64,000 nucleotides of DNA from Chloroflexota bacterium (GTDB taxonomy: Bacteria; Chloroflexota; Anaerolineae; Anaerolineales; Anaerolineaceae): positions 1 through 64,000 of the forward strand of contig JAJFTV010000071.1 in assembly GCA_021372725.1 (NCBI GenBank), given 5' to 3'. Position numbers and translations under genes: made by a program. The notes below the pieces were generated by a model. The model was not told the DNA's origin and made no database searches. It saw nothing but the letters and a program-made list of their open reading frames with translations. Shown here piece by piece: positions 1-64,000 of the stretch (position 1 is its first letter; the number at the start of each line of letters is the position of its first letter).

Positions 1-11
1 GGGGGTAAATA

Positions 12-2696
12 ATGTCTATTCATCCTTTATTTCCCACCTCACCTTACACCATTCTGGATCCTGAATTTCGCTGGTTCCCGGCCGATGAGGCATTAAGGGA
101 ATCCGGCTATGAAAAACTACTCCCGCCGCTGGTTTATAAGATCCGCAAAGAAGTCAAAGTCTGGCGTGATCATCATTATGAGGGCGCCAGCGATACCAGC
201 AAAGCACTCTTGACCTGGTGGTTCAAAACGGAACACATTCTGCCCAAAGCAGATGGCAGTCTGGAGCCCTTCCAATACTATTTCGCCCAACGCGAGGCCG
301 TCGAGACGGTCATTTATCTGTACGAAGTGGCACAGGTTAAAGACAGGTACGACCTGATCCGTTACGATTCATCCGGAGCGGTTTCTACAGGCATGTTTGA
401 AGAAGAATGGCTGCGCCTGGTGATAAAAATGGCCACCGGCAGCGGAAAAACCAAGGTGATGAGCCTTCTGATTACGTGGTGCTATTTTCACCGCCTCTAT
501 GAACCCGATTCGCAGTTGGCCAGCAACTTTCTGCTCATCGCTCCCAACATCATCGTCCTCGACCGTCTGCGCACGGACTTTGACGGGTTGAAAATCTTCT
601 ATAATGATCCTCTTCTACCCGATAACGGTTATGCGGGTCAAAACTGGCAGGACGATTTTCAAATGACTTTGCACATTCAGGATGATGTCTCCATTGTGCG
701 TAAGACAGGCAACCTTTTCCTGACCAACATTCACCGCGTGTATGCCGGTAATGAGGTGGAGCCCAGTTTTGACGATGATAACCTGGAAGATTATTTTCTC
801 GGCAAACACGTGGTTGGCAAAACCAATGATTCTAAAGTGGATCTGGGAACAATTGTACGAGAAATTGATGAGTTGGTGGTGATCAATGACGAAGCCCATC
901 ACATTCACGATCCGCGCCTGGCTTGGTTTAAATCGATTGAAGACATCCATAACCGGCTCAAACAGAAAGATCATTTTCTTTCGTTGCAAATCGATCTGAC
1001 TGCCACGCCCAAACACACCAATGGCGCCATTTTTGTTCAAACCGTGTGCGACTATCCCCTGGTGGAGGCCATCACCCAGAATGTGGTAAAACATCCCGTG
1101 CTACCCGACCTTGCCAGCCGGGCAAAACTAGCCGAACGACAAAGCTCGCGTTATACCGAAAGATATGCCGATTATATTGCCCTGGGCGTGGAAGAGTGGC
1201 GCAAGGTTTACTCAGAGCATGAGAAGCTGGGCAAAAAGGCCGTGCTTTTCATTATGACAGATGACACCAAAAACTGTGATGACGTGTCCGATTATCTGGT
1301 GATGACTTACCCCGAATTCAAAGATGCAGTGTTAACCATCCACACCAACAATAACGGTGAAATTTCTGAATCAGACAGCAAAAAAAGCAAAGAAGAACTG
1401 GAACTGCTGCGCAAAGAATCCAATCAAATTGACAGTTGGGAAAGTCCCTATAAGGTGATTGTGTCGGTCTTAATGTTGAAAGAAGGCTGGGATGTACGGA
1501 ACGTCACTACAATTGTAGGGCTACGAGCTTATGCAGCCAAAAGCAATATCTTGCCAGAACAAACCCTGGGGCGGGGGCTGCGGCGCATGTATCTGGGAGC
1601 CGATGCCACTGAATTTGTGAGCGTGGTTGGCACTGATGCCTTTATGGATTTTGTCGAGTCAATTCAGAGCGAAGGCGTGGAACTGGAGCATAAGCCAATG
1701 GGTGCCGGAACAGCGCCCAAATCACCTATCATCATTGAGGTAGATAACGAGAATACCAAAAAGGATGTGGATAAACTGGATTTTGAAATACCGGTATTAA
1801 CGCCGCGTATTTATCGTGCATACAAGAACCTTGAAGCGTTAAATCCGGCCGCATTTGGAACCCAAAAAATTCCTTTCAAACAGTTCTCTGAAGCGGAAAA
1901 ACGGGAAATTGTTTTTAAAGATATCACCACTGGTGAGATCAACCACACTACTTTGCTCGATTCTGATGCTCTGGCAGATTATCGAAGTGTCATTGGTTAC
2001 TTTACTCAAGTGATCATGAAAGAGTTGCGGCTTGTAAGTGGCTATGATGTTCTTTACAGAATGGTGAAGACATTCATCTCTGAATATCTCTTTAATGTCG
2101 TAGTAAATATTGACGACCTGAATACCCTCCGAAATCTTTCGGAACTTGCAGCCACGAAAACGATCATCGAAACCTTCAAGAAAAAGATCAATGAGCTGAC
2201 CGTCCAGGATAAAGGCAGCGCTGAGATCAAGGATACCATCAAACTCAAGCAAACCCGTCCGTTTGTCGTCAAAGATCAGGGTTTCCTGGTTCCGCAAAAA
2301 AGTCTGTTCAACAAAATCGTTGGCGACAGTCACCTGGAATTATTATTTGCTTCCTTCCTCGAAAAATGCCCGGATGTGATTGCGTATGCCAAAAATTATT
2401 TTTCCGTGCATTTCAGCATTGACTATGTCAATTCAGATGGTGATATATCCAGCTATTATCCGGATTTCTTTGTCAAAACAAGTCCCAGGGATATTGCCAT
2501 TGTAGAAACCAAGGGGCTTGAAGACCTGGATGTGCCTTTGAAAATGGCTCGTCTAAAGCAATGGTGCGTGGATATCAATGCCTCGCAAAAGAAGGTGAGG
2601 TTTGATTTTGTTTTCGTTGAGGAAGAGGAATTTGAGAATTACAAGCCCAACACTTTCGCAGAGTTAGTATATAATTTCAAGAAATATAAGGGCTGA
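12..2696 (+). CDS. Type III restriction-modification system, Res (helicase/nuclease) subunit
   Basis: Superfamily 2 helicase of 894 residues fused to a nuclease-like tail, the layout of type III Res subunits, which translocate on DNA with the Mod methyltransferase and cleave unmodified DNA. Visible motifs are the Walker A ATGSGKTK near residue 143, the DEAH box (NDEAHH) near 293, and an arginine-rich motif VI (QTLGRGLRR) near 517. At the C-terminus YYPDFF (about 815) followed by VETKG (about 832) fits a PD-(D/E)XK nuclease core. The start ATG follows a GGGGG ribosome site at the window edge. The partner mod gene is not in the window and would lie upstream. A solitary Res-like ATPase of another defence system remains possible. 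Confidence 0.85.
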   Translation: MSIHPLFPTSPYTILDPEFRWFPADEALRESGYEKLLPPLVYKIRKEVKVWRDHHYEGASDTSKALLTWWFKTEHILPKADGSLEPFQYYFAQREAVETVIYLYEVAQVKDRYDLIRYDSSGAVSTGMFEEEWLRLVIKMATGSGKTKVMSLLITWCYFHRLYEPDSQLASNFLLIAPNIIVLDRLRTDFDGLKIFYNDPLLPDNGYAGQNWQDDFQMTLHIQDDVSIVRKTGNLFLTNIHRVYAGNEVEPSFDDDNLEDYFLGKHVVGKTNDSKVDLGTIVREIDELVVINDEAHHIHDPRLAWFKSIEDIHNRLKQKDHFLSLQIDLTATPKHTNGAIFVQTVCDYPLVEAITQNVVKHPVLPDLASRAKLAERQSSRYTERYADYIALGVEEWRKVYSEHEKLGKKAVLFIMTDDTKNCDDVSDYLVMTYPEFKDAVLTIHTNNNGEISESDSKKSKEELELLRKESNQIDSWESPYKVIVSVLMLKEGWDVRNVTTIVGLRAYAAKSNILPEQTLGRGLRRMYLGADATEFVSVVGTDAFMDFVESIQSEGVELEHKPMGAGTAPKSPIIIEVDNENTKKDVDKLDFEIPVLTPRIYRAYKNLEALNPAAFGTQKIPFKQFSEAEKREIVFKDITTGEINHTTLLDSDALADYRSVIGYFTQVIMKELRLVSGYDVLYRMVKTFISEYLFNVVVNIDDLNTLRNLSELAATKTIIETFKKKINELTVQDKGSAEIKDTIKLKQTRPFVVKDQGFLVPQKSLFNKIVGDSHLELLFASFLEKCPDVIAYAKNYFSVHFSIDYVNSDGDISSYYPDFFVKTSPRDIAIVETKGLEDLDVPLKMARLKQWCVDINASQKKVRFDFVFVEEEEFENYKPNTFAELVYNFKKYKG

Positions 2697-2736
2697 AATA
2701 TATTTTTATAATATTTATTTGTCTATGGAGGTTTCT

Positions 2737-3657
2737 ATGAAAAAATTACATCTTGCATTAATCATGGCAGTCATGATTTCCGGGCTGTTCATTGGTCAGG
2801 TATCTGCCGCAGCATCACCGTCTGAGGCAGCAAAATCAGTATGCGGTAAAGCCTACACTGTCGTTGGCGGTGATACCCTTACAAAAATTGCTTCCAAATG
2901 TGGAACGACGGTTGAATCTATCCTGGATATGAATCCATCGATCACAGATGTTAATCTGATTTATTCCGGCATGGTGATTAAACTGGCAGGTACTACTTCT
3001 GTATCTCCCAGCAGCAGCAGTACAACTTCTTATTTCGGAAACGCTTATATCACCCTTGCAACAGATTACAGGGAATACCCCGGAGCTTCGATCATTGTAA
3101 GAGCGTATAGCTTTCCAGCAAAAACAACTCTTAAAATAGGTCTTTATCAATATGGATCATCAACTGCCAGGAAGGTCTATGATGTTAAAACCAACTCGGG
3201 CGGATATGCCAATAAGTCTGTCTCAATCCCCCTGTCTGTATCAGATGGGGAGAAATATGTAATTAAGGTTACCACCTCTGGCGAGCAGTATTTTACTTCG
3301 GTTACTTCTTCAATCATTACCATCATCGGTAAGAGTGACGATGACGACGTCATCGATAAAAATTATCCCGATGCTGAGGTGACCCTGTCGAGAAATTCGG
3401 TAAAAGCCGGTGAAACTGTCACAGTCTATGTAAGAGATTTTCCGGAAAATGCATCTATCGATTACTGTGTTCGAAAGGGAAGCAATTCTCCTTGCCAGAG
3501 GGTTTATTATGGCTTCACCGATGGGTATGGTTATGCCCAACTTAACATCACTATACCTTTATCCGCTAAATCAGGTGATTACTGGACCATATTAGTTAAA
3601 ACCCTCTACTTACCTGACAGGGTTTTTGACTTATCGCCCAGGATCACCATAAAATAG
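2737..3657 (+). CDS. Secreted LysM-domain protein
   Basis: A signal peptide (MKKLHLALIMAVM..., cleavage probably after VSAA) is followed by one LysM domain at about residues 36-84, containing YTVVGGDTLTKIA and the closing GMVIKLA; LysM binds peptidoglycan-type glycans. The remaining 220 residues hold two beta-rich, Ig-like-looking modules separated by an Asp-rich linker (DDDDV), consistent with an extracellular wall-attached protein. I chose the ATG at 2737 because GGAGG lies six bases upstream, whereas earlier in-frame TTG (2719) and ATG (2725) codons fall on or before that ribosome site. Function beyond cell-wall attachment is unknown. Confidence 0.8.
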   Translation: MKKLHLALIMAVMISGLFIGQVSAAASPSEAAKSVCGKAYTVVGGDTLTKIASKCGTTVESILDMNPSITDVNLIYSGMVIKLAGTTSVSPSSSSTTSYFGNAYITLATDYREYPGASIIVRAYSFPAKTTLKIGLYQYGSSTARKVYDVKTNSGGYANKSVSIPLSVSDGEKYVIKVTTSGEQYFTSVTSSIITIIGKSDDDDVIDKNYPDAEVTLSRNSVKAGETVTVYVRDFPENASIDYCVRKGSNSPCQRVYYGFTDGYGYAQLNITIPLSAKSGDYWTILVKTLYLPDRVFDLSPRITIK

Positions 3658-3691
3658 ATTTTTTAGGAAGAATATATTTCATCACTCATTG

Positions 3692-3729
3692 CCTGGGGCG
3701 GTCTCAAAAGTGCAGACAGCCAATCCAGG
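3692..3729. terminator. Hairpin downstream of the LysM gene
   Basis: An imperfect inverted repeat GGCGGTCT (3697-3704) with AGACAGCC (3714-3721), loop CAAAAGTGC, enclosed by CCTGG (3692-3696) and CCAGG (3725-3729). No T-tract follows, so it may be a decayed terminator. Its loop and arm resemble the hairpins at 20177 and 62903. Confidence 0.45.
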
Positions 3730-4040
3730 TATGCTCTTTCCCCCGCTTCTACAGCTCAAATCTTGTAGACACGTGAAACGGCGGGATGCTTCCGCCCCTT
3801 TCGTCATTCCGGGTGAAACGAGGAATCCGCCCAGGGGTGTGTTTCCGCACCAAACCTGTTAATCACCGGCTTACGGGCGGATGCTTCGCTCCCGCTCAGC
3901 CTGACACCGGGGGGGATGCGTCTGCCCCTCCGGTGGGGCAGGTGACGGTCGTGAAATTGGCAACGACCTCGTTTTGTGCAAGTTATACAATACCGCCATC
4001 TAAGTAAGAGTATTTATTCAACCCCCCTCAACTATAAGAC
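3730..4040. repeat. Gene-free spacer with degenerate dispersed repeat
   Basis: No convincing gene. The stretch starting at 3803 (GTCATTCCGGGTGAAACG, then GGAATCCGCCC) resembles sequences near 36895 and, inverted, near 36998 in this same window, so it is probably a degraded dispersed repeat. The base composition is also unlike the coding flanks, with C- and G-rich runs around 3920-3945. Confidence 0.45.
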
Positions 4041-4068
4041 TTGACAAATTATCAACGTCTGGTACACT
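4041..4068 (+). promoter_or_regulatory. Probable promoter of carAB
   Basis: TTGACA (4041-4046), a 16-base spacer and TACACT (4063-4068) make a good housekeeping-sigma promoter. Transcription would begin near 4075, leaving a leader of about 85 bases before carA. Confidence 0.6.
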
Positions 4069-4111
4069 TCAGCCCGATGTGTGTGCAAAGATGTCTAGAC
4101 TACTTATTATG

Positions 4112-4144
4112 CCCTCAGCCTTTTGAGCTTGAGGGATTTTTTTT
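4112..4144 (+). terminator. Intrinsic terminator in the carA leader (possible attenuator)
   Basis: CCCTCAGC (4112-4119) pairs with GCTTGAGGG (4127-4135) with one bulged T, and eight T residues follow (4137-4144). It lies between the probable promoter and the carA start at 4160, so transcripts must read through it. A short ATG ORF at 4091 would end inside the loop. Confidence 0.6.
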
Positions 4145-4159
4145 ACTTGGGAGGTACCC

Positions 4160-5329
4160 ATGTACTCGCTAAAACCTGCTGTATTGGTATTGGAAAATGG
4201 TACCGTCTATCATGGCGAAGCATTTGGAGCGGAGACCGATGCGGTCTTTGAGCTGGTTTTCAACACCAGCATGACCGGTTACCAGGAGATCTGTACGGAT
4301 CCATCCTATCGAGGCCAGGGCGTTCTTTTCACCGTCCCGCACGTTGGGAATGTAGGGGTCAATCTTGAAGATATCGAAGCCCGAGTACCGCAGGTTTCCG
4401 CATTGGTGGTTCGATCCATCAGTCACGGCTATTCCAACTGGCGCGCCGATGAAGAACTCTCCACCTGGCTGGCACGATACAATGTGCCGGGCATCTCCGG
4501 GGTGGATACGCGTGCCATCACGCGGGTTCTCAGGCAGGTTGGCACGCTCAAAGCCGCCATTTCGACGCGTGGTACCTCTGAAGAAGAATTGCTGGCCATG
4601 GCCAGAAATTGGCCCGGTTTGGACGGGCGCGATATGGTGACGGAAGTGACCTGCCCCGAGCCCTTCACCTGGACCGGCGATCTGGCAGATCATTGGATTA
4701 CTCAAAGTGGTCACCAGGGTGGTGCTCACCAGGATGGTGCAAAGACCCTCTATCATGTTGTTCTGTTCGACTTTGGCGCAAAGCGCAATATTTTACGGCA
4801 CCTGTCTGCGCGTGGGGCAGAGGTGACCGTCGTACCGGCACATACCACCGCCGAGCAGGTGTTTGCCATGAAGCCGGACGGCGTCATGCTCTCCAACGGG
4901 CCCGGCGATCCGGCCGGTTTACCGTACGCCGCGGAAACAGTCAGGAAAATCATCGAGCGCGACATCCCGGTCTTTGGTATTTGCCTGGGTCACCAGTTGA
5001 TTGCCATGGCGCTGGGCGGTAAAACAGCCCGCCTGAAGTTCGGGCATCACAGCGGCAATCACCCCGTTCAGGACGTGCGAACCAAAAAAGTGTATGTGAC
5101 GGCTCAAAACCACAACTATAGGGTGGTGACTGAATCGCTGGCGGCAGCAGACAGTGAGTATGAAAGTGAGATCACCCATATCAGCCTCAACGACGGCTCG
5201 GTGGAGGGGCTGCGGCTGCTCCACAAACCGGTCTACTGCGTCCAGTTCCACCCGGAGGCTGCGCCGGGGCCGCACGATGCGCATGATCTGTTTGCACCCT
5301 TTTTTACCCTGATGGAAGCAAGCAAATAA
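4160..5329 (+). CDS. carA: Carbamoyl-phosphate synthase small subunit (glutaminase)
   Basis: Hydrolyses glutamine and channels ammonia to CarB for carbamoyl phosphate, the precursor of pyrimidines and arginine. The N-terminal CPSase domain carries [10 protein letters not shown] and [11 protein letters not shown]. The C-terminal class I glutamine amidotransferase domain carries the nucleophile in FGICLGHQ (Cys about 275) and the His/Glu pair in FHPEA (about 364-366). Length of 389 is typical. GGGAGG lies seven bases before the ATG. carB follows 21 bases downstream, so the two form an operon. An oddity is the linker at about residues 184-194, where HQGGA and HQDGA are encoded by an imperfect 15-bp tandem repeat. 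Confidence 0.97.
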
Positions 5330-5350
5330 GCTGCCTGAGAGGAGATAGTT

Positions 5351-8300
5351 ATGGAAAAATCAACCATTCTGATCCCGGGTTCGGGACCCATCATCATCGG
5401 GCAGGCGGCTGAATTCGATTATTCCGGTACGCAGGCTGTCAAAGCCTTGCGCAGTTTGGGACATCGCATTGTACTGGTCAACAGCAATCCGGCCACCATC
5501 ATGACCGACCCCGAGATCGCCGATGCAACCTATATCGAACCGTTGACGCCGGAAGCGCTGGAAGCCATCATCGAGCTGGAACGTCCCGATTACATGCTGC
5601 CCACCGTGGGCGGGCAGACCGGCCTTAACCTGGCTCTGGAGCTTTCGGAGCGGGGAGTACTTGAGCGATACGGTGTGAAGCTGATCGGCGCGACACTGGA
5701 AGCCATCAAAGCTGCCGAAGACCGCTTTTCTTTTCGTGAAACCATGCTGCGGAACGGCATTCCCATCCCGGAAGGATGCCCTGCTCATTCTCTAACCGAA
5801 GCGCAGGTTGTGGCCGAAATAGCCGGCTACCCGCTGCTCGTGCGGGCGTCCTTTGCCCTGGGTGGAAGTGGGGCATCGTGGGTGAAAAGCCCCGACCAAC
5901 TGGAGGAAGCGGTCCGCAAGGCGGTGGCAGTCTCGCCCATCCACCAGGCCTGGGTTGAAAAATCGGTCCTGGGCTGGAAGGAATTTGAGCTGGAAGTGAT
6001 GCGTGATCGCAGCGATAATTTTGTGGTGGTTTGCTCCATTGAAAATCTGGATGCCATGGGCATCCACACCGGTGACAGCATCACGGTTGCTCCTGCCCAA
6101 ACGCTGACCGACCGCGAATACCAGAACATGCGCGACCTGGCCCGGCGGGTGATGTCGGCCGTGGGCGTTGAAACCGGTGGAGCCAACGTGCAGTTCGCAG
6201 TCAACCCGGAAGACGGCCGTATTCTGGTGATCGAGATGAACCCGCGCGTCAGCCGGTCCTCTGCGCTGGCCAGTAAAGCCACCGGCTTTCCAATTGCCAA
6301 GATTGCAGCCCTGGTGGCAGCCGGATACACGCTCGACCAGATCACCAATGACATTACCGGGCAAACCAAAGCAGCCTTTGAACCGTCCATCGACTATGTG
6401 GTGGTGAAGATTCCGCGCTGGACATTCGAAAAATTCCCCGGCGTCGACCCGTTGCTAGGGCCGCAGATGAAATCGGTGGGGGAGGTGCTGGCTCTCGGCA
6501 GGACGTTTCCTGAGGCTCTGCTGAAAGCCGTCCAGTCGCTTGAGATCGGCATCGATTTTCTGGACGGCTCAGGGCCTTCCCGCCCGGCAGTCAAGGTACC
6601 GGACGTGGAGGATGTGCGGAAACCGACCAGCATGCGCCTGTTTGAGGTTTATCAGGCGTTGAAAGCGGACATACCGGTACAGCAAATTGCCGAAAGCTCG
6701 GGCTTTGATCCCTGGTTCCTGGGCCAGTTGCAGGAAATTGCCTGCCTGGAGGGTGAAATCAGGAATCAAGCTGAGGGTTTACAGGACGGAAGCTCGCTGC
6801 CGGTTGATATTCTACGCAAAGCCAAACGATCCGGTTTTGCCGATTCCTATCTGGCACGCATTTGGAACAGGAGCGCAGAGGAAATCCGCAAGATTCGCCT
6901 GCAAGCCGGAGTGAAAACCACTTTTCTACGCGTGGATACCTGTGCGGCGGAATTTGAATCTCAAACGCCTTATCTGTACAGCTCGTATGAAGACGAAGAC
7001 GAAGCGCGGCCGGAGAATCGCAAAAAGATCCTCATCCTGGGCGGAGGACCGAACCGGATTGGGCAGGGTATCGAGTTTGATTACTGCTGCTGCCAGGCTG
7101 CCTTTGCGTTGAAGGGTATGGGTTATGAGACGATTATGTTGAACTGCAATCCTGAAACCGTCTCGACTGATTACGACACCGCCGACCGGCTTTATTTCGA
7201 ACCTCTTACACTGGAGCATGTTCTGAATGTGGTTGATTGTGAGCAGCCGGATGGGGTCATCGTCCAGTTTGGAGGTCAAACACCGCTCAACCTGGCCGCA
7301 AGCCTGCAGCGGGCGGGCGTACCCATCCTGGGTACGTCGCCGGAAGCGATTGCGCTGGCCGAAGACCGCGAGCAATTTGCCGATCTGTTGCAACGGCTGG
7401 GGATCCCGCAGGCAGAAAACGGAATTGCCCACAACATGGAGGAAGCCTACGCCATTGCCCGTCACATCGGATATCCGGTACTGGTGCGCCCGTCATTTGT
7501 GTTGGGCGGCCGGGCCATGGCCATCGTTGGTGATGAAAAGGACCTGGGCGAAGTGTTGACTGCGGCCGTGGAGGCCGCTCCCGGGCAGACCATCCTGGTG
7601 GATCGTTTCCTGGATGATTCGTACGAAATCGATGTCGATGCGCTGTGTGACGGGAAGCAGGTGGTGATTGGTGCGATGATGCAGCATATCGAGGAAGCCG
7701 GTATCCATTCCGGCGATTCGGCCTGTGTACTGCCACCCTATAAAATCAGCGACTACCACATGGGCGTCATGCGTGATTACACCGAACAACTGGGGCTGGC
7801 TCTGGGAGTAATCGGGCTGATGAATGTACAGTACGCCATCAAGGATGATATCGTCTACGTTATCGAGGCCAATCCGCGTGCTTCACGGACGGTGCCTTTT
7901 GCCAGCAAGGCTACTGCAGCGCCCCTGGCCCGCCTGGCTTCACAGATCATGACCGGCAAATCACTGGTTGAACTGGGGTTCACCTCGGAGCCGCGCCTGG
8001 ACGGCTTTTTTGTCAAAGAAGCGGTTTTATCGTTCAACAAACTGCCGGGAACGGACCCCCGCCTGGGGCCGGAAATGCACTCCACCGGTGAGGTAATGGG
8101 GCATGCCGCTCATTTTGGGCATGCTTTCGCCAAAAGCCAGTTGGCAGCCGGACAGGGTTTGCCGCTCAGCGGTTCGGTGCTGATCTCCGTCAATGATTTT
8201 GATAAAGGCGCCGCTCTGAAAATTGCCCGTGATTTGCACCGGCTTGGGTTTAAGATTTATGCCACCCCCGGTACTTCATCATTCTTTAACAAGGCAGATG

Positions 8301-8575
8301 TACCCTGCACGCCGGTCAATCCGATGCACCTTGGCTCACCCCACACCGTTGATCTCATCCGCTCGGGAGGTGTCGATCTCATCATCAACACGCCTTTCGG
8401 TACCCGCGCACACACGGATGGAATGGAAATTCGTGCGGCGGCAATTTTGATGAATATACCTCTCATTACCACGTTGTCGGCGGCCTCTGCCTCCGTTGCA
8501 GGCATCCGTGCCTTGAGAGAAAAAGGGCTGCGTTATCGCAGTCTGCAGGAACATTATCGCCTGATGGGAAAATAA
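5351..8575 (+). CDS. carB: Carbamoyl-phosphate synthase large subunit
   Basis: Synthesises carbamoyl phosphate from bicarbonate, CarA-derived ammonia and two ATP. The 1,074 residues show the classic duplication. Each half has a preATP-grasp start ([19 protein letters not shown] at the N-terminus; [17 protein letters not shown] near 560) and an ATP-grasp core ([28 protein letters not shown]). An oligomerisation segment lies between the halves, and an MGS-like allosteric domain occupies roughly the last 140 residues. A GGAG-type site precedes the ATG, 21 bases after carA. No truncation is seen. Confidence 0.97.
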
Positions 8576-8592
8576 CGTGGTACGATACGTAT

Positions 8593-9813
8593 ATGGAATC
8601 AATACAGACAATCTTTCGCATCGGGCATGGCCCATCCAGCAGCCATACCATGGCACCTCGCAAGGCCGCCCAGCGTTTTGCTTCCAAATATCCGGCGAAC
8701 AGCTACCAGGTTATTTTGTACGGGAGTCTGGCGGCCTCAGGTAAAGGTCATCTCACCGATGTGGCAATCGAGCAGGCATTATCTCCCGCTGCGGTTGAAA
8801 TACTCTGGCATCCTGAAGTAGTGCTGCCGGTACATCCCAATGCCATGCGCATGTTGGCGTTGAATTCTGAAGGGGGAGTGCTGGCCGAGCAACTGGTTTA
8901 CAGCATCGGCGGCGGGGAGATCCTTGAAGACGGGCAGCAGGAAGAACATCCAAAGATCTACCCGCTGACCACCATGACCGAAATCCTGGCCTATTGTGAG
9001 CAGAACGGCCTTACATTCTGGGAATATGTACAGGACTGCGAAGGAGATTCCCTCTGGCCATTCCTCAAAGAAGTCTGGGAAAAAATGAGCGATGCGGTCC
9101 AACGCGGACTTTCCAGCGAAGGCGTGCTGCCGGGAGGTCTGGGACTGGCCCGCAAGGCCTCGTCGATTTACCGCAAAACCCGCATGGGTGGAAAACACAT
9201 TCAGCAATCCGGGTTGCTGTCAGCCTATGCACTGGCTGTCGCAGAAGAAAATGCAGCCGGCGGCCTGATCGTCTCGGCGCCCACCTGCGGAGCCAGCGGT
9301 GTGATCCCTTCGGTATTGCGGTATACACAGGAAATGCTTTCCTCTTCGGATGAGGTAGTTTTGCGCGCCCTGGCGACTGCCGGGCTGATCGGAAATTTGA
9401 TCAAAACCAATGCCTCCATCTCGGGAGCCCGGGTGGGATGCCAGGGTGAAATCGGCGCAGCCTGTGCCATGGCTTCCGGCGCTGCCGCGCAAATGTTGGG
9501 CGGCACCATCCGCCAGGTGGAGTATGCTGCCGAAATGGGACTGGAGCATTTTCTCGGCCTGACCTGTGACCCGGTAAAAGGCCTGGTGCAGATCCCCTGC
9601 ATTGAACGGAACGCATTTGCTGCCACGCGCGCCGTGCACAGCGCCGATTATGCACTTTTCACGGATGGCACTCATCGGGTGACATTTGATGAGGTGGTGG
9701 CGGTGATGAATCAAACCGGGCATGACCTGCCCTCCCTTTACAGGGAAACAGCCGGCGGTGGTCTGGCAGAGATCGTTCGCATGCGCCCGCAAAACCCGCA
9801 GACGAATTCATAA
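8593..9813 (+). CDS. L-serine ammonia-lyase, iron-sulfur dependent, single chain
   Basis: Deaminates L-serine to pyruvate and ammonia using a [4Fe-4S] cluster, an oxygen-sensitive enzyme typical of anaerobes. The N-terminal beta domain carries GHGPSSSHTM, the family signature. The C-terminal alpha domain carries APTCGASGVIPS, GCQGEIGAAC and GLTCDPVKG...IPC; cysteines near 291, 325 and 336 are the probable cluster ligands. At 406 residues it is shorter than the about 455-residue Escherichia coli SdaA, mainly in the N-terminal half. It starts 17 bases after carB and may be co-transcribed, although no pathway link is obvious. Confidence 0.9.
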   Translation: MESIQTIFRIGHGPSSSHTMAPRKAAQRFASKYPANSYQVILYGSLAASGKGHLTDVAIEQALSPAAVEILWHPEVVLPVHPNAMRMLALNSEGGVLAEQLVYSIGGGEILEDGQQEEHPKIYPLTTMTEILAYCEQNGLTFWEYVQDCEGDSLWPFLKEVWEKMSDAVQRGLSSEGVLPGGLGLARKASSIYRKTRMGGKHIQQSGLLSAYALAVAEENAAGGLIVSAPTCGASGVIPSVLRYTQEMLSSSDEVVLRALATAGLIGNLIKTNASISGARVGCQGEIGAACAMASGAAAQMLGGTIRQVEYAAEMGLEHFLGLTCDPVKGLVQIPCIERNAFAATRAVHSADYALFTDGTHRVTFDEVVAVMNQTGHDLPSLYRETAGGGLAEIVRMRPQNPQTNS

Positions 9814-10057
9814 AGGAGTAAATCCCTAATGAATTCTTTTCATCATTTCCCATAGTATTGACCCATCCTCCTGTCCCTTCCCATTTTTGGGAAAGTTATT
9901 CTCATCTGACATTTTCATTTTTACGATTTCACCAGTAAAATAAAGTAGGAATCTCAAGCACTTCAAGGTGGCCAGCCATGCATATCCTGGCCTATGCGGC
10001 GGGTGTTCCAGGCCGGGCTGCCGGCGAAGAGATAAGATTCCGGCGGAGGAAAATTGG
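9814..10057. other. Spacer with a ribosome-site/mini-ORF
   Basis: Directly after the serine dehydratase stop there is AAGGAG and, ten bases later, an ATG opening an eight-codon ORF (9829-9855). It may be a chance or vestigial start. No terminator or promoter stands out in the remainder. Confidence 0.3.
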
Positions 10058-11926
10058 ATGAAAAAATTACTGTGCTTTCTTAGCCTGGCGGTCATCCTCA
10101 TCCCGCTTTGGGGTTGTACGTATAAAACAACAACTGTCCCAAAACCAACCACCGAATTAATCATCATCGATAACTCTGCTACGACTGTTTCCTCCAAACC
10201 CGCTACACTCCTGTCCTATGAAAACCCGCAATATGGATTTGCGTTTACCTATCCAGACACGTGGGCGTTGACAGAGCAGGCAGGGGATGGATCATCCAAA
10301 AACCCGCTCATTCTGCTCAGCCAGTCGAATGTTCAATTGGCCATGGAATACGGCTTTTTGTCTGAAATCCTGGGGCTTGAAAGCATCACCCTCCCATCGG
10401 GAGAGTGGATTGACCTGGATCCGATCAGCTTTTTTGACGAAAGCCTCCCATCGGGGGAGATTTTGGAAGATGGAAGGGTGAAGCTGGTCGCATTCCCTGA
10501 GCTGTCGGGCGTTTTCCTGGTGAATGGCTTGTTTTTCCGGATCACTTTACAGCCTGCCGGCAATCTTTCCCAAAGCGAAATTGATTTCGAAACCGATTTA
10601 CTGGATGAAGTCAACGGGATTATCGAATCTTTTTCATCCATCGAACGAACTTCCACAACGGTTGATGAATATCCGGGCTGGAGTACCTTTCTCTCCATGG
10701 ATTACGGCCTTCTTCTCAGGTATCCTCCTGAATGGCAGTTGGAAGAAACGGAATGGGAGACCGTGCCGGGTTTGTATGAAAAAGCCCTCTCGCTTACAAA
10801 AGACAGGGCACAGTTACTGCTGGGTTATCATTTCAACAGCGAATATGTACCCCACACAGAGGGCTTCCTGGGCGGATTACTGGTGGATGAAGGGTTGGTA
10901 CCCTTCCTGGGAAAAGAGATACCCAAATATGTGCTTCAATATGAAAACAAGGATAAAGCCGTTTTCTATAACAGTCTGGAGGGATTGGATAGCGGAGGCC
11001 TGGTCTTCAACATCCGCTTGCAGGATATGACCACCGGAGCCGGTTATGATTTGATCGAGGTCAAAGACGCCGACCAATTGGAAGCGGAGAGCATCCTGGC
11101 ATCTTTGCATCAGTTTACTCCGGCACTCTCCCGGCCTGGGGAAAGGATCATCAGCCAGGGTGAAAAATACTTCCTGACATTTGAGAGCTGTTTTGACCTG
11201 GATGAAGGAATGCAAAAACCGGAGGATGATATCACCTGTGATTTTGTGGTGAAAAAGGTGCCTGGAAGCAGTAACCAGAAAGTCAGCTTTCAGCCGATGA
11301 ACCAGGCGGTCTATGACTTCAAAACAGATTTTGCAGAGCCTCCTGCAACCGGCGATTGCGCAGCTTCAGAGGAGCTAAAAACGGTACAAAAAACCGAACT
11401 GGTTCTGGATGAATCGTATATTTGTTTTCAAACCAGTGTCGGACGATACGGCTCGTTTATGCTGCGGGGTATGACCAGTGATGGAGTAAGCTTTGATTGG
11501 CAGACCAGCAGCACAGTGGGGGTGTTGAAGCAGTCAACCATCGAGGGCAGCGGTGAGTGGGACGTGGCGGTCACCCTGAAAGATATGTCCATTCCGGATG
11601 GTACGGTGATGAAGCCTGGTGAGGTATTCACCAAAACCTGGCAACTGCTCAACAAGGGAACCAGTACCTGGACAACGGATTATGCGATCCGGTTTGAGAC
11701 GGGCAACCGGCTGGGCGCACCCTATGAAGTCGCCATCCCCTCAGAAGTGCCTCCTGATGGGGCAGTCAACATCTCGGTGGAGATGACTGCTCCGCTGGAA
11801 CCAGGAGAGTATACCGGCCACTGGGTGATGAGGAATGCCAGCGGACACCGCTTCGGGATGGGAGCAGATGGCAGTAAAACGTTCTGGGTACTCATTGTTG
11901 TGGAAGCAGAGGGCAGTACTGACTGA
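10058..11926 (+). CDS. Lipoprotein with C-terminal NBR1-type Ig-like domain
   Basis: The signal peptide ends in the lipobox LWGC (Cys20), so the protein is probably anchored to the outer face of the membrane. The middle contains two similar regions beginning YENPQYGFAFTYPDTW and FLSMDYGLLLRYPPEW, an apparent internal duplication of a PsbP-like module that is common in such lipoproteins. Residues of about 500-622 form an Ig-like domain of the NBR1 type (PGEVFTKTWQLLNKGTSTW...GEYTGHWVMRN). I chose the ATG at 10058 because GGAGG sits nine bases upstream and the signal peptide begins there; the longer GTG frame at 9968 adds an unlikely Cys/Arg-rich leader. Function unknown. Confidence 0.75.
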   Translation: MKKLLCFLSLAVILIPLWGCTYKTTTVPKPTTELIIIDNSATTVSSKPATLLSYENPQYGFAFTYPDTWALTEQAGDGSSKNPLILLSQSNVQLAMEYGFLSEILGLESITLPSGEWIDLDPISFFDESLPSGEILEDGRVKLVAFPELSGVFLVNGLFFRITLQPAGNLSQSEIDFETDLLDEVNGIIESFSSIERTSTTVDEYPGWSTFLSMDYGLLLRYPPEWQLEETEWETVPGLYEKALSLTKDRAQLLLGYHFNSEYVPHTEGFLGGLLVDEGLVPFLGKEIPKYVLQYENKDKAVFYNSLEGLDSGGLVFNIRLQDMTTGAGYDLIEVKDADQLEAESILASLHQFTPALSRPGERIISQGEKYFLTFESCFDLDEGMQKPEDDITCDFVVKKVPGSSNQKVSFQPMNQAVYDFKTDFAEPPATGDCAASEELKTVQKTELVLDESYICFQTSVGRYGSFMLRGMTSDGVSFDWQTSSTVGVLKQSTIEGSGEWDVAVTLKDMSIPDGTVMKPGEVFTKTWQLLNKGTSTWTTDYAIRFETGNRLGAPYEVAIPSEVPPDGAVNISVEMTAPLEPGEYTGHWVMRNASGHRFGMGADGSKTFWVLIVVEAEGSTD

Positions 11927-12023
11927 TCTGGCATGGGCGTGGCCTGTAATAGCTTATATCGCAGCAGCCGGTTGGCTGGCTAAACAAATCGTTAAGAAAT
12001 ACACCAAAAACAGGAGTATTTGA

Positions 12024-12872
12024 ATGGCTCAATCCTTCCAAACCATACCCACGCTGAACGGCAATCTATGGGTTGCCCAAAGCGCACTGTATTCCACCAA
12101 CAGCGCCATATTTTATGACGGAACCAGCGCCTGCCTGATCGATCCCGGACTGCTGCCTTTGGAAATCATGTCCATCCTTAATTTCCTGGAAACACAACAC
12201 CTGAAGCCTGAATACATCCTGCTGACACATTCCCATTGGGATCATATATTCGGGCCGGAATATTTTCCCAATGCGCGGGTCATCACACATAACCTGTTTT
12301 GCAATGAACTTTCTGGTGAGGGAAGCGAGCGTATCATGAACCGCATCCAGGCCTTTGACCGCGAAAATCAGGTCAGAAGAGTCAGATCATTCAGGATTCC
12401 CAGCCCGGATATCACATTTGAAGATTCACTTACCATTCAGATCGGAGATCTGTCACTGAATATGATGCATGCTCCCGGGCATTCCCCCGATCAATGCGTT
12501 ATCTACGAACGGGAATCGAAAATCCTGTGGGCGGCTGATATGTTGAGCGACCTTGAAATCCCCTACATCTATCACAGCCTGAAAGCCTACCAGGACACCC
12601 TTGCCAGGCTTGACAGGCTGGAAATTCAACAATTAATTCCGGGACATGGTCAGGATACTCACTCCCGGCAGGAAATAGAAACCCGCTTCCAGGAGGACAG
12701 AGCTTATCTGGATGAACTGGGTGGTCTGGTTAAGAAAGCCATTCAGGCAGGTAAAAACCTGGAAGAGACTCAACAGGAATGCAGCCGGATGTGTTATAAA
12801 CACCAGGAAGAGAATGCCCGCCCACATCAAATCAATGTGGAGAACGTCTACAAAGAGTTTTTATTATCCTGA
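12024..12872 (+). CDS. Metallo-beta-lactamase-fold hydrolase
   Basis: A 282-residue MBL-fold protein with the metal-binding THSHWDH (about 68-74), the second His in HAPGHSPDQ, the Asp in WAADM and a C-terminal GHGQD. It is similar in outline to glyoxalase-II-like thioester or ester hydrolases, but the substrate cannot be read from the sequence. GGAG lies close to the ATG. The gene follows the NBR1 lipoprotein by about 100 bases, in the same direction. Confidence 0.85.
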   Translation: MAQSFQTIPTLNGNLWVAQSALYSTNSAIFYDGTSACLIDPGLLPLEIMSILNFLETQHLKPEYILLTHSHWDHIFGPEYFPNARVITHNLFCNELSGEGSERIMNRIQAFDRENQVRRVRSFRIPSPDITFEDSLTIQIGDLSLNMMHAPGHSPDQCVIYERESKILWAADMLSDLEIPYIYHSLKAYQDTLARLDRLEIQQLIPGHGQDTHSRQEIETRFQEDRAYLDELGGLVKKAIQAGKNLEETQQECSRMCYKHQEENARPHQINVENVYKEFLLS

Positions 12873-12995
12873 TAATATTCCGGGGAACCTGCCTGACTCA
12901 GCCAAATACCCGCTTCAGCACGGTTGAACTTCAACAGAAAATTCTGCCGCGAAGACAAAGGGATGAAATCCATGATGCCTGGCTTGAACGGCGGC

Positions 12996-13727
12996 TTACT
13001 CCTGCACCGGGTTTTCCAGCCTGATCAATTCATAAATCGAATGAACCTCGCGCAGCAACTCAAGCTGCCGCTGCGAAATAAAGCGCGCGACTTCCAAACG
13101 AGCCGGATGGTTGGGTTGCAGCTCCACGCCCAGATGCCGTTTCCCGCCTGGCAAACCTGTTTTGATATGGATGATGGTTCCTTTCAAGGCAACGGTATGA
13201 GGTTCATGGAGTTCGTCGGGTTCATCGAGGGAAGCTATTCCGGGTAGCTGTACATGAACAGTAATCTCAAGCCCGGGTTTGCATTCCCCCTTTATGCTTG
13301 CTTCATCCACCAGAACACCCAATCCGGTGAGTGAGATGTCCATCAACTCGGCGTCCACGTGATCCATTTGCGCAGTGGTCACCTGGCCTGGCATGGGGCG
13401 TCCCGGCTGGATGTGAACCTGGGTAATCTGCCCCAATCGCTCGGGCTGGTAGGAAAAATGTGTCAGCGTGGCATCCATTTTGACGGGATTTACCAGAACA
13501 ACACCCGCTCTGACCAGCATGGGGAACTTGAGATTCTGGATATGGGTCTCTTTGGCAAGATACATGGCAACCAGTTGAAATTTCTCGGTGCTGACGGTAA
13601 TGGATGCCTCACCAATGCTGGTGATGCTGGCTGCATACGAAACTGGAATGCCTTTATACAGGTTCAACAGCCTGATCTTTCTTCCCTCGTATGCGATTTC
13701 ACGGAAAATCTTGATAATCTCGTCCAT
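12996..13727 (-). CDS. PilZ-like domain protein with degenerate c-di-GMP motif
   Basis: A 243-residue cytosolic protein with an N-terminal beta-rich YcgR-like segment and a C-terminal PilZ-like domain. The DxSxxG half of the c-di-GMP signature is present as DISLTGLG near residue 127. The expected RxxxR half is not visible, which suggests a non-canonical or non-binding PilZ. I prefer the ATG at 13727 (MDEIIKIF) because GGGTGGG lies seven bases upstream; a GTG at 13739 would add four residues. It is convergent with the MBL hydrolase gene and stands alone. Confidence 0.65.
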   Translation of the reverse strand: MDEIIKIFREIAYEGRKIRLLNLYKGIPVSYAASITSIGEASITVSTEKFQLVAMYLAKETHIQNLKFPMLVRAGVVLVNPVKMDATLTHFSYQPERLGQITQVHIQPGRPMPGQVTTAQMDHVDAELMDISLTGLGVLVDEASIKGECKPGLEITVHVQLPGIASLDEPDELHEPHTVALKGTIIHIKTGLPGGKRHLGVELQPNHPARLEVARFISQRQLELLREVHSIYELIRLENPVQE

Positions 13728-13953
13728 ACCGGTTCCCACCCTTTCTCATGGATTGATTTGGACTCATCGATATTATCCGGATGCGAAGCTGCTGCCCTGA
13801 TTTGCGCATCCAGACTGACTATTCGACCAGGAATATGTGGCTGCGAAGTTTGTATCCACATTATGGCATGGATGAAACAGGTTTGTCAACAGAAGAAGAG
13901 GGGATCGGGTAAGCAAAACAAGAAAAGATTGTTTCCTGTTATGTTGTAATATT

Positions 13954-13990
13954 TAAAGAAATTACGATTATCATAATCTGGATTTCTTTA
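13954..13990. promoter_or_regulatory. 37-bp nested palindrome, possible operator
   Basis: TAAAGAAAT (13954-13962) pairs perfectly with ATTTCTTTA (13982-13990), and inside it GATTAT pairs with ATAATC around a single central C. The site lies 11 bases upstream of the decayed ATPase ORF, so it could be its former operator or part of its 5' leader. Confidence 0.5.
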
Positions 13991-14001
13991 GTGGGGTCAT
14001 C

Positions 14002-14701
14002 ATGTTTATCAATCGTGTGTCCGAAGTGGCACTATTGGAGAAACGTTTTGCTTCCGGCAAAGCGGAGTTTTTGTTCTCTATGGCCGCTGGCGGGTTGGCA
14101 AAACTGAGCTTCTGGCGCGATTCTGCGAGAGCAACCGTTCGATTTTCTTTGTTGCTGACCTGGGCACGGAAATTTCCCTCAGAACCGCTCTATCCACGGC
14201 GGTCAATTCAATATTATTCGGGCCAAACCAAATGAATGCAGTTTACTTTTACCTGGGATGACCTTTTTCAGGCAGTTTTATCCTAACTTTGATGCGCAGG
14301 ATCAGGTGATGCCTGAAATCGACCACTTTACCAGCCTGGCTTTTGAGGAAATTTGCCAGCAATATTATTGGCAAGCTGGATTGACTGGTCAACTTGCGTT
14401 TGTTCCCGAGAACATCGACAAATGGTGGGCCGCCAATTAAAAGGTTGACCTGGTTGTTTTGGGTGAAACTGAAGCCGTTTTGGTGGAATGCAAATGGACG
14501 GACAAACCCGCCGGGATTGACCTATTGGTTGATCTGGAGCGGAAAGCTGATTTGATGAAACCTGACCTGGAGAGGCGGAGCATCCATTTTGCAATGTGCT
14601 CTCGATCCGGTTTTACCTCTCAATTGGAAGAAAACGCAAGACAGCGGAAGGATATAATATTACGGAATTTGCCCGATATCTTGGATCAGGCAAAACGATA
14701 A
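14002..14701 (+). pseudogene. Decayed AAA+ ATPase of the DUF234 (COG1672-like) type
   Basis: The first frame opens MFINRVSEVALLEKRF and GKAEF, as in these ATPases. A frameshift in a T-run near 14069 moves the P-loop (LYGRWRVGKTELL) into another frame, which runs on to about 14235. An internal deletion follows, since the full family is about 450 residues. A third frame from 14258 carries the C-terminal DUF234-like nuclease-fold part, with a nonsense TAA at 14438-14440 followed by KVDLVVLGETEAVLVECKW. The gene therefore has at least one frameshift, a large deletion and a stop. Such ATPases are often mobile or defence-associated, but the role of this one is lost. Confidence 0.8.
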
Positions 14702-14751
14702 TTCGGCGTTCATATCCTGCTGTGGGTTTTTTCTTCAATAATCCGCCCTCA

Positions 14752-15084
14752 TCACGCTGTGATGCTTTTCGAGAAAAAGCTCATCACAAAAACGCCGAGA
14801 AGGATCAATACCACACCGATGATCAATGGCAAATCGACTTTTTCGTGCAGCAGGTACAGGCTGATCAGCATCGTCCCGGCAGTACCCACTCCGGACCAGA
14901 TGGCATACGCCGGCCCGAGCGGAATACTTTTTAGAGCAATGGCGAACAGGTAGAACGAAATTCCATAGCCTGCAACAACAACCAGGCTGGGGACCAGCTT
15001 TGTAAAACCAACGGAATATTTTAACGCGGCAGTACCGATGACCTCAGTCAATATCGCAAGCAGCAGCAGAATCATGGGATGCAT
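14752..15084 (-). CDS. Small multidrug resistance (SMR) family exporter
   Basis: A 110-residue protein with four membrane helices of the EmrE/SugE family, which export cationic compounds or guanidinium in exchange for protons as a dimer. The essential membrane Glu14 is present in LLAILTEVIGT, and the GPAYAIWSGVG motif of helix 3 is clear. I chose ATG at 15084 because GAGG lies six bases upstream; the TTG at 15096 overlaps that site. The next gene upstream on this strand is distant, so this is a single-gene unit. The sequence does not separate drug from guanidinium transport. Confidence 0.9.
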   Translation of the reverse strand: MHPMILLLLAILTEVIGTAALKYSVGFTKLVPSLVVVAGYGISFYLFAIALKSIPLGPAYAIWSGVGTAGTMLISLYLLHEKVDLPLIIGVVLILLGVFVMSFFSKSITA

Positions 15085-15115
15085 TGTGAACCTCAAATCA
15101 ATTTTGATGCCCTAA

Positions 15116-15226
15116 TGTTCTGTCAGGTATCAAGACGAAATTTGAAAAATACTGAGACAGAACACTTTAAGCTTTGTCAAACACCCATTGGGTGTTGCCA
15201 AATTGTAATTTCATGTTTGACAAAAC
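15116..15226 (+). repeat. Double-hairpin dispersed repeat, copy A
   Basis: Two inverted repeats in series: TGTTCTGTC (15116-15124) with GACAGAACA (15156-15164), then GCTTTGTCAAAC (15171-15182) with GTTTGACAAA (15215-15224). A further small palindrome ACACCC/GGGTGT lies inside the second. Similarity to copy B (48017-48130) extends on both sides, to about 15258. Confidence 0.7.
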
Positions 15227-15258
15227 ACTAGTTTACCACCGTTTGAATGAAAAACGGA

Positions 15259-15288
15259 TTGACAGGCCAGGCTCAATTATGGTATTCT
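15259..15288 (+). promoter_or_regulatory. Probable promoter of the ABC-F gene leader
   Basis: TTGACA (15259-15264), 18-base spacer, TATTCT (15283-15288). The start of transcription would be near 15295, giving a leader of about 280 bases. Confidence 0.6.
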
Positions 15289-15332
15289 TTGTTTCTGGCA
15301 GAAAATCCTGATTGGAAATAAGGAAAACCTGA

Positions 15333-15374
15333 ATGTTGATTCACAAGAATTACATCGCAAGTATTGGCGCCTGA
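15333..15374 (+). CDS. 13-residue leader peptide upstream of the ABC-F gene
   Basis: ATG at 15333 opens a short ORF encoding MLIHKNYIASIGA, ending in TGA at 15372. AAGGA lies eight bases upstream, an ideal ribosome site. Its position between a promoter and an intrinsic terminator is the pattern of antibiotic-sensing leader peptides that control resistance ABC-F genes by ribosome stalling. The role is inferred from layout; the peptide itself is not one I recognise. Confidence 0.55.
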   Translation: MLIHKNYIASIGA

Positions 15375-15453
15375 GCGGCCCGGCGGATTATTTCTTGATG
15401 TACAGGATGGTTTAGCCATTTAATTCCCTTTTATAAAAACAATCCAATAACCC

Positions 15454-15482
15454 CTGCAGGCAGCTTTCGGCCTGCAGTTTTT
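15454..15482 (+). terminator. Intrinsic terminator in the ABC-F leader
   Basis: CTGCAGGC (15454-15461) pairs perfectly with GCCTGCAG (15470-15477) and is followed by five T residues. It lies 95 bases before the ABC-F start. GCCTGAG at 15369-15375, overlapping the leader-peptide stop, could pair with the left arm as an antiterminator. Confidence 0.75.
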
Positions 15483-15576
15483 GATCTTAAGGTCATCTTC
15501 CAGGGCGCCACGTTCTGGCAGAATTTATAAGCCGTTTCAGCAACAAATTATGCAATAATGATAAGGAGAATTCAAT

Positions 15577-17202
15577 ATGCTTCAGGCAAATCAAATCAGC
15601 AAAACCTATGGCACCCAGACCGTACTGGATGGCGTCAGCTTCAACCTGAATGCCGGTGAAAGAATAGGGCTGGTGGGAGCGAACGGCGGCGGGAAAACCA
15701 CGTTGCTGCGCATCCTCTGCGGCGAAGAAAAGCCCGATACCGGTATGGTGACTGTCTCCCCCGCTGATACTTTGGGGTACCTGCCTCAGGGCATTCAAGT
15801 TACCCCGCAGTTGACCGTCGAAGAATATGTTCTCTCCGGTATGGCGGGTTACCTGGAAACGCGGCGGGGGATGGAACAGGCGCTGAAAGCTCTGGAGTGG
15901 GCGCCTGAAAACCCTGATTCTTTACAATTATTTGGCGAGATGTTGACCCGCTTTGAGGGGTTTGGCGGGTACGATCTGGAGCCGCGTGTACAGGCTATAT
16001 TGGCCGGATTGGGGATCGGCGGGCTTGACCCGCACGGCAGCCTGGCTCCGCTCAGCGGCGGTGAGCTGACCCGTCTCAGTCTGGCACGGCTGCTGCTGGC
16101 CCAACCGTCCATCCTCATTCTGGACGAACCCACCAATCATCTTGATATCGAGGCGATGGAATGGCTGGAAGTTTTTTTGCAGACTTATCGTGGAGCCGTG
16201 CTGGTGGTTTCGCATGATCGTGTTTTTCTGGATCACATCGTGGAGCGGATTCTGGAACTGGATGATATCAACCACCAGATCAAACCCTATCCTGGCAATT
16301 ACACCGCTTATGCAGCCGCAAAGGAAGCGGAACGTAAAAAGCTGCTGGCAACGTGGAAGGATCAGCAGATTGAAATTCGTAAACTGGAAGAAGATGTGCA
16401 GCGCACCAAACAACAGGCTATCAGCACGGAGAGAGGTACAAACAATGATTTTCAACGTCGTCTTGCAAAGAAGGTAGCCAAAAAAGCTCTGGCGAAAGAA
16501 AAGCGTTTGCAGCGTTATCTGGAGGATGAAGAGCGGGTTGAAAAGCCGACCACCCTGGCGCATATCCGCCTTGATTTTGGAAACCCCATGCGCAGCGGAC
16601 AGAGGGTGGCCGACCTGGAAGGCCTGGGGGTAAAGCGGGGCGGTCGCTGGTTGTTCAGGGATACGGATCTGTCACTGCAGTATGGTGACCGGGTGGCGCT
16701 GGTGGGGCCGAACGGGAGCGGCAAAACCACTCTGCTGCGTCTGCTACTGGGGATAGAAACCCCCGACGAGGGAAAGATCAGCATTGGAAAAAGCGTCAGG
16801 CTGGGATACATGCCCCAGCAGCAGGAGACACTCGATCCTGCCGCCATGGCGCTGGATGTCATCCGTTCACTGGCTCCCATGAGCATCAGTGAGGCGCATC
16901 ATTTTCTGCATTATTTCCTGTTCGATGCCGATGAAGCGCGCCGCGAAACCCGTTTGCTCAGCTACGGGCAGCGGGCCCGGCTGTTGCTGGCGCGCCTGGT
17001 GGTCAGTGGCGCAAACTGCCTGCTGCTGGATGAGCCGGTTAATCATCTGGACATCCCCTCGCGCCAGCAGTTTGAAGAGGCACTGGAGGCTTTCCCCGGG
17101 ACGGTGTTGATCTCACTGCATGACCGCGCCTTTATCCAAAATTTTGCAAATCAAATCTGGCGCATCCGCGATGGAAGAATCGAACGAGTATATGAACTCT
17201 GA
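15577..17202 (+). CDS. ABC-F family ATPase (ribosome-acting, possible antibiotic resistance)
   Basis: 541 residues with two ABC cassettes in one chain and no membrane segment, the ABC-F layout. Cassette 1 has GANGGGKTTLL (about 34), LSGGELTRLSLARLLL and DEPTNHLD; cassette 2 has GPNGSGKTTLL (about 378), LSYGQRARLLLARLVV and DEPVNHLD. A charged helical linker at about 245-325 would reach into the ribosomal E site. ABC-F proteins either tune translation or dislodge ribosome-targeting antibiotics; the short C-terminus and the attenuator-like leader favour the resistance type. AAGGAG precedes the ATG by seven bases. In cassette 2 the signature SGG is replaced by SYG, as is frequent in ABC-F. Confidence 0.9.
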   Translation: MLQANQISKTYGTQTVLDGVSFNLNAGERIGLVGANGGGKTTLLRILCGEEKPDTGMVTVSPADTLGYLPQGIQVTPQLTVEEYVLSGMAGYLETRRGMEQALKALEWAPENPDSLQLFGEMLTRFEGFGGYDLEPRVQAILAGLGIGGLDPHGSLAPLSGGELTRLSLARLLLAQPSILILDEPTNHLDIEAMEWLEVFLQTYRGAVLVVSHDRVFLDHIVERILELDDINHQIKPYPGNYTAYAAAKEAERKKLLATWKDQQIEIRKLEEDVQRTKQQAISTERGTNNDFQRRLAKKVAKKALAKEKRLQRYLEDEERVEKPTTLAHIRLDFGNPMRSGQRVADLEGLGVKRGGRWLFRDTDLSLQYGDRVALVGPNGSGKTTLLRLLLGIETPDEGKISIGKSVRLGYMPQQQETLDPAAMALDVIRSLAPMSISEAHHFLHYFLFDADEARRETRLLSYGQRARLLLARLVVSGANCLLLDEPVNHLDIPSRQQFEEALEAFPGTVLISLHDRAFIQNFANQIWRIRDGRIERVYEL

Positions 17203-17290
17203 AAAACGAATGGTGCATACCCTGGCAATCAGCAATATGAGAAAACAGGATGAATTAATCCGAATTGGCAGGCCACCTCATTGACTTAAT

Positions 17291-17317
17291 TGTGTATAAT
17301 GATAGTGTGTATACACA
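17291..17317. promoter_or_regulatory. Probable operator/promoter of the toxin-antitoxin pair
   Basis: A perfect 12-bp palindrome TGTGTATACACA (17306-17317) is preceded by another copy of its half-site, TGTGTATA (17291-17298), which overlaps a TATAAT box (17295-17300). Repeated half-sites over a -10 element fit autoregulation by the ribbon-helix-helix-like antitoxin encoded 29 bases downstream. Confidence 0.55.
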
Positions 17318-17345
17318 ATATAAACCATACCATTGGGTGAAATAA

Positions 17346-17615
17346 ATGAATCTGATCCGTGTTCAGATCATGCTGGAGCCGCGCCAACATAAAGCCTTGA
17401 AAAAAGCTGCCCATCGTTCCAATAAAAGCGTCTCTCAACTGCTGCGCGACATTACCAATATCTACCTGGCCGAGATGTTCCCCGAAGATGATGAAGTGCT
17501 TCAAACACTGCATACCATTAAGTCGATCCGCGAGAGGCAACCTGAGGTCTCCGATGGTATTTTCCCCGATCCTTACATAGGTGAACCCGATGACAGCGGA
17601 GATACCGGAAAATGA
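17346..17615 (+). CDS. Ribbon-helix-helix-like antitoxin
   Basis: 89 residues. The N-terminus (IRVQIMLEPRQHKALKKAAHRSNKSVSQLLRD) reads as a beta strand followed by two helices, the ribbon-helix-helix DNA-binding fold of VapB/CopG-type antitoxins. The acidic C-terminal tail (PYIGEPDDSGDTG) would be the toxin-binding part. Its stop overlaps the start of the PIN-domain gene by four bases (ATGA), indicating translational coupling. It probably represses its own operon through the TGTGTATA sites upstream. Confidence 0.7.
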   Translation: MNLIRVQIMLEPRQHKALKKAAHRSNKSVSQLLRDITNIYLAEMFPEDDEVLQTLHTIKSIRERQPEVSDGIFPDPYIGEPDDSGDTGK

Positions 17616-18088
17616 ACATTGTTGTTGATGCCAGTCTGACAGGTGCCTTGTTTGTGCGCATGCCCTGGTCGGCTTTTGTGGAAAGACAGTTCCGCACCTG
17701 GCGGCTGAATGGCGATCAGATGTTCGTGCCGTCCGTCTGGTTGGCAGAAGTGACGTCCATCCTCCGAAAAGCTGCAACTTCGGGCAGGATCAAGGAAGAG
17801 GATGCGCGTGTCATTTTAACCATGTTGCCCAATTTGCATATTCAAATCATCTCGCCGAACCCGGCCTTGCTGGATGCGGCATTCATTATGGCCGGCAGGC
17901 TGGGGATCACAGATGTCTATGCAGTCCAATATCTTGCACTGGCAGAGCATCTGCATGCCGAATTCTGGACCGTGAACCACAAACTATACGAAACCCTAAA
18001 AGAATTTCATTTTGACTGGATTAAATTCTTTCCAACCTCGAACACTGCAACGGAATCCAGATCAGGCATTGAATACGACAAAATTTGA
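17612..18088 (+). CDS. PIN-domain protein, VapC-like toxin
   Basis: 158 residues with a PIN-domain layout: Asp6 in MNIVVDAS, Glu46 in WLAEVTSIL, and Asp near 103 in GITDVYAVQYLALAE. PIN toxins are magnesium-dependent RNases, typically cutting tRNA or rRNA. The fourth acidic position, usually Asp in a T-x-D motif, appears as Asn in WTVNHKL, so activity may be reduced or use a substituted ligand. Overlap with the antitoxin gene and a shared operator support a toxin-antitoxin module. The last 15 residues after FFPTSN look like a variable extension. Confidence 0.7.
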   Translation: MNIVVDASLTGALFVRMPWSAFVERQFRTWRLNGDQMFVPSVWLAEVTSILRKAATSGRIKEEDARVILTMLPNLHIQIISPNPALLDAAFIMAGRLGITDVYAVQYLALAEHLHAEFWTVNHKLYETLKEFHFDWIKFFPTSNTATESRSGIEYDKI

Positions 18089-18223
18089 ACTGATTTTTAA
18101 GGAGGTCTAAATCATGCCAATCCCATTCTCGTTGATAGTGATATTATAATGAACAAATTAATGTATCCAGTTAATCATTTAATGTGCCATAACGGTATTT
18201 TCGTTTTTTGAAAGAGGTATGAA

Positions 18224-18913
18224 ATGAGCGATAAGATCACCTGGTACGGCCACTCAGCACTGGCACTGGAAATCAATGGAAAGCAGATATTGGTGGACCC
18301 GTTTCTCGAGGGGAATCCGGCCAGTTGTATTCAGGCGGATGAAGTGGACACAGAATTTATCCTGGTCACCCACGGACACGAAGACCATCTTGGTGATACC
18401 ATTCCCATTGCAAAACGTACCGGAGCCCTGGTTATCTGCAACTTTGAGATTTCGGAATGGCTGCGTAACAAAGGTGTCAAAACACATGGCCAACACATTG
18501 GCGGCGGTTACAGGCACCCGTTTGGTTATGTTAAATTGACTCAGGCACTGCATGGTTCAATGCTTCCGGATGGATCAAATGGAGGAAATCCGGTGGGGTT
18601 CATTATCACCACGCTTTCCGGGCATAAAATCTACCTGGCCGGTGACACCGGGCTGTTTTTTGATATGAGGTTGATCGGCGAAGAGGGTATCGACCTCGCC
18701 GTTCTGCCGATCGGTGACAATTACACAATGGGCCCAGATGATGCATTAAAGGCTGTAAAGCTGCTGGGGCCCACATACGTGCTCCCTATCCATTATGGCA
18801 CATGGGATTTGATTGCACAGGATGTCAATGCCTGGGCAAACCGTGTGGAAGATGAGACACAAACCAAAGTGCTGGTACTCCAACCCTGCCAATCCTTTAC
18901 CCTGCCGGAGTGA
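18224..18913 (+). CDS. UPF0173 family metal-dependent hydrolase
   Basis: 229-residue MBL-fold protein. It matches the UPF0173 pattern: ITWYGHSALALEINGKQILVDPFLEGNP at the N-terminus, the metal site THGHEDHLGD (about 49-58), HIGGG, YLAGDTGLFFDM and a C-terminal PIHYGTW. The substrate of this widespread family is unknown. AAAGAGG lies seven bases upstream of the ATG. The thioesterase gene begins ten bases after its stop, so both are probably co-transcribed. Confidence 0.9.
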   Translation: MSDKITWYGHSALALEINGKQILVDPFLEGNPASCIQADEVDTEFILVTHGHEDHLGDTIPIAKRTGALVICNFEISEWLRNKGVKTHGQHIGGGYRHPFGYVKLTQALHGSMLPDGSNGGNPVGFIITTLSGHKIYLAGDTGLFFDMRLIGEEGIDLAVLPIGDNYTMGPDDALKAVKLLGPTYVLPIHYGTWDLIAQDVNAWANRVEDETQTKVLVLQPCQSFTLPE

Positions 18914-18923
18914 TATTATTTAT

Positions 18924-19340
18924 ATGAAAAGCGAAATTTACACCATTCATCGCCTGGTTAAGCATGAAGATTTGAACCATCACGGCACCTTGTATGCGGG
19001 ACGAACTGCCGAATGGTTTGTAGAGGCTGGTTTTATTGCTGCCTCCAGCCTGTTGACACCTGCCTCAACGGTATGCCTGCAAATTCACGGTATGACATTT
19101 TCACGCCCGGTGCATCTTGGCGAGATAGCTTTTTTTCAAAGTCGCGTTGTCTATAGTGGGCGGAGCAAGCTGGTTTCCTATGTTAATATGAAAGCCGCAG
19201 GGGAGTTGGTTGTGGAAGGTTTCATCACTTTTGTCCATGTTGATGCAGAGGGAAAAGTGCTGCCTCATGAGATCAACATCATTCCGGAAACAGAAGAGGA
19301 ACTGGCATTGTACCAGCGTGCCGAAAACTTGTTCAAATAA
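18924..19340 (+). CDS. Acyl-CoA thioesterase, hotdog fold
   Basis: 138 residues with the hotdog features of the YciA/acyl-CoA hydrolase group: NHHGTLYAGRTAEWFVEAGFIAAS at the N-terminus, where Asn/His and the following helix form the active-site region, then MTFSRPVHLGEIAFFQSRVVYSGRSKLVSYV. Such enzymes release free fatty acids from CoA thioesters. The ATG at 18924 was chosen because the family begins here (MKSEIYTIHRLV); the longer frame from 18813 overlaps the upstream gene. It has no strong ribosome site, suggesting coupling to the UPF0173 gene ten bases upstream. Confidence 0.8.
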   Translation: MKSEIYTIHRLVKHEDLNHHGTLYAGRTAEWFVEAGFIAASSLLTPASTVCLQIHGMTFSRPVHLGEIAFFQSRVVYSGRSKLVSYVNMKAAGELVVEGFITFVHVDAEGKVLPHEINIIPETEEELALYQRAENLFK

Positions 19341-19391
19341 ACTTTGTTTGGGCTGATAAGTAAACCATATTCCCGAGGAATAGACCCGCTC

Positions 19392-19829
19392 TTATTCTCT
19401 TAATGTGTTTAATTGCTTTTCCAGTGATTGGATGGAGCTCTTTTGTTGGTAAATAATATCGCCTACCACATCGCCAATCGAGATCACGCCCATCACCTCA
19501 TTATCGACCATCACCGGCAAATGGCGGATATGATGATCCAACATCAGTTGCATGCACTCCTGTACAGTTTGTTCCGGATGCACCGTAAAGACTTCTTTCG
19601 TCATCACGTCTCCCACCCTGGTTTCTCTTGATGTTTTTCCTGACAGAACAATCTTGCGGGCATAATCTCTTTCAGAGAGAATGCCAACCATTTTGCCATT
19701 CTCCAACACCACCAATGCGCCCACATCTTTTTCACCCATAATACGCAGGGCGTCGTAGACCATAGTATCTGGCGTCGTCGACCAAACATCAAATCCCTTT
19801 ATTTGCAGAATACGTCTGACGCTGCTCAT
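19392..19829 (-). CDS. Tandem CBS-domain protein
   Basis: 145 residues made almost entirely of two CBS domains (about 7-60 and 72-127), visible as DTMVYDALRIMGEKDVGALVV...GILSERDYARKI and VMTKEVFTVHPEQTVQECMQLM...MGVISIGDVV. CBS pairs bind adenosine nucleotides and act as energy or redox sensors for partner proteins; none is evident next door. The ATG at 19829 (MSSVRRIL) is preferred because GGAGG lies six bases upstream; the ATG at 19841 overlaps that site. Confidence 0.85.
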   Translation of the reverse strand: MSSVRRILQIKGFDVWSTTPDTMVYDALRIMGEKDVGALVVLENGKMVGILSERDYARKIVLSGKTSRETRVGDVMTKEVFTVHPEQTVQECMQLMLDHHIRHLPVMVDNEVMGVISIGDVVGDIIYQQKSSIQSLEKQLNTLRE

Positions 19830-19995
19830 TTCAACCTCCATGAATGAAAATATACAGCAAAAATAATACCATCTTTGTCACTATATTTATTGCAGATTAA
19901 CAAAAAATGAGTTGCAAAACCTATCAGACTATTTCCTTCAACCTGTTTTTAACGATTATGTTTAACGCAAAACAAAAAAGGAAGCGTTTGGGGAT

Positions 19996-20127
19996 AGTGT
20001 AACGACACTGGTATATCCTTGTACACGCGGACAATATCAGCGATATATATGCCATTTCGCTGAAGATTTGCAACGGTGAAAGCTCAATAACACCGTTGCT
20101 GCCGTGCAGACGGTGTTTTGAATCTTC
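19996..20127. ncRNA. Multi-hairpin structured spacer, candidate RNA element
   Basis: Nested inverted repeats: AGTGT/ACACT (19996-20009), CAGCGA/TCGCTG (20038-20062), AAGATT (20063-20068) closing with AATCTT (20121-20126), and inside it CAACGGTG (20071-20078) with CACCGTTG (20091-20098). An alternative pairing AACACCGT (20089-20096) with ACGGTGTT (20110-20117) overlaps and is followed by TT, so two folds exclude each other. The strand is ambiguous: a terminator-like hairpin with four T residues follows on plus (20177-20207), while on minus it would be the leader of the CBS gene. I do not recognise a known RNA family. Confidence 0.35.
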
Positions 20128-20176
20128 CCACGCCTGATCTCAATGACGGGTAAGAAAAAATTTCAACCAAGTATTG

Positions 20177-20207
20177 GGAGCCGCCTCAAAAGTAGGCAGC
20201 TCCTTTT
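20177..20207 (+). terminator. Terminator-like hairpin
   Basis: GGAGCCGCCT (20177-20186) pairs with AGGCAGCTCC (20194-20203) with one mismatch, loop CAAAAGT, followed by TTTT. No gene ends before it on the plus strand, so it would terminate an RNA from the preceding structured spacer, or act on the minus strand behind the DUF1858-like gene (stop at 20318). Confidence 0.5.
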
Positions 20208-20317
20208 GAAATTCACATTGATGATCTATTTTGGTGACAAAATAATTCGATACCGTATCTTTTCAATATTCTAAAGATTGAATTTGACTATTGAACCACC
20301 CCCCCAACAAAAATTGT

Positions 20318-20536
20318 TTACAGGGCTTTGAGTTCCTCGTCAATCTTGATGAGGTTTTCCGGGGTGATGCCAGCCGCCGGGAATGCAGCCGCTGCGCGGA
20401 AGGTCATGCTGTAAGCCATTTTCACAGCAGGGTTCTTCTTGATACCGGGCATATACCTTTCGATGACGTCTGCCGATTCGGGTGTGGTCATGAGGGTCTT
20501 GACATTTGTGTCGATGCTGAAATCATATTTTTTCAT
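20318..20536 (-). CDS. DUF1858-like small protein
   Basis: 72-residue cytosolic protein beginning MKKYDFSIDTNVKTLMTTPESADVIERYMPGI. It resembles DUF1858-type small helical domains, which are often adjacent to redox enzymes in anaerobes. No cysteines are present. A GGGAGATATACA ribosome region precedes the ATG. It is the last gene of an apparent minus-strand unit (aldehyde dehydrogenase, SDR, this), about 57 bases from the SDR stop, so it may help the pathway of those enzymes. Family assignment is tentative. Confidence 0.6.
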   Translation of the reverse strand: MKKYDFSIDTNVKTLMTTPESADVIERYMPGIKKNPAVKMAYSMTFRAAAAFPAAGITPENLIKIDEELKAL

Positions 20537-20593
20537 TGTATATCTCCCTTATTCTTGGTTTGAATTAGAGTTTTGTCTACAAAAATTGGCTCA

Positions 20594-21430
20594 TTATATG
20601 AGAGTATCGATCTCCCACGAAGCGGTAAGGCCATAATCAATGTAGATGGTCTGTCCACTCATATAACTGAATATTTTGCTGCCGATGGCTACCAATGGAT
20701 AGCCCATCTCTTCCGGAAGAGCGGGACGGCCGTTCCAGCTTCCAAGGAAAATCATATCGACGGCGGCCGCTCCGGTTTCCTTGTCGCCGGTGGCCGTGAT
20801 GGCAAAATCTTCTGTCAGACCGGTGAGCGTATGCCCGGGGCAGATTGCGTTCAGGCGAATTCTGCGCCCGGTATATTGTGGGGTATGCGCATGGCTCCTG
20901 ATATAAGTATTCAGGCATTGTTTGGAGAACATGTAGCTGTTGTTGATGAGTTCAGGATGCGCTTCATACCAGGCAATCGCCTCTTCAAATGTTGCGCAGT
21001 GGATGACCTCCATACATTCTGTTACCACATCCTGCCAATTGAAGCCACCCACCGAAGAGATGCAAGAAATCGAGCCATTATCAACAATTCGAGGCAGGAG
21101 TTTTTCGATCATATACTTCTGCCCGAAATAGTTGACAAGTTGTACTTTTATTTCCTTGCCGGGCCAGGCTGCCATACCGTGACAAAGGAAGAGCGCGTCG
21201 ATTTTTTCGGGCAGCTCCTCGCAGATTGCATCAATGGTCTCCTTCTTCGAAAGGTCGGCCTTGAATGCCCTTTCTACGGGCAAGTGGATGTCATTGAGGT
21301 CCATTGCGTAGACCTTTGCCCCCAGATCGATCAACAACTCAGCAGCCGATTTAGCCATGCCGGAGGCTGCGCCGGAAATCACGACCGTTTTCCCCTCGTA
21401 ACCGAAAATATCTTGTATATTTTTTCCCAT
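20594..21430 (-). CDS. Short-chain dehydrogenase, coniferyl-alcohol/3-alpha-hydroxysteroid type
   Basis: 278 residues. The NAD-binding motif is SGAASGMAKSAAELL (about 18-32), an Asp after the second strand (YAMDLNDI) favours NAD, and the catalytic Tyr/Lys pair is in NNSYMFSKQ. The architecture, with a short LFLCHG in place of NNAG and a long helical insert before the catalytic Tyr, matches the coniferyl-alcohol dehydrogenase/3-alpha-HSD subgroup. ATG at 21430 has GAGG eight bases upstream; the longer frame reaches into unrelated sequence. It lies 59 bases after the aldehyde dehydrogenase stop, so the pair would oxidise an alcohol to aldehyde to acid. The actual substrate is unknown. Confidence 0.8.
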   Translation of the reverse strand: MGKNIQDIFGYEGKTVVISGAASGMAKSAAELLIDLGAKVYAMDLNDIHLPVERAFKADLSKKETIDAICEELPEKIDALFLCHGMAAWPGKEIKVQLVNYFGQKYMIEKLLPRIVDNGSISCISSVGGFNWQDVVTECMEVIHCATFEEAIAWYEAHPELINNSYMFSKQCLNTYIRSHAHTPQYTGRRIRLNAICPGHTLTGLTEDFAITATGDKETGAAAVDMIFLGSWNGRPALPEEMGYPLVAIGSKIFSYMSGQTIYIDYGLTASWEIDTLI

Positions 21431-21489
21431 TATCTTAACCTCATGAAACAGTTTTCTGGAATGATGATCTCGCAGATCGGACGGGAAAA

Positions 21490-22953
21490 TTAGATTGGCA
21501 TATAATCCGAGGTGTTGATGACGATACTCTTTTTCTGGCTGTAATGATCCATTGTCATCTTGTGCATTTCGCGGCCATAACCGGAATTTTTGTAGCCGCC
21601 AAATGGATAGCCATAGAACATCTCGGCATAACAGTTTACCCACATGCTGCCGGTCCGTATTCCTCTGGCCACGCGCAGGGCCTTGTTGATATCACGGGTG
21701 TAAACACCGCCGGCCAACCCATACGAGTTGTCATTGGCCATGGCAATGGCTTCTTCTTCGGTATGGAATTTGATGAAGACCGGTGTCGGACCAAAGATCT
21801 CCTCGCGGGCGATGGTCATATCGTTGGTGCCTTCCAGGATGGTAGGCTCAATATAGCTGCCTTTGTCATAGATACCACCGGTCAGACGATGACCACCATA
21901 GGCGATATTAGCGCCTTCCTTTCTTCCGATATCGATGTAACGGAGGATCTTCTGAAGTTGCTCCTCATAGATCACCGGGCCTGTGAGAGTTTCATCCTCC
22001 CAAACCGGGCCGATCTTGAAGGTTTTAGCCATTTGGATGGAGGCTTCCAGAAATTTGTCATAGAAGGTATCCTGAATGAAAACACGACTGCCTGCCGCAC
22101 ACATTTGGCCGCTCATCATGAAGATGGCCATGTTCAAGCCAATCATGGCATTGTTCATATCGACATCATCGAAGAAGATACAGGCCGATTTGCCGCCCAG
22201 CTCCAGTGTGGCCGGGATAAGTTTTTTTGCTGCGGCGGTGGCAACCTTGATACCGGTTTCCGTTGAGCCGGTGAAGGAGACTTTGTGGATGCCGGGGTGA
22301 TCCAGGATGGCCTGCCCGCATGTGGATGAAGGACCTGTTACAACGTTCAACACACCCGGAGGCAGCAGATCTGCCACCAATTGGGCCAGGATCAATGTAC
22401 CAATCGGTGTATGGCTGGAAGGACGGTAGACGATGCAGTTGCCGGCAGCCAGGGCAGGCGGGATCTTCATGCAGGCCATGATGAATGGGCCGTTCCAGGC
22501 AGAAATTTGGCCTACTACACCAATCGGTTCATTCAATACGATATTGACTCTATGATTTTCGGTGACATTTGCAAGGCCATCATTGGTGAGGCAGCAGCCG
22601 GCGTAATAGCGGAATGAATCGGAACCCCACGCAAAACGGGTGGTACCTACCTCCATACTATTTGCCCACACAATCTTTTCCTCATTCTCATCGATGAGAT
22701 CGGCAATTTTGTTGAGAATGACTGCCCTTTCCATGGGAGTCGTTTGCGACCATTCCGGCCAGGCCTTCCAGGCGGCTTTAACCGCACGGTCCACGTCCCT
22801 TTCATCGCCTTTGGCGCATTTGGCCAGTACCTCACCGTTGCAGGGGCAGGTAACATCAAAGGTCTCACCGCCGATGGCGTCTACCCACTTACCGTCGATG
22901 AACATCTTGTACTCAGGATCAATGAAACTTTTCGCGTACTCGTATGTTGCCAT
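21490..22953 (-). CDS. NAD(P)-dependent aldehyde dehydrogenase
   Basis: 487 residues, full length for the ALDH superfamily. The general-base Glu lies in ATLELGGKSA (about 252) and the nucleophilic Cys in SGQMCAAGSRV (about 286). The cofactor motif FTGSTETG and the C-terminal EIFGPTPVF are present. It oxidises an aldehyde to the carboxylate. The active-site context resembles betaine/aromatic aldehyde dehydrogenases, but the substrate cannot be told. An AAAGGAGATAAAC site precedes the ATG. First gene of the minus-strand unit with the SDR and the DUF1858-like gene. Confidence 0.92.
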   Translation of the reverse strand: MATYEYAKSFIDPEYKMFIDGKWVDAIGGETFDVTCPCNGEVLAKCAKGDERDVDRAVKAAWKAWPEWSQTTPMERAVILNKIADLIDENEEKIVWANSMEVGTTRFAWGSDSFRYYAGCCLTNDGLANVTENHRVNIVLNEPIGVVGQISAWNGPFIMACMKIPPALAAGNCIVYRPSSHTPIGTLILAQLVADLLPPGVLNVVTGPSSTCGQAILDHPGIHKVSFTGSTETGIKVATAAAKKLIPATLELGGKSACIFFDDVDMNNAMIGLNMAIFMMSGQMCAAGSRVFIQDTFYDKFLEASIQMAKTFKIGPVWEDETLTGPVIYEEQLQKILRYIDIGRKEGANIAYGGHRLTGGIYDKGSYIEPTILEGTNDMTIAREEIFGPTPVFIKFHTEEEAIAMANDNSYGLAGGVYTRDINKALRVARGIRTGSMWVNCYAEMFYGYPFGGYKNSGYGREMHKMTMDHYSQKKSIVINTSDYMPI

Positions 22954-23165
22954 GTTTATCTCCTTTCATTATGAAATTTATATAAACCCGCTGAACTTAA
23001 GTGTATTGTTTTTAGAAAGGAGGAAGAAGACCCGATGGAATTATCTTGATAGGCTGGTAGGACTATATCGAGATAGTCCATACCCATCTGTACAGGCTTT
23101 TTCATTCTATTGACCGGTTTGAATCAGTTGTGATTGTTCTGGAAGGATATTCGGAGGACGATAAA

Positions 23166-23831
23166 TTACCGGGACTCTTTCACGAATCCCTTGCGGATGG
23201 CATAAGCGGTAAGTTCAATACGATTGCGCAAATGTAATTTGGAAAGAATATTACTCAAATGATTCTTGACTGTGTTTGGGGATATCACAAGACGATCAGC
23301 GATTTCAGGGTTTGACAGCCCTTTGGCAACCAATCCCAGAACTTCGTATTCCCGTTCGGTTAAGGGGTCCGTTAGTTCCATGTCAGAAGTGAATGGATGT
23401 GGATGGTGCCGAAACTCATCCAATATTTTGTTTGCAACATCCCCTGCAAGCAATACCTCTCCATTGGCAATCATCTCAATAGCCTTAAACAATTCCTTTG
23501 GCTGCAGATCTTTTAACAGGTATCCGGTTGCCCCGGCACGAATCGCTTCATACAAATCTTGTGCTTGATCGGACACAGTAAGGATGACAATCTTAATGTG
23601 GGGCATCTCGCGACTGATTGTCATTGTTGCTTGCAGACCATTGCAGCGGGGCATGGAAATATCCATCAAAATGATATCTGGCATCGTCTTTCGGGCAAGG
23701 GTGATTGCTTCCAATCCGTCACTGGCTTCCCCTACTACTTCTATGTCGGGATTGGATGCGAGAGCAATTTTAATTCCCTCTCGAAATAAGGTATGATCGT
23801 CGGCAAGCATGATTCGCAAAGGGTTAGTCAT
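23166..23831 (-). CDS. NarL/LuxR-family response regulator
   Basis: 221 residues. The receiver domain has acidic Asp11-Asp12 (LADDHTLF), the phosphorylated Asp57 in ILMDISMP and Lys near 107 in GYLLKDLQP. The C-terminal LuxR helix-turn-helix covers about 155-212 (LTEREYEVLGLVAKGLSNPEIADRL). Its start overlaps the stop of the sensor kinase by four bases, so it is the cognate regulator. The aldehyde dehydrogenase unit lies just downstream in the same direction and is a plausible target, though nothing in the sequence proves it. Confidence 0.92.
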   Translation of the reverse strand: MTNPLRIMLADDHTLFREGIKIALASNPDIEVVGEASDGLEAITLARKTMPDIILMDISMPRCNGLQATMTISREMPHIKIVILTVSDQAQDLYEAIRAGATGYLLKDLQPKELFKAIEMIANGEVLLAGDVANKILDEFRHHPHPFTSDMELTDPLTEREYEVLGLVAKGLSNPEIADRLVISPNTVKNHLSNILSKLHLRNRIELTAYAIRKGFVKESR

Positions 23832-25474
23832 TTTATCTGCCCAGGTTCCGGCAAGTTCAGAACGATACGGGTCCCGGCGCCTGGCTCAGTTTGCACGCGA
23901 AGATTGCCAGAAATTTTTTCTGCCCGTTCCCGCATAATGGATAGACCATAATGTTGTTGGTCCGATCCTTCAATTTGAGTCATGTCAAATCCAATCCCGT
24001 TGTCTTCAACCTGAACGCATAATCCTTTGTTATCGCGCTGGATGATGACGCGAACTTGCGAGGCCTGACCATGCCGGTGTGCGTTGCTGAGCGCTTCCTG
24101 GATGATACGAATCGTGTGAACACATCGAATTCCGGACAAGGAAGCGGTAGCATCCTTGTCTGCTATCAGTTGAATGTCGAGATTATAGTTTCGACGATAA
24201 GCAGCAAGATATTCATCCAGGGTGGCAAGGAAACCTTTATCAATGTTGGATACTGCGCGCAGGTTAAAAATGGACTCGTGCAGACCAAGATTTGCTTCAT
24301 TGAGCATTTTCTGCACGTCTTCCACGAGAGACTGTGCCTGGGTGATTTTCCCGTCCGTTAATTGATCATTGGCCAGGCAAATCCGGAACTGCATTGCGCA
24401 AATCATTTGAGCCAAATCATCATGAATCTCTTGAGCCAATCGCGCTCTTTCCTCCAACACTGCCATTCTTTCCACTTCCTGATAAAGACGGGCATTTTCG
24501 ATGGCTGGAGCAATGACCGAGGCAAGTCCTGAAGCAATTTCACTTTGTCGTTCGGTAATGATATGATCCTTTTCAAACGTAAAAACAACAACAACTGCAA
24601 GCAGCTTACTTTTAAGAGTAACGGGTATTATCATCATTGCCTGGATACCCCATTGTTTTCCGGTTATAAGTGCAGCGCATTGATCCGCTTTGTCACCGTA
24701 AAGGTTCACCAGATTTTGCTGTTCTACCATTTGTTGAAAAAAAGGTACTGAGGAGAAAAGAAAAGAGCGATGGGAAACCCGCTGTAAATATTCAGCCAAT
24801 GATGAAGGCAGATTGTCTGTTGTAGCCCCCAATGAACAGCGAACTCCATCCTCTTCGACCAGATAGATGACGCAATGTTCGGCCCCCGTTGCGGCAGCCA
24901 TGCGATGTGATGCCTGCTGAATAATATTCGCCAATTCCAGGGTTGAACCTGCCTGACGAGACATTTCGAGCATCAATAATGTCTGCTGGTGCTCTTTCTG
25001 AAGTTGTTTGTTCATCTCGGCGGCATAATACTTTACTACATCGAGAACCAATCTGTGTGCACAGCCGTTAAGTAGAACCACTGCACTGTTATAAAATGGT
25101 AAATTGTCATGGAATACACGAAAAAGAATTGGCTCGATGGTTGGCTCGAACAACCATGTACCTTCTACAACCTCTTGAATCGGAATTCCTGCTTGAACAA
25201 AAGCTAATAAGTGCTCAGGAATCCCCTGGGCATGTTCGGAGGAAAAGGCATCGATACCCAGAAGAAGATCCCGGATATATTCGAGCCCGATCAAATTGTT
25301 TCTGGATATTTTCTCGATGGGATAATGGCCATAAATAGAATCAGGCATTTGATCTTGAATAGCATGTGCCCATGCATTCGTAATCTCGTTCCGGTTAATC
25401 TCAAGTTGGTTAACCAAAACAAGTATCCCCTCCTTACCTGGTTCAATTTCTTCCTGGATGTGCAGGGCATTCAT
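23828..25474 (-). CDS. Cytosolic GAF sensor histidine kinase, NarX/DegS type
   Basis: 548 residues without clear membrane helices. An N-terminal helical sensor region (about 1-160) is followed by a GAF domain (about 180-325, SRQAGSTLELANIIQQASHRM onward). The HisKA_3 dimerisation region carries the phospho-acceptor in LAQEIHDDLAQ (His about 350), and the ATPase domain shows EALSNAHRHG and VEDNGIGFD. A soluble GAF sensor suggests an internal chemical or redox cue. Partner of the overlapping response regulator. No strong ribosome site is seen before the ATG. Confidence 0.9.
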   Translation of the reverse strand: MNALHIQEEIEPGKEGILVLVNQLEINRNEITNAWAHAIQDQMPDSIYGHYPIEKISRNNLIGLEYIRDLLLGIDAFSSEHAQGIPEHLLAFVQAGIPIQEVVEGTWLFEPTIEPILFRVFHDNLPFYNSAVVLLNGCAHRLVLDVVKYYAAEMNKQLQKEHQQTLLMLEMSRQAGSTLELANIIQQASHRMAAATGAEHCVIYLVEEDGVRCSLGATTDNLPSSLAEYLQRVSHRSFLFSSVPFFQQMVEQQNLVNLYGDKADQCAALITGKQWGIQAMMIIPVTLKSKLLAVVVVFTFEKDHIITERQSEIASGLASVIAPAIENARLYQEVERMAVLEERARLAQEIHDDLAQMICAMQFRICLANDQLTDGKITQAQSLVEDVQKMLNEANLGLHESIFNLRAVSNIDKGFLATLDEYLAAYRRNYNLDIQLIADKDATASLSGIRCVHTIRIIQEALSNAHRHGQASQVRVIIQRDNKGLCVQVEDNGIGFDMTQIEGSDQQHYGLSIMRERAEKISGNLRVQTEPGAGTRIVLNLPEPGQIK

Positions 25475-25613
25475 CTAATATTCTCTAATTGTATTTAACT
25501 GACGAGAAATATTAAATCGATATCTCATTCTATCATTATCACTTTTATATGGATAGTATTGAATTCAGATGTTGAATATATATAACCCGGGATGGTTAAC
25601 CACAAGGTAGGCG

Positions 25614-25656
25614 TTAAAATCGATGGAAATTTGTGATATAATACTGATATATCAGT
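25614..25656 (+). promoter_or_regulatory. Promoter and palindromic operator of the GntR-family gene
   Basis: TTAAAA (25614-25619), 17 bases, TATAAT (25637-25642), then immediately the perfect 14-bp palindrome ACTGATATATCAGT (25643-25656). A palindrome at the transcription start fits autorepression by the FCD/GntR regulator encoded 24 bases downstream. Confidence 0.55.
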
Positions 25657-25679
25657 GCTATATCGAAGGTTTTTGTAAT

Positions 25680-26378
25680 ATGAATTCCTTATTATCCGAT
25701 CAGGCATACCAGTTAATCAGGCGCGATATCATCCAGTGTATCCTGCAGCCAGGGTTAATGGTTGCCCAAACACAGCTTGTGGAGCAATACCAGTTGAGCG
25801 TCACCCCGGTGCGGGAGGCTCTCAAACGACTGGAGCAGGAAGGCTATGTCCAATCGATCCCGCGTTTTGGTTATTTGATCACCCCCATTACCGTCGACGA
25901 CATCGAAGATATTTATGAGCTGCGCTTGCTGCTTGAAAAACCGGCTGTTCGTATGGCCGCCCAACGGGCAACCGATGCCCAGTTGGCAGAACTGCAGGAA
26001 CATGCCCGCTTTTCCTATGTATACAAGGATATCCATAGTTATCAGGAATTCCTGCTGGCAAATGTCGACTTTCACACCCGTGTTGCTACGATCAGCGGGA
26101 ACAGGCGTCTTGGTGAAAGCGTTGGCCGTCTGTTGGATGAAATGACCCGCATCTTTCACCTGGGGCTTGATGTGCGTGACAGTGCCGAGGAAATGAAAAA
26201 CGAACATATTACCCTTTCAGGGGCTCTTGCTGCGCGAAATGCTGATCTGGCCGAACAGATTATGGAAGACCAGATCCGCCGTTCCCAGCAGCGGGTTCTT
26301 GAAATGCTTAACCAGGGCAGCAGCATACGGACACAAACCACTTTTTCTAAAAGTGATGATAAAAACAAAGGAGTCTAA
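25680..26378 (+). CDS. GntR-family regulator, FCD (FadR) subfamily
   Basis: 232 residues. An N-terminal winged helix (about 5-70) contains LVEQYQLSVTPVREALKRLEQEGYV, the GntR signature. The C-terminal all-helical FCD domain has the acidic and His residues that bind metal or carboxylate ligands (YELRLLLEKPAV, NVDFHTRV, NEHITLSGAL). ATG at 25680 was chosen because AAGG lies ten bases upstream and the earlier frame overlaps the operator. It is followed directly by the aminotransferase gene, which it probably controls in response to a small carboxylate. Confidence 0.9.
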   Translation: MNSLLSDQAYQLIRRDIIQCILQPGLMVAQTQLVEQYQLSVTPVREALKRLEQEGYVQSIPRFGYLITPITVDDIEDIYELRLLLEKPAVRMAAQRATDAQLAELQEHARFSYVYKDIHSYQEFLLANVDFHTRVATISGNRRLGESVGRLLDEMTRIFHLGLDVRDSAEEMKNEHITLSGALAARNADLAEQIMEDQIRRSQQRVLEMLNQGSSIRTQTTFSKSDDKNKGV

Positions 26379-26388
26379 AATCAAAAAC

Positions 26389-27816
26389 ATGACAATCAGC
26401 AACCTGTCCACCAAGACGAACCTTACGATCGATAATGTACGCGAAAACATTCTGGGAATTGACACGCGGGTACCTGTTTTCGATGGCAGCCTGCAAAGGT
26501 ATGTCAATCTTGATAACGCTGCCAGCACCCCTTCTTTGAAACCGGTTTTTGAAAAAGTGACCGAGTTTATGCAATGGTACTCCAGCATTCATCGCGGCAC
26601 GGGCTTTAAGAGCCAGGTCTCCACCCACGTGTACGAAGAGGCGCATGAAATCGCCCTCAATTTTGTCAAAGCCGATCCGGCATCCAATACCGTCATTTTT
26701 GGGAAGAATGCCAGTGAATCGCTCAACAAGCTGGCGCACAGTGTTGAATTCAAGCCCGGCGAGGTTGTGCTGACGACGATCATGGAGCATCACTCCAACG
26801 ATCTTCCCTGGCGTGCAACTGCCAGTGTAAAACATGTGCGGGTGGACAAGAATGGCGCGTTGGATCAGGCTCACCTGGATGCCATGTTGAACAAGTATGC
26901 CGGGCACGTACGCATGGTGGTGGTGACAGGTGCATCGAATGTAACCGGCTATATCAACCCGATCCATGAGATCGCCGAGAAAGTACACCGGGCTGGCGCT
27001 GAAATTCTGGTGGATGCCGCCCAGTTGGCACCGCATCGGGCAATCGATGTATATCCCAATGATCATCCCCGGCATATCGATTATCTGGTGACTGCTGCCC
27101 ACAAAATGTATGCGCCTTTTGGATCCAGCACGCTGATCGGTAAAAAAGAGACCTTTTTGCAGGGAGACCCTGATGTGGTTGGCGGTGGGACGGTGGATAT
27201 TGTCACTGTGGATCATGTGAAATGGGCTGGCCTGCCGGATCGTGAAGAAGCCGGCAGCCCCAACGTGGTGGGTGCGGTGGCTCAGGCCAAAACTATGCTT
27301 TGCCTGCAGGAAATGGGTATGGAGGCGATTGCTGAACATGAAGCCCGTCTGACTGCCTACCTGCTTCGAAAATTGGCCAAAATGGATGACGTGATTGTGT
27401 ACGGCATCACCGACCCTGCTCGTGTGGCCGAAAAAGTGGGTGTTGTTCCGATTACCGTGGTTGGTAAAAGCCATTACCTGGTGGCGGCCATCTTGAGCCA
27501 TGAAGGCGCGATTGGTGTTCGCAACGGCTGTTTTTGTGCTCATCCCTATCTCTTCAGTCTGCTCAACCTCGACTCGGAACAGACGAAAAACTATCAACAG
27601 CAAATCATCAACAACAATCGATCCCAATTGCCAGGTCTGGTGCGCATCAGTTTTGGTTGTTACAACAACGAGGAAGATGTCGACCGTTTGATCGATACAC
27701 TGGAACGAATTGTCCACAATGAGTATAAGGGTGAATACATTCAGGACCCGGTCAGGGGGGAATACCGGCCAAAGGGTTTCAAATCGAATTTGGCGGAATA
27801 CTTCAGCCTGGAGTAA
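26389..27816 (+). CDS. Class V aminotransferase (cysteine desulfurase-like)
   Basis: 475 residues of the fold-type I PLP family, closest in outline to SufS/Csd-like enzymes. The start YVNLDNAASTPSL, HRGTGFKSQ, MEHHSNDLPWR, and the PLP-binding Lys in TAAHKMYAPFG (about 240) are clear, as is RNGCFCAHPYL in the region where desulfurases carry their catalytic Cys. It may be a desulfurase or a lyase/aminotransferase of unknown substrate. ATG at 26389 is 15 bases after AAAGGAG, which is long; an ATC at 26380 would be spaced normally. It starts ten bases after the GntR regulator and is probably in its operon. Confidence 0.85.
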   Translation: MTISNLSTKTNLTIDNVRENILGIDTRVPVFDGSLQRYVNLDNAASTPSLKPVFEKVTEFMQWYSSIHRGTGFKSQVSTHVYEEAHEIALNFVKADPASNTVIFGKNASESLNKLAHSVEFKPGEVVLTTIMEHHSNDLPWRATASVKHVRVDKNGALDQAHLDAMLNKYAGHVRMVVVTGASNVTGYINPIHEIAEKVHRAGAEILVDAAQLAPHRAIDVYPNDHPRHIDYLVTAAHKMYAPFGSSTLIGKKETFLQGDPDVVGGGTVDIVTVDHVKWAGLPDREEAGSPNVVGAVAQAKTMLCLQEMGMEAIAEHEARLTAYLLRKLAKMDDVIVYGITDPARVAEKVGVVPITVVGKSHYLVAAILSHEGAIGVRNGCFCAHPYLFSLLNLDSEQTKNYQQQIINNNRSQLPGLVRISFGCYNNEEDVDRLIDTLERIVHNEYKGEYIQDPVRGEYRPKGFKSNLAEYFSLE

Positions 27817-27865
27817 ATCCGGCGGGGTGATGGCAAGCCTCACCCGTACAATTTGTGTAAAATGG

Positions 27866-27905
27866 TAGGGGCAAAGCTTGCTGTATGCAGCTTGCCTTTG
27901 CCCTG
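27866..27905. terminator. Imperfect hairpin after the aminotransferase gene
   Basis: AGGGGCAAAGCTTGCTG pairs imperfectly with the following CAGCTTGCCTTTGCCCT. No T-tract follows, so it may be a factor-dependent or bidirectional terminator between convergent genes. A shorter repeat, TGTCAT/ATGACA, lies at about 27953-27981. Confidence 0.35.
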
Positions 27906-27999
27906 ATCATCTCAACAGAAAAATGGCATGTTCCATGAAACAGGTACATGTCCTGTCATCCCGGCGAAAGAGGTGGCATGACAAGGCGGGGGAGGAAGA

Positions 28000-28716
28000 T
28001 TACTGCTTTTCATTAAGAATCTGCACGGTAACCTCGCGAACCATGCCTTCCAGGCGGGACTGACGTAAAGTTGAAAGCATATCCTCTGGCAGAGGGTTGA
28101 CAGGCCCCATCATTTCCGCGAGCAGGATGGTTTTGGCAATATATTCAACGCGCTCGAGGTTAATCAACGCTTCCTCCAGGGTTTTTCCTACCGTCAAACT
28201 GCCATGCTGACGGATCATGACAGCATCATGATGGCGGATAGGCTCCCGGATGACATCGGCCGTTTGGCTGGAGGAAGGCATGGCCAGATCGGTGATGGGG
28301 ATCTGCCCGAGGAGAGCGACCATCTCCGGCAGCACATCCATGCGGAACTCGCTGCGCACGACGGTTAGGGCGGTGGCGCAGGGCGGATGGGCGTGCAGCA
28401 CAGCCCGCACATCACAGCGCTGCCGGTAAACCTCAAGGTGCATGGCCTGTTCGGTTGTGGAGCGCAACAGGGGGTCATCGGCCGGTTTGACGATATTTCC
28501 TTGCGGGTCGATGACGAGCAGATCACCTGTTGAGAGGCGGCCCTTTCCGATACCAGAGGGAGTGATCAAGATATTCCCATCCGGAAGGCGGACAGATATG
28601 TTTCCGTCACTGGCGCATAATAAACCGTGCGCATAGGTGATCTGGCCGGTCTCGACAATTGCAGCCCGCAGATCACTTTCGGTCGCATTTATTCCAAAAC
28701 GAAGCTTGTCACTCAT
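28000..28716 (-). CDS. Class II aldolase/adducin-family protein (fuculose-phosphate aldolase-like)
   Basis: 238 residues. The class II aldolase signature is visible as HGLLCASDGNISVRLPDGNILITPSGIGKG near the N-terminus, a paired His motif in AVLHAHPPCA, and a later His in IRQHGSLTVGKT; these bind zinc in fuculose-1-phosphate and ribulose-5-phosphate epimerase/aldolases. It would cleave a sugar phosphate, or act as a decarboxylase or epimerase; the substrate is uncertain. ATG at 28716 (MSDKLRFG) has AAGG eight bases upstream. It lies 41 bases after pstB on the same strand, so it may be read from the pst operon. Confidence 0.82.
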   Translation of the reverse strand: MSDKLRFGINATESDLRAAIVETGQITYAHGLLCASDGNISVRLPDGNILITPSGIGKGRLSTGDLLVIDPQGNIVKPADDPLLRSTTEQAMHLEVYRQRCDVRAVLHAHPPCATALTVVRSEFRMDVLPEMVALLGQIPITDLAMPSSSQTADVIREPIRHHDAVMIRQHGSLTVGKTLEEALINLERVEYIAKTILLAEMMGPVNPLPEDMLSTLRQSRLEGMVREVTVQILNEKQ

Positions 28717-28757
28717 TGTATTGCCTTTATAAGATAACATTCTAGCCAGTAAAGATC

Positions 28758-29510
28758 CTATCCAAACCGTCCTTCGATGTATTCCTGGGTACGTTTATCG
28801 CGAGGGTTGGTGAATATGCCGGAATCTCCGGTTTCGATCAGCTCACCTTGCAGAAAAAAGCCGGCGAAATCGGCCATGCGGGCGGCCTGTTGGGTATTAT
28901 GCGGGGCGAGGATGATGGTGAATTGTTGTTTCAGCTCCATCAACAAGCTTTCGATGCGGGCCGTTGAAACCGGATCGAGCGCAGAGGTTGGTTCATCCAG
29001 CATGACAACTTCCGGCCTCAACGCCAGGGTGCGTGCCAGACATAACCTCTGCTGCTGACCGCCGGATAGAGAGTTGGCCGGATCATTCAAGCGATCGTTG
29101 ACCTCATCCCACAAGACTGCCATGCGCAGTCCCCACTCCACGGCTTCGTCCAGCACCGACTTTTTGCGGATACCCGCCATCCGCAAGCCGTAACAGACGT
29201 TCTCGTAGATGGATAGCGGAAGGGGAATGGGCCGCGAGAATAAGATGCCCACCCTCCGTCGCAGATCAATCACATCCACTTCGCTGTCCAGAATATTGAC
29301 ACCATTGAGGAGAATTTTTCCGGATACTTCACTCACATCCGCCAGGTCATTCAGACGGTTCATGGTACGCAGCAGGGTGGACTTGCCGCCGCCGGCGGGG
29401 CCGAACAAGACATTGATGGCATTCCCCTTCATTTCCATACTAACGTCCCGCAGGCTTTCAGCGCCATCGGAATAACGGACGGTGAGGTGTTCGATAATGA
29501 TCTCGGTCAT
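28758..29510 (-). CDS. pstB: Phosphate ABC transporter ATP-binding protein
   Basis: 250-residue ABC ATPase powering phosphate uptake with PstC and PstA. Walker A is FGPAGGGKSTLL (near 35), the signature NSLSGGQQQRLCLARTL and Walker B VVMLDEPTSALDP are intact. Its order after pstA and the NRLNDLADVSEVSGKILLNG and RRRVGILFSRP segments match PstB. ATG at 29510 (MTEIIIEHL) was chosen: the longer frame from 29543 only overlaps pstA. It follows pstA by seven bases. No phoU gene follows; a class II aldolase gene does. Confidence 0.92.
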   Translation of the reverse strand: MTEIIIEHLTVRYSDGAESLRDVSMEMKGNAINVLFGPAGGGKSTLLRTMNRLNDLADVSEVSGKILLNGVNILDSEVDVIDLRRRVGILFSRPIPLPLSIYENVCYGLRMAGIRKKSVLDEAVEWGLRMAVLWDEVNDRLNDPANSLSGGQQQRLCLARTLALRPEVVMLDEPTSALDPVSTARIESLLMELKQQFTIILAPHNTQQAARMADFAGFFLQGELIETGDSGIFTNPRDKRTQEYIEGRFG

Positions 29511-29517
29511 ATTTCCC

Positions 29518-30405
29518 TTACCACTGCCTTTTTGCCCGGGCACGCGAACGGATGATGGTGGCCAAAAGATTCATTCCCAGCACAAAGACCAGCAGCACCA
29601 GCACCGTACCATACTGGATATGAATTGACATTCCCGGAACCTGGGTGGATATGACAAATAAATGATAAGGCAGTGCCATGGTGGCATCGAAGGGTGAATT
29701 GGGCAGTCGTGGTAAAAAGAAAGCTGCGCCGGTGAAAAGGATGGGGGCTGTCTCGCCGGCGGCCCTTTCGAGGCCCAGAATGATGCCGGTGATAATCCCC
29801 GGCAGGCTCTGTGGCAGCTTAATCCGCCAGATGGTTTGCCAGTGCGATGCACCCAGCGATATGCTGACCGGTGTAAAAGACGAAGGAACGGAACGGAGAG
29901 CTTCTTCTGTGGTGCTGATAATGGTCGGCAGGGTCATGATGGAAAGAGTCAATGAAGCGGCCAGGATGCTTGTGCCGAAATTCAGAAAAACGACAAATAT
30001 TCCCAAGCCAAACAGACCGTATACAACCGAAGGGATACCTGACAGGTTGACCATTGCCACGCGGATTGTGCGGGTCATGGTATTATCGCGGGCGTATTCT
30101 GCCAGGTAAATGGCTGCTGCAATCCCCGGAGGTACTGAAAAGAGCGCCGTTCCCAACGTGAGCAGAACGGTGCCAACAATGGCCGGAAAAATTCCACCCT
30201 CCCGCATTCCATTTCGTGGCATCGTCGTCAGAAACTCCCAACTGATGGTTGAAGATCCCTGGATAAAGATATAGACCAGCAAGGCGATGATGGGGATTAC
30301 CGTTATGAACGCCACAAGGCCGAGCAAGCTGAACCCGAGACGCTCCTTATTACGGGAATTCAGCGAAAAACGTCTCCTGCGGGTCATATCAGATGGATCT
30401 TCCAT
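29518..30405 (-). CDS. pstA: Phosphate ABC transporter permease PstA
   Basis: 295 residues with about six membrane helices, starting after a basic cytosolic leader (TRRRRFSLNSRNKER). The permease EAA-like loop that contacts PstB reads RSVPSSFTPVSISLGASHWQTIWRIKLPQSLPGIITG. Forms the membrane channel with PstC; the order pstS-pstC-pstA-pstB is conserved. It starts only two bases after pstC, implying translational coupling. Confidence 0.93.
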   Translation of the reverse strand: MEDPSDMTRRRRFSLNSRNKERLGFSLLGLVAFITVIPIIALLVYIFIQGSSTISWEFLTTMPRNGMREGGIFPAIVGTVLLTLGTALFSVPPGIAAAIYLAEYARDNTMTRTIRVAMVNLSGIPSVVYGLFGLGIFVVFLNFGTSILAASLTLSIMTLPTIISTTEEALRSVPSSFTPVSISLGASHWQTIWRIKLPQSLPGIITGIILGLERAAGETAPILFTGAAFFLPRLPNSPFDATMALPYHLFVISTQVPGMSIHIQYGTVLVLLVFVLGMNLLATIIRSRARAKRQW

Positions 30406-30407
30406 CG

Positions 30408-31307
30408 TTATGACAACAGCCTTTCCTGGCGCTTAACGCGCCGCAAACTGATCAACGATGCAACGACATTAATGGCCAAAGAAAACAGGAACAATAACAG
30501 CCCGATGAAAAACAGTACCTGGTAATGCGGAGTTCCGGCAGCCACCTCACCCATCTCGGCTGCAATGGTGGCAGTCATGGTGCGAATGGGCATAATGAAG
30601 GTTTTCAAGCCATTTGGCATGGTGGCTGCATTGCCGGTCACCATCATCACGGTCATGGTCTCGCCGATCACACGGCCAATCCCCAGCATGATGGCAGTGA
30701 TAACCCCCGAACGGGCTGCCGGGAAGGTTACGCCCCAAATGGTTTGCCAGCGAGTGGCACCCAGCGCAAATGCTCCCTGCCGGTAGGAAGGCGGTACCGC
30801 ATTGAGGGCATCCTCGGCAATGGAAACAATCGTTGGGATGGCACCCCAGCCCAGCAGGATGGCTCCTGTCAATGCCGTCAAACCGGTTGGCAAATTGAGA
30901 CTGGTGCGTAAAAATGGCGCCAATACCAGAATGCCGATAAACCCCAGCACAACCGACGGGATGCCGGCCAGAATCTCGATGAGCGGTTTGAGGATTTGAT
31001 TGGCCCAGAGAGGGGCAACCTCTGAAATGAATACGGCGGTCAGTACACCCAGCGGTACGGCAATCAGAATTGCGCCAAAGGTAACCGTCAGCGAACCCAA
31101 AATGAGCGGAACGACCCCGAAATATCCTTCGATGGGATACCATCGTGTACCAAATAGAGACTTCAACGGCACCTGTTCCAGAGCCGGCAAGCCTTCCTTC
31201 AACAGGAACAGCAGGATCAGGGCGACAAAAAGGATGCTTAAATAACCGGCCATCTGGATTACCCGGGTAATGATCGTCTCACTTAATGTTTTACGTTGAG
31301 TAAACAT
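30408..31307 (-). CDS. pstC: Phosphate ABC transporter permease PstC
   Basis: 299 residues with six membrane helices. The first periplasmic stretch LKSLFGTRWYPIEGYFGVVPLILGSL is characteristic of PstC, as is the ATPase-contact loop NAVPPSYRQGAFALGATRWQTIWGVTFP. Works with PstA and PstB to import phosphate delivered by PstS. It starts five bases after the pstS stop. Confidence 0.93.
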   Translation of the reverse strand: MFTQRKTLSETIITRVIQMAGYLSILFVALILLFLLKEGLPALEQVPLKSLFGTRWYPIEGYFGVVPLILGSLTVTFGAILIAVPLGVLTAVFISEVAPLWANQILKPLIEILAGIPSVVLGFIGILVLAPFLRTSLNLPTGLTALTGAILLGWGAIPTIVSIAEDALNAVPPSYRQGAFALGATRWQTIWGVTFPAARSGVITAIMLGIGRVIGETMTVMMVTGNAATMPNGLKTFIMPIRTMTATIAAEMGEVAAGTPHYQVLFFIGLLLFLFSLAINVVASLISLRRVKRQERLLS

Positions 31308-31312
31308 TCAGG

Positions 31313-32215
31313 TCACTCATCCGCTCGTGTTACAGGCACAAAACCCAGATCGCTGACGATTTTCTGTGCTTCCGCCGTAAAGACCCAGTCGAGGTATTTT
31401 CTCACCTCACCCTGCGGCTGGCCGCGGGTGTACATATACAAATCTCGGGCGATGGGATAAGAACCATCCATCACTGAAGCTACAGACGGGATGATATAAG
31501 GTTCTCCCGGACTGGCTGCGAGTGCAATGACTTTCACATCCTTCGTTATATATCCCAGCCCATCATACCCAATCGCATTTGGGTTGTCCCGTACCTCCGC
31601 GATGATACCCTCGGAAGATGGCAACAAAAGGGTATCAGCCGAAAAGATGGTTTTATCTTCACTGTCTCCCAGGCGAATGACTTTTTCCAAAAAGAATACG
31701 TGGGTGCCAGAGTTCGTCTCGCGTGAAGTGCGCACAATCGGCCGGTTCTCGCCGCCCAATTCACTCCAGTTGTTCAACTTGCCGGTATAGATACGGGAAA
31801 CTTCTTCAAGCGTCAACTGCTCGATGGGGTTATTCACGTTGACGATGACAGCAATGGCATCACGCGCCACAATAAACTCAACGGCTTCCACCCCTTGTTT
31901 GGCCAAATCAGCTTGTTCCTCAACGGTAATCTGGCGTGAGGCATTCGCAATATCCACAGTGTTATTTTTCAGGGCGGTGATCCCTGTTCCAGATCCGCCC
32001 CCGGTGACAGAAATGCGGATTTCAGGGTTCTCTTCCTGATAGCGTTCCACCCAGGCCAACGCAAGATTGACCATCGTATCAGAGCCTTTATTTTCGATGT
32101 AATCACCGGTTTGGCTTGATCCGTTATCAACAGAAGACTGTTTTGTCTGACCTAAAGTGCAGCCCCATAAACCAATCGATATCAGCAAGATGATCCAGAA
32201 AGATTTTCTTTTCAT
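31313..32215 (-). CDS. pstS: Phosphate-binding lipoprotein PstS
   Basis: 300 residues. A lipobox LWGC (Cys19) anchors the protein outside the membrane. The mature protein begins with a Ser/Thr-rich linker, then the phosphate-binding core: SDTMVNLALAWVERYQEENPEI, VTGGGSGTGITALKNNTVDIANASR and RTSRETNSGTHVFFLE, which supply backbone and Ser/Arg ligands to phosphate. First gene of pstSCAB. The ribosome site (AGG) is weak. Direct repeats resembling a PhoB/PhoP box lie about 57 bases upstream of its start. Confidence 0.93.
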   Translation of the reverse strand: MKRKSFWIILLISIGLWGCTLGQTKQSSVDNGSSQTGDYIENKGSDTMVNLALAWVERYQEENPEIRISVTGGGSGTGITALKNNTVDIANASRQITVEEQADLAKQGVEAVEFIVARDAIAVIVNVNNPIEQLTLEEVSRIYTGKLNNWSELGGENRPIVRTSRETNSGTHVFFLEKVIRLGDSEDKTIFSADTLLLPSSEGIIAEVRDNPNAIGYDGLGYITKDVKVIALAASPGEPYIIPSVASVMDGSYPIARDLYMYTRGQPQGEVRKYLDWVFTAEAQKIVSDLGFVPVTRADE

Positions 32216-32271
32216 GCAGCCTAATTATATCTGCTGAGTTCATAAAAATGGCCGTTCATGGAAAGAATCTG

Positions 32272-32289
32272 TGAAATTCATTTGAAATT
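32272..32289 (-). promoter_or_regulatory. PhoB/PhoP-box-like direct repeats upstream of pstS
   Basis: TGAAATT occurs at 32272-32278 and again at 32283-32289, i.e. 7-base repeats with 4-base spacing and an 11-base period, which is the geometry of Pho boxes. It lies between pstS (minus) and the small gene at 32391 (plus). Confidence 0.45.
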
Positions 32290-32300
32290 TTCATCACCCA

Positions 32301-32330
32301 TTAACAGTCTCGTATCAGTCTCATTATGGT
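32301..32330 (+). promoter_or_regulatory. Possible promoter of the small gene at 32391
   Basis: TTAACA (32301-32306), 18 bases, TATGGT (32325-32330), about 60 bases before the ATG. Moderate match only. Confidence 0.35.
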
Positions 32331-32390
32331 AAACTCATAATGTGGTAGCAATATTTTTGAAAGACTAAACAATAAGAAAGGAAAACAATC

Positions 32391-32582
32391 ATGGGATATA
32401 AACATACCAACTCAAAAGGGCAGACTTATTTTCTACATGCCAAAGAGCGGAAGCTGAAAAATGGGGGCACTTCTTACCTGTATTTCTTCTCGAAAGAAGA
32501 AAAAGGCGCTCTGGAAGCAGTTCCAAAAGGCTACAAGGTTGCTGAGACCAGCACAGGTATGCTGGTTCTGAAAAAAAGTTAG
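32391..32582 (+). CDS. Small conserved protein of unknown function
   Basis: 63 residues, basic, no membrane segment: GYKHTNSKGQTYFLHAKE, then LKNGGTSYLYFFSKEEKGA and PKGYKVAETSTGMLVLKKS. The pattern of a short beta-rich protein with a closing KGY-x-V motif and Lys tail is familiar from small proteins of several bacterial phyla, but I cannot name a family. AAAGGA lies well placed before the ATG and a strong hairpin follows, so it is a genuine single-gene unit. Confidence 0.7.
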   Translation: MGYKHTNSKGQTYFLHAKERKLKNGGTSYLYFFSKEEKGALEAVPKGYKVAETSTGMLVLKKS

Positions 32583-32603
32583 TTTGATTTTCTTTTTCTT
32601 TGT

Positions 32604-32643
32604 TCAAACATGGCTCTTCTTACCACAAAAGAGCCATGTTTGA
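32604..32643. terminator. Bidirectional hairpin between convergent genes
   Basis: TCAAACATGGCTCTT (32604-32618) pairs perfectly over 15 bp with its inverted copy at 32629-32643. No long T-tract on either side. It lies between the convergent small gene and htrA gene ends. Confidence 0.65.
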
Positions 32644-32679
32644 TTCCTGATCCGGTGGAGATCGGCTTTAGTTGTTATT

Positions 32680-34308
32680 TTATTGAACAAACCCCAATGT
32701 TACTTCAAGCTCATTTGTCTTTCCATCACGCAGGAATTCCAAGGTTACTTTTTCACCCGGGTTGGCTGAGCGAATGTAGCCTGACAACTCCTTAAATGAG
32801 GTGATCGTTTGCTTGTCAATACCGGTGATTACATCTCCGCCAATTAAGATCGTCTCGTTGTCGATGGTTATTTCAGAGGTACCTCCACGCAGACCGGCTT
32901 CATCTGCCGGGCTACCCTGACGTACCTGCTGTACCAATACGCCTGTCTGATCTGCTGACAGTTCCATTGCTTCAGCGATTTGCGAAGTCATATCGATACC
33001 GGTTATGCCCAGATAGGCACCTCCGCCGATCTGGCTGACAAGCGGTGTAATGGTCGATTCCTGAGCAGGCCGTGCTTCAAGTGTCACATCCACGGTCTTT
33101 TCTTCACCGTCTCGCAAAAGTGTCAAGGTGACGGTCTGGCCCACATGGGTTTTACTGAAGAGATAGGCAATCAAATCATCCATGGTCAGCACTTTTTCAC
33201 CATCAATGGCAGTAATCACATCGCCGCCTGTTGAAACTTGCTCGCCGTCCACGGTTATTTCACTATCACTGCCGCGCACGCCGGCCTTGTCGGCAGGACC
33301 ATTGGCGGTTACCTGTATAACCAGCGCACCGCGCTGTTCAGGATCCAATCCCATCGATTTGGCAAGATCCGGGTACAGGTCCGAACCGGTGATCCCAAGA
33401 TATGGATGGTCATAACTGCCATTTTCGATCAATCCCGGAACAACCATGGTTACAATGTTGGAAGGAATCGCAAACCCGATGCCTGCATTGGAATTGGTGG
33501 TCGACTCGATGGCGTTTGTCACCCCGATCACCTGACCGGAGTCATTCACCAGCACGCCGCCTGAGTTACCCGGGTTGATCGGCGCATCAGTCTGGATGAT
33601 ATCCGGAATGGAATACGCAGAACCAAACGGGTTAATCTCGCCCGCGGTGATGCTTCTGCCAATCGCGCTGACAATCCCCACTGTCATCGTATTGGATAAT
33701 GCAAACGGGTTTCCGATTGCAATGGCAAGCTGACCAACCTTGACGGCGTCAGAATCGGCCATTTGAACCGGCTGTAAAAAGTCCTCCGAAATATCCACTT
33801 TTAGAACGGCCAGATCACTGTAAACATCAGCGCCAACTACTTCGGCATTGACACGAGTTCCGTCATAAAACTCCACGGTCACTTTCTTGGCACCGTCGAT
33901 GACATGATTGTTGGTGACGATATGTCCCTGCAGATCCCAAACAAACCCGGAACCCTGGCCTTCACCCTGGCTGGAAGTGGCAATGATGCTGACCACCGAA
34001 GGGTTGACCCCTTCGTATATCTGGGTAAGGGCATCCTGATATCCTGCCAGCGATCCGTCATTAATCACCACCGGTTGTACAGGGGTGGCCTGCACTGTAT
34101 TGGTTTGATTTGACGATCCGTCATTTTGTGCAGTTTCAGTTGCTTTTGCCAGGTTTTCGGTTTGGGATGAACCGGCTGTCACGGTCGCGGTCGATCCATT
34201 TATTAGACCAGCCAGATTATTTCCTGCACCGCAGGAAGACAACAGCATCCCGATCAGCAGGATACCTGTTATCCACATTTTATTTTTCATAATCCCTGTC
34301 GTCTTCAT
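32680..34308 (-). CDS. HtrA/DegP-type serine protease with two PDZ domains, lipoprotein
   Basis: 542 residues. The lipobox LLSSC follows the signal peptide, so the enzyme sits on the outer face of the membrane and handles misfolded or exported proteins. The protease domain carries the triad His (VTNNHVIDGA, about 135), Asp (YSDLAVLKVD, about 165) and Ser (NPGNSGGVLV, about 251). Two PDZ domains follow (about 300-410 and 430-540), unlike the single PDZ of most monoderm HtrA. ATG at 34308 has AGGAG seven bases upstream. The adjacent upstream two-component pair (RR, HK) is a likely regulator, as in CssRS-htrA. Confidence 0.92.
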   Translation of the reverse strand: MKTTGIMKNKMWITGILLIGMLLSSCGAGNNLAGLINGSTATVTAGSSQTENLAKATETAQNDGSSNQTNTVQATPVQPVVINDGSLAGYQDALTQIYEGVNPSVVSIIATSSQGEGQGSGFVWDLQGHIVTNNHVIDGAKKVTVEFYDGTRVNAEVVGADVYSDLAVLKVDISEDFLQPVQMADSDAVKVGQLAIAIGNPFALSNTMTVGIVSAIGRSITAGEINPFGSAYSIPDIIQTDAPINPGNSGGVLVNDSGQVIGVTNAIESTTNSNAGIGFAIPSNIVTMVVPGLIENGSYDHPYLGITGSDLYPDLAKSMGLDPEQRGALVIQVTANGPADKAGVRGSDSEITVDGEQVSTGGDVITAIDGEKVLTMDDLIAYLFSKTHVGQTVTLTLLRDGEEKTVDVTLEARPAQESTITPLVSQIGGGAYLGITGIDMTSQIAEAMELSADQTGVLVQQVRQGSPADEAGLRGGTSEITIDNETILIGGDVITGIDKQTITSFKELSGYIRSANPGEKVTLEFLRDGKTNELEVTLGFVQ

Positions 34309-34476
34309 TTGAGACTCCTTTACGAATATATTTTTCATCAATCTTGCGGTTTCATTGCCTACGCACAAGGATTGAATCGATCGTAGTATACGCCGGGGCT
34401 ATCAAATAGACTTTATGAAAACAATAAGATTAGCTTAACGGAACTTTAAGGAGAGGGAAAAGCAAAACGAAGAATT

Positions 34477-35904
34477 CTACGATTCCATGACCGGGAGCCA
34501 TAGCGTAAAAATGCTCCCCTTCCCGGGGGTACTTTCCACCTGGATGCTCCCGCCATGCGCCTCTGCCAGATCCCGGGCGATGCCAAGACCCAAACCCATG
34601 CCTTGTTTAATCCGTTTACCCTGATCGCCCTGGTAAAACGGCGTAAAAATTTTTTCCTGTTCCTGCAAGGCAATCCCGGTGCCTGTATCCTGGACACGGA
34701 TGAATACTTTCCCTGTCTCCACACCACTCGACACCGAAACAGATCCCCCACGCGGCGTATAACGGATGGCATTACTGGCAAGATTTCCGACAATCTGGGT
34801 CAAGCGGATCGGGTCAACCTGAACTTCCGGTATGCTTTCCGGGATATGCGTAGACCAGAGCAGCTCCTTCTCGGCGGCTGCCGATTTCCATGGCAGCAGT
34901 ATTTCAGGCAGCCATTTCGACAGGTCAAGCGGGCCCCGGTTGAGCTCCAATGGACCCAGCTCCTTGTCATAGAGATGGGCCAGATCATCCAGGAGATGCT
35001 GAAGGTGTGTGATCTCCTCATCCATTCCCACGGTTAAATCGCGACGCAACTCGGGGTCGTTGTCTGCTCCGTGCGCGAAAGCCTGGATCGCCGAGCGTAG
35101 AGCACCCAGTGGCTGCCCCAGCTCATGCACCAGGTTTGCCAAAAGCTGGCGGCGGGCTTTGTCCATATTATGCAACTGGTCGACCAGATAATTTACTGCC
35201 CTGATCTGTTTTCGCAGGTCATCGGGTCCTTTTTCTTCCAGGAGTTCAGTGCGTTTCCCGCTTGCCAGGTCATAAATTGCGGTTGTCACATCATGAATAG
35301 GCTTGCTGATGCGGACGCCCAGGAGTGATCCAATAGCCACGCTCAATACCAAACCCAGCAGCAGTACCAGGCCGATCAAGAAGCGAAAACGCACGAACAA
35401 TTCATACACCGATGCGACATGGTAAGTAAGCCGTACAATGCCAATCACCTGATTGACGGGGTTGAGAACCGGAGAATAAACATCCAGAACAACATTTTCG
35501 AGCTTAAACAGGGAATAATTGGTAAGGGCGATCTCATTACCGGCCTTTGCTTCGCTGAGACCAGGGGTGTCCAAAATTGTACCCAGAGCAGAAATATCCT
35601 CGCTCTCGCTGGAAAAAAGCAGCCTGCCCTGGCTGCTGATGAACATGACTCTGACATCAGGGTCCAGTTTAACCCTGCTGATCATGCGTTCAAAGAGCAC
35701 CGGGTTATCGGAGATTTCATATTCGGAGCGGCTGATTTCACCCAGCAGGCGTGCATTGCCCAGCAAGTTTTGGGCTAATTCCGGCAGCAGAAAATTGTGC
35801 TCCAGTAAATAGACCAGTCCCAGCCCCAAAAGAGGCAGGACGATGACCAAAGGCAGGACATGGCTCAAAATCAACTGTTTTCGCAGAGTACGGAACATAC
35901 TCAA
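34477..35904 (-). CDS. Membrane sensor histidine kinase
   Basis: 475 residues. Two membrane helices (about 11-33 and 170-195) bracket an extracytoplasmic sensor domain, followed by HAMP (about 196-245), the HisKA phospho-acceptor in LLANLVHELGQPLG (His about 260), and an ATPase domain with NLASNAIRYTPRGG and VQDTGTGIA. Its start overlaps the response-regulator stop (ATGA), so the pair is co-translated. Placed between pst and htrA, it could serve phosphate limitation (PhoR) or envelope stress; the sensor domain is not decisive. Confidence 0.92.
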   Translation of the reverse strand: MSMFRTLRKQLILSHVLPLVIVLPLLGLGLVYLLEHNFLLPELAQNLLGNARLLGEISRSEYEISDNPVLFERMISRVKLDPDVRVMFISSQGRLLFSSESEDISALGTILDTPGLSEAKAGNEIALTNYSLFKLENVVLDVYSPVLNPVNQVIGIVRLTYHVASVYELFVRFRFLIGLVLLLGLVLSVAIGSLLGVRISKPIHDVTTAIYDLASGKRTELLEEKGPDDLRKQIRAVNYLVDQLHNMDKARRQLLANLVHELGQPLGALRSAIQAFAHGADNDPELRRDLTVGMDEEITHLQHLLDDLAHLYDKELGPLELNRGPLDLSKWLPEILLPWKSAAAEKELLWSTHIPESIPEVQVDPIRLTQIVGNLASNAIRYTPRGGSVSVSSGVETGKVFIRVQDTGTGIALQEQEKIFTPFYQGDQGKRIKQGMGLGLGIARDLAEAHGGSIQVESTPGKGSIFTLWLPVMES

Positions 35905-36593
35905 CCCTCCGGTGACAGTTTGTATCCCACGCCGCGCACGGTAATCAGGTAGCGCGGAACCCTGGGATCCGGTTCAATTTTTTCACGCAGCCAGCGGATG
36001 TGCACATATACTGCCTGGGGCTGCCCCAGAAATTCAGCTCCCCAAACACGCCCCAACAATTCGTCAACAGAAAAGACACGGTTTGGGTCCAATGCCAGGG
36101 TATATAGAAGATCAAATTCGCGCGGAGATAATTCAACCGGCTTGCCGGAAACGGTGACAATATGCGAAAGCGGGTCAATCCTGAATTGCCCGGTCTCCAC
36201 CAGTTGAGGTTCGCTGCCAGCCTCAGGTTGAACGGTGCGACGCAATACAGCCTTGATATGTGCGAGCAATACATCCAGATCGAAAGGCTTGGTAACATAA
36301 TCGTCTGCCCCCAACTCCAGACCCAACACCTCATCCAACTCACGCCGGCGTGAAGTCAGAAAAATGACCGGCAGCCCATACCTGGCCTTGAACTGTTTTA
36401 ACGCATCCAGGCCGTCCATTCCGGGTAAACCGATGTCCAACAGGATCAGGTCGGGCAGATCACGCTGGGCCATTGCCAGTGCATCCTCGGCATTCGCGGC
36501 AGTCAGCGCCTGGTAACCTGCCTGGTTCAAATTGAATGCCAGACTTCGGCGCATCAAGGCGTCATCATCGATGAGGAGAATTTTTTTGGGCAT
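35901..36593 (-). CDS. OmpR/PhoB-family response regulator
   Basis: 230 residues. The receiver has Asp9-11 (LLIDDDALM), phosphorylation site Asp53 (ILLDIGLPG) and Lys near 103 (DYVTKPFD). A winged-helix DNA-binding domain of OmpR type fills the second half (VELSPREFDLLYTLALDPNRVFSVDELLGRVWG). ATG at 36593 (MPKKILLI) is the natural start although AAGG is close to it; a TTG at 36608 is the alternative. Forms a two-component system with the overlapping kinase. Confidence 0.92.
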   Translation of the reverse strand: MPKKILLIDDDALMRRSLAFNLNQAGYQALTAANAEDALAMAQRDLPDLILLDIGLPGMDGLDALKQFKARYGLPVIFLTSRRRELDEVLGLELGADDYVTKPFDLDVLLAHIKAVLRRTVQPEAGSEPQLVETGQFRIDPLSHIVTVSGKPVELSPREFDLLYTLALDPNRVFSVDELLGRVWGAEFLGQPQAVYVHIRWLREKIEPDPRVPRYLITVRGVGYKLSPEG

Positions 36594-36608
36594 ATCCTTA
36601 TTGTACAA

Positions 36609-37150
36609 CCTGACTTTTGAATCGATACAGACAAGTATAAACCCGCGGGCGAATCAAGATGGAATTTTATTTTTTTAGGCCATCGGGCACGGGTGAACCC
36701 TGTCTGCTTGTAAAATATGGAATCCCTTATTTCTCACACCTGTCATCCATCCCGCGAGACGGGAAGGGGCAAAAAATCCCCGCCTGGCAGGGGCAGGGAA
36801 AAAGGGGTGGGGTGACAACGGATTTGGACACGGATTACACGGATCATTTGAGCGATGACCAGTTTGACTCTTTCTGGAAAGGATTTTCTTCGTTGTCATG
36901 TCGAACGCAGTGAGACATCCGCCCGAGAGCCAATCGTACAATTATCTTGTTGAGGACAATCAGCTTGTGACCGATGATACGCTCCAGAGATTTCCCCTGG
37001 GCGGACTCCCCGTTTCACGCAGAGTGACTAAATTACCGTATTGTGTATTGCTGGCTGTTCAATGAACCACGACCTGTTATCTACCAGACAAAAACCCCCT
37101 CGATATAAAAGCTGCTTTATAAACGTTTTATCAGAAATTCCTGTAGCAGG
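36609..37150. repeat. Gene-free spacer with degraded dispersed repeats
   Basis: No gene found. It contains a run resembling the 3803 repeat in direct orientation (GTCATGTCGAACGCAGTGAG, 36896 on, ending CATCCGCCC) and an inverted version (GGGCGGACTCCCC, 37000 on, to GAGTGAC). There is also a purine-rich run (36775-36810) and GGATTTGGACACGGATTACA with CGGATCA after it. All look like decayed dispersed repeats. Confidence 0.45.
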
Positions 37151-37179
37151 TTGACGCTGAAATACAGGCATGGTATCAT
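37151..37179 (+). promoter_or_regulatory. Promoter of the hrcA heat-shock operon
   Basis: TTGACG (37151-37156), 17 bases, TATCAT (37174-37179). Transcription would start near 37186, immediately before the CIRCE operator. Confidence 0.7.
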
Positions 37180-37192
37180 GGTATATGCTAAA

Positions 37193-37219
37193 TTAGCACT
37201 CTAGGACTTAGAGTGCTAA
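37193..37219 (+). promoter_or_regulatory. CIRCE operator (HrcA binding site)
   Basis: TTAGCACTC (37193-37201), nine bases, GAGTGCTAA (37211-37219): a perfect match to the CIRCE consensus. HrcA binding here represses hrcA-grpE-dnaK-dnaJ until heat shock inactivates HrcA. Confidence 0.97.
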
Positions 37220-37232
37220 TTATTGAGGAAAA

Positions 37233-38267
37233 ATGAGCGATCTATCAGAACGCCAAAAACTCATTTTAACACTGGTGATCCACGAATATGCCCGCACGGC
37301 GGTACCAGTGGGTTCCAAGAATCTCGTGGAAGATTACCGTTTGGATATCAGTTCGGCGACGGTGCGCAGCGAGATGGCAGTCTTGACCGACCTTGGTTAT
37401 CTGCGTCAGCCGCACACCTCTGCGGGTCGGGAACCCACCGAAGAAGCCTACCGGTATTTTGTGAGGAATCTGCTTCATCAAACGGAATTGCCCGATTCAA
37501 CCCGCTCGATGATCAGTCACCAGTTCTATCAGTCGCGCCAGGATGTAGAACAGTGGATGCGCCTGGCAGCCTCGATCCTTGCCAAGCACTCACGAGCAGC
37601 ATCGTTGGTGACTGCGCCGCACCCTGAACAGGTTCTTCTCAAACATATTGAGCTGATCTCCACCCGCGGGCGACAGGTTTTGATGGTTCTGGTCATGTTT
37701 GGGGGTGAAATTCACCAACGCATGATAACACTAGGTGAGCCGACATCACAGGAACAGCTTTCTGAAACCTCTCGTAAGCTGACACAAATCATACAAGGCA
37801 AGGATATTGCATCGGTAAGAACGATCCAAACCCAACAAAGTGGTTTGGAACTGGACGTGATCGGCTGGATCATCAAGGAAATGGAAACCATCGATTCCCT
37901 GGCTGCCGGGGAAGTATACCTGGACGGGCTGACCAATATGTTGGAAGAACCCGAATTCAGCAATTCGGTTGAGGCCAGGCGGGCCATCCATATCCTGGAA
38001 GAAAAGTCGCAAATCAAGGAGCTGCTCCAACAGGCACTGGCTGCCGATACCGTCGGCGGAGTACAGGTGCTGATTGGCGGCGAAGGTTCATGGGATCAAT
38101 TGCGGCAGTGTGCAATTGTCCTTTCCAGATATGGCATGCCGGGTTTGGTGACCGGAATGTTGGGTGTGGTAGGTCCGATGCGACTTCAATATGGACGTAC
38201 TATTTCGACTGTGCGCTTCCTCTCAGGTTTGCTGAGTGATCTGGTTGCAGAAACAATTATGGAATAA
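37233..38267 (+). CDS. hrcA: Heat-inducible transcription repressor HrcA
   Basis: 344 residues. An N-terminal winged helix (SERQKLILTLVIHEYARTAVPVGSKNLV, DISSATVRSEMAVLTDLGYL) is typical of HrcA, followed by the GAF-like and dimerisation regions (DGLTNMLEEPEF; GGEGSWDQLRQCAIVLSRYG). HrcA represses the CIRCE-controlled operon, and its folding depends on GroEL. GAGG lies close to the ATG. First gene of hrcA-grpE-dnaK-dnaJ-prmA. Confidence 0.96.
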   Translation: MSDLSERQKLILTLVIHEYARTAVPVGSKNLVEDYRLDISSATVRSEMAVLTDLGYLRQPHTSAGREPTEEAYRYFVRNLLHQTELPDSTRSMISHQFYQSRQDVEQWMRLAASILAKHSRAASLVTAPHPEQVLLKHIELISTRGRQVLMVLVMFGGEIHQRMITLGEPTSQEQLSETSRKLTQIIQGKDIASVRTIQTQQSGLELDVIGWIIKEMETIDSLAAGEVYLDGLTNMLEEPEFSNSVEARRAIHILEEKSQIKELLQQALAADTVGGVQVLIGGEGSWDQLRQCAIVLSRYGMPGLVTGMLGVVGPMRLQYGRTISTVRFLSGLLSDLVAETIME

Positions 38268-38288
38268 GATATTGTTCTATTTGACAGG

Positions 38289-38897
38289 ATGACAGCTATG
38301 GGCTTGAAAAAAGACAAAGAAAAAAAGATGGAAGATGCAGATAAAGATAAGACCCAAAATGAGGAGAATATTACTCCATCAGATGCCGGCTCTTCAGAAT
38401 CTGAATCCGCTCAAGAGGAAGCAATCCGTATGGTGCTGTTGCCGGCTGAGGATGTGGAAAAGCTGAAAGCGCAAGCTGCAGAAGCCAGTGTAAGCCTGGA
38501 AAACTGGAAGCGTGAACGCGCTGATTTTGTGAATTATAAAAAGATCATCGAACGGGATGAAAAATCGCTCCGCGCGAATATCAAAATCGACATGATTAAA
38601 AAATATCTGCCGATCCTGGATGATCTGGAGCTTGCACTCAAGGCGCTCCCCGAGGACTCAAAAGAAAAAGCGTGGTTTTCCGGGATTGATTTGATTTACA
38701 AAAAGCTTCAAAATATTTTGGAAAATGAAGGGGTCACCCCAATCTCCGCCGGTGAGTTTGATCCCACCCGGCACGAGGCGATTACTTTTGAGACCAGCCC
38801 GGATCATCAGAGCGGAGAAATAATTGAAGTTCTAAAACAAGGTTACATGCTAGGCGACCGGGTCCTGCGCCCGGCGCAAGTTCGAGTAGCTAAATAG
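38289..38897 (+). CDS. grpE: Nucleotide exchange factor GrpE
   Basis: 202 residues. A long acidic and Lys-rich leader precedes the coiled-coil stalk (NWKRERADFVNYKKIIERDE) and the C-terminal beta wing (EFDPTRHEAITFETSPDHQSGEIIEVLKQGYMLGDRVLRPAQV), the GrpE signature. Exchanges ADP on DnaK. It lies 21 bases after hrcA and 12 bases before dnaK. Confidence 0.95.
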   Translation: MTAMGLKKDKEKKMEDADKDKTQNEENITPSDAGSSESESAQEEAIRMVLLPAEDVEKLKAQAAEASVSLENWKRERADFVNYKKIIERDEKSLRANIKIDMIKKYLPILDDLELALKALPEDSKEKAWFSGIDLIYKKLQNILENEGVTPISAGEFDPTRHEAITFETSPDHQSGEIIEVLKQGYMLGDRVLRPAQVRVAK

Positions 38898-38909
38898 GAG
38901 GATTAATCT

Positions 38910-40820
38910 ATGGGAAAAATTATTGGAATTGACCTGGGAACAACCAACTCGGTTGTGGCCGTCATGGTCGGTGGTGAACCGACCGTCATCCCCACTTCAG
39001 AAGGGGAACGCTTATGTCCATCGGTGGTTGCAGTGAACAAAAATCATGAGCGTCTGGTTGGGCGCGTTGCCCGTAACCAGGCTATCATCAACCCCGAGAA
39101 TACCATCTTCTCCATCAAGCGTTTTATGGGACGTAAATTCGACGATCCCGAAGTACAACGCACTTTGCAGCGGGTTCCTTATAAGGTAACCAAGGCATCC
39201 AATGGTGATGTGCGGGTTGTACTGGATGGAAAAGAATATTCACCACCTGAAATTTCGGCCATGATCCTGGCAAAACTCAAGACGGATGCCGAGGCATACC
39301 TCGGTGAGACCGTCACTCAGGCAGTCATTACGGTTCCGGCTTATTTTAATGATGCACAACGCAACGCAACCAAAGACGCCGGAAGAATTGCCGGTCTGGA
39401 AGTTCTGCGGATCATCAATGAACCGACTGCTTCCTCACTGGCATACGGCCTTGACAAGAAGAAAAACGAAGTCATCGGCGTTTATGACCTTGGCGGCGGC
39501 ACCTTCGATATCAGCATTCTGGATGTGGGGGAAGGTGTATTCCAGGTACGTTCCACCTCCGGTGATACCTTCCTGGGTGGTGACGATTTTGATATCCGCA
39601 TCATGGATCATCTGATCGATGTCTTCAAGAAAGATACCGGCATCGATCTGAAAAACGACCGACAGGCTCTGCAGCGTTTGCGTGAAGCGGCTGAAAAAGC
39701 AAAGATCGAGCTTTCATCAACCATGCAGACCGAGATCAACCTGCCCTACATTACCGCAGACCAGACCGGCCCGAAACACCTGGTATTGACCATCACTCGT
39801 GCGCGCCTTGACCAGCTCACCGAGGATCTGGTACAACGCAGCCTGGGCCCCGTAAAGACAGCCCTCTCGGATGCCAACCTGAAAACAGGGGATATCAACG
39901 AGATAGTTCTGGTTGGCGGCATGACACGTATGCCAGCCGTACAGGACGCTGTCAGAAAACTCTTCGGCAAGGAGCCCCACAAGGGTGTCAATCCTGATGA
40001 AGTGGTTGCAGTCGGCGCAGCCATCCAGGCTGGTGTTCTGGGTGGTGAAGTTAAAGATATTCTGCTCCTGGATGTGACTCCGCTGACCCTCTCCGTTGAA
40101 ACACTGGGCGGTGTCTCCACCGGAATTATTGAACGCAATACAACCATTCCAACCCGCAAGAGCCAGATCTTCTCAACGGCCGGCGACAGCCAGACCCAGG
40201 TGGAGATCCATATTCTGCAGGGTGAACGCCCCATGGCTGCCGATAACAAGACATTGGGTCGTTTTATTCTGGATGGCATTCCCCCGGCGCCGCGTGGTAT
40301 TCCACAGATTGAGGTAACCTTCGATATCGATGCCAACGGTATCCTCAAGGTGACCGCCCTGGACAAGGCAACCAATCGCAGCCAGCATATTACCATCACC
40401 GCCAGTTCAGGCCTCAAGGAATCTGAGATTGAAGATATGAAGAAAGATGCCGAGCTGCATAAAGAAGAAGACGAACACCGAAAGAGCCTCATCGAAACCC
40501 GCAACCATGCCGATAATGTCATCTACACAGCCGAGAAACTGTTGCGCGAGAATGCCGGCAAAGTACCGGACGATTTGAAGACCAAGACCGAAGACGGCAT
40601 CAAACAATTGCGCGATTTCATGAACAAGGATGATCCTGATGCGATCCGCAAAGCCACTGAAGATCTCGAGAATGTGGTTCAGCAGATTGGCGCCAGTATG
40701 TACCAGGCAGAACAACCTGCCCAGCCGGCAGGTGGTGAAAACACACAACAAAGTGGCGAAGATGGCACCAAGCCACCCGATGACGATGATGTAGTGGACG
40801 GCGAGTATAAAAACGCCTGA
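38910..40820 (+). CDS. dnaK: Chaperone DnaK (Hsp70)
   Basis: 636 residues, full length. The ATPase domain shows [27 protein letters not shown] and [12 protein letters not shown]; the interdomain linker is [16 protein letters not shown]; the substrate-binding domain and helical lid follow, ending in a disordered acidic tail. AGGAGG precedes the ATG. Works with GrpE and DnaJ encoded on either side. Confidence 0.97.
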
Positions 40821-40843
40821 CGAAGACAACTGCTAAAACCTGA

Positions 40844-40891
40844 AATGGAGATTCGAGAAAAGGATTTTTGTTCCTTCTCGAATTCTCCATT
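40844..40891 (+). promoter_or_regulatory. Hairpin between dnaK and dnaJ
   Basis: AATGGAGATTCGAGAA (40844-40859) pairs with its inverted copy at 40875-40891 over 16 bp with one bulged base, loop of 15. No T-tract follows. In the middle of an operon this suggests partial termination or mRNA processing that sets the DnaK to DnaJ ratio. Confidence 0.6.
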
Positions 40892-40912
40892 CGTTATATA
40901 ATTGAGCATCTG

Positions 40913-42031
40913 ATGGCAAAACGTGATTATTATGAAGTTCTGGGTGTTGACCGGAGCGCCAACCCTGATGAATTAAAAGCGGCCTTTCGAAAACTGGCCC
41001 GAGAATATCATCCGGATGTAAACAAAGCCCCTGACGCCGAGGAACGTTTCAAGGAAATTAACGAAGCGTACGCAATCCTCTCCGACGCCGAAAAACGCTC
41101 AGTGTATGACCGCTACGGCCACGAAGGCTTGAGCGGGATGGGCGGTATGCCCGATATATCTTCGATGGATTTCTCGGATATCTTCGAGGATCTGTTTGGT
41201 TTTGGATTTGGACGCAGCAGCAGCCGCTCCCGCAACCGGCCGGCCCGCGGAGCTGATCTCAACTATCCACTTAATCTCACTTTTGAAGAATCAGTATTTG
41301 GCGTTGAAAAGGAAATTGAAATTACCCGCGACGAGGTCTGCAGTACCTGCAAAGGCAGCGGGGCGGAACCCGGAACAAAACCGGTGCGCTGCTCCACCTG
41401 CAACGGAAGCGGTGAAGTGCGTACGGTCCGGCAGACCCTGCTGGGCTCTATGGTTCAGGTTACCACATGCCCAACGTGCCAGGGCAAAGGCGAGGTGATC
41501 AACACGCCTTGCAGTGTGTGTCGGGGCCGCGGGCTTGAGCGAAAAACCATTAAAAAGACGGTCTCCATTCCGGCCGGCGTGGATAATGGAAACCAGATCC
41601 GCCTGGCGGGAGAAGGACAGCCCGGTATCAACGGCGGCCCGCACGGAAATTTGTACCTTGATGTGGTAGTAAAAGAACACAAATATTTCCGACGAAACAA
41701 GAACGACATCTTGCTGGATGTGAATATTAATGTTGCCCAGGCTTCTCTGGGGGCGGAGATCAAAGTACCCACCCTTGAAGGAGATACAAAGCTGAACATC
41801 CCCGCAGGAACCCAGCCGGGTAAGACTTTCCGTCTGCGTGGCAAGGGTGTTCCATTCTTGCGCAGCAACGGTCGCGGTGACATGATGGTTTTGGTGAATG
41901 TGGAAATCCCCAATCGTTTGACCAAAGAACAGCGGGAACTTTTTGAAGAATTATCCAAGACACTGGGTTCTGAAGTGCTTCCCCAGGAACGCAGCTTTTT
42001 GGATCGAATCAAAGAGGTTTTGGGTGGATGA
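40913..42031 (+). CDS. dnaJ: Chaperone DnaJ (Hsp40)
   Basis: 372 residues. The J domain begins [19 protein letters not shown] and contains the essential YHPD motif. A Gly/Phe-rich stretch follows, then four zinc-finger repeats ([32 protein letters not shown]) and the C-terminal client-binding domain. Stimulates DnaK ATPase. ATG at 40913 was chosen as the family start; the longer frame from 40868 adds a translation of the intercistronic hairpin. Confidence 0.97.
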
Positions 42032-42947
42032 GGGACAAACTTTACACTGGCTTGAAGTATCCCTTCAGGTTGAAAATGAACTGGCTGAAGCAGTAGCCGA
42101 GGTGTTGTACCGCTATGTGGCCAATGGCGTGGTTATTGAAAATGACATGACCTACCAGGATGATGATGACCTGGGAACACCTGTTGGAACAGCACGTGTG
42201 TACGGTTATCTGCCCGTTGATGAACACCTGGAACCAAGAAAAAAGCTTGTGGATGAAGCACTCTGGCATCTGGGTCAAATTCAACCTTTGCCGGAGGCCA
42301 AATACCGTGAAATTGTAGATCAGAACTGGATGTCAGCCTGGAAAGAGCACTACAAGCCTATCCTCATTGGTGAACGTCTGTTGATCCTGCCAGCCTGGCT
42401 GGAAAATCCCTATCCCGATCGTGTGGCGGTCAAAATCGACCCCAGCATGGCGTTTGGCACCGGTATGCACCCATCAACACAATTATGTATGCAACTTATC
42501 GAAAAATACCTCAAACCCGGTGACGATATGATCGATCTCGGCTGCGGTTCAGGCATTCTCTCCATTGCGGGGCTGCACCTGGGCGCCGGCAAGGTGGTTG
42601 CGGTGGATACCGATCCGGTCGCGGTGAGCGCCACAATCGAAAATGCTGCCCGTAATGGGCTTTTTGAAGGGCTTGAGACGGGCGCAGGATCTCTGGAAGA
42701 GATTACCGCCGGAAATTTCAGCATCGAACAAGCTCCGCTGGTGGTTGTCAATATTCTTGCATCGGTGGTCATCAGCCTGCTCGATCGCGGATTGGCCTGG
42801 CTCATGCCGCAGGGTGGCAAATTGATTCTGGCGGGAATTCTGGAAAACCAGGCGGAACGGGTCATTTATGCAGCCGGTGAACAGGGGTTAAGCCTGATTG
42901 ACCGCCGCATGATGGGTGACTGGGTGGCGCTGGTGTTCACAAATTAG
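42024..42947 (+). CDS. prmA: Ribosomal protein L11 methyltransferase
   Basis: 307 residues. An N-terminal substrate-recognition domain ([21 protein letters not shown]) precedes a class I SAM methyltransferase core with [13 protein letters not shown] (motif I), [11 protein letters not shown] and VVNILASVV (motif IV), matching PrmA, which trimethylates L11. I chose GTG at 42024, overlapping the dnaJ end by eight bases with AGAGG upstream, because the homologous part starts there; the longer frame overlaps dnaJ. The dnaJ-prmA order is common in Gram-positive-type bacteria. Confidence 0.9.
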
Positions 42948-43090
42948 TTTGTGATACTATTTAACGCGCTACCAGCTAAAGCGCTGCTTACCAAGGTACG
43001 ACCAGCTAACTTAAAACCGATTAATCAACAGCTCATGAGCTGAGGTTTCATTATCGATCGGTATAACAAAGATGCGATAAAATTATTTCC
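42948..43090. other. Short spacer with a perfect palindrome
   Basis: Contains the 14-bp palindrome CAGCTCATGAGCTG (about 43031-43044), 47 bases before the threonine aldolase start, and two ACCAGCTAA direct repeats. May be an operator; nothing else is recognisable. Confidence 0.3.
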
Positions 43091-44146
43091 ATGACACACA
43101 CTCAATCACAATTCATTGATTTTCGGTCGGATACCGTCACGCAGCCTACGCCGGAAATGCGCAGGGCTATGGCAGAAGCGCCGGTGGGCGATGATGTGCA
43201 TGGTGAAGACCCCACCATCAACCGTCTGCAGGAAATGGCAGCGGAACGTCTGGGCAAGGAAGCGGCCCTGTTTGTACCATCGGGAACCATGGGTAACCTG
43301 GCTGCCATCCTCACTCACTGCAACCGTGGTGACGAAGCCATCATGGGTAACCTTTCACACACTTTTCGTTTTGAGGCCGGCGGATGTGCCGCTCTGGGCG
43401 GTGTGAACCCGTTTGTGATCCCCAACCTGCCGGATGGAACACTGGATCTGGATGACATCCGCAATGCCATTCGCGATAAGGCTGATGTTCATTACCCAAC
43501 TACCCGGTTGGTGATCCTGGAGAATACCCATAACTGGACGGGCGGGATGCCGCTGACGGCAGAGTATACCTGCCAGGTGGGTGACCTGGCCCATCAGAAC
43601 GGCCTGCTCCTCCATTTGGATGGGGCGCGGATTTTCAATGCGGCTGCTGCGTTGGACGTAACGGTGCGCGAACTTGCGCAACCGGCCGACTCGGTCACAT
43701 TCTGTTTGAGCAAAGGATTGTGCGCCCCGGCCGGATCGGTTTTGTGCGGTTCAGCGGAATTTATTGCCCGCGCAACACGCATCCGGAAACAACTGGGTGG
43801 GGGCATGCGCCAGGTGGGCATTCTGGCTGCCGCAGGGATCATCAGTCTCGAGGTGATGGCGAACCGCCTGCAGGAAGATCATGTGCGGGCTGCCCGTTTG
43901 TCAGCAGGGTTGCACGGGCTCAAGGGGCTGGAATTGGAGAAGGAAAAACCGGCCACGAATATTCTCTTTTTCCGGCTTTCACCGGATTTACCGCACACAT
44001 CCGGTGAGGTGGCAGCCATGATGGAACAGCGCGGGGTGCTGATCGATACGGATGGCCCACGGCGGATACGGTTGGTGACGCACAATGACATCGATGACCA
44101 GGGTGTCGAGACGGCGCTGAAGGCATTCCGCACGATTTTTGCCTGA
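43091..44146 (+). CDS. Low-specificity L-threonine aldolase
   Basis: 351 residues of the PLP fold-type I family. The start [34 protein letters not shown] is the hallmark of threonine aldolases, and the PLP Lys lies in [16 protein letters not shown] (about 207). Cleaves L-threonine or allo-threonine to glycine and acetaldehyde. No ribosome site is obvious before the ATG. Monocistronic or weakly linked to the SDR gene downstream. Confidence 0.92.
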
Positions 44147-44214
44147 TCTTGCCTGTCAATAATTACCTTTGACGGTGCAATCGTGGATAGCCCACAGGAA
44201 ATCAGGGAGCAAAT

Positions 44215-45105
44215 ATGACCCCATCCGGTTCTTTGGCAGGCAAGACGGCCGTTATAACCGGCGCAACGGCAGGCATTGGTTTGTACAGCCTGCTGGCGCT
44301 GGCCGGCGAGGGAGCTAATGTGATCGGCGTAGGTCGTAATGAAGCCCGCATCCTGAAAGCCGAAGCCCTCATCAGGGAAAAGCTTCCTGATGCGCAGGTG
44401 AAGTATTTGCTGGCCGACCTGTCGATCCAAAGCCAGGTCAGAAATCTGGCGGTTGAGATCCAGGATTTGCTCAAAGAACGCGGCATCAAGTCATTGGATA
44501 TTTTGGTCAATAATGCCGGAGTGTATGCCCAGCATTTGACCCGCACCCCCGAAGGAATTGAATTAACCCTGGCGGTTAACCACCTGGCTCCATTTTTGCT
44601 CACCCATGAACTGCTGCCCGTTCTCACATCTGGAACAGACCAGCGCATTATCACAATGAGTTCCTTTGCTCATATTCGTGCCAGCATGAATGTCGGGAGA
44701 CTCAACAACCCCTTCCCTTATGTGGGCATCCTGGCTTATGCGCGTTCCAAATTAGCCAATATCCTGTTTACCCGTGAATTCAACCGCCGCATGTCTGGCA
44801 GTCCGGTGCATGCTTTTGCAATGGACCCCGGCCTGGTGAATACAGAAATTGCCTTGAAAGAAAGGGGGGTGGAGTCTCAAATTGTGTGGTCATTTCGGAG
44901 AAAGAAAGGCAGTTCACCCGAAATACCGGCCCAGACAGTGTTGTACCTTTGCCGTGAGAAATCCATTCTGCAAAGTCCGCATAACTACTGGCGTGACACA
45001 CAGCCCAAACAACCCGGCAGGAATGCGATGAACGACCGGATGGCAGCCGAATTATGGAATTTATCCTGCGAACTGTGCGGGATTCAAAACACTGATCCCC
45101 AATAA
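44215..45105 (+). CDS. Short-chain dehydrogenase, retinol-dehydrogenase-like
   Basis: 296 residues. NAD(P)-binding motif TGATAGIGLYS near the N-terminus, GVGRNEARI after strand 2 (Arg favours NADPH), LVNNAGVYAQHLTRTPEG, catalytic Ser in ITMSSFA and the pair Tyr/Lys in YARSKLAN. The RNEA and NHLAPFLLTHELLP sections are typical of the retinol/WW-domain oxidoreductase-like subgroup. Substrate unknown. GGGAG lies before the ATG, 68 bases after the threonine aldolase stop. Confidence 0.87.
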   Translation: MTPSGSLAGKTAVITGATAGIGLYSLLALAGEGANVIGVGRNEARILKAEALIREKLPDAQVKYLLADLSIQSQVRNLAVEIQDLLKERGIKSLDILVNNAGVYAQHLTRTPEGIELTLAVNHLAPFLLTHELLPVLTSGTDQRIITMSSFAHIRASMNVGRLNNPFPYVGILAYARSKLANILFTREFNRRMSGSPVHAFAMDPGLVNTEIALKERGVESQIVWSFRRKKGSSPEIPAQTVLYLCREKSILQSPHNYWRDTQPKQPGRNAMNDRMAAELWNLSCELCGIQNTDPQ

Positions 45106-45121
45106 CAACAGGAGTATACCC

Positions 45122-45280
45122 ATGTTACATCGTAACCGCCTGGAAACGAAGCACCTGTTTCCCCACTGTGGCAAACTGGCCGGCCTGGCGGTGTTAAACG
45201 CAGACCCGTTGGAGAATATTTCCAATGTGCAAGGGGTTGATCAGATCAGTAAAGGCGTCATCGTCCATTATTACAGGTAA
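45122..45280 (+). pseudogene. Amidohydrolase C-terminal remnant
   Basis: A 52-codon ORF behind AGGAG, starting MLHRNRLETKHLF. Its second half (GKLAGLAVLNADPLENISNV...QISKGVIVHYYR) resembles the closing part of amidohydrolases, normally reading ADLVVLDADPL...V.KGG. The rest of the gene is absent, so it is probably a deletion product that kept a start signal. It could still be translated as a small protein. Confidence 0.55.
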
Positions 45281-45282
45281 AA

Positions 45283-45426
45283 ACGCTTGCCGAAACACAT
45301 CCTGATCCCTTTTACGCACGCACGAGAGCTTTTTATAACAAAATGGGCTTCCGGCCGCTTGAAGTGATCGAAACAATTTAGGGGCCGGAAAACCCGTGTC
45401 TGTTGATGGTGAAGACAATACAATAA
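45283..45426 (+). pseudogene. GNAT acetyltransferase C-terminal remnant
   Basis: The frame encodes PFYARTRAFYNKMGFRPLEV, the typical last strand-helix of GNAT N-acetyltransferases, followed by IETI, a TAG (45379-45381), then GPENPCLLMVKTIQ and a TAA. In intact relatives the stop position is normally a Trp codon. No N-terminal part exists, so this is a decayed fragment. Confidence 0.6.
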
Positions 45427-45476
45427 GAAGTAACAGCGCTTTAAATGGCTCGGTCGCTTTGGATGAGCAGTCGAAT

Positions 45477-46082
45477 CTACCCGTTCGAATTGGAAGAACC
45501 TGCCGGTGAAGGCTTATTTTCCGCTTCCCGCGCTTGTCGGCGGGCCAGCTTCCAACCCTTATATATAAAGGCTGGCAGGTGCCAGATAACACTTTCGTCC
45601 ACCAGAGGTAATGCTTTCCATAGTTCTTCAGGATGGAGATAGAGCGTGGAAGGCATCGAACCGAGCAGTATTGCCTTGATGGCGATATTCTCGTTTTTGA
45701 AACTGATGACGCTCATCGAAGTCAGTTCGATGCCGCCTTTGTCATAGATCGACATCTTGGAGAACACAAACAGTTGCGTGATCACAAAGGCCAGGATAAG
45801 CCAGAATACGCCAACGATGATCTCGCTGGCACCGCCAGGCCCCCCCGTGAGTGGGCGCGCAATGGCTCCCCACACGATCATAGCCAACCCGATGAACAAA
45901 ATAATCCAGGCCGGATATTTTGAACCAGAATTGCGGGTTCCAAGAACAACCAGAACGGTTACAACCAGCGCGGCCGCCAGATCGACTCCCTTACGCAGCC
46001 AACTGGTAGAACCCAGGAGGAAAGGTGATATTGCCAGCCAGACCGCCAGAACAAGGATGAGAACATACAAAAATTTTTTCAT
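45477..46082 (-). CDS. Membrane protein with SPW-like repeat
   Basis: 201 residues. The N-terminus (KKFLYVLILVLAVWLAISPFLLG) carries the W-x-x-I-S-P pattern of SPW-repeat membrane proteins, and about four membrane helices follow up to residue 115. The C-terminal half is cytosolic and ends in a basic, Ala/Ser-rich tail. GAGG lies before the ATG at 46082, which I prefer to a longer frame with a Cys-rich leader. Function unknown. Confidence 0.65.
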   Translation of the reverse strand: MKKFLYVLILVLAVWLAISPFLLGSTSWLRKGVDLAAALVVTVLVVLGTRNSGSKYPAWIILFIGLAMIVWGAIARPLTGGPGGASEIIVGVFWLILAFVITQLFVFSKMSIYDKGGIELTSMSVISFKNENIAIKAILLGSMPSTLYLHPEELWKALPLVDESVIWHLPAFIYKGWKLARRQAREAENKPSPAGSSNSNG

Positions 46083-46206
46083 AAAATCCTCAAGTAAGTA
46101 GTTGGGCTGTCCAGGACGCATTCTTTTGCATCCTGGACAGGTTCGGGATTTATAGCAGCAGATCATGGGAGATGGTGACAGTCTGCTGCAAAACTTACGA
46201 ACGTTT

Positions 46207-47796
46207 CTATGAAATTACATCATCGAAGTCGAGGCCGAGATCCTGCATAATAATCTGCGTTGCAGCACGCCCGCCGCCAATGATCGCTCCACCGGGGTGA
46301 GTCGACATACCACAGAGGTAGAGGCCATTGACCGGCGTCTTGTACTGGCCCAGTTCAGGGATGGGACGATAAGCGAAGTTTTGATACAGGAAAGAGCCTG
46401 GCCCCAGAACTGCGCCATTGAGCAGATTGGCGTTCCAGCGCGGATGGTCAAGTGGCGAAAATACGGTGCGTTTCAACACATTCTTGCGGGAAATGTTACT
46501 TGTAAAGGCAAGATATTTATCGAGGAACATATCTGCCACATCTTCCTTGATGCTGTCCCACTTCTGCGGGCCGCCATCCTTGAGGAAATAAGGCACATAA
46601 TGCCACAGGTAAAGAACATGCTTGCCTTCAGGGGCGCGCGAAGGATCGTGCCTTGACGGGTTCACCACGAATGGGGCAAAACCCTTCTGCGGGATCCTTC
46701 CATAGCGCAAATCATCAAACAAACTGCGGAAGTCCTCCAGGTCATTGGGCAGCGGTTCAACCATCACTGCGTCCTGAGCCCTGTCTGACGCTTTATAGCG
46801 AGGCATCTCGTCCAGGGCAATGGCCTGCATAAGGCCTGAAAAGCTGGGTTCGCTGATCCTGCCCAGCTTGTCGCGTATGTCAGAGCTTACGCCGTTATCC
46901 AGCCACTTGAGAATGGTCAGGCGTGGATCAACATTGCTGACCACAGCACGCCGGGCAGTGATCTCCTCACCGGAAGCGAGCTTGACTCCATAAGCATGAT
47001 CGCCTTTGGTGAGAATCTTGGTGACTTCGCTGTTGGTACGCACTGTTCCACCATTGGCCTCGATGCAATTGGCCAAAGCCTTTGCCAGAGCACCAGACCC
47101 ACCAATCGGCAACGCACTTTTCGAAACGTGTGCCATGGGAAGGGAGAGAAGCATCCAGACGCCGGTGCCCTTTTCTTCCGGTCCAACCATTGGCTCAGTT
47201 ACGACCTTTAATGCCTTCATCATGGTCTTGGGGTGCTCAAACCACTGGTGGGCAACATCCCAGGCGCTCATCATCATAAAACGGATCAGTTCCTGTCCAA
47301 CTGGGGACTGATCAAGCTGATGCATGAACATTCCGAAAGGCGGCGGGGCATTGTACATACCCTGACCCAGCAGTGGAAGCATGGGCAAAGCCTGCGTGAT
47401 AAACTTTTTATAGGCTTCTGCGTCATGCTGCGAGAATTTGGCGATATCCTGACAGGTGGCATCCAGATCCGCTGCGAAATGAATGGCGGTATTATCGGGG
47501 AACAGGTTGGCGACGATCAGATCGGGCATGACGTACTTTAATCCATACTTGCTCAACAGTCCAAGCTCGTCATTGACGATTAAGGGATTGCCGAGAATTG
47601 CACTATGAACAATGCCCCCAATATCATGCTTGAATCCTGGCAGCGTACATTCGATGGTGTTGGTCGCTCCCCCGATGAAATTGTTTTTCTCGATAACACC
47701 CACATTCAGGCCAGCTTTAGCCAGATAGGCCGCTACGATCAACCCGTTGTGGCCTGCGCCTACAACAATCACATCATAATTATATTGTTGATTCAT
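46207..47796 (-). CDS. FAD-dependent oxidoreductase, PYROXD2/phytoene-desaturase-like
   Basis: 529 residues. The FAD dinucleotide motif is VIVVGAGHNGLIVAAYLAKAG near the N-terminus, followed by the family motif IGGATNTIECTLPGFKHDIGG. The C-terminus (GLYLCGMSTHPGGAIIGGGRAATQIIM) closes the FAD site as in phytoene desaturase-type enzymes. It resembles the PYROXD2 group, whose substrate is not firmly known. The gene stands alone on the minus strand. AGGT precedes the ATG by several bases. Confidence 0.85.
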   Translation of the reverse strand: MNQQYNYDVIVVGAGHNGLIVAAYLAKAGLNVGVIEKNNFIGGATNTIECTLPGFKHDIGGIVHSAILGNPLIVNDELGLLSKYGLKYVMPDLIVANLFPDNTAIHFAADLDATCQDIAKFSQHDAEAYKKFITQALPMLPLLGQGMYNAPPPFGMFMHQLDQSPVGQELIRFMMMSAWDVAHQWFEHPKTMMKALKVVTEPMVGPEEKGTGVWMLLSLPMAHVSKSALPIGGSGALAKALANCIEANGGTVRTNSEVTKILTKGDHAYGVKLASGEEITARRAVVSNVDPRLTILKWLDNGVSSDIRDKLGRISEPSFSGLMQAIALDEMPRYKASDRAQDAVMVEPLPNDLEDFRSLFDDLRYGRIPQKGFAPFVVNPSRHDPSRAPEGKHVLYLWHYVPYFLKDGGPQKWDSIKEDVADMFLDKYLAFTSNISRKNVLKRTVFSPLDHPRWNANLLNGAVLGPGSFLYQNFAYRPIPELGQYKTPVNGLYLCGMSTHPGGAIIGGGRAATQIIMQDLGLDFDDVIS

Positions 47797-48016
47797 TGTA
47801 TGGTACCTCCGGTGAGTCTAAAAATTGAATAGGGATACGATGGAACAAACCTGAACGCCAAAGGAAATTTTGGCTGATTCAATCATAGCAAGCCGGGAGA
47901 AAGTAAACAATTAGTTCTCGGTGCTATCTTGTTCTGACAAAACAGGAACAGGAGATCCCATAAATGAATTAGATAACTAGTGCAAAAAATACTGAAAATT
48001 CTAACTCGAATGTATT

Positions 48017-48130
48017 AGTATTCCGCTATATACCAATAGAAAATTTGAAAATAACCAGAACAGGACACTTTAGCTCTGTCAAACTCTCGATTGGGAAGGA
48101 TTAAATTGCAATTTTATGTTTTGGCAAAGC
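48017..48130 (+). repeat. Double-hairpin dispersed repeat, copy B
   Basis: Shares AAATTTGAAAA, ACACTTTA.GCT, TGTCAAAC, ATTGGG, AAATTG.AATTT.ATGTTT and AATGAAAAAC.GAT with copy A in the same order. Its second hairpin is GCTCTGTCAAA (48073-48083) with TTTGGCAAAGC (48120-48130), 9 of 11 pairs. Its first arm GTATTCCGC (48018-48026) resembles copy C. It lies just past the response-regulator stop. Confidence 0.65.
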
Positions 48131-48164
48131 TTTGGAACCAAATGAAAAACAGATCCCTCGCAAA

Positions 48165-48815
48165 TTACTGCTCGATCAAATTCAACGCCATGGCACGATT
48201 GATCAGCTCGGCGGTATTGTGGACGCCCAGCTTTTGCATGATGTTGGTGCGGTGTGCTCTTACAGTATGCACCGACAGGTTCAAATACGCTGCAAGCGCC
48301 TTATTACTCATCCCTTTTGCCAGCAGTTGCAGAATTTCCATCTCCCTGGGGGTCAGGCCACCTTCCGTTTCCCCGGTTGTCACGATGCGCAGGTACTGGT
48401 CCACCAGCGTGGCAGCCACACTGGGCTGGAGAAAAACTGTTCCGGAAATGGCTGCCTGGATGGCTTTAAGCAGCTCTTCACCCGCAGCATCCTTCGTTAC
48501 ATAGCAGGCTGCACCGGCCTTAAGCACCTCCGAGATATATTCCTCGGTTTGGTACATGGTCAGAATAACCACCTTTGTACTTGGGTTTTGTTGGCGGATC
48601 AGGCGGGTGGCCTCTATGCCGTTCAGTTTGGGCATGGCGATGTCCATCACTACCACATCCGGCTGCAGTTGGGCTGCCATTTCAACTGCAACCTGTCCAT
48701 CCTGGGCTTCTCCGATCACTTGTACAAGCCCGGACCTTTCCAGCAGGGTGCACAATCCTTCTCTCAACATGCGGTGATCATCGGCCAGTAACACCCGGAT
48801 TAGTTTGCTGTTCAT
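48165..48815 (-). CDS. NarL/LuxR-family response regulator
   Basis: 216 residues. Receiver: Asp12-13 (LLADDHRML), phosphorylation site near 58 (VVVMDIAMPK), Lys in YVTKDAAG. C-terminal LuxR helix-turn-helix: LTPREMEILQLLAKGMSNKALAAYLNLSVHTVRAH. Its start overlaps the stop of the GAF kinase by four bases. Paralogous in design to the 23166 regulator. Targets unknown. Confidence 0.92.
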   Translation of the reverse strand: MNSKLIRVLLADDHRMLREGLCTLLERSGLVQVIGEAQDGQVAVEMAAQLQPDVVVMDIAMPKLNGIEATRLIRQQNPSTKVVILTMYQTEEYISEVLKAGAACYVTKDAAGEELLKAIQAAISGTVFLQPSVAATLVDQYLRIVTTGETEGGLTPREMEILQLLAKGMSNKALAAYLNLSVHTVRAHRTNIMQKLGVHNTAELINRAMALNLIEQ

Positions 48816-50239
48816 GCATTCTCCGTTTTTTCGTTCAAATATAAAGGAACCCGGGCGCGCACAAATGTACCCTGGCCCGGAGAGGAACGAATTTTGAGTG
48901 ATCCATTGACCAACGCGAGACGTTCTGACATCCCATACAAACCGAAACTTTCCACCGGGCTTTGCATGAGTTTTACGGCGTTAAAACCGTTGCCGTCATC
49001 TTCGATCGTTAATACCAAATCACCACGAGCCTTGCTCAAGCTAACCCTGATCTCGGTTGCCTGGCTGTGGCGTAGGGAATTGGTCAGTGCCTCTTGTGCA
49101 ACCCGGTATAAAACCGTTGCCACGGTCGGGTTAAGTTCTTTGCCTATATCTTCCAATGTCAAAATAATTTTTGGGGACTGTGGTTCTACAAAACGGGACG
49201 TGTACCACTTTAAGGCAGCCACCAACCCCAAATCATCCAGAACAGAGGGATAGAGTGTAAAAGTCAGATCACGTAAACTCCCCATGATATCCCTGATGGC
49301 GTTCCGCAAATCGGTGATTCTGGTATGTGCTTCTATCGATTCCGGGGGAACGATGTCTGCCAGGTTGGTAAGGCCAATCGAGATAAGGGTCAGCGCCTGG
49401 CCGGCACCATCATGGATTTCGGTTGCAATCCGCTTGCGTTCTGCTTCCTGGACATTGATCAATTGGCCGAACATCTGTCGCAGACGATCTTCTTTTTTGC
49501 CCAATTCCTTCCAAAGCATTCCGTTGTCGACAGCGATGGCGATCAAATCAGCCAGATGTGTCAGCAAGCGCAGGTCTTTTTGTTTGAATTTCCGCCTGTC
49601 AGTCCAATGTTCCAGTTGCAGACTGCCGATTACCTTGTCGCGTGTAATAAAGGGCACACACAGCACACTCTGGCTGGGAAGAGGGTGGGAGGTCTTGAAT
49701 TTATCCAAAACATCTTTGGCATCCCCTCTGACACTTTCATAAAGCTGTGCGACTGCTTCCTCTGTATCGGCAAGTAGAGGTTGGCGGAGCTGAAAAACCA
49801 ACCCTGGGGCGCCCTCACCAGGGCTGAATAAAATTTCTCTTTCCAATACAGGATAACCAAAACTCGTCATCGTCACGAGTGCATCGCGTGCTGGATCGTA
49901 AAGAAATATTTCCGCGCCATCCGAGAGCTTAAATAACTCGGCGATTTTCTCGGTGGTTGTCTTGAGGAGCACATCCAGATCGAGTGTTGAGGTGAGTATT
50001 TTGGCAGCCTCCAGCAGCGCCTCGGCTCTATGCAGTTGGTCTTCAAGTTGTACATACCTGGCCCCAAAATCGTTTTCAGTTGCGGAGGCTGTGATGAGCT
50101 GCTCGCGTACCTCGGAAAGTAATTCAAAAAGACGCGATTCCTCTACAGTCGCTGCATCTGGGGCATGCAATTCGCGCCAGTCGCCTTGGAGCCAGGCCTC
50201 ACAAGTGTCTGCAAGTTTATTTATTTGCTCATCATTCAC
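48812..50239 (-). CDS. GAF-domain sensor histidine kinase, NarX/DegS type
   Basis: 475 residues, no membrane helices. A coiled coil (about 45-80) leads to a GAF domain (about 80-230: LEAAKILTSTLDLDVLLKTTTEKIAELF). HisKA_3 carries the phospho-acceptor in RIATEIHDGAGQALT (His about 275) and the ATPase domain shows EALTNSLRHSQA and IEDDGNGFN. GTG start at 50239 with GGGGAAT upstream. Forms a pair with the overlapping regulator. The operon is bracketed by repeat copies B and C. Confidence 0.9.
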   Translation of the reverse strand: MNDEQINKLADTCEAWLQGDWRELHAPDAATVEESRLFELLSEVREQLITASATENDFGARYVQLEDQLHRAEALLEAAKILTSTLDLDVLLKTTTEKIAELFKLSDGAEIFLYDPARDALVTMTSFGYPVLEREILFSPGEGAPGLVFQLRQPLLADTEEAVAQLYESVRGDAKDVLDKFKTSHPLPSQSVLCVPFITRDKVIGSLQLEHWTDRRKFKQKDLRLLTHLADLIAIAVDNGMLWKELGKKEDRLRQMFGQLINVQEAERKRIATEIHDGAGQALTLISIGLTNLADIVPPESIEAHTRITDLRNAIRDIMGSLRDLTFTLYPSVLDDLGLVAALKWYTSRFVEPQSPKIILTLEDIGKELNPTVATVLYRVAQEALTNSLRHSQATEIRVSLSKARGDLVLTIEDDGNGFNAVKLMQSPVESFGLYGMSERLALVNGSLKIRSSPGQGTFVRARVPLYLNEKTENA

Positions 50240-50334
50240 AGGTAATTCCCCTATCCATATTGGACCGGAAATGCCAACTTCAGGTAGATAATCGGTCCAG
50301 TAATCCAGTACAGATGATTACCCTGTGTACTACT

Positions 50335-50446
50335 GCTCTGTCAAAACTCAATCTAACATTTGCAACCAGTACTTTTTTACTTTGACAGAGCTTAAAGTAT
50401 TCCGTTACTTAAAAATGAAATCATTGAATCTTGTTTGACGGAATAC
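50335..50446 (-). repeat. Double-hairpin dispersed repeat, copy C (inverted)
   Basis: Perfect 11-bp inverted repeat GCTCTGTCAAA (50335-50345) with TTTGACAGAGC (50381-50391), then GTATTCCGT (50397-50405) with ACGGAATAC (50438-50446). Read on the minus strand this gives the same order as copy A, joined by ACTTTAAGCTCTGTCAAA. Length matches copies A and B (111-114 bp). Confidence 0.7.
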
Positions 50447-50466
50447 TACGCTTTGAACATAGTTAA

Positions 50467-51210
50467 TTATACAGTTTTTGGATTATTCGATTCATTTTGT
50501 TCCAACATTTCCAGCCAGCCGGGCAGTTGACCGATGTGCTCCAGCTCGTAGTAGGCGACCGTTAGCGGTTCATTCACCAGTTCATGGGCCCAGGTGATCT
50601 CATACGGGATGTGCAGAGCATGCCCGCCCAGCTCGAGAACCGGCAGAATATCCGATTTGAGTGAATTGCCGATCATCAGGAAACGCTGCGGTTCAACACC
50701 ATGTCGCTGCAAAAGGGTATGATAGGTAGCCTGGTTCTTTACACTGACCACCTCGTAACTGCGGAAGTACCCGGCAACCCCGGATCGTTTCAGTTTGGCT
50801 TCCTGTTCCAGCAATTCCCCCTTGGTAATGACCATCAGGTTGTAGCGCATTTGGAGCGCCTGGAGTGTTTCTTCCACATGCGGCAGCAACTGGATCTGCG
50901 CTCCCAGCATCCCTTTGCCCAATTCCAGGATCTGCCGGATCTGGCCGGCTTTGAGGGAATCGCCGCCCAGCTCAATGGCAGTCTCGATCATGGATAAGGT
51001 ATAGCTTTTGATGCCATACCCGTACAGATTGATATTGATCGTCTCCTTTTGATAGAGGTACCGCTCAAGTTCCTTGACTGTCATTGGGGTGGGGATCACC
51101 TTGATCAAGGTATCCAGCGCTTCCAGGTACAGACGTTCGGTATGCCAGAGTGTGTCATCGGCATCGAAGGCGATCAGATCAAATAAGGGATGGTCATTTT
51201 TGTTCAACAT
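50467..51210 (-). CDS. HAD-superfamily hydrolase
   Basis: 247 residues. Motif I is LIAFDADDTLWHT (nucleophile Asp and acid Asp), motif II Thr in LMVITKGELL, and motif III/IV in MIGNSLKSDILPVLELGG. The cap lies between motifs I and II, giving the subfamily I layout of phosphoglycolate-phosphatase-like enzymes. Substrate unknown. It ends 20 bases past repeat copy C. Confidence 0.88.
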   Translation of the reverse strand: MLNKNDHPLFDLIAFDADDTLWHTERLYLEALDTLIKVIPTPMTVKELERYLYQKETININLYGYGIKSYTLSMIETAIELGGDSLKAGQIRQILELGKGMLGAQIQLLPHVEETLQALQMRYNLMVITKGELLEQEAKLKRSGVAGYFRSYEVVSVKNQATYHTLLQRHGVEPQRFLMIGNSLKSDILPVLELGGHALHIPYEITWAHELVNEPLTVAYYELEHIGQLPGWLEMLEQNESNNPKTV

Positions 51211-51762
51211 AGCGCGTCAACCGGTACCGTTAATCATAACACGCAGGCAGGCGGTTTCCTTAATTTTAATACTGACATCGGCATTTTCAGCGACTGTAGC
51301 CGTTGGTTTCGTGGATTGATAAGAAGAATTTTTCATCCTGGAAGAAATCAATACTACAATTCAGCCGGCAAGCGGGGGTTGGGATCGAGAAATCACAGGC
51401 CAATCATAGAGCAAGCGTCAAGCAGTATCTGTCATGCCATGTTATTCTATGAGGGAAATAGGGCAACTTCTTTTTCTCCTCCTTTTCTTGAGAGCCAGAG
51501 TTAAATCCTGGCTCTCATGAATTTAAGATGGTGTCTTGATTCGATATATGGGTCGCCCGAAAAAATACCTTTACCACCCATAATTGTCCTACATATTACT
51601 AAAATATAATATTTTCCACCAATAAATAACCGAAACCGACAAGAATCGGACGGAAAATTCATTCTTCCTGCGATGCTTTGAAAAGCAGATCGCTATAATC
51701 GTACCTGTCCGGCAGGCTGCTTTTGAAATTCTCATCTTGAAAAAACTGAACAAGGTAAACAC
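51211..51762. other. Spacer with hairpins upstream of the CAP-domain gene
   Basis: No gene found. One perfect hairpin, GAGAGCCAG (51490-51498) with CTGGCTCTC (51508-51516), lacks a T-tract. Near the CAP gene AAAAGCAG (51681-51688) pairs with CTGCTTTT (51717-51724) around CCTG/CAGG (51704-51716), ending 38 bases before the ATG, so the leader may fold. A TATAAT box lies at 51694. Confidence 0.4.
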
Positions 51763-52560
51763 ATGGACAGGAATAATCACCTGAAATTGAATGGCGGTTT
51801 TGGCATCATAAAAATCATTACTATTATCACTGTTATGGCGATGATGGCCATGCCGGTTGTTTTGCTTAATGGAAAAGATGAACAGAGTGGTATTGCCCGT
51901 CAACAACCTGATCCATTGAATAAGATGGATGAGCAAATTGAAGAAACGGCTACTTTGCCTGCGATGGCGGTTCAGGGGCGATTGGCTTTTCAGGATGCTG
52001 AAACCAGAGGGATGATTGTGCAGGTGGGTGAGCCGCTGGAAGATGAAATTGAAGAAAAACACTCATTATTTGATATTTTGTCGCTTTACAGACCTCAACT
52101 GAATGAAGACCCGGAGAATGGATTGGGGTTCACGGAAGGCTGCGAGGTGAGCACCGACCGGGAATTTGAAAGTCAATTATTTGAGTTGATCAACAAGGAA
52201 AGGAAGCGCCTGGGGTTGGATTTGCTGATCTGGAATGAGGATTTGGCCAATGCAGCCCGCAAGCACAGTGCAGATATGGCCTGTAATGATTTTTTCAGCC
52301 ATACCAATCTGGACGGTGAGACATTCAATGAACGAATCGCGGCCGAGGGCTATGAATACTATGCCGCCGGAGAGGATTTGTTCGCCGGAGACGACGCCTT
52401 CAATACACCCACACAAGCCTTTTATGGTTGGTACAACAGTACCGCTCACTATCGGGTCATGACTCATCCCGACCTGACAGAAGCCGGTATTGGCTATGTT
52501 TATTCGGCTGACAGCCGATATGGGGGGTACTTTACTGCCGATTTTGGTAAACCCAGATAG
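51763..52560 (+). CDS. Membrane-anchored CAP/SCP-domain protein
   Basis: 265 residues. One N-terminal membrane helix (about 14-36, IITIITVMAMMAMPVVLL) and an acidic linker lead to a C-terminal CAP domain (about 145-260). The domain shows LFELINKERKRLGLDLL, LANAARKHSADMACNDFFSHTNLDGETFNERI and STAHYRVMTHPDLTEAGIGYV; the two conserved His are those of ARKHS and SFFSH-type positions. Such extracellular CAP proteins are common in spore-formers and Chloroflexota; activity unknown. AAGG precedes the ATG. Confidence 0.82.
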   Translation: MDRNNHLKLNGGFGIIKIITIITVMAMMAMPVVLLNGKDEQSGIARQQPDPLNKMDEQIEETATLPAMAVQGRLAFQDAETRGMIVQVGEPLEDEIEEKHSLFDILSLYRPQLNEDPENGLGFTEGCEVSTDREFESQLFELINKERKRLGLDLLIWNEDLANAARKHSADMACNDFFSHTNLDGETFNERIAAEGYEYYAAGEDLFAGDDAFNTPTQAFYGWYNSTAHYRVMTHPDLTEAGIGYVYSADSRYGGYFTADFGKPR

Positions 52561-52583
52561 AGGTGTGGAAAATTATGTTTTTC

Positions 52584-52612
52584 CCCATCCCGCTCTGTAC
52601 ACACGGGATGGG
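52584..52612. terminator. Perfect hairpin after the CAP gene
   Basis: CCCATCCCG (52584-52592) pairs with CGGGATGGG (52604-52612), 9 bp perfect, without a following T-tract. Probably the CAP gene terminator, or the leader of the nitroreductase fragment. Confidence 0.45.
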
Positions 52613-52624
52613 AAGGAGGGACTT

Positions 52625-52735
52625 GTGGACGTTTACGAAGCAATGGCTGCCCGAAAGACGATCCAAGATTTTGCGCCGGTCGAAATCAGCCCGGAGATGA
52701 TAAAAAGATCATCCGGTGCAGTGTGGAAAACATGA
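52625..52735 (+). pseudogene. Nitroreductase N-terminal fragment
   Basis: GTG behind AAGGAGG opens a 36-codon frame reading VDVYEAMAARKTIQDFAPVEISPEMIKR, like the start of nitroreductase-family flavoproteins (normally R-K-T-I-R-x-F). It then ends at TGA, and downstream sequence in other frames shows no clear nitroreductase domain before the next gene. An intact protein would be about 180-200 residues. Confidence 0.6.
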
Positions 52736-52782
52736 GCGATTTTTACCTTATGGCAACCTTCCAGCAGCAAATGACTTGCCTG

Positions 52783-53814
52783 TTATTGGGCCTGGAGGGT
52801 TTCCACAACCGATACAGGAACCCATAATGCGCCATTCCAGAAGGGAGACATTTTGGCAGCACTTCCAAAAACATCGATGCTCGGGACGGGAGCAGAGGGG
52901 TCCTGAATGAACTGCAGGAGTGCTTCACAATCATCGTTAATGTTCCATTGCGCATACGTCTCAGACAGGACGGCCGGAATATCATGATAAATTGCAATCA
53001 ACATCTGCTGTCCACGGAGATCCACATTGAACAGTCCGGAATTGGTTGTCGACTGGAAGAGGACGGCAGGAAGCTCCAAAAGCGATGTTGGTTGGGAAAG
53101 ATTATCATTGCTGAGCTTATATAGGGTCGTACCCTGTTCCACATATTCGTTAAACGTAAATATAATGGAACGGTCCGGTGTAACCGGCATTTCCAAAACA
53201 ACGGCAGTATTGGCTTCATTCACGTTCACAGTACCAAGCATTCTGACGGCAAACATGGATATGGGGATTTCATAGGTTTGCTCTTCGGTGCTGACCGCCG
53301 TGATCTTTTCTTCGCGTACATAACCGTATGGAAGGGGTTCTCCGCTTGTCGGGTCGCTGAAATGCTTTTCCGGCGTGTCGGCAGGAAGCGGGGTGGCCAG
53401 CAGGGTGTCAAGCAAATGCACATCCTGCCCATCGAACCCGATAATCGTCCGGCTGACTGTGATGACTTCCATAGAGTACGCCCATTCCGTCCCGTCCCAG
53501 GTGGCAGTAACGTCACCGTTGGCGTTTTTCACCACCCAGGCGTTGTTTTCAAACACCATTTCTGCATTGTTGGCGGCGGACAACCCCACATCGACTGTCG
53601 GCTGTGGCGGTACTTCGGGCGTTGATGTAGCGGGGATGGGCATCACGGTACTGGTGGAGACAGGTGTTGAAGTCGATATTGATACAGCGGTTTCGGTGGG
53701 AGCGGATGTGGATGTTGACATACCAATCTCGGTTTGAACAGTACCAGCCGTTGGTGAACAACTTGCCAGAAAAACCGCGGCAAATAAAATTGTAAAAATT
53801 CTTTTAATATTCAT
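52783..53814 (-). CDS. Lipoprotein of unknown function
   Basis: 343 residues. Signal peptide ends in the lipobox FLASC (Cys19). Next comes an unusually Ser/Thr/Pro-rich linker (about 20-80, with runs like STSAPTETAVSISTSTPVST), typical of Chloroflexota lipoproteins. The globular part (about 90-343) begins AANNAEMVFENNAWVVKNANG, with no motif I recognise; it has no Cys in catalytic contexts. ATG at 53814 has AGGA five bases upstream. Confidence 0.65.
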   Translation of the reverse strand: MNIKRIFTILFAAVFLASCSPTAGTVQTEIGMSTSTSAPTETAVSISTSTPVSTSTVMPIPATSTPEVPPQPTVDVGLSAANNAEMVFENNAWVVKNANGDVTATWDGTEWAYSMEVITVSRTIIGFDGQDVHLLDTLLATPLPADTPEKHFSDPTSGEPLPYGYVREEKITAVSTEEQTYEIPISMFAVRMLGTVNVNEANTAVVLEMPVTPDRSIIFTFNEYVEQGTTLYKLSNDNLSQPTSLLELPAVLFQSTTNSGLFNVDLRGQQMLIAIYHDIPAVLSETYAQWNINDDCEALLQFIQDPSAPVPSIDVFGSAAKMSPFWNGALWVPVSVVETLQAQ

Positions 53815-54036
53815 ATTTTCCTGAAAAGTCAAAACCTGGTAAACGATTCTCTATCATTCAAATAAATAATTTGAAGGCAAATTGTGCTACGCCTTTTACC
53901 CTAGAATTATATCAATCCTTCTCAAGAAAATACAAAGAACGCCCCCCACATGTAGAACGTTTTACTCTTCTTGATCTTACACTCTCATCATTGCCCCGAA
54001 CGGACACTTGTCCTTACAGCTCAGTTGATTGATTAA

Positions 54037-54074
54037 AATTGGTGCATTCAAGGCTTAGAATGAATGCACCAATT
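54037..54074 (-). terminator. Terminator of the ABC exporter operon
   Basis: AATTGGTGCATTC (54037-54049) pairs perfectly over 13 bp with GAATGCACCAATT (54062-54074). It lies just downstream of the HlyD gene stop; on the minus strand TTTTAATC follows. Confidence 0.7.
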
Positions 54075-54101
54075 ATTTGATTCCGCCGTGTTTATTATTT
54101 G

Positions 54102-55310
54102 TTATTCTTCGAAATTTACTGATATCGTCATTCCCCATCGCAAGCGTGGATCCGTATCATCCAGGCGAATGCGTGCTGTGTAAAGAATATCGCCGCTTTT
54201 TTCGATGTAATCCAGTGAGATCCGGTCAACTGTTCCCTTGAGCACCAGATCAGGGAGGGCATCGACGGTGAGGGTCACCGGTTTGCCAGGGTCGATTCTC
54301 GCGACTTTGATTTCATCCAGGTCGGTTGTTTCGATATACCACTGCGAAAAATCAGCCAAACGCACAACAGGTTCTTCGGGTGAGACAGTCTGACCTATTG
54401 TCATATCGACAGAGGTTACTACCCCGTCAAACGGCGCGGTCAGAGTCATCAAATCCAATGTTTTTTGGGCTGCATCCACGTGCGCTTGAGCTGAATCTAC
54501 CTGGGCATTTGCGAGGGCCAACTGGTCCGGGTCCGGGCCGTTTTGACGATCATCATAATCCAGCTTGGCCTGATTCACGGTCTGGTCGGCGTTATCGGCG
54601 TTAGCCTGGGCCTGTTCCAGGTCATACACCAACTGGTCATGGGCTCGAACAGCATCGTCATAAACCTTTTGTGCATCATCCAAATCAGTCTGAGCATTTT
54701 GGCGGGTTGTGTTATTCTCATCCAGGTTATTATATTTATCAAAAGTATCCTGGGCGTCATTCAGGTTATCCTGTTCATCCTGTACTTTGGTCCAGGCATC
54801 ATCGATCTTATCTTGATAGGACTGCGTATCCATATCCGATAACGTTTGGTGCGCATCGATGGCAGCTAATTTCGCCTCTACAAAGGCCTGATAGGCCCTG
54901 GACTCATCCAACCTGGCATTTTGGTTGAGATCATCCAACGCTTGTTGGGCCGTGGTCAATTCCAGTTCGGCAGCCTTTAAATCGGATTGGGCAGTTTCGG
55001 GATTGCCCAGTACAGCCAGAATATCACCAGTTTTGACAGACTGGCCTTCTTCGATCTGGATATCCGCTACTTCGCCGGCTGATTGGAAGCTCAACCAAAC
55101 TGAATCAGTTGGCTCCAGCCTTCCTGCGACGATCACGCCGCCCGCCATCAAGCTATTATTGGAGATCACCGGCGTGGCTGTGTCAGCCGTTTGTGAACCT
55201 GATCCTGTATTTTGGACCGCGCCACATCCAGAAAGCAATACACCGATCAGGACAAGCGTCAGGATCGGGATGGCCGTAATTATGGGTTTGGAAAGATGTT
55301 TTGTGTTCAT
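54102..55310 (-). CDS. HlyD/MacA-type adaptor lipoprotein of an ABC exporter
   Basis: 402 residues. The lipobox LLSGC (Cys29) anchors it outside the membrane. A lipoyl-like half at each end (AGEVADIQIEEGQSVKTGDIL; APFDGVVTSVDMTIGQTV) flanks a long Asp/Gln-rich coiled coil (about 105-265). The C-terminal part is a beta barrel (LADFSQWYIETTDLDEIKVA). MacA-like adaptors help MacB/FtsX-type ABC pumps move substrates across the envelope. In a cell without an outer membrane the adaptor would act at the membrane face. It is last in the four-gene operon, 26 bases after the permease. Confidence 0.85.
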   Translation of the reverse strand: MNTKHLSKPIITAIPILTLVLIGVLLSGCGAVQNTGSGSQTADTATPVISNNSLMAGGVIVAGRLEPTDSVWLSFQSAGEVADIQIEEGQSVKTGDILAVLGNPETAQSDLKAAELELTTAQQALDDLNQNARLDESRAYQAFVEAKLAAIDAHQTLSDMDTQSYQDKIDDAWTKVQDEQDNLNDAQDTFDKYNNLDENNTTRQNAQTDLDDAQKVYDDAVRAHDQLVYDLEQAQANADNADQTVNQAKLDYDDRQNGPDPDQLALANAQVDSAQAHVDAAQKTLDLMTLTAPFDGVVTSVDMTIGQTVSPEEPVVRLADFSQWYIETTDLDEIKVARIDPGKPVTLTVDALPDLVLKGTVDRISLDYIEKSGDILYTARIRLDDTDPRLRWGMTISVNFEE

Positions 55311-55335
55311 TTTTATCCTTTTTGTGATTTTAGAA

Positions 55336-57750
55336 TTATTCGTAGGCTAAAACTTCGCGAATGGTCAACTTTGTGGCGCTGCGCGCCGGCATATAACTTG
55401 CCAAAATGGAAAGTACCGATACAATCACAAACCAGACGATAAAGCCGGTCAGAGTAAAGCCGTACTGAGATGGGGCGCCAAATAACGCGCGGGTGACCAG
55501 GTCTGACATCAATTTGCTGATCGGGAAGGACAATAGTGCACCAAGCAGCCAGCTTATCCACCCAATGCCCAGACCTTCAACCAACACCATCTTCATCAGA
55601 ATCGAATCGGAAGCACCGATTGAGCGCATTACTCCGATCTCGCGAGTACGGTCCATTACATTCATGCTCATTGTCCCGGCTAACCCGATGCTCCCTACCA
55701 GAGCTGTCAGGATTGCCAGAATGAGCAATAAATTGGTTAAAACTGCAAAGGATGCAGCCGAAGAATCGTTAATTTTGCTGCCCGTCGTCAGATCGCTGAC
55801 CTGGATGTTGTTGGCATCCAACAAGGACTGGAGCTTGCCGGCCAGTTCTTTTTGAGCTGCACTGTCCGGGTGATTCCTGGCGACAATACGATAAGTGGAG
55901 GTTTGGTTTTGTACCTGACCAGGTAATGTGGAAAGGTAATCCTGGTTAACATAGGCTGCCAGGCCGCCAATCTTGCCGCCAAGCTGGAAGAAACCGACTA
56001 CCACCCAATCCGTGGTACTGTCATCAATTTGCAGTTCCAGGGTATCGCCTACCTTTAGGGAAGGAAATCTTTCTTGAAACTGGTCATTCAAGACAATTGC
56101 GTTCTGATCCTCCGGTACCAGCCAGCGCCCGGCAAGTAAAATGGGTTTGATCAACTGGCTGCCTCCCGGAACCGCAACCAGGCTGACGCTATCACCAATA
56201 GAACCATCCGGGCGTACAAGTGAGCTTTTCAATGAGTTCCAGGCTTCCACATTGGAAATTTCCGGTACCGTTGACAGAATTTGGTCGATCTCATCTATGC
56301 GGTAAGGCCGTGTGAGCGAAAGGTTTAAATCGGCCAGGAAATATTGGCTGATCTGATCGATGTACTTGGATAGTGAAATACGCACGCTGAACACAGAGAT
56401 GAATACCGCTCCTGCCAAAGTAAGGGTAATCAGAGTCAAAGCCAGACGACCTTTGCGGCGGAAAATATTGCGGATGGCGATCAATAACGGTCTGGAAAGG
56501 CTGTGAATTTGTGCAAGTAATCGGTCGACCCAACCTTTGCCGGATTCATCCAACTGGCGGACGCCGCTCAAGGCTTCCTGGACAGAAATCCCTACCCCTT
56601 GTTGGATCGGAAAAAAAGCCGCGACTTGCGGAACGAGCATTGCAAGCGCCAACTCGATGATCATGACGACCGGTTCGAAATGGGCCCCGCTGTAATTGAA
56701 ATTAATCGTGGAGGCTAAATACTGATCCAACTGGTTGGCTGCAATATTCGCCAGCGGATAGGCTATGACAAAGGCCAGGATTCCAAAAATGAAGATCAGG
56801 GTCATATAAATTAAAGTGATCTGGCTGCGTTTTGCCCCAACGGTTTTCATAATACCGATTTGTTGAATTTGTTGGTCGAGCAAGGATTGCAGCGTGTTCG
56901 TGATCAGAAAAGCGCTCAAGAATATGACCAGAAAGCCGAGCAGAATCAGAACCCCGGTAATAGCATCCACCAATTCTTTGTTAGGATGGTGTAACGGACT
57001 TTGGGTGGAGAGGTTGGTGACCATAACGTGGTTGTTTTCCAGATCCTGTCGAACGACATCCGCAACCGTGGTCCGATTGGCTTCCAGCGTTGGGTCATTG
57101 TTAATAATGATGAGCAGCTCGTTATATAAATCCGGCGAGTCGATTTGCAACCATTCCAGAGTATTTTCGGTAACGTAACCAGTAATCGGTGTATTGAAAA
57201 AGCCGCCGTTTACAGCGTCAGAACCGAGCGATTGGTCTTTGACAATTCCAACGACTTGTAAAGAAAAAGTGTCGCCGGCGGGGTCACGTAAGATAATCCA
57301 ATCACCAAGACTAACCTGTATATCTTTCAGTTTGTGGTCAGCCAGTACGATTTGGTGATCCCTGGGAGGCCAGTCACCATCCAAAACTTTAACCTGGTTG
57401 ATCTGGCTGTTATCAAAATCTTTACTTGTAACACTGATGGAGTCCCATATACCCCCACTTGGCCCTTTGACCTGCAAGTGTACCTGGCGGGTGGCTTCAA
57501 CATACTCAACGCCTTCCAAATGACCAACCCTGGCCACGTTATCCTGGTTGATCAGGCTGGTTTGAATCTGAATATTCGCCGGATTAATAGCCTGATATCC
57601 GACTTGCATATCACTGTTAATGGATAAATACGTCTTGGCTATGATTCCAGCAGCAAATAAACCAGCGGCAATGGAAGCAATGACCAGAAGCGACCTGGAT
57701 TTATTTTTCCAGAGGTCGGAGAAAATTTTTTGCCAACGTGGACGGTTCAT
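55336..57750 (-). CDS. ABC transporter permease, FtsX/MacB type, long
   Basis: 804 residues. An N-terminal helix (KNKSRSLLVIASIAAGLFAAG) is followed by a large extracytoplasmic domain, three membrane helices (about 260-385, the first FtsX unit), a second helix and extracytoplasmic domain (from about 430), and three final helices (about 690-795: TREIGVMRSIGASDSILMKMVLVEG). This is the long FtsX layout of lipoprotein- or peptide-exporting permeases. ATG at 57750 has AGAGG eight bases upstream; the frame begins nine bases earlier at GTG. Partner of the two ATPases upstream. Confidence 0.85.
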   Translation of the reverse strand: MNRPRWQKIFSDLWKNKSRSLLVIASIAAGLFAAGIIAKTYLSINSDMQVGYQAINPANIQIQTSLINQDNVARVGHLEGVEYVEATRQVHLQVKGPSGGIWDSISVTSKDFDNSQINQVKVLDGDWPPRDHQIVLADHKLKDIQVSLGDWIILRDPAGDTFSLQVVGIVKDQSLGSDAVNGGFFNTPITGYVTENTLEWLQIDSPDLYNELLIIINNDPTLEANRTTVADVVRQDLENNHVMVTNLSTQSPLHHPNKELVDAITGVLILLGFLVIFLSAFLITNTLQSLLDQQIQQIGIMKTVGAKRSQITLIYMTLIFIFGILAFVIAYPLANIAANQLDQYLASTINFNYSGAHFEPVVMIIELALAMLVPQVAAFFPIQQGVGISVQEALSGVRQLDESGKGWVDRLLAQIHSLSRPLLIAIRNIFRRKGRLALTLITLTLAGAVFISVFSVRISLSKYIDQISQYFLADLNLSLTRPYRIDEIDQILSTVPEISNVEAWNSLKSSLVRPDGSIGDSVSLVAVPGGSQLIKPILLAGRWLVPEDQNAIVLNDQFQERFPSLKVGDTLELQIDDSTTDWVVVGFFQLGGKIGGLAAYVNQDYLSTLPGQVQNQTSTYRIVARNHPDSAAQKELAGKLQSLLDANNIQVSDLTTGSKINDSSAASFAVLTNLLLILAILTALVGSIGLAGTMSMNVMDRTREIGVMRSIGASDSILMKMVLVEGLGIGWISWLLGALLSFPISKLMSDLVTRALFGAPSQYGFTLTGFIVWFVIVSVLSILASYMPARSATKLTIREVLAYE

Positions 57751-57803
57751 TTGAAACACCTCTGTATTCTCATCATTGATATATCCTTTTACGCACTCGT
57801 CGA

Positions 57804-58535
57804 TTAATTTTGCGCAAGACGACCGTCGTGTAAATGGACCACCCGATCCGTTTTGGCTGCTAACCCCGGATCATGGGTCACCATGACCACCGTCTTGCCT
57901 TTTGCCACCAGGTTGGAGAACAATTCAAATACAGCTTCAGCCGTTTTTGAATCCAAATTTCCTGTCGGTTCGTCGGCGATCAGGATGGGAGGATCATTGG
58001 CCATCGCTCGGGCAATGGCAGCAGTCTGCTGCTGACCCCCGGAAACTGCTGCCGGGATCTTGCTGGCGAAATCTGCCAGGCCAACCATGTCCAGCAAATC
58101 ACGCGCACGCGGTTCGCGGTCGGATTGCGGATAGGTGTTGCAAAAATCCATGGGCAGCATGACATTTTCCAATAAAGATAGAGTGGGTAGAAGTTGATAG
58201 AACTGGAATACAATACCCAGGTTCTTCCCTCGCCAGATTGACATGGGGCTTTCCTTCAAGTTGTGTATCGGTATTCCTGCGATGGTGACGGATCCCTGGG
58301 TGGGATGATCGATTCCGGTAATCATATTGGCCAGTGTAGATTTTCCGCTGCCTGATTTGCCTACCACGCTGACAAATTCGCCGGCATAAAAATCGATCGA
58401 GATGTTATTTAATGCAACAAAATCCATTCCACCGGTATGAAAGACCTTCGTAATGTCCTTCATCTGGATCAAGCATTTAATATTCGGTTTCGCTTCTGCT
58501 TTATTTTTCAAATAATCGCCGTCAATAGGTTTCAT
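57804..58535 (-). CDS. ABC transporter ATP-binding protein (LolD/MacB-like)
   Basis: 243 residues. Walker A SVVGKSGSGKSTLANM (about 58), Q loop FQFYQLLP, and Walker B PILIADEPTGNLDS are normal. The signature reads VSGGQQQTAAIARAMA: the usual Arg after QQQ is Thr, a deviation from its neighbour and from most homologues. Together with the 58566 gene it gives two ATPases for one permease, implying a heterodimer. The ATG follows AAAGAGAATT; the gene is 45 bases upstream of the permease. Confidence 0.88.
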   Translation of the reverse strand: MKPIDGDYLKNKAEAKPNIKCLIQMKDITKVFHTGGMDFVALNNISIDFYAGEFVSVVGKSGSGKSTLANMITGIDHPTQGSVTIAGIPIHNLKESPMSIWRGKNLGIVFQFYQLLPTLSLLENVMLPMDFCNTYPQSDREPRARDLLDMVGLADFASKIPAAVSGGQQQTAAIARAMANDPPILIADEPTGNLDSKTAEAVFELFSNLVAKGKTVVMVTHDPGLAAKTDRVVHLHDGRLAQN

Positions 58536-58565
58536 AATTCTCTTTAATCGGTCACTCCTCGACCG

Positions 58566-59285
58566 CTATGAATTCAGGATTTGTCCGTCAGCTATTTTCA
58601 GCGTGCGGGTTGATCGGTTTGCAAAATTCGTATCATGGGTAACCATAAAAATCGTTTTGCCAAACTTGACCAGGTTTTCGAAAATGTTGAAGATCACTTC
58701 GGCAGTGGCCGAGTCCAGACGCCCGGTCGGCTCATCCGCTACGATCAAGGGTGGATCATTGGCCAATGCCCGAGCGATAGCTACACGCTGCTGCTGCCCC
58801 CCGGAAATTTCCGAGGGATATTTGTAAGCATGTTCTTCCAGTTCAACCATGCGCAGCAGTTCCAGAGCTCGTTCTTTGCTGGGTCCTGAACGAAAATTCC
58901 CACTAAAATCAATTGGTAGCAGCACGTTATTAATCAGGTTCAGTCCAGGCATCAGATAAAAGGACTGGTAAATCATGCCCAGGTTGTGACCCCGCCAGGT
59001 GGTTAGTTGCTCCTCGTTCATGCTGTGGATAGCTGTGTCTCTAAACCAGACTTCGCCGCTGGTGATGTGATCGACGCCTGTAATCAAATTGATCAAGGTA
59101 GTTTTTCCGGCACCAGATTTTCCAATCACAGTGAGCAATTCACCTGCGTAAACATCCAGGTCAACGGACTTTAAAGCCGGAAAATCTCCCGCTGTAGTCT
59201 GATAAATCTTTGTTAAACCTCGCGTGCGAATCAGCGGCTGGAGGGGTTGACTGCTATTTTTTGCCGATAAACTGTCTTTGTCCAA
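58566..59285 (-). CDS. ABC transporter ATP-binding protein (LolD/MacB-like)
   Basis: 239 residues from the chosen start. Walker A TVIGKSGAGKTTLINL, Q loop YQSFYLMP, signature ISGGQQQRVAIARALA and Walker B PLIVADEPTGRLDS are canonical. I chose TTG at 59285 because AAGGAG is eight bases upstream; the ATG at 59348 gives 21 extra residues but begins inside the probable operator and lacks a ribosome site. First gene of the exporter operon, divergent from the TetR gene. Confidence 0.85.
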   Translation of the reverse strand: MDKDSLSAKNSSQPLQPLIRTRGLTKIYQTTAGDFPALKSVDLDVYAGELLTVIGKSGAGKTTLINLITGVDHITSGEVWFRDTAIHSMNEEQLTTWRGHNLGMIYQSFYLMPGLNLINNVLLPIDFSGNFRSGPSKERALELLRMVELEEHAYKYPSEISGGQQQRVAIARALANDPPLIVADEPTGRLDSATAEVIFNIFENLVKFGKTIFMVTHDTNFANRSTRTLKIADGQILNS

Positions 59286-59343
59286 AGTCGATTGCTCCTT
59301 GAAATCATAAATAAACCCTGCTAAAATATATTTATCAACATGG

Positions 59344-59362
59344 TACATTAATAGATAATGTA
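59344..59362. promoter_or_regulatory. Palindrome, probable TetR operator
   Basis: TACATTA (59344-59350), five bases, TAATGTA (59356-59362): a perfect 7+7 inverted repeat in the divergent region, downstream of the minus-strand promoter and upstream of the first ATPase gene, fitting repression by the neighbouring TetR-type protein. Confidence 0.55.
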
Positions 59363-59395
59363 GTATAATAGACTATGTTCATTATTTATATTGTA

Positions 59396-59440
59396 CTTTA
59401 TTAATCGCTCTTGTCAATGGATAAATCTGGAAATTATAAA
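59396..59440. promoter_or_regulatory. Overlapping divergent promoters of exporter operon and tetR-type gene
   Basis: On minus: TTGACA (59417-59412), 16 bases, TACAAT. On plus: TTGTCA (59411-59416), 18 bases, TATAAA (59435-59440). The two -35 boxes overlap, so the two units compete or are regulated jointly. Confidence 0.5.
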
Positions 59441-59591
59441 TTTGGATATGTAAATCGGAAAAATTAACAAATTTTTAACTTCCTCCAAAGAAGGATAAAA
59501 TCATTCCAGTTGGCTTAAGCACAGAGCTTCCGATTGATTTTCAACCTGATTGTCAGTGCTGCCTCCAACAACTCCCAGCGAAGGAAAGAAA

Positions 59592-60254
59592 ATGGATAAC
59601 TCCGAGCAAACCATACGTAAAGAAGACCGACGCATCACCCGCACCCGAACTGCATTGAGGCGTTCGTTTCGCGACCTGGTCAAGGAAAAGGGTTATGAAG
59701 CGGTTACCATTGAAGAAATAACCGAACGGGCCAATCTGGGTCGCACAACTTTTTACCTGCATTATCGCGATAAAGAAGATTTGTTTCTCGAAGATTTCGA
59801 GAACAAGCTATTTGCCCAGGTAGAAAATGTTAGCCCACGACCGTTGATCCAATGGTTTTCGAAAGGCGAAGACAATATTGTTAAGGCCGTATTTGAAATG
59901 GTGTTGGAAAACGCCGATCTTTTTCAGGCCTTAACCAAAGAACAATCCAATAAGGTTTATTACCGTTTTCGGGATATTCACGTAAAAGCTGTATCGAAAC
60001 TGATCCAGGAATCTCCCGCTTTTCAACAGCGGATCCAAAATGTTAATTTCATCCTGGATTTCATTCTCAATTATTATTCAGGCGCATTGTGGGCTTGCAT
60101 CGTCTGGTGGGTGGAACAAGGTTTTAAACCAGGCAGTGAAGAAATGACTGATTCATTTTTGACCATGTTCAGCCCGGGGTTATTAGTAGTTATATCCAGG
60201 GAAAAAAAACCGGAAATTGTACAAAATATAGCCAAAAATAATACCTGCAGGTGA
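59592..60254 (+). CDS. TetR/AcrR-family regulator
   Basis: 220 residues. The N-terminal helix-turn-helix is TRTALRRSFRDLVKEKGYEAVTIEEITERANLGRTTFYLHYRDKEDLF, the TetR signature. The C-terminal ligand domain is helical (about 75-210). ATG at 59592 has AAGGAAAG upstream. Divergent from the ABC exporter operon, so it is probably that operon's repressor, released by a pump substrate. Confidence 0.92.
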   Translation: MDNSEQTIRKEDRRITRTRTALRRSFRDLVKEKGYEAVTIEEITERANLGRTTFYLHYRDKEDLFLEDFENKLFAQVENVSPRPLIQWFSKGEDNIVKAVFEMVLENADLFQALTKEQSNKVYYRFRDIHVKAVSKLIQESPAFQQRIQNVNFILDFILNYYSGALWACIVWWVEQGFKPGSEEMTDSFLTMFSPGLLVVISREKKPEIVQNIAKNNTCR

Positions 60255-60282
60255 ACTACTTGAGCAGATTAGACGTTAAGAT

Positions 60283-60475
60283 CTATATAACCTCGCGCGG
60301 GGTAGAATATTCCTCCAGTTGTTTTCTTTCGGCTATCACTTTTCCCTGTCCTGGTTGAGGCATGACAGGGATGAGCTCGATGAGAGCCGGGTACAGCCGT
60401 CTCGCCCAAATCGAACGGAACCCGATCCGGTTCCTTGTGGTTCAAAGCCGTCAAAACCCGTTCGCGAGAGTTCAT
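60283..60475 (-). pseudogene. Uroporphyrinogen-decarboxylase-like (methyltransferase) remnant
   Basis: Begins MNSRERVLTALNHKEPDRVPFDLG, the standard start of the URO-D/corrinoid methyltransferase family, then continues in that frame as low-complexity sequence. In another frame the following bases read ALIELIPVMPQPGQG and EYSTPREVI before a stop. This looks like a frameshifted, largely deleted gene; the intact family has about 340 residues. Confidence 0.5.
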
Positions 60476-60528
60476 CTGTAAATTTCCTTCCTTTGCAAGC
60501 GTTACCAGGAATTAGATTTTGAACTTTA

Positions 60529-60947
60529 TCAACAGATATTCTTTAAACACGATGGCAGGGTTCGTTCTGCGTTACGGATGGCATCCAGTTCCGAAAATAC
60601 TGTTTCAAGCAACCTCTCTTGTTGATTTACCCCACCCCTTTTGTACATCGCAAACCCCATGGTTCCCAACAAAAAGATTGTGGTTGCCGCGGTGACGAGC
60701 CACAATCCCCGGTTCAACCGGAACATGGGCGGACCCATCAAGAGAATCGAGCCGAAGAAGAGCATGAGATAGGGTATGAGGATGCTGTAACGCGCTGGAG
60801 AGCGGAACCCGATTGGCTGGATGTATACCACGGAAACCAGAAGTAAAACGAATGTGAGAAATACTGCCAATCTGATCCATTGCCGCCAGTATTCACCCGC
60901 GCGGCAGAACGCGAAAAGAGCAATAGCAGCCGGTCGTTGTAATAATT
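60529..60947 (-). pseudogene. Truncated membrane protein, glycosyltransferase-39-like C-terminus
   Basis: The frame encodes about 140 residues with four membrane helices (WIRLAVFLTFVLLLVSVVYI onward; ARYSILIPYLMLFFG; LWLVTAATTIFLLGT) and ends in a basic tail. The motif GFRSPARYSI resembles the C-terminal part of ArnT-like glycosyltransferases. AGGAGG lies at about 60943, but no in-frame ATG, GTG or TTG is suitably placed; the open frame runs upstream into the next gene. Probably a 5'-truncated gene; an unusual start is possible. Confidence 0.4.
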
Positions 60948-60958
60948 CCTCCTGGGAT

Positions 60959-61804
60959 CTACAAGAAAAGGTCGAATCCAAAAATGTGGAACTCAACCAG
61001 AATACCGGCAACGGTTATTCCGATTGCCAGAAGCATGATGCCAATTTGATCTTTTTTCGGCCACCGCAGGATCAGTCGATTTAGCCAGCCCGTTGCCTGG
61101 GAGAGGGACAGCCCTAAAACCAACATGATGGACGCCAGCAAACCCGCCCATGCCAATGGTTTACCGTACACCCAGTTTGGCATCTTGCTACCGATTATGC
61201 AACGTTTGTCTTTCGGATCGAAAACGCTCCAACCTGTTTTGTCGGCAATCACACAGCCATAAGAGGGCGGCGCGGCCGGACCTGTGATAACCAGGTAAGG
61301 ATTTCCTACCACATCGTCTGAGTTTGGGTTCGGGATCCCTTTGGTTTCACTCACTGCCGTTGCAAGGGGTACGATAATCGGGTATTGAGTCTGCGGCACG
61401 GCGGCTTTGAAACAGAAATAGATCAGCATGAATACAATCGTACTTGCAACCATCCAGAAAATGTTGAGCAGGGTAAATTCAAACGGCAGCGTTCGATTTT
61501 TTCCCCGCCCAGAACGGATGATAAAGATCAATAAAGAAATATGAAAGACAATCAAAAATGGTTTAATACTAGTGTTTGAACTGTGGAAGTAAAAACCAAG
61601 GGACCGGGATAATTCATCCTGCCACTCCGCTTCTACGCAGCCAGTACCCCAGCATGCACCTCCTGCAGGAGAAATTGCAGTGGTAAAAAAAAGAGTCAGC
61701 CAGGAATAAAGCAGGGCGAAGCTGAGCAGGAGCAATAAAACACCCCCGGCAAGGAAGAAATTGTTAAAGTTATTCCGCTTTTTTGTCTCGCAGGTCTCTG
61801 CCAT
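60959..61804 (-). CDS. Membrane protein of unknown family, tandem copy 1
   Basis: 281 residues with about five membrane helices and one long extracytoplasmic segment (about 150-215) containing several Cys and NPYLVITG. Conserved with the next gene: FEFTLLNIFWMVASTIVFM, the motif SQATGWLNRLI and the flanking helix arrangement. The two genes are therefore tandem paralogues. AGGA lies 11 bases before the ATG. No known family is recognised. Confidence 0.7.
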   Translation of the reverse strand: MAETCETKKRNNFNNFFLAGGVLLLLLSFALLYSWLTLFFTTAISPAGGACWGTGCVEAEWQDELSRSLGFYFHSSNTSIKPFLIVFHISLLIFIIRSGRGKNRTLPFEFTLLNIFWMVASTIVFMLIYFCFKAAVPQTQYPIIVPLATAVSETKGIPNPNSDDVVGNPYLVITGPAAPPSYGCVIADKTGWSVFDPKDKRCIIGSKMPNWVYGKPLAWAGLLASIMLVLGLSLSQATGWLNRLILRWPKKDQIGIMLLAIGITVAGILVEFHIFGFDLFL

Positions 61805-61862
61805 ACAGAAATTATTCCTGTGCCTCCATCATCCATATAAAACGCAACACCTTTATCGATGC

Positions 61863-62510
61863 TCACAGAAAAGAAATTAAAACGGGCAATGTTAAAAGAA
61901 AGCCGCTGCCGGACAGAATCAGAAGAGCGGTCAAACAGTTTTTCAACTTTTGGGGAGATAACCGGGTAATCACCCGACCCAGCCAGCCAGTTGCCTGCGA
62001 ATAAAACAATCCTGCGGTTGACAAGATTGTCGCAATCAGCCCAGGATAAAATCCCCTAGTGGTTTTGCAGGCAGAAAACAGGATGTTATCACTGCCTGGT
62101 AATCCATTTATTACAAAGGCTGAGATGATTTCCACAATCAAGCCAAAGATAAATACCATTGTTCCAGAAACCGGGAATAGCAAATTTAGAATCCCAAATT
62201 CCAAAGGCAGCCCGGGCAATATTGCCTCTTCTTTTCTAGCTCTAAATAAAAATATGAAAGCCGATCCATGGAATATCACGAGAAGCGGAAGGAAACTTCT
62301 TTGCGTCCAGGTGGAAAAATAATTTGAGAAATTGATCTGCAATTGGCAGTAATCACTCAAATCCATGCCAATCCCATTGAGTGGAAATTCAGACATGAGA
62401 ATTAAAAAGATACTCAATCCTAGTTGTAAAGGGGCAAATGAAAATATCAATGTCAATACACTACTGGTATTGCTAAATAGTTGATGGGAGAAATGGGATT
62501 TTTTCAACAC
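61863..62510 (-). CDS. Membrane protein of unknown family, tandem copy 2
   Basis: 215 residues with about four or five membrane helices. Shared with copy 1: LPLEFGILNLLFPVSGTMVF, IFHGSAFIFLF against IVFHISLLIFI, and SQATGWLGRVI. It lacks the long extracytoplasmic insert of copy 1. The frame begins at GTG (62510), and no strong ribosome site is visible, so the true start is uncertain. It lies 58 bases upstream of copy 1 on the same strand. Confidence 0.6.
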   Translation of the reverse strand: MLKKSHFSHQLFSNTSSVLTLIFSFAPLQLGLSIFLILMSEFPLNGIGMDLSDYCQLQINFSNYFSTWTQRSFLPLLVIFHGSAFIFLFRARKEEAILPGLPLEFGILNLLFPVSGTMVFIFGLIVEIISAFVINGLPGSDNILFSACKTTRGFYPGLIATILSTAGLFYSQATGWLGRVITRLSPQKLKNCLTALLILSGSGFLLTLPVLISFL

Positions 62511-62902
62511 TGACCGATTAACTTGTGACTGGGCACTGGCGAATGAACAGAGGTATTATCGCTTCAACAACCAGCGGCTGTTCCTTCAGATTGACCTGGT
62601 TGGCTTGTAAATGATAGATATATTAACCGAAATTCTTATCCCTTTTGTTAAAATTTTCGACCTCATTGGGATATCTATATGCCATGATGTCTCTGCAAAC
62701 AGTCCAATCCTTTCAGTGGTCGAATTCTGGAAGGTAAAATCTATGAAGAAAACCTATATGATCTTTCATCAATTATACAGGCTTTAACTGTGAAATTTCA
62801 TGAGACACCAGATTTTCTATTTGTGTGTTTCTAACATTTTTTGGTGTATTCTGTTCGCGATCACTGGTTTGTTGAAAATGTGAGCATCACTGTCTGCGGG
62901 TA
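62511..62902. other. Gene-poor spacer, one doubtful ORF
   Basis: No clear gene. A 58-codon plus ORF at 62611-62787 begins MIDILTEILIPFVKIFDLIG, faintly like the start of a small membrane protein (DUF1622-type), but has no ribosome site and no continuing helix pattern; it may be a remnant. Confidence 0.3.
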
Positions 62903-62935
62903 AACAAGGCTGTCTCCGGTGCAGACAGCCTTGTT
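62903..62935 (-). terminator. Terminator of the 147-residue gene
   Basis: AACAAGGCTGTCT (62903-62915) pairs perfectly over 13 bp with AGACAGCCTTGTT (62923-62935). On the minus strand it ends in TTTACC, 26 bases after the stop of the gene at 62961. Confidence 0.7.
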
Positions 62936-62960
62936 GAATATGAGTACTTTATCAGGATAT

Positions 62961-63404
62961 TTATTTTACCGGCAGAATTTGATATTCGAATTTGTAACCG
63001 GCTTTTTCAACAATTTCCTGAACCTTTGTGCGGATTTCTTTGAAATCAAATTGATAAGAATAATCTTTGCCAAACAGCTTTGACTGTTCCTCGATCGTGC
63101 CCGTCAGGGCACCCTTGAAGGTATTATAGCTTTCTTTTTTTACACCAAAGCCTGTTGACATATCGCTGTCAAAATCGCCGCCGGTGGAAAACCCGGAGCC
63201 AGCTTCAACAAGCATCTCGGAAAAACGAACTACTTTTGCGTCATCATCGATTCTCATTTTCAATGAGTAGGATAATTTCTTTTTGGAAAGAAAGGCTTTT
63301 CTCTCAGCAATTGTGGTGGAAAAATCCCACAGATTTTTCTTTTCACCCCATTTCCCGTTATAACTCTCCAGGGATTTTTTTATATCAGCCATCATGTTTG
63401 TCAT
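62961..63404 (-). CDS. Conserved hypothetical protein
   Basis: 147 residues, soluble, Lys/Glu-rich. The segment GSGFSTGGDFDSDMSTGFGVKKE is Gly/Asp-rich; DYSYQFDFKEIRTKVQEIVEKAGYKFEY forms a likely C-terminal amphipathic helix and strand. No family recognised. GGAGG precedes the ATG and a perfect terminator follows, so it is a real single-gene unit. The sequence around it is AT-rich. Confidence 0.65.
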   Translation of the reverse strand: MTNMMADIKKSLESYNGKWGEKKNLWDFSTTIAERKAFLSKKKLSYSLKMRIDDDAKVVRFSEMLVEAGSGFSTGGDFDSDMSTGFGVKKESYNTFKGALTGTIEEQSKLFGKDYSYQFDFKEIRTKVQEIVEKAGYKFEYQILPVK

Positions 63405-63578
63405 TGAGTTTCCTCCATTTTTGATATGTAGATTTTATGGATTATGGAAAGATCATACCAGCAAAAAAAGAAAAAAAGTAAGTCCTTTCAAAAGTATAAA
63501 TTTCGTTTCAGGTATCATGATCTGCTTGTTTCATATCGGCTGGAATTTGTACCTGTAAATCGGCGAGCTTCTCTTGTC

Positions 63579-64000
63579 TCAAACATCCAAACCTTCACGC
63601 CCAAGAAGCCCATGAATGAGTGATAACTCACCCCGGTGATGAATTTCATGTTCGATCACATGCCAAATGATCCAGTATAGGCTAAAGGTTTCCTGGTCAG
63701 GCGTGCAATACGTTGCAGCCAGGTCTTTTTCATCCAGGCTATTGAGAAACGAGATTGTTTTTTCGTGTGTGCGATTGAGAATTTCCATGATATCCGATTT
63801 TGTGGGATAGTCAGTGATCTTGCAGGGAATCCTGGAATTGATTTCATGTTTTACAACACCATGGATCCAATGATCTTCACAATCTGCAATATGAAGCGCT
63901 ATCTGCCCAACCGGCCACGAGTTTTTGAATGGAGAAAAGACAAGCTCTGAATCGTCGAATTTATCTATTGTCAAGAGCAAGCCTTCGCGAACCTGTTCCC
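63579..64000 (-). CDS. DinB/YfiT-family protein (5' end cut by window edge)
   Basis: The open frame continues to the end of the window, so the start lies beyond 64000; at least 140 residues are visible. Metal-binding His residues are seen in VGQIALHIADCEDHW (first His) and in WHVIEHEIHHRGEL (second pair), the DinB pattern. DinB-family proteins form four-helix bundles and include thiol S-transferases for bacillithiol/mycothiol. Which reaction this one performs is not visible. Its stop is at 63579. Confidence 0.8.
   Translation of the reverse strand, partial: EQVREGLLLTIDKFDDSELVFSPFKNSWPVGQIALHIADCEDHWIHGVVKHEINSRIPCKITDYPTKSDIMEILNRTHEKTISFLNSLDEKDLAATYCTPDQETFSLYWIIWHVIEHEIHHRGELSLIHGLLGREGLDV

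Follow-up and report, generated by a model that had tools for sequence, protein, structure and literature searches.

A predicted ribosome-mediated transcription attenuator in the leader of a Chloroflexota ABC-F gene

Described attenuators of resistance ABC-F genes

Attenuators that control resistance genes of the ABC-F type have been described in Bacillota and Actinomycetota. The vmlR leader of Bacillus subtilis presents, in order, an upstream leader ORF (uORF), an anti-antiterminator, an antiterminator and an intrinsic terminator, followed by an ARE ABC-F gene, and stalling on the uORF leads to read-through of the terminator (PMC9226507). The cplR leader of Clostridioides difficile combines a short uORF (MR[I/M]) with a terminator, and joins transcription attenuation to translation attenuation through an anti-SD element (PMC10201436). 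In the msrDL/msrD system, a leader peptide and an intrinsic terminator precede the ABC-F gene, and the stalled ribosome stops termination (PMC10314930). A literature search covering part of the literature found no description of attenuators of resistance ABC-F genes in Chloroflexota, and the family-wide pattern reported below appears to be undescribed in the part that was covered.

Here, we analyse a stretch of 64,000 nucleotides from a Chloroflexota bacterium (the window), in which the leader at positions 15259-15576 of the forward strand probably constitutes a ribosome-mediated transcription attenuator of the ABC-F gene that follows. The proposed arrangement resembles vmlR in the order of its elements, in the ARE ABC-F gene (here a probable one) at their end, and in that a stall on the uORF would give read-through. 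The vmlR uORF has only three codons (MIN), whereas that of the window has 13, and the separate SD-masking hairpin and the NusG pausing of vmlR are counted as further differences. A short uORF and a terminator are also the common ground with cplR, but the cplR uORF encodes MR[I/M]; in a sister clade of the Chloroflexota genes the uORF itself complements the SD, and in the window SD masking is at chance level. The order of leader peptide, intrinsic terminator and ABC-F gene is shared with msrDL/msrD, where, in contrast, stalling requires the peptide MYLIFM and the terminator is blocked directly by the ribosome, while the window terminator lies 79 nt beyond the uORF stop.

The ABC-F gene and its neighbours

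The gene at 15577-17202 (forward strand) encodes an ABC-F ATPase of 541 aa with two ATP-binding domains, recognized by Pfam as two copies of ABC_tran and one of ABC_tran_Xtn. The protein scores 429.5 bits against NF000355, the NCBIfam ribosomal-protection-like model (cut-off 380), and thus combines two linked ABC domains with a ribosome-protection profile above its cut-off, as looked for in an ARE ABC-F. Because a Uup/EttA-like paralog in the same genome, for which EttA is the next best model, also passes NF000355 (411 bits), that model is not diagnostic and the family name is no proof of resistance; a role of the window protein in antibiotic resistance is likely. The next best named NCBIfam model is NF000171 (ARE4: TlrC, CarA, OleB and SrmB), a family reported from Actinobacteria and Chloroflexi (PMC6723617). 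ARE4 is therefore the nearest named resistance family by NCBIfam bits and has been reported in the same phylum, but at 365 bits the window protein lies far below the family cut-off of 800 and is not a member.

At 17346-18088, a pair of short overlapping ORFs (89 and 158 aa) has the appearance of an antitoxin with a PIN-type toxin and matches no Pfam or NCBIfam model; ORF pieces at 14003-14701 resemble a decayed ATPase gene.

Anatomy of the leader

The leader opens with a promoter-like site on the forward strand (15259-15288), with TTGACA at 15259-15264, a spacer of 18 nt, a TG before the -10, and TATTCT at 15283-15288. As a bare consensus match (10/12) the site is not unusual, 9 such sites being found where 7.7 are expected; TTGACA promoters also stand upstream of the uORFs of relatives, and a promoter here is plausible, though no better than many chance matches. 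Downstream of it lies a predicted translatable uORF of 13 codons, MLIHKNYIASIGA* (15333-15374; ATG TTG ATT CAC AAG AAT TAC ATC GCA AGT ATT GGC GCC TGA), preceded by the ribosome-binding site TAAGGA (15319-15324). In 3000 shuffles of this stretch, 0.8% yield a uORF of 10 codons or more that also has a 6-base SD match; relatives carry uORFs in the same place.

The intrinsic terminator, CTGCAGGC-AGCTTTCG-GCCTGCAG-TTTTT (15454-15482), has an 8-bp stem (15454-15477) whose hairpin folds at -15.4 kcal/mol (z -3.2, 0/200 shuffles). An equally good terminator appears in 2% of leader shuffles, so that uORF and terminator are each found in less than 3% of shuffles. The ABC-F ribosome-binding site TAAGGAG follows at 15562-15568. 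Since the upstream gene, a small multidrug resistance (SMR) transporter (14752-15096), lies on the opposite strand and diverges from ABC-F, the terminator between uORF and ABC-F is not that gene's own, and promoter, uORF and terminator belong to the ABC-F transcript. All of the elements that the original prediction had placed here were recovered at their positions, from the promoter to the ABC-F start at 15577, including the GCCTGAG at 15369-15375 and the two copies of GGCGCC (15366-15371 and 15504-15509); we found no role for the recurrence of GGCGCC, which is its own reverse complement. Rfam gave no family at gathering score across the whole window, and for the leader alone no family at E values up to 1.

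Two minor observations concern this region. The SMR transporter is of the EmrE/Qac type, and a second hairpin (15500-15530) lies between the terminator and the ABC-F start, with z -1.8 for 15485-15540.

Recurrence of the architecture among relatives

Orthologs of the ABC-F protein at about 39-54% identity are widespread in the class Anaerolineae and also occur outside it. The highest-identity relative found (58%, over the C-terminal half) comes from a named Anaerolineaceae MAG, which fits the Chloroflexota-type host that had been guessed from the sequence. The closest hits in other families raised the possibility that the gene was gained horizontally, but the tree does not favour this: the window protein clusters there with relatives from its own family, L077 and the genus g15 (support 100/98). 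A search of viral contigs gave no relative.

None of 147 genomes of the family contains a close copy of the exact window leader, and the search for copies elsewhere in the genome or family returned only a 28-base match (E 9e-4); this absence of a sequence relative counts against the attenuator. In L077 and most of g15 a GNAT gene lies ahead of ABC-F and the leader ahead of the GNAT gene, again as TTGACA promoter, uORF and terminator; the g15 uORF starts at about the expected transcription start, judged from the position of the -10, and the L077 uORF reads as 33 codons followed by two terminators. The order of promoter, uORF and terminator, before ABC-F or a GNAT-ABC-F operon, recurs across the phylum, the nearest relatives of the window gene included. 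A GNAT acetyltransferase of about 340 aa was also seen upstream of ABC-F in L079, L107, L186 and their relatives, L107 having a HAD-like gene as well.

Paralogs were compared in the large sister clade (clade B), which belongs to the Anaerolineales. A terminator lies within 200 nt of 77% of 102 clade B orthologs, compared to 15% of 26 Uup-type paralogs and 4-8% of shuffles, and a terminator together with a 4-8 codon uORF with SD is found in 65% of the orthologs, 0/26 paralogs and 0% of shuffles. Taking these counts with the subgroup of the window gene, the architecture is conserved before orthologs and absent before paralogs. The attenuator was to be abandoned if relatives lacked the short ORF or the terminator; both recur, and the proposal survives.

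Long-uORF leaders and the proposed switch

Leaders of the form seen in the window, with a long uORF and a terminator, were found at thirteen further loci (L028, L108, L185, L188, L191, L192, L198, L200, L202, L210, L233, L256 and L261). The uORF end of L028, TTCGCACCC, complements GGGTGCGAA of its terminator; in L233 and relatives GCGCCTGC pairs with GCAGGCGC, L242 retaining the pairing through wobble; and in g15 GGATTGC pairs with GCAATCC. Cognate pairing of the uORF 3' end with the terminator 5' arm is better than permuted or swapped pairing (P 0.0004-0.002, 17-27 long-uORF leaders), values that are indicative only, because the leaders were picked manually and relatives are among them.

When the nascent RNA is folded as far as the loop of the terminator, with a ribosome footprint placed on the uORF, upstream pairing of the arm is 0.65 for a ribosome at the AUG versus 0.43 at the stop; over 16 relatives this difference exceeds that of shuffles (P 0.0026). 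For L028 this pairing is 0.00 when the leader is free of ribosomes, 0.70 with a ribosome at codon 5 and 0.01 at the stop. The dependence on a ribosome at the start versus the stop of the uORF is the logic of vmlR (PMC9226507).

Comparison with relatives gives good support to a ribosome-mediated attenuator of the window ABC-F gene that would act mainly on transcription. Termination, stalling, an inducing drug and resistance are what we infer for the window system, as follows. Transcription would start near 15295. When no drug is present, ribosomes would translate the uORF to its stop and cover GGCGCCTGAG, its last codons and stop (15366-15375), blocking the pairing of this segment with the terminator 5' arm; the terminator would then form, and most transcripts would end near 15482. 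A drug that stalls ribosomes early on the uORF would leave GGCGCCTGAG free for the emerging terminator 5' arm. The resulting antitermination would allow polymerase to continue into the ABC-F gene, whose product would relieve the stalled ribosomes.

A stalling peptide was considered as a further element. The motif x-A-S-[LIV] recurs near the C-terminus of several uORFs (GRMASL, GRIASV, GGASL; YIASI in the window). An RNA element, GCATCCCTG, which could pair with the start of the uORF, overlaps this motif in L188, L200 and L210 and is located past the uORF stop in L209. Because of this overlap, and of the element beyond the stop in L209, a stalling peptide cannot be claimed.

Switching helices in the window

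The candidate antiterminator strand GGCGCCTGAG can pair with CTGCAGGCAGC of the window terminator, at the position of the antiterminator of relatives. The duplex between the end of the uORF and the 5' arm of the terminator has a nominal P of 0.036 when the search is confined to the uORF end, while a search of the whole leader gives a duplex no stronger than in shuffles (fractions 0.457 and 0.113). The pairing of GCCTGAG with the terminator arm in the original prediction is thus borne out in its location, the site of a supported antiterminator in relatives, and is marginal in the window itself. In nascent folds of the window, codon 5 minus stop is 0.26 (P 0.03), and a stall at the AUG has no effect (P 0.37). 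Neither of the two nominal P values would survive correction, since several tests were made, and apart from them the switching helices of the window are inseparable from chance. Of the 27 terminator arms, 23 bind the window uORF end better than the window's own arm does, so that this end shows no specificity for its own arm, and the window terminator lies 79 nt past the uORF stop, a longer distance than in the long-uORF relatives (19-57 nt). A candidate anti-antiterminator hairpin around the second half of the uORF (15342-15401, predicted fold) is weak (z -0.52 when 15340-15406 is compared with shuffles). At equilibrium the terminator predominates in folds of the complete leader, whatever the state (P at least 0.97), and a switch would therefore have to be kinetic.

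Perhaps the terminator is simply a fixed partial stop, or the source of a short RNA, with an incidental uORF and a gene held at a low constant level. The weak switching helices and the unconserved leader sequence of the window speak for such an arrangement, but it is difficult to reconcile with a uORF-terminator order that stands far above paralogs and shuffles in relatives, or with the cognate pairing tests there, and we consider it unlikely. A transcription attenuator with a ribosome-controlled terminator remains the preferred reading.

Clade B leaders and control of translation

The uORF of clade B is complementary to the ABC-F ribosome site. Among 46 representatives of less than 70% identity, cognate pairs reach -15.1 kcal/mol versus -10.0 for non-cognate pairs, with 0/10,000 permutations as low, and compensating changes are seen between L064 (cagcaacctgt/acaggttgctg) and L016 (cagtaacctgt/acaggttactg). 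The encoded peptide often starts with MTD, from varied codons (ACA, ACG, ACC, ACT; GAC, GAT), and ends in L in 51/72 cases. A generic antiterminator, sought by duplex energy, is not above shuffles in clade B (mean z -0.17).

Could the window leader act in translation alone, its uORF region masking the ABC-F ribosome site and start codon until stalling unmasks them, with the terminator secondary? The clade B complementarity lends this some credit, and in the window fold the region where the uORF starts does pair with that of the ABC-F start. Against it, the pairing of the window uORF with the ABC-F SD equals that of shuffles (z +0.1; fraction 0.44), and the terminator sits between the two arms; with 13 codons, the window uORF is also not of the clade B type (MTDxL, a 4-8 codon uORF complementary to the SD). 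Purely translational control is thus improbable here. Of the "translational attenuator" originally proposed, the attenuator is upheld, and the evidence points to termination as the step under control.

A strict clade B uORF pattern has 12 matches in 301 genomes (reversed pattern, 0), ten of which precede listed ABC-F orthologs, by position. In one of the others (L297:1280-1530), a uORF MTDIL and the same kind of terminator are followed by a gene with AadA_C and nucleotidyltransferase domains, in two AadA/ANT-like nucleotidyltransferase regions; its best NCBIfam match is ANT(9), below cut-off. Here, another gene of resistance type has apparently acquired the clade B leader.

This module before an AadA/ANT(9)-like gene bears on the nature of the signal. 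The leader might respond to a cue other than a drug, such as amino-acid shortage or cold slowing translation, with ABC-F as a general rescue factor, and the passing of NF000355 by the Uup/EttA-like paralog would suit such a function. The L297 gene speaks against it, as do the recurring GNAT partners and a uORF without a single-codon run that would point to an amino acid; we leave it only a slim chance, and favour a drug as the inducer.

Taken across the phylum, there is an even chance that Chloroflexota carry drug-sensing attenuators in two forms, one in which the last codons of a long uORF provide the antiterminator and one in which a 4-8 codon uORF provides the anti-SD with the terminator between, the module having also been taken by the AadA/ANT-like gene and the window being a diverged member of the first form. 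Conserved ABC-F attenuators in these mostly uncultured bacteria would suggest that ribosome-targeting compounds reach them and are sensed, with the leaders as potential ready-made sensors for identifying such compounds. The sister-clade uORF acting as anti-SD is a simple design, testable by reporter. The remaining match to the strict pattern (L298:1400-1540) is an orphan, a clade B leader that no ABC-F gene follows.
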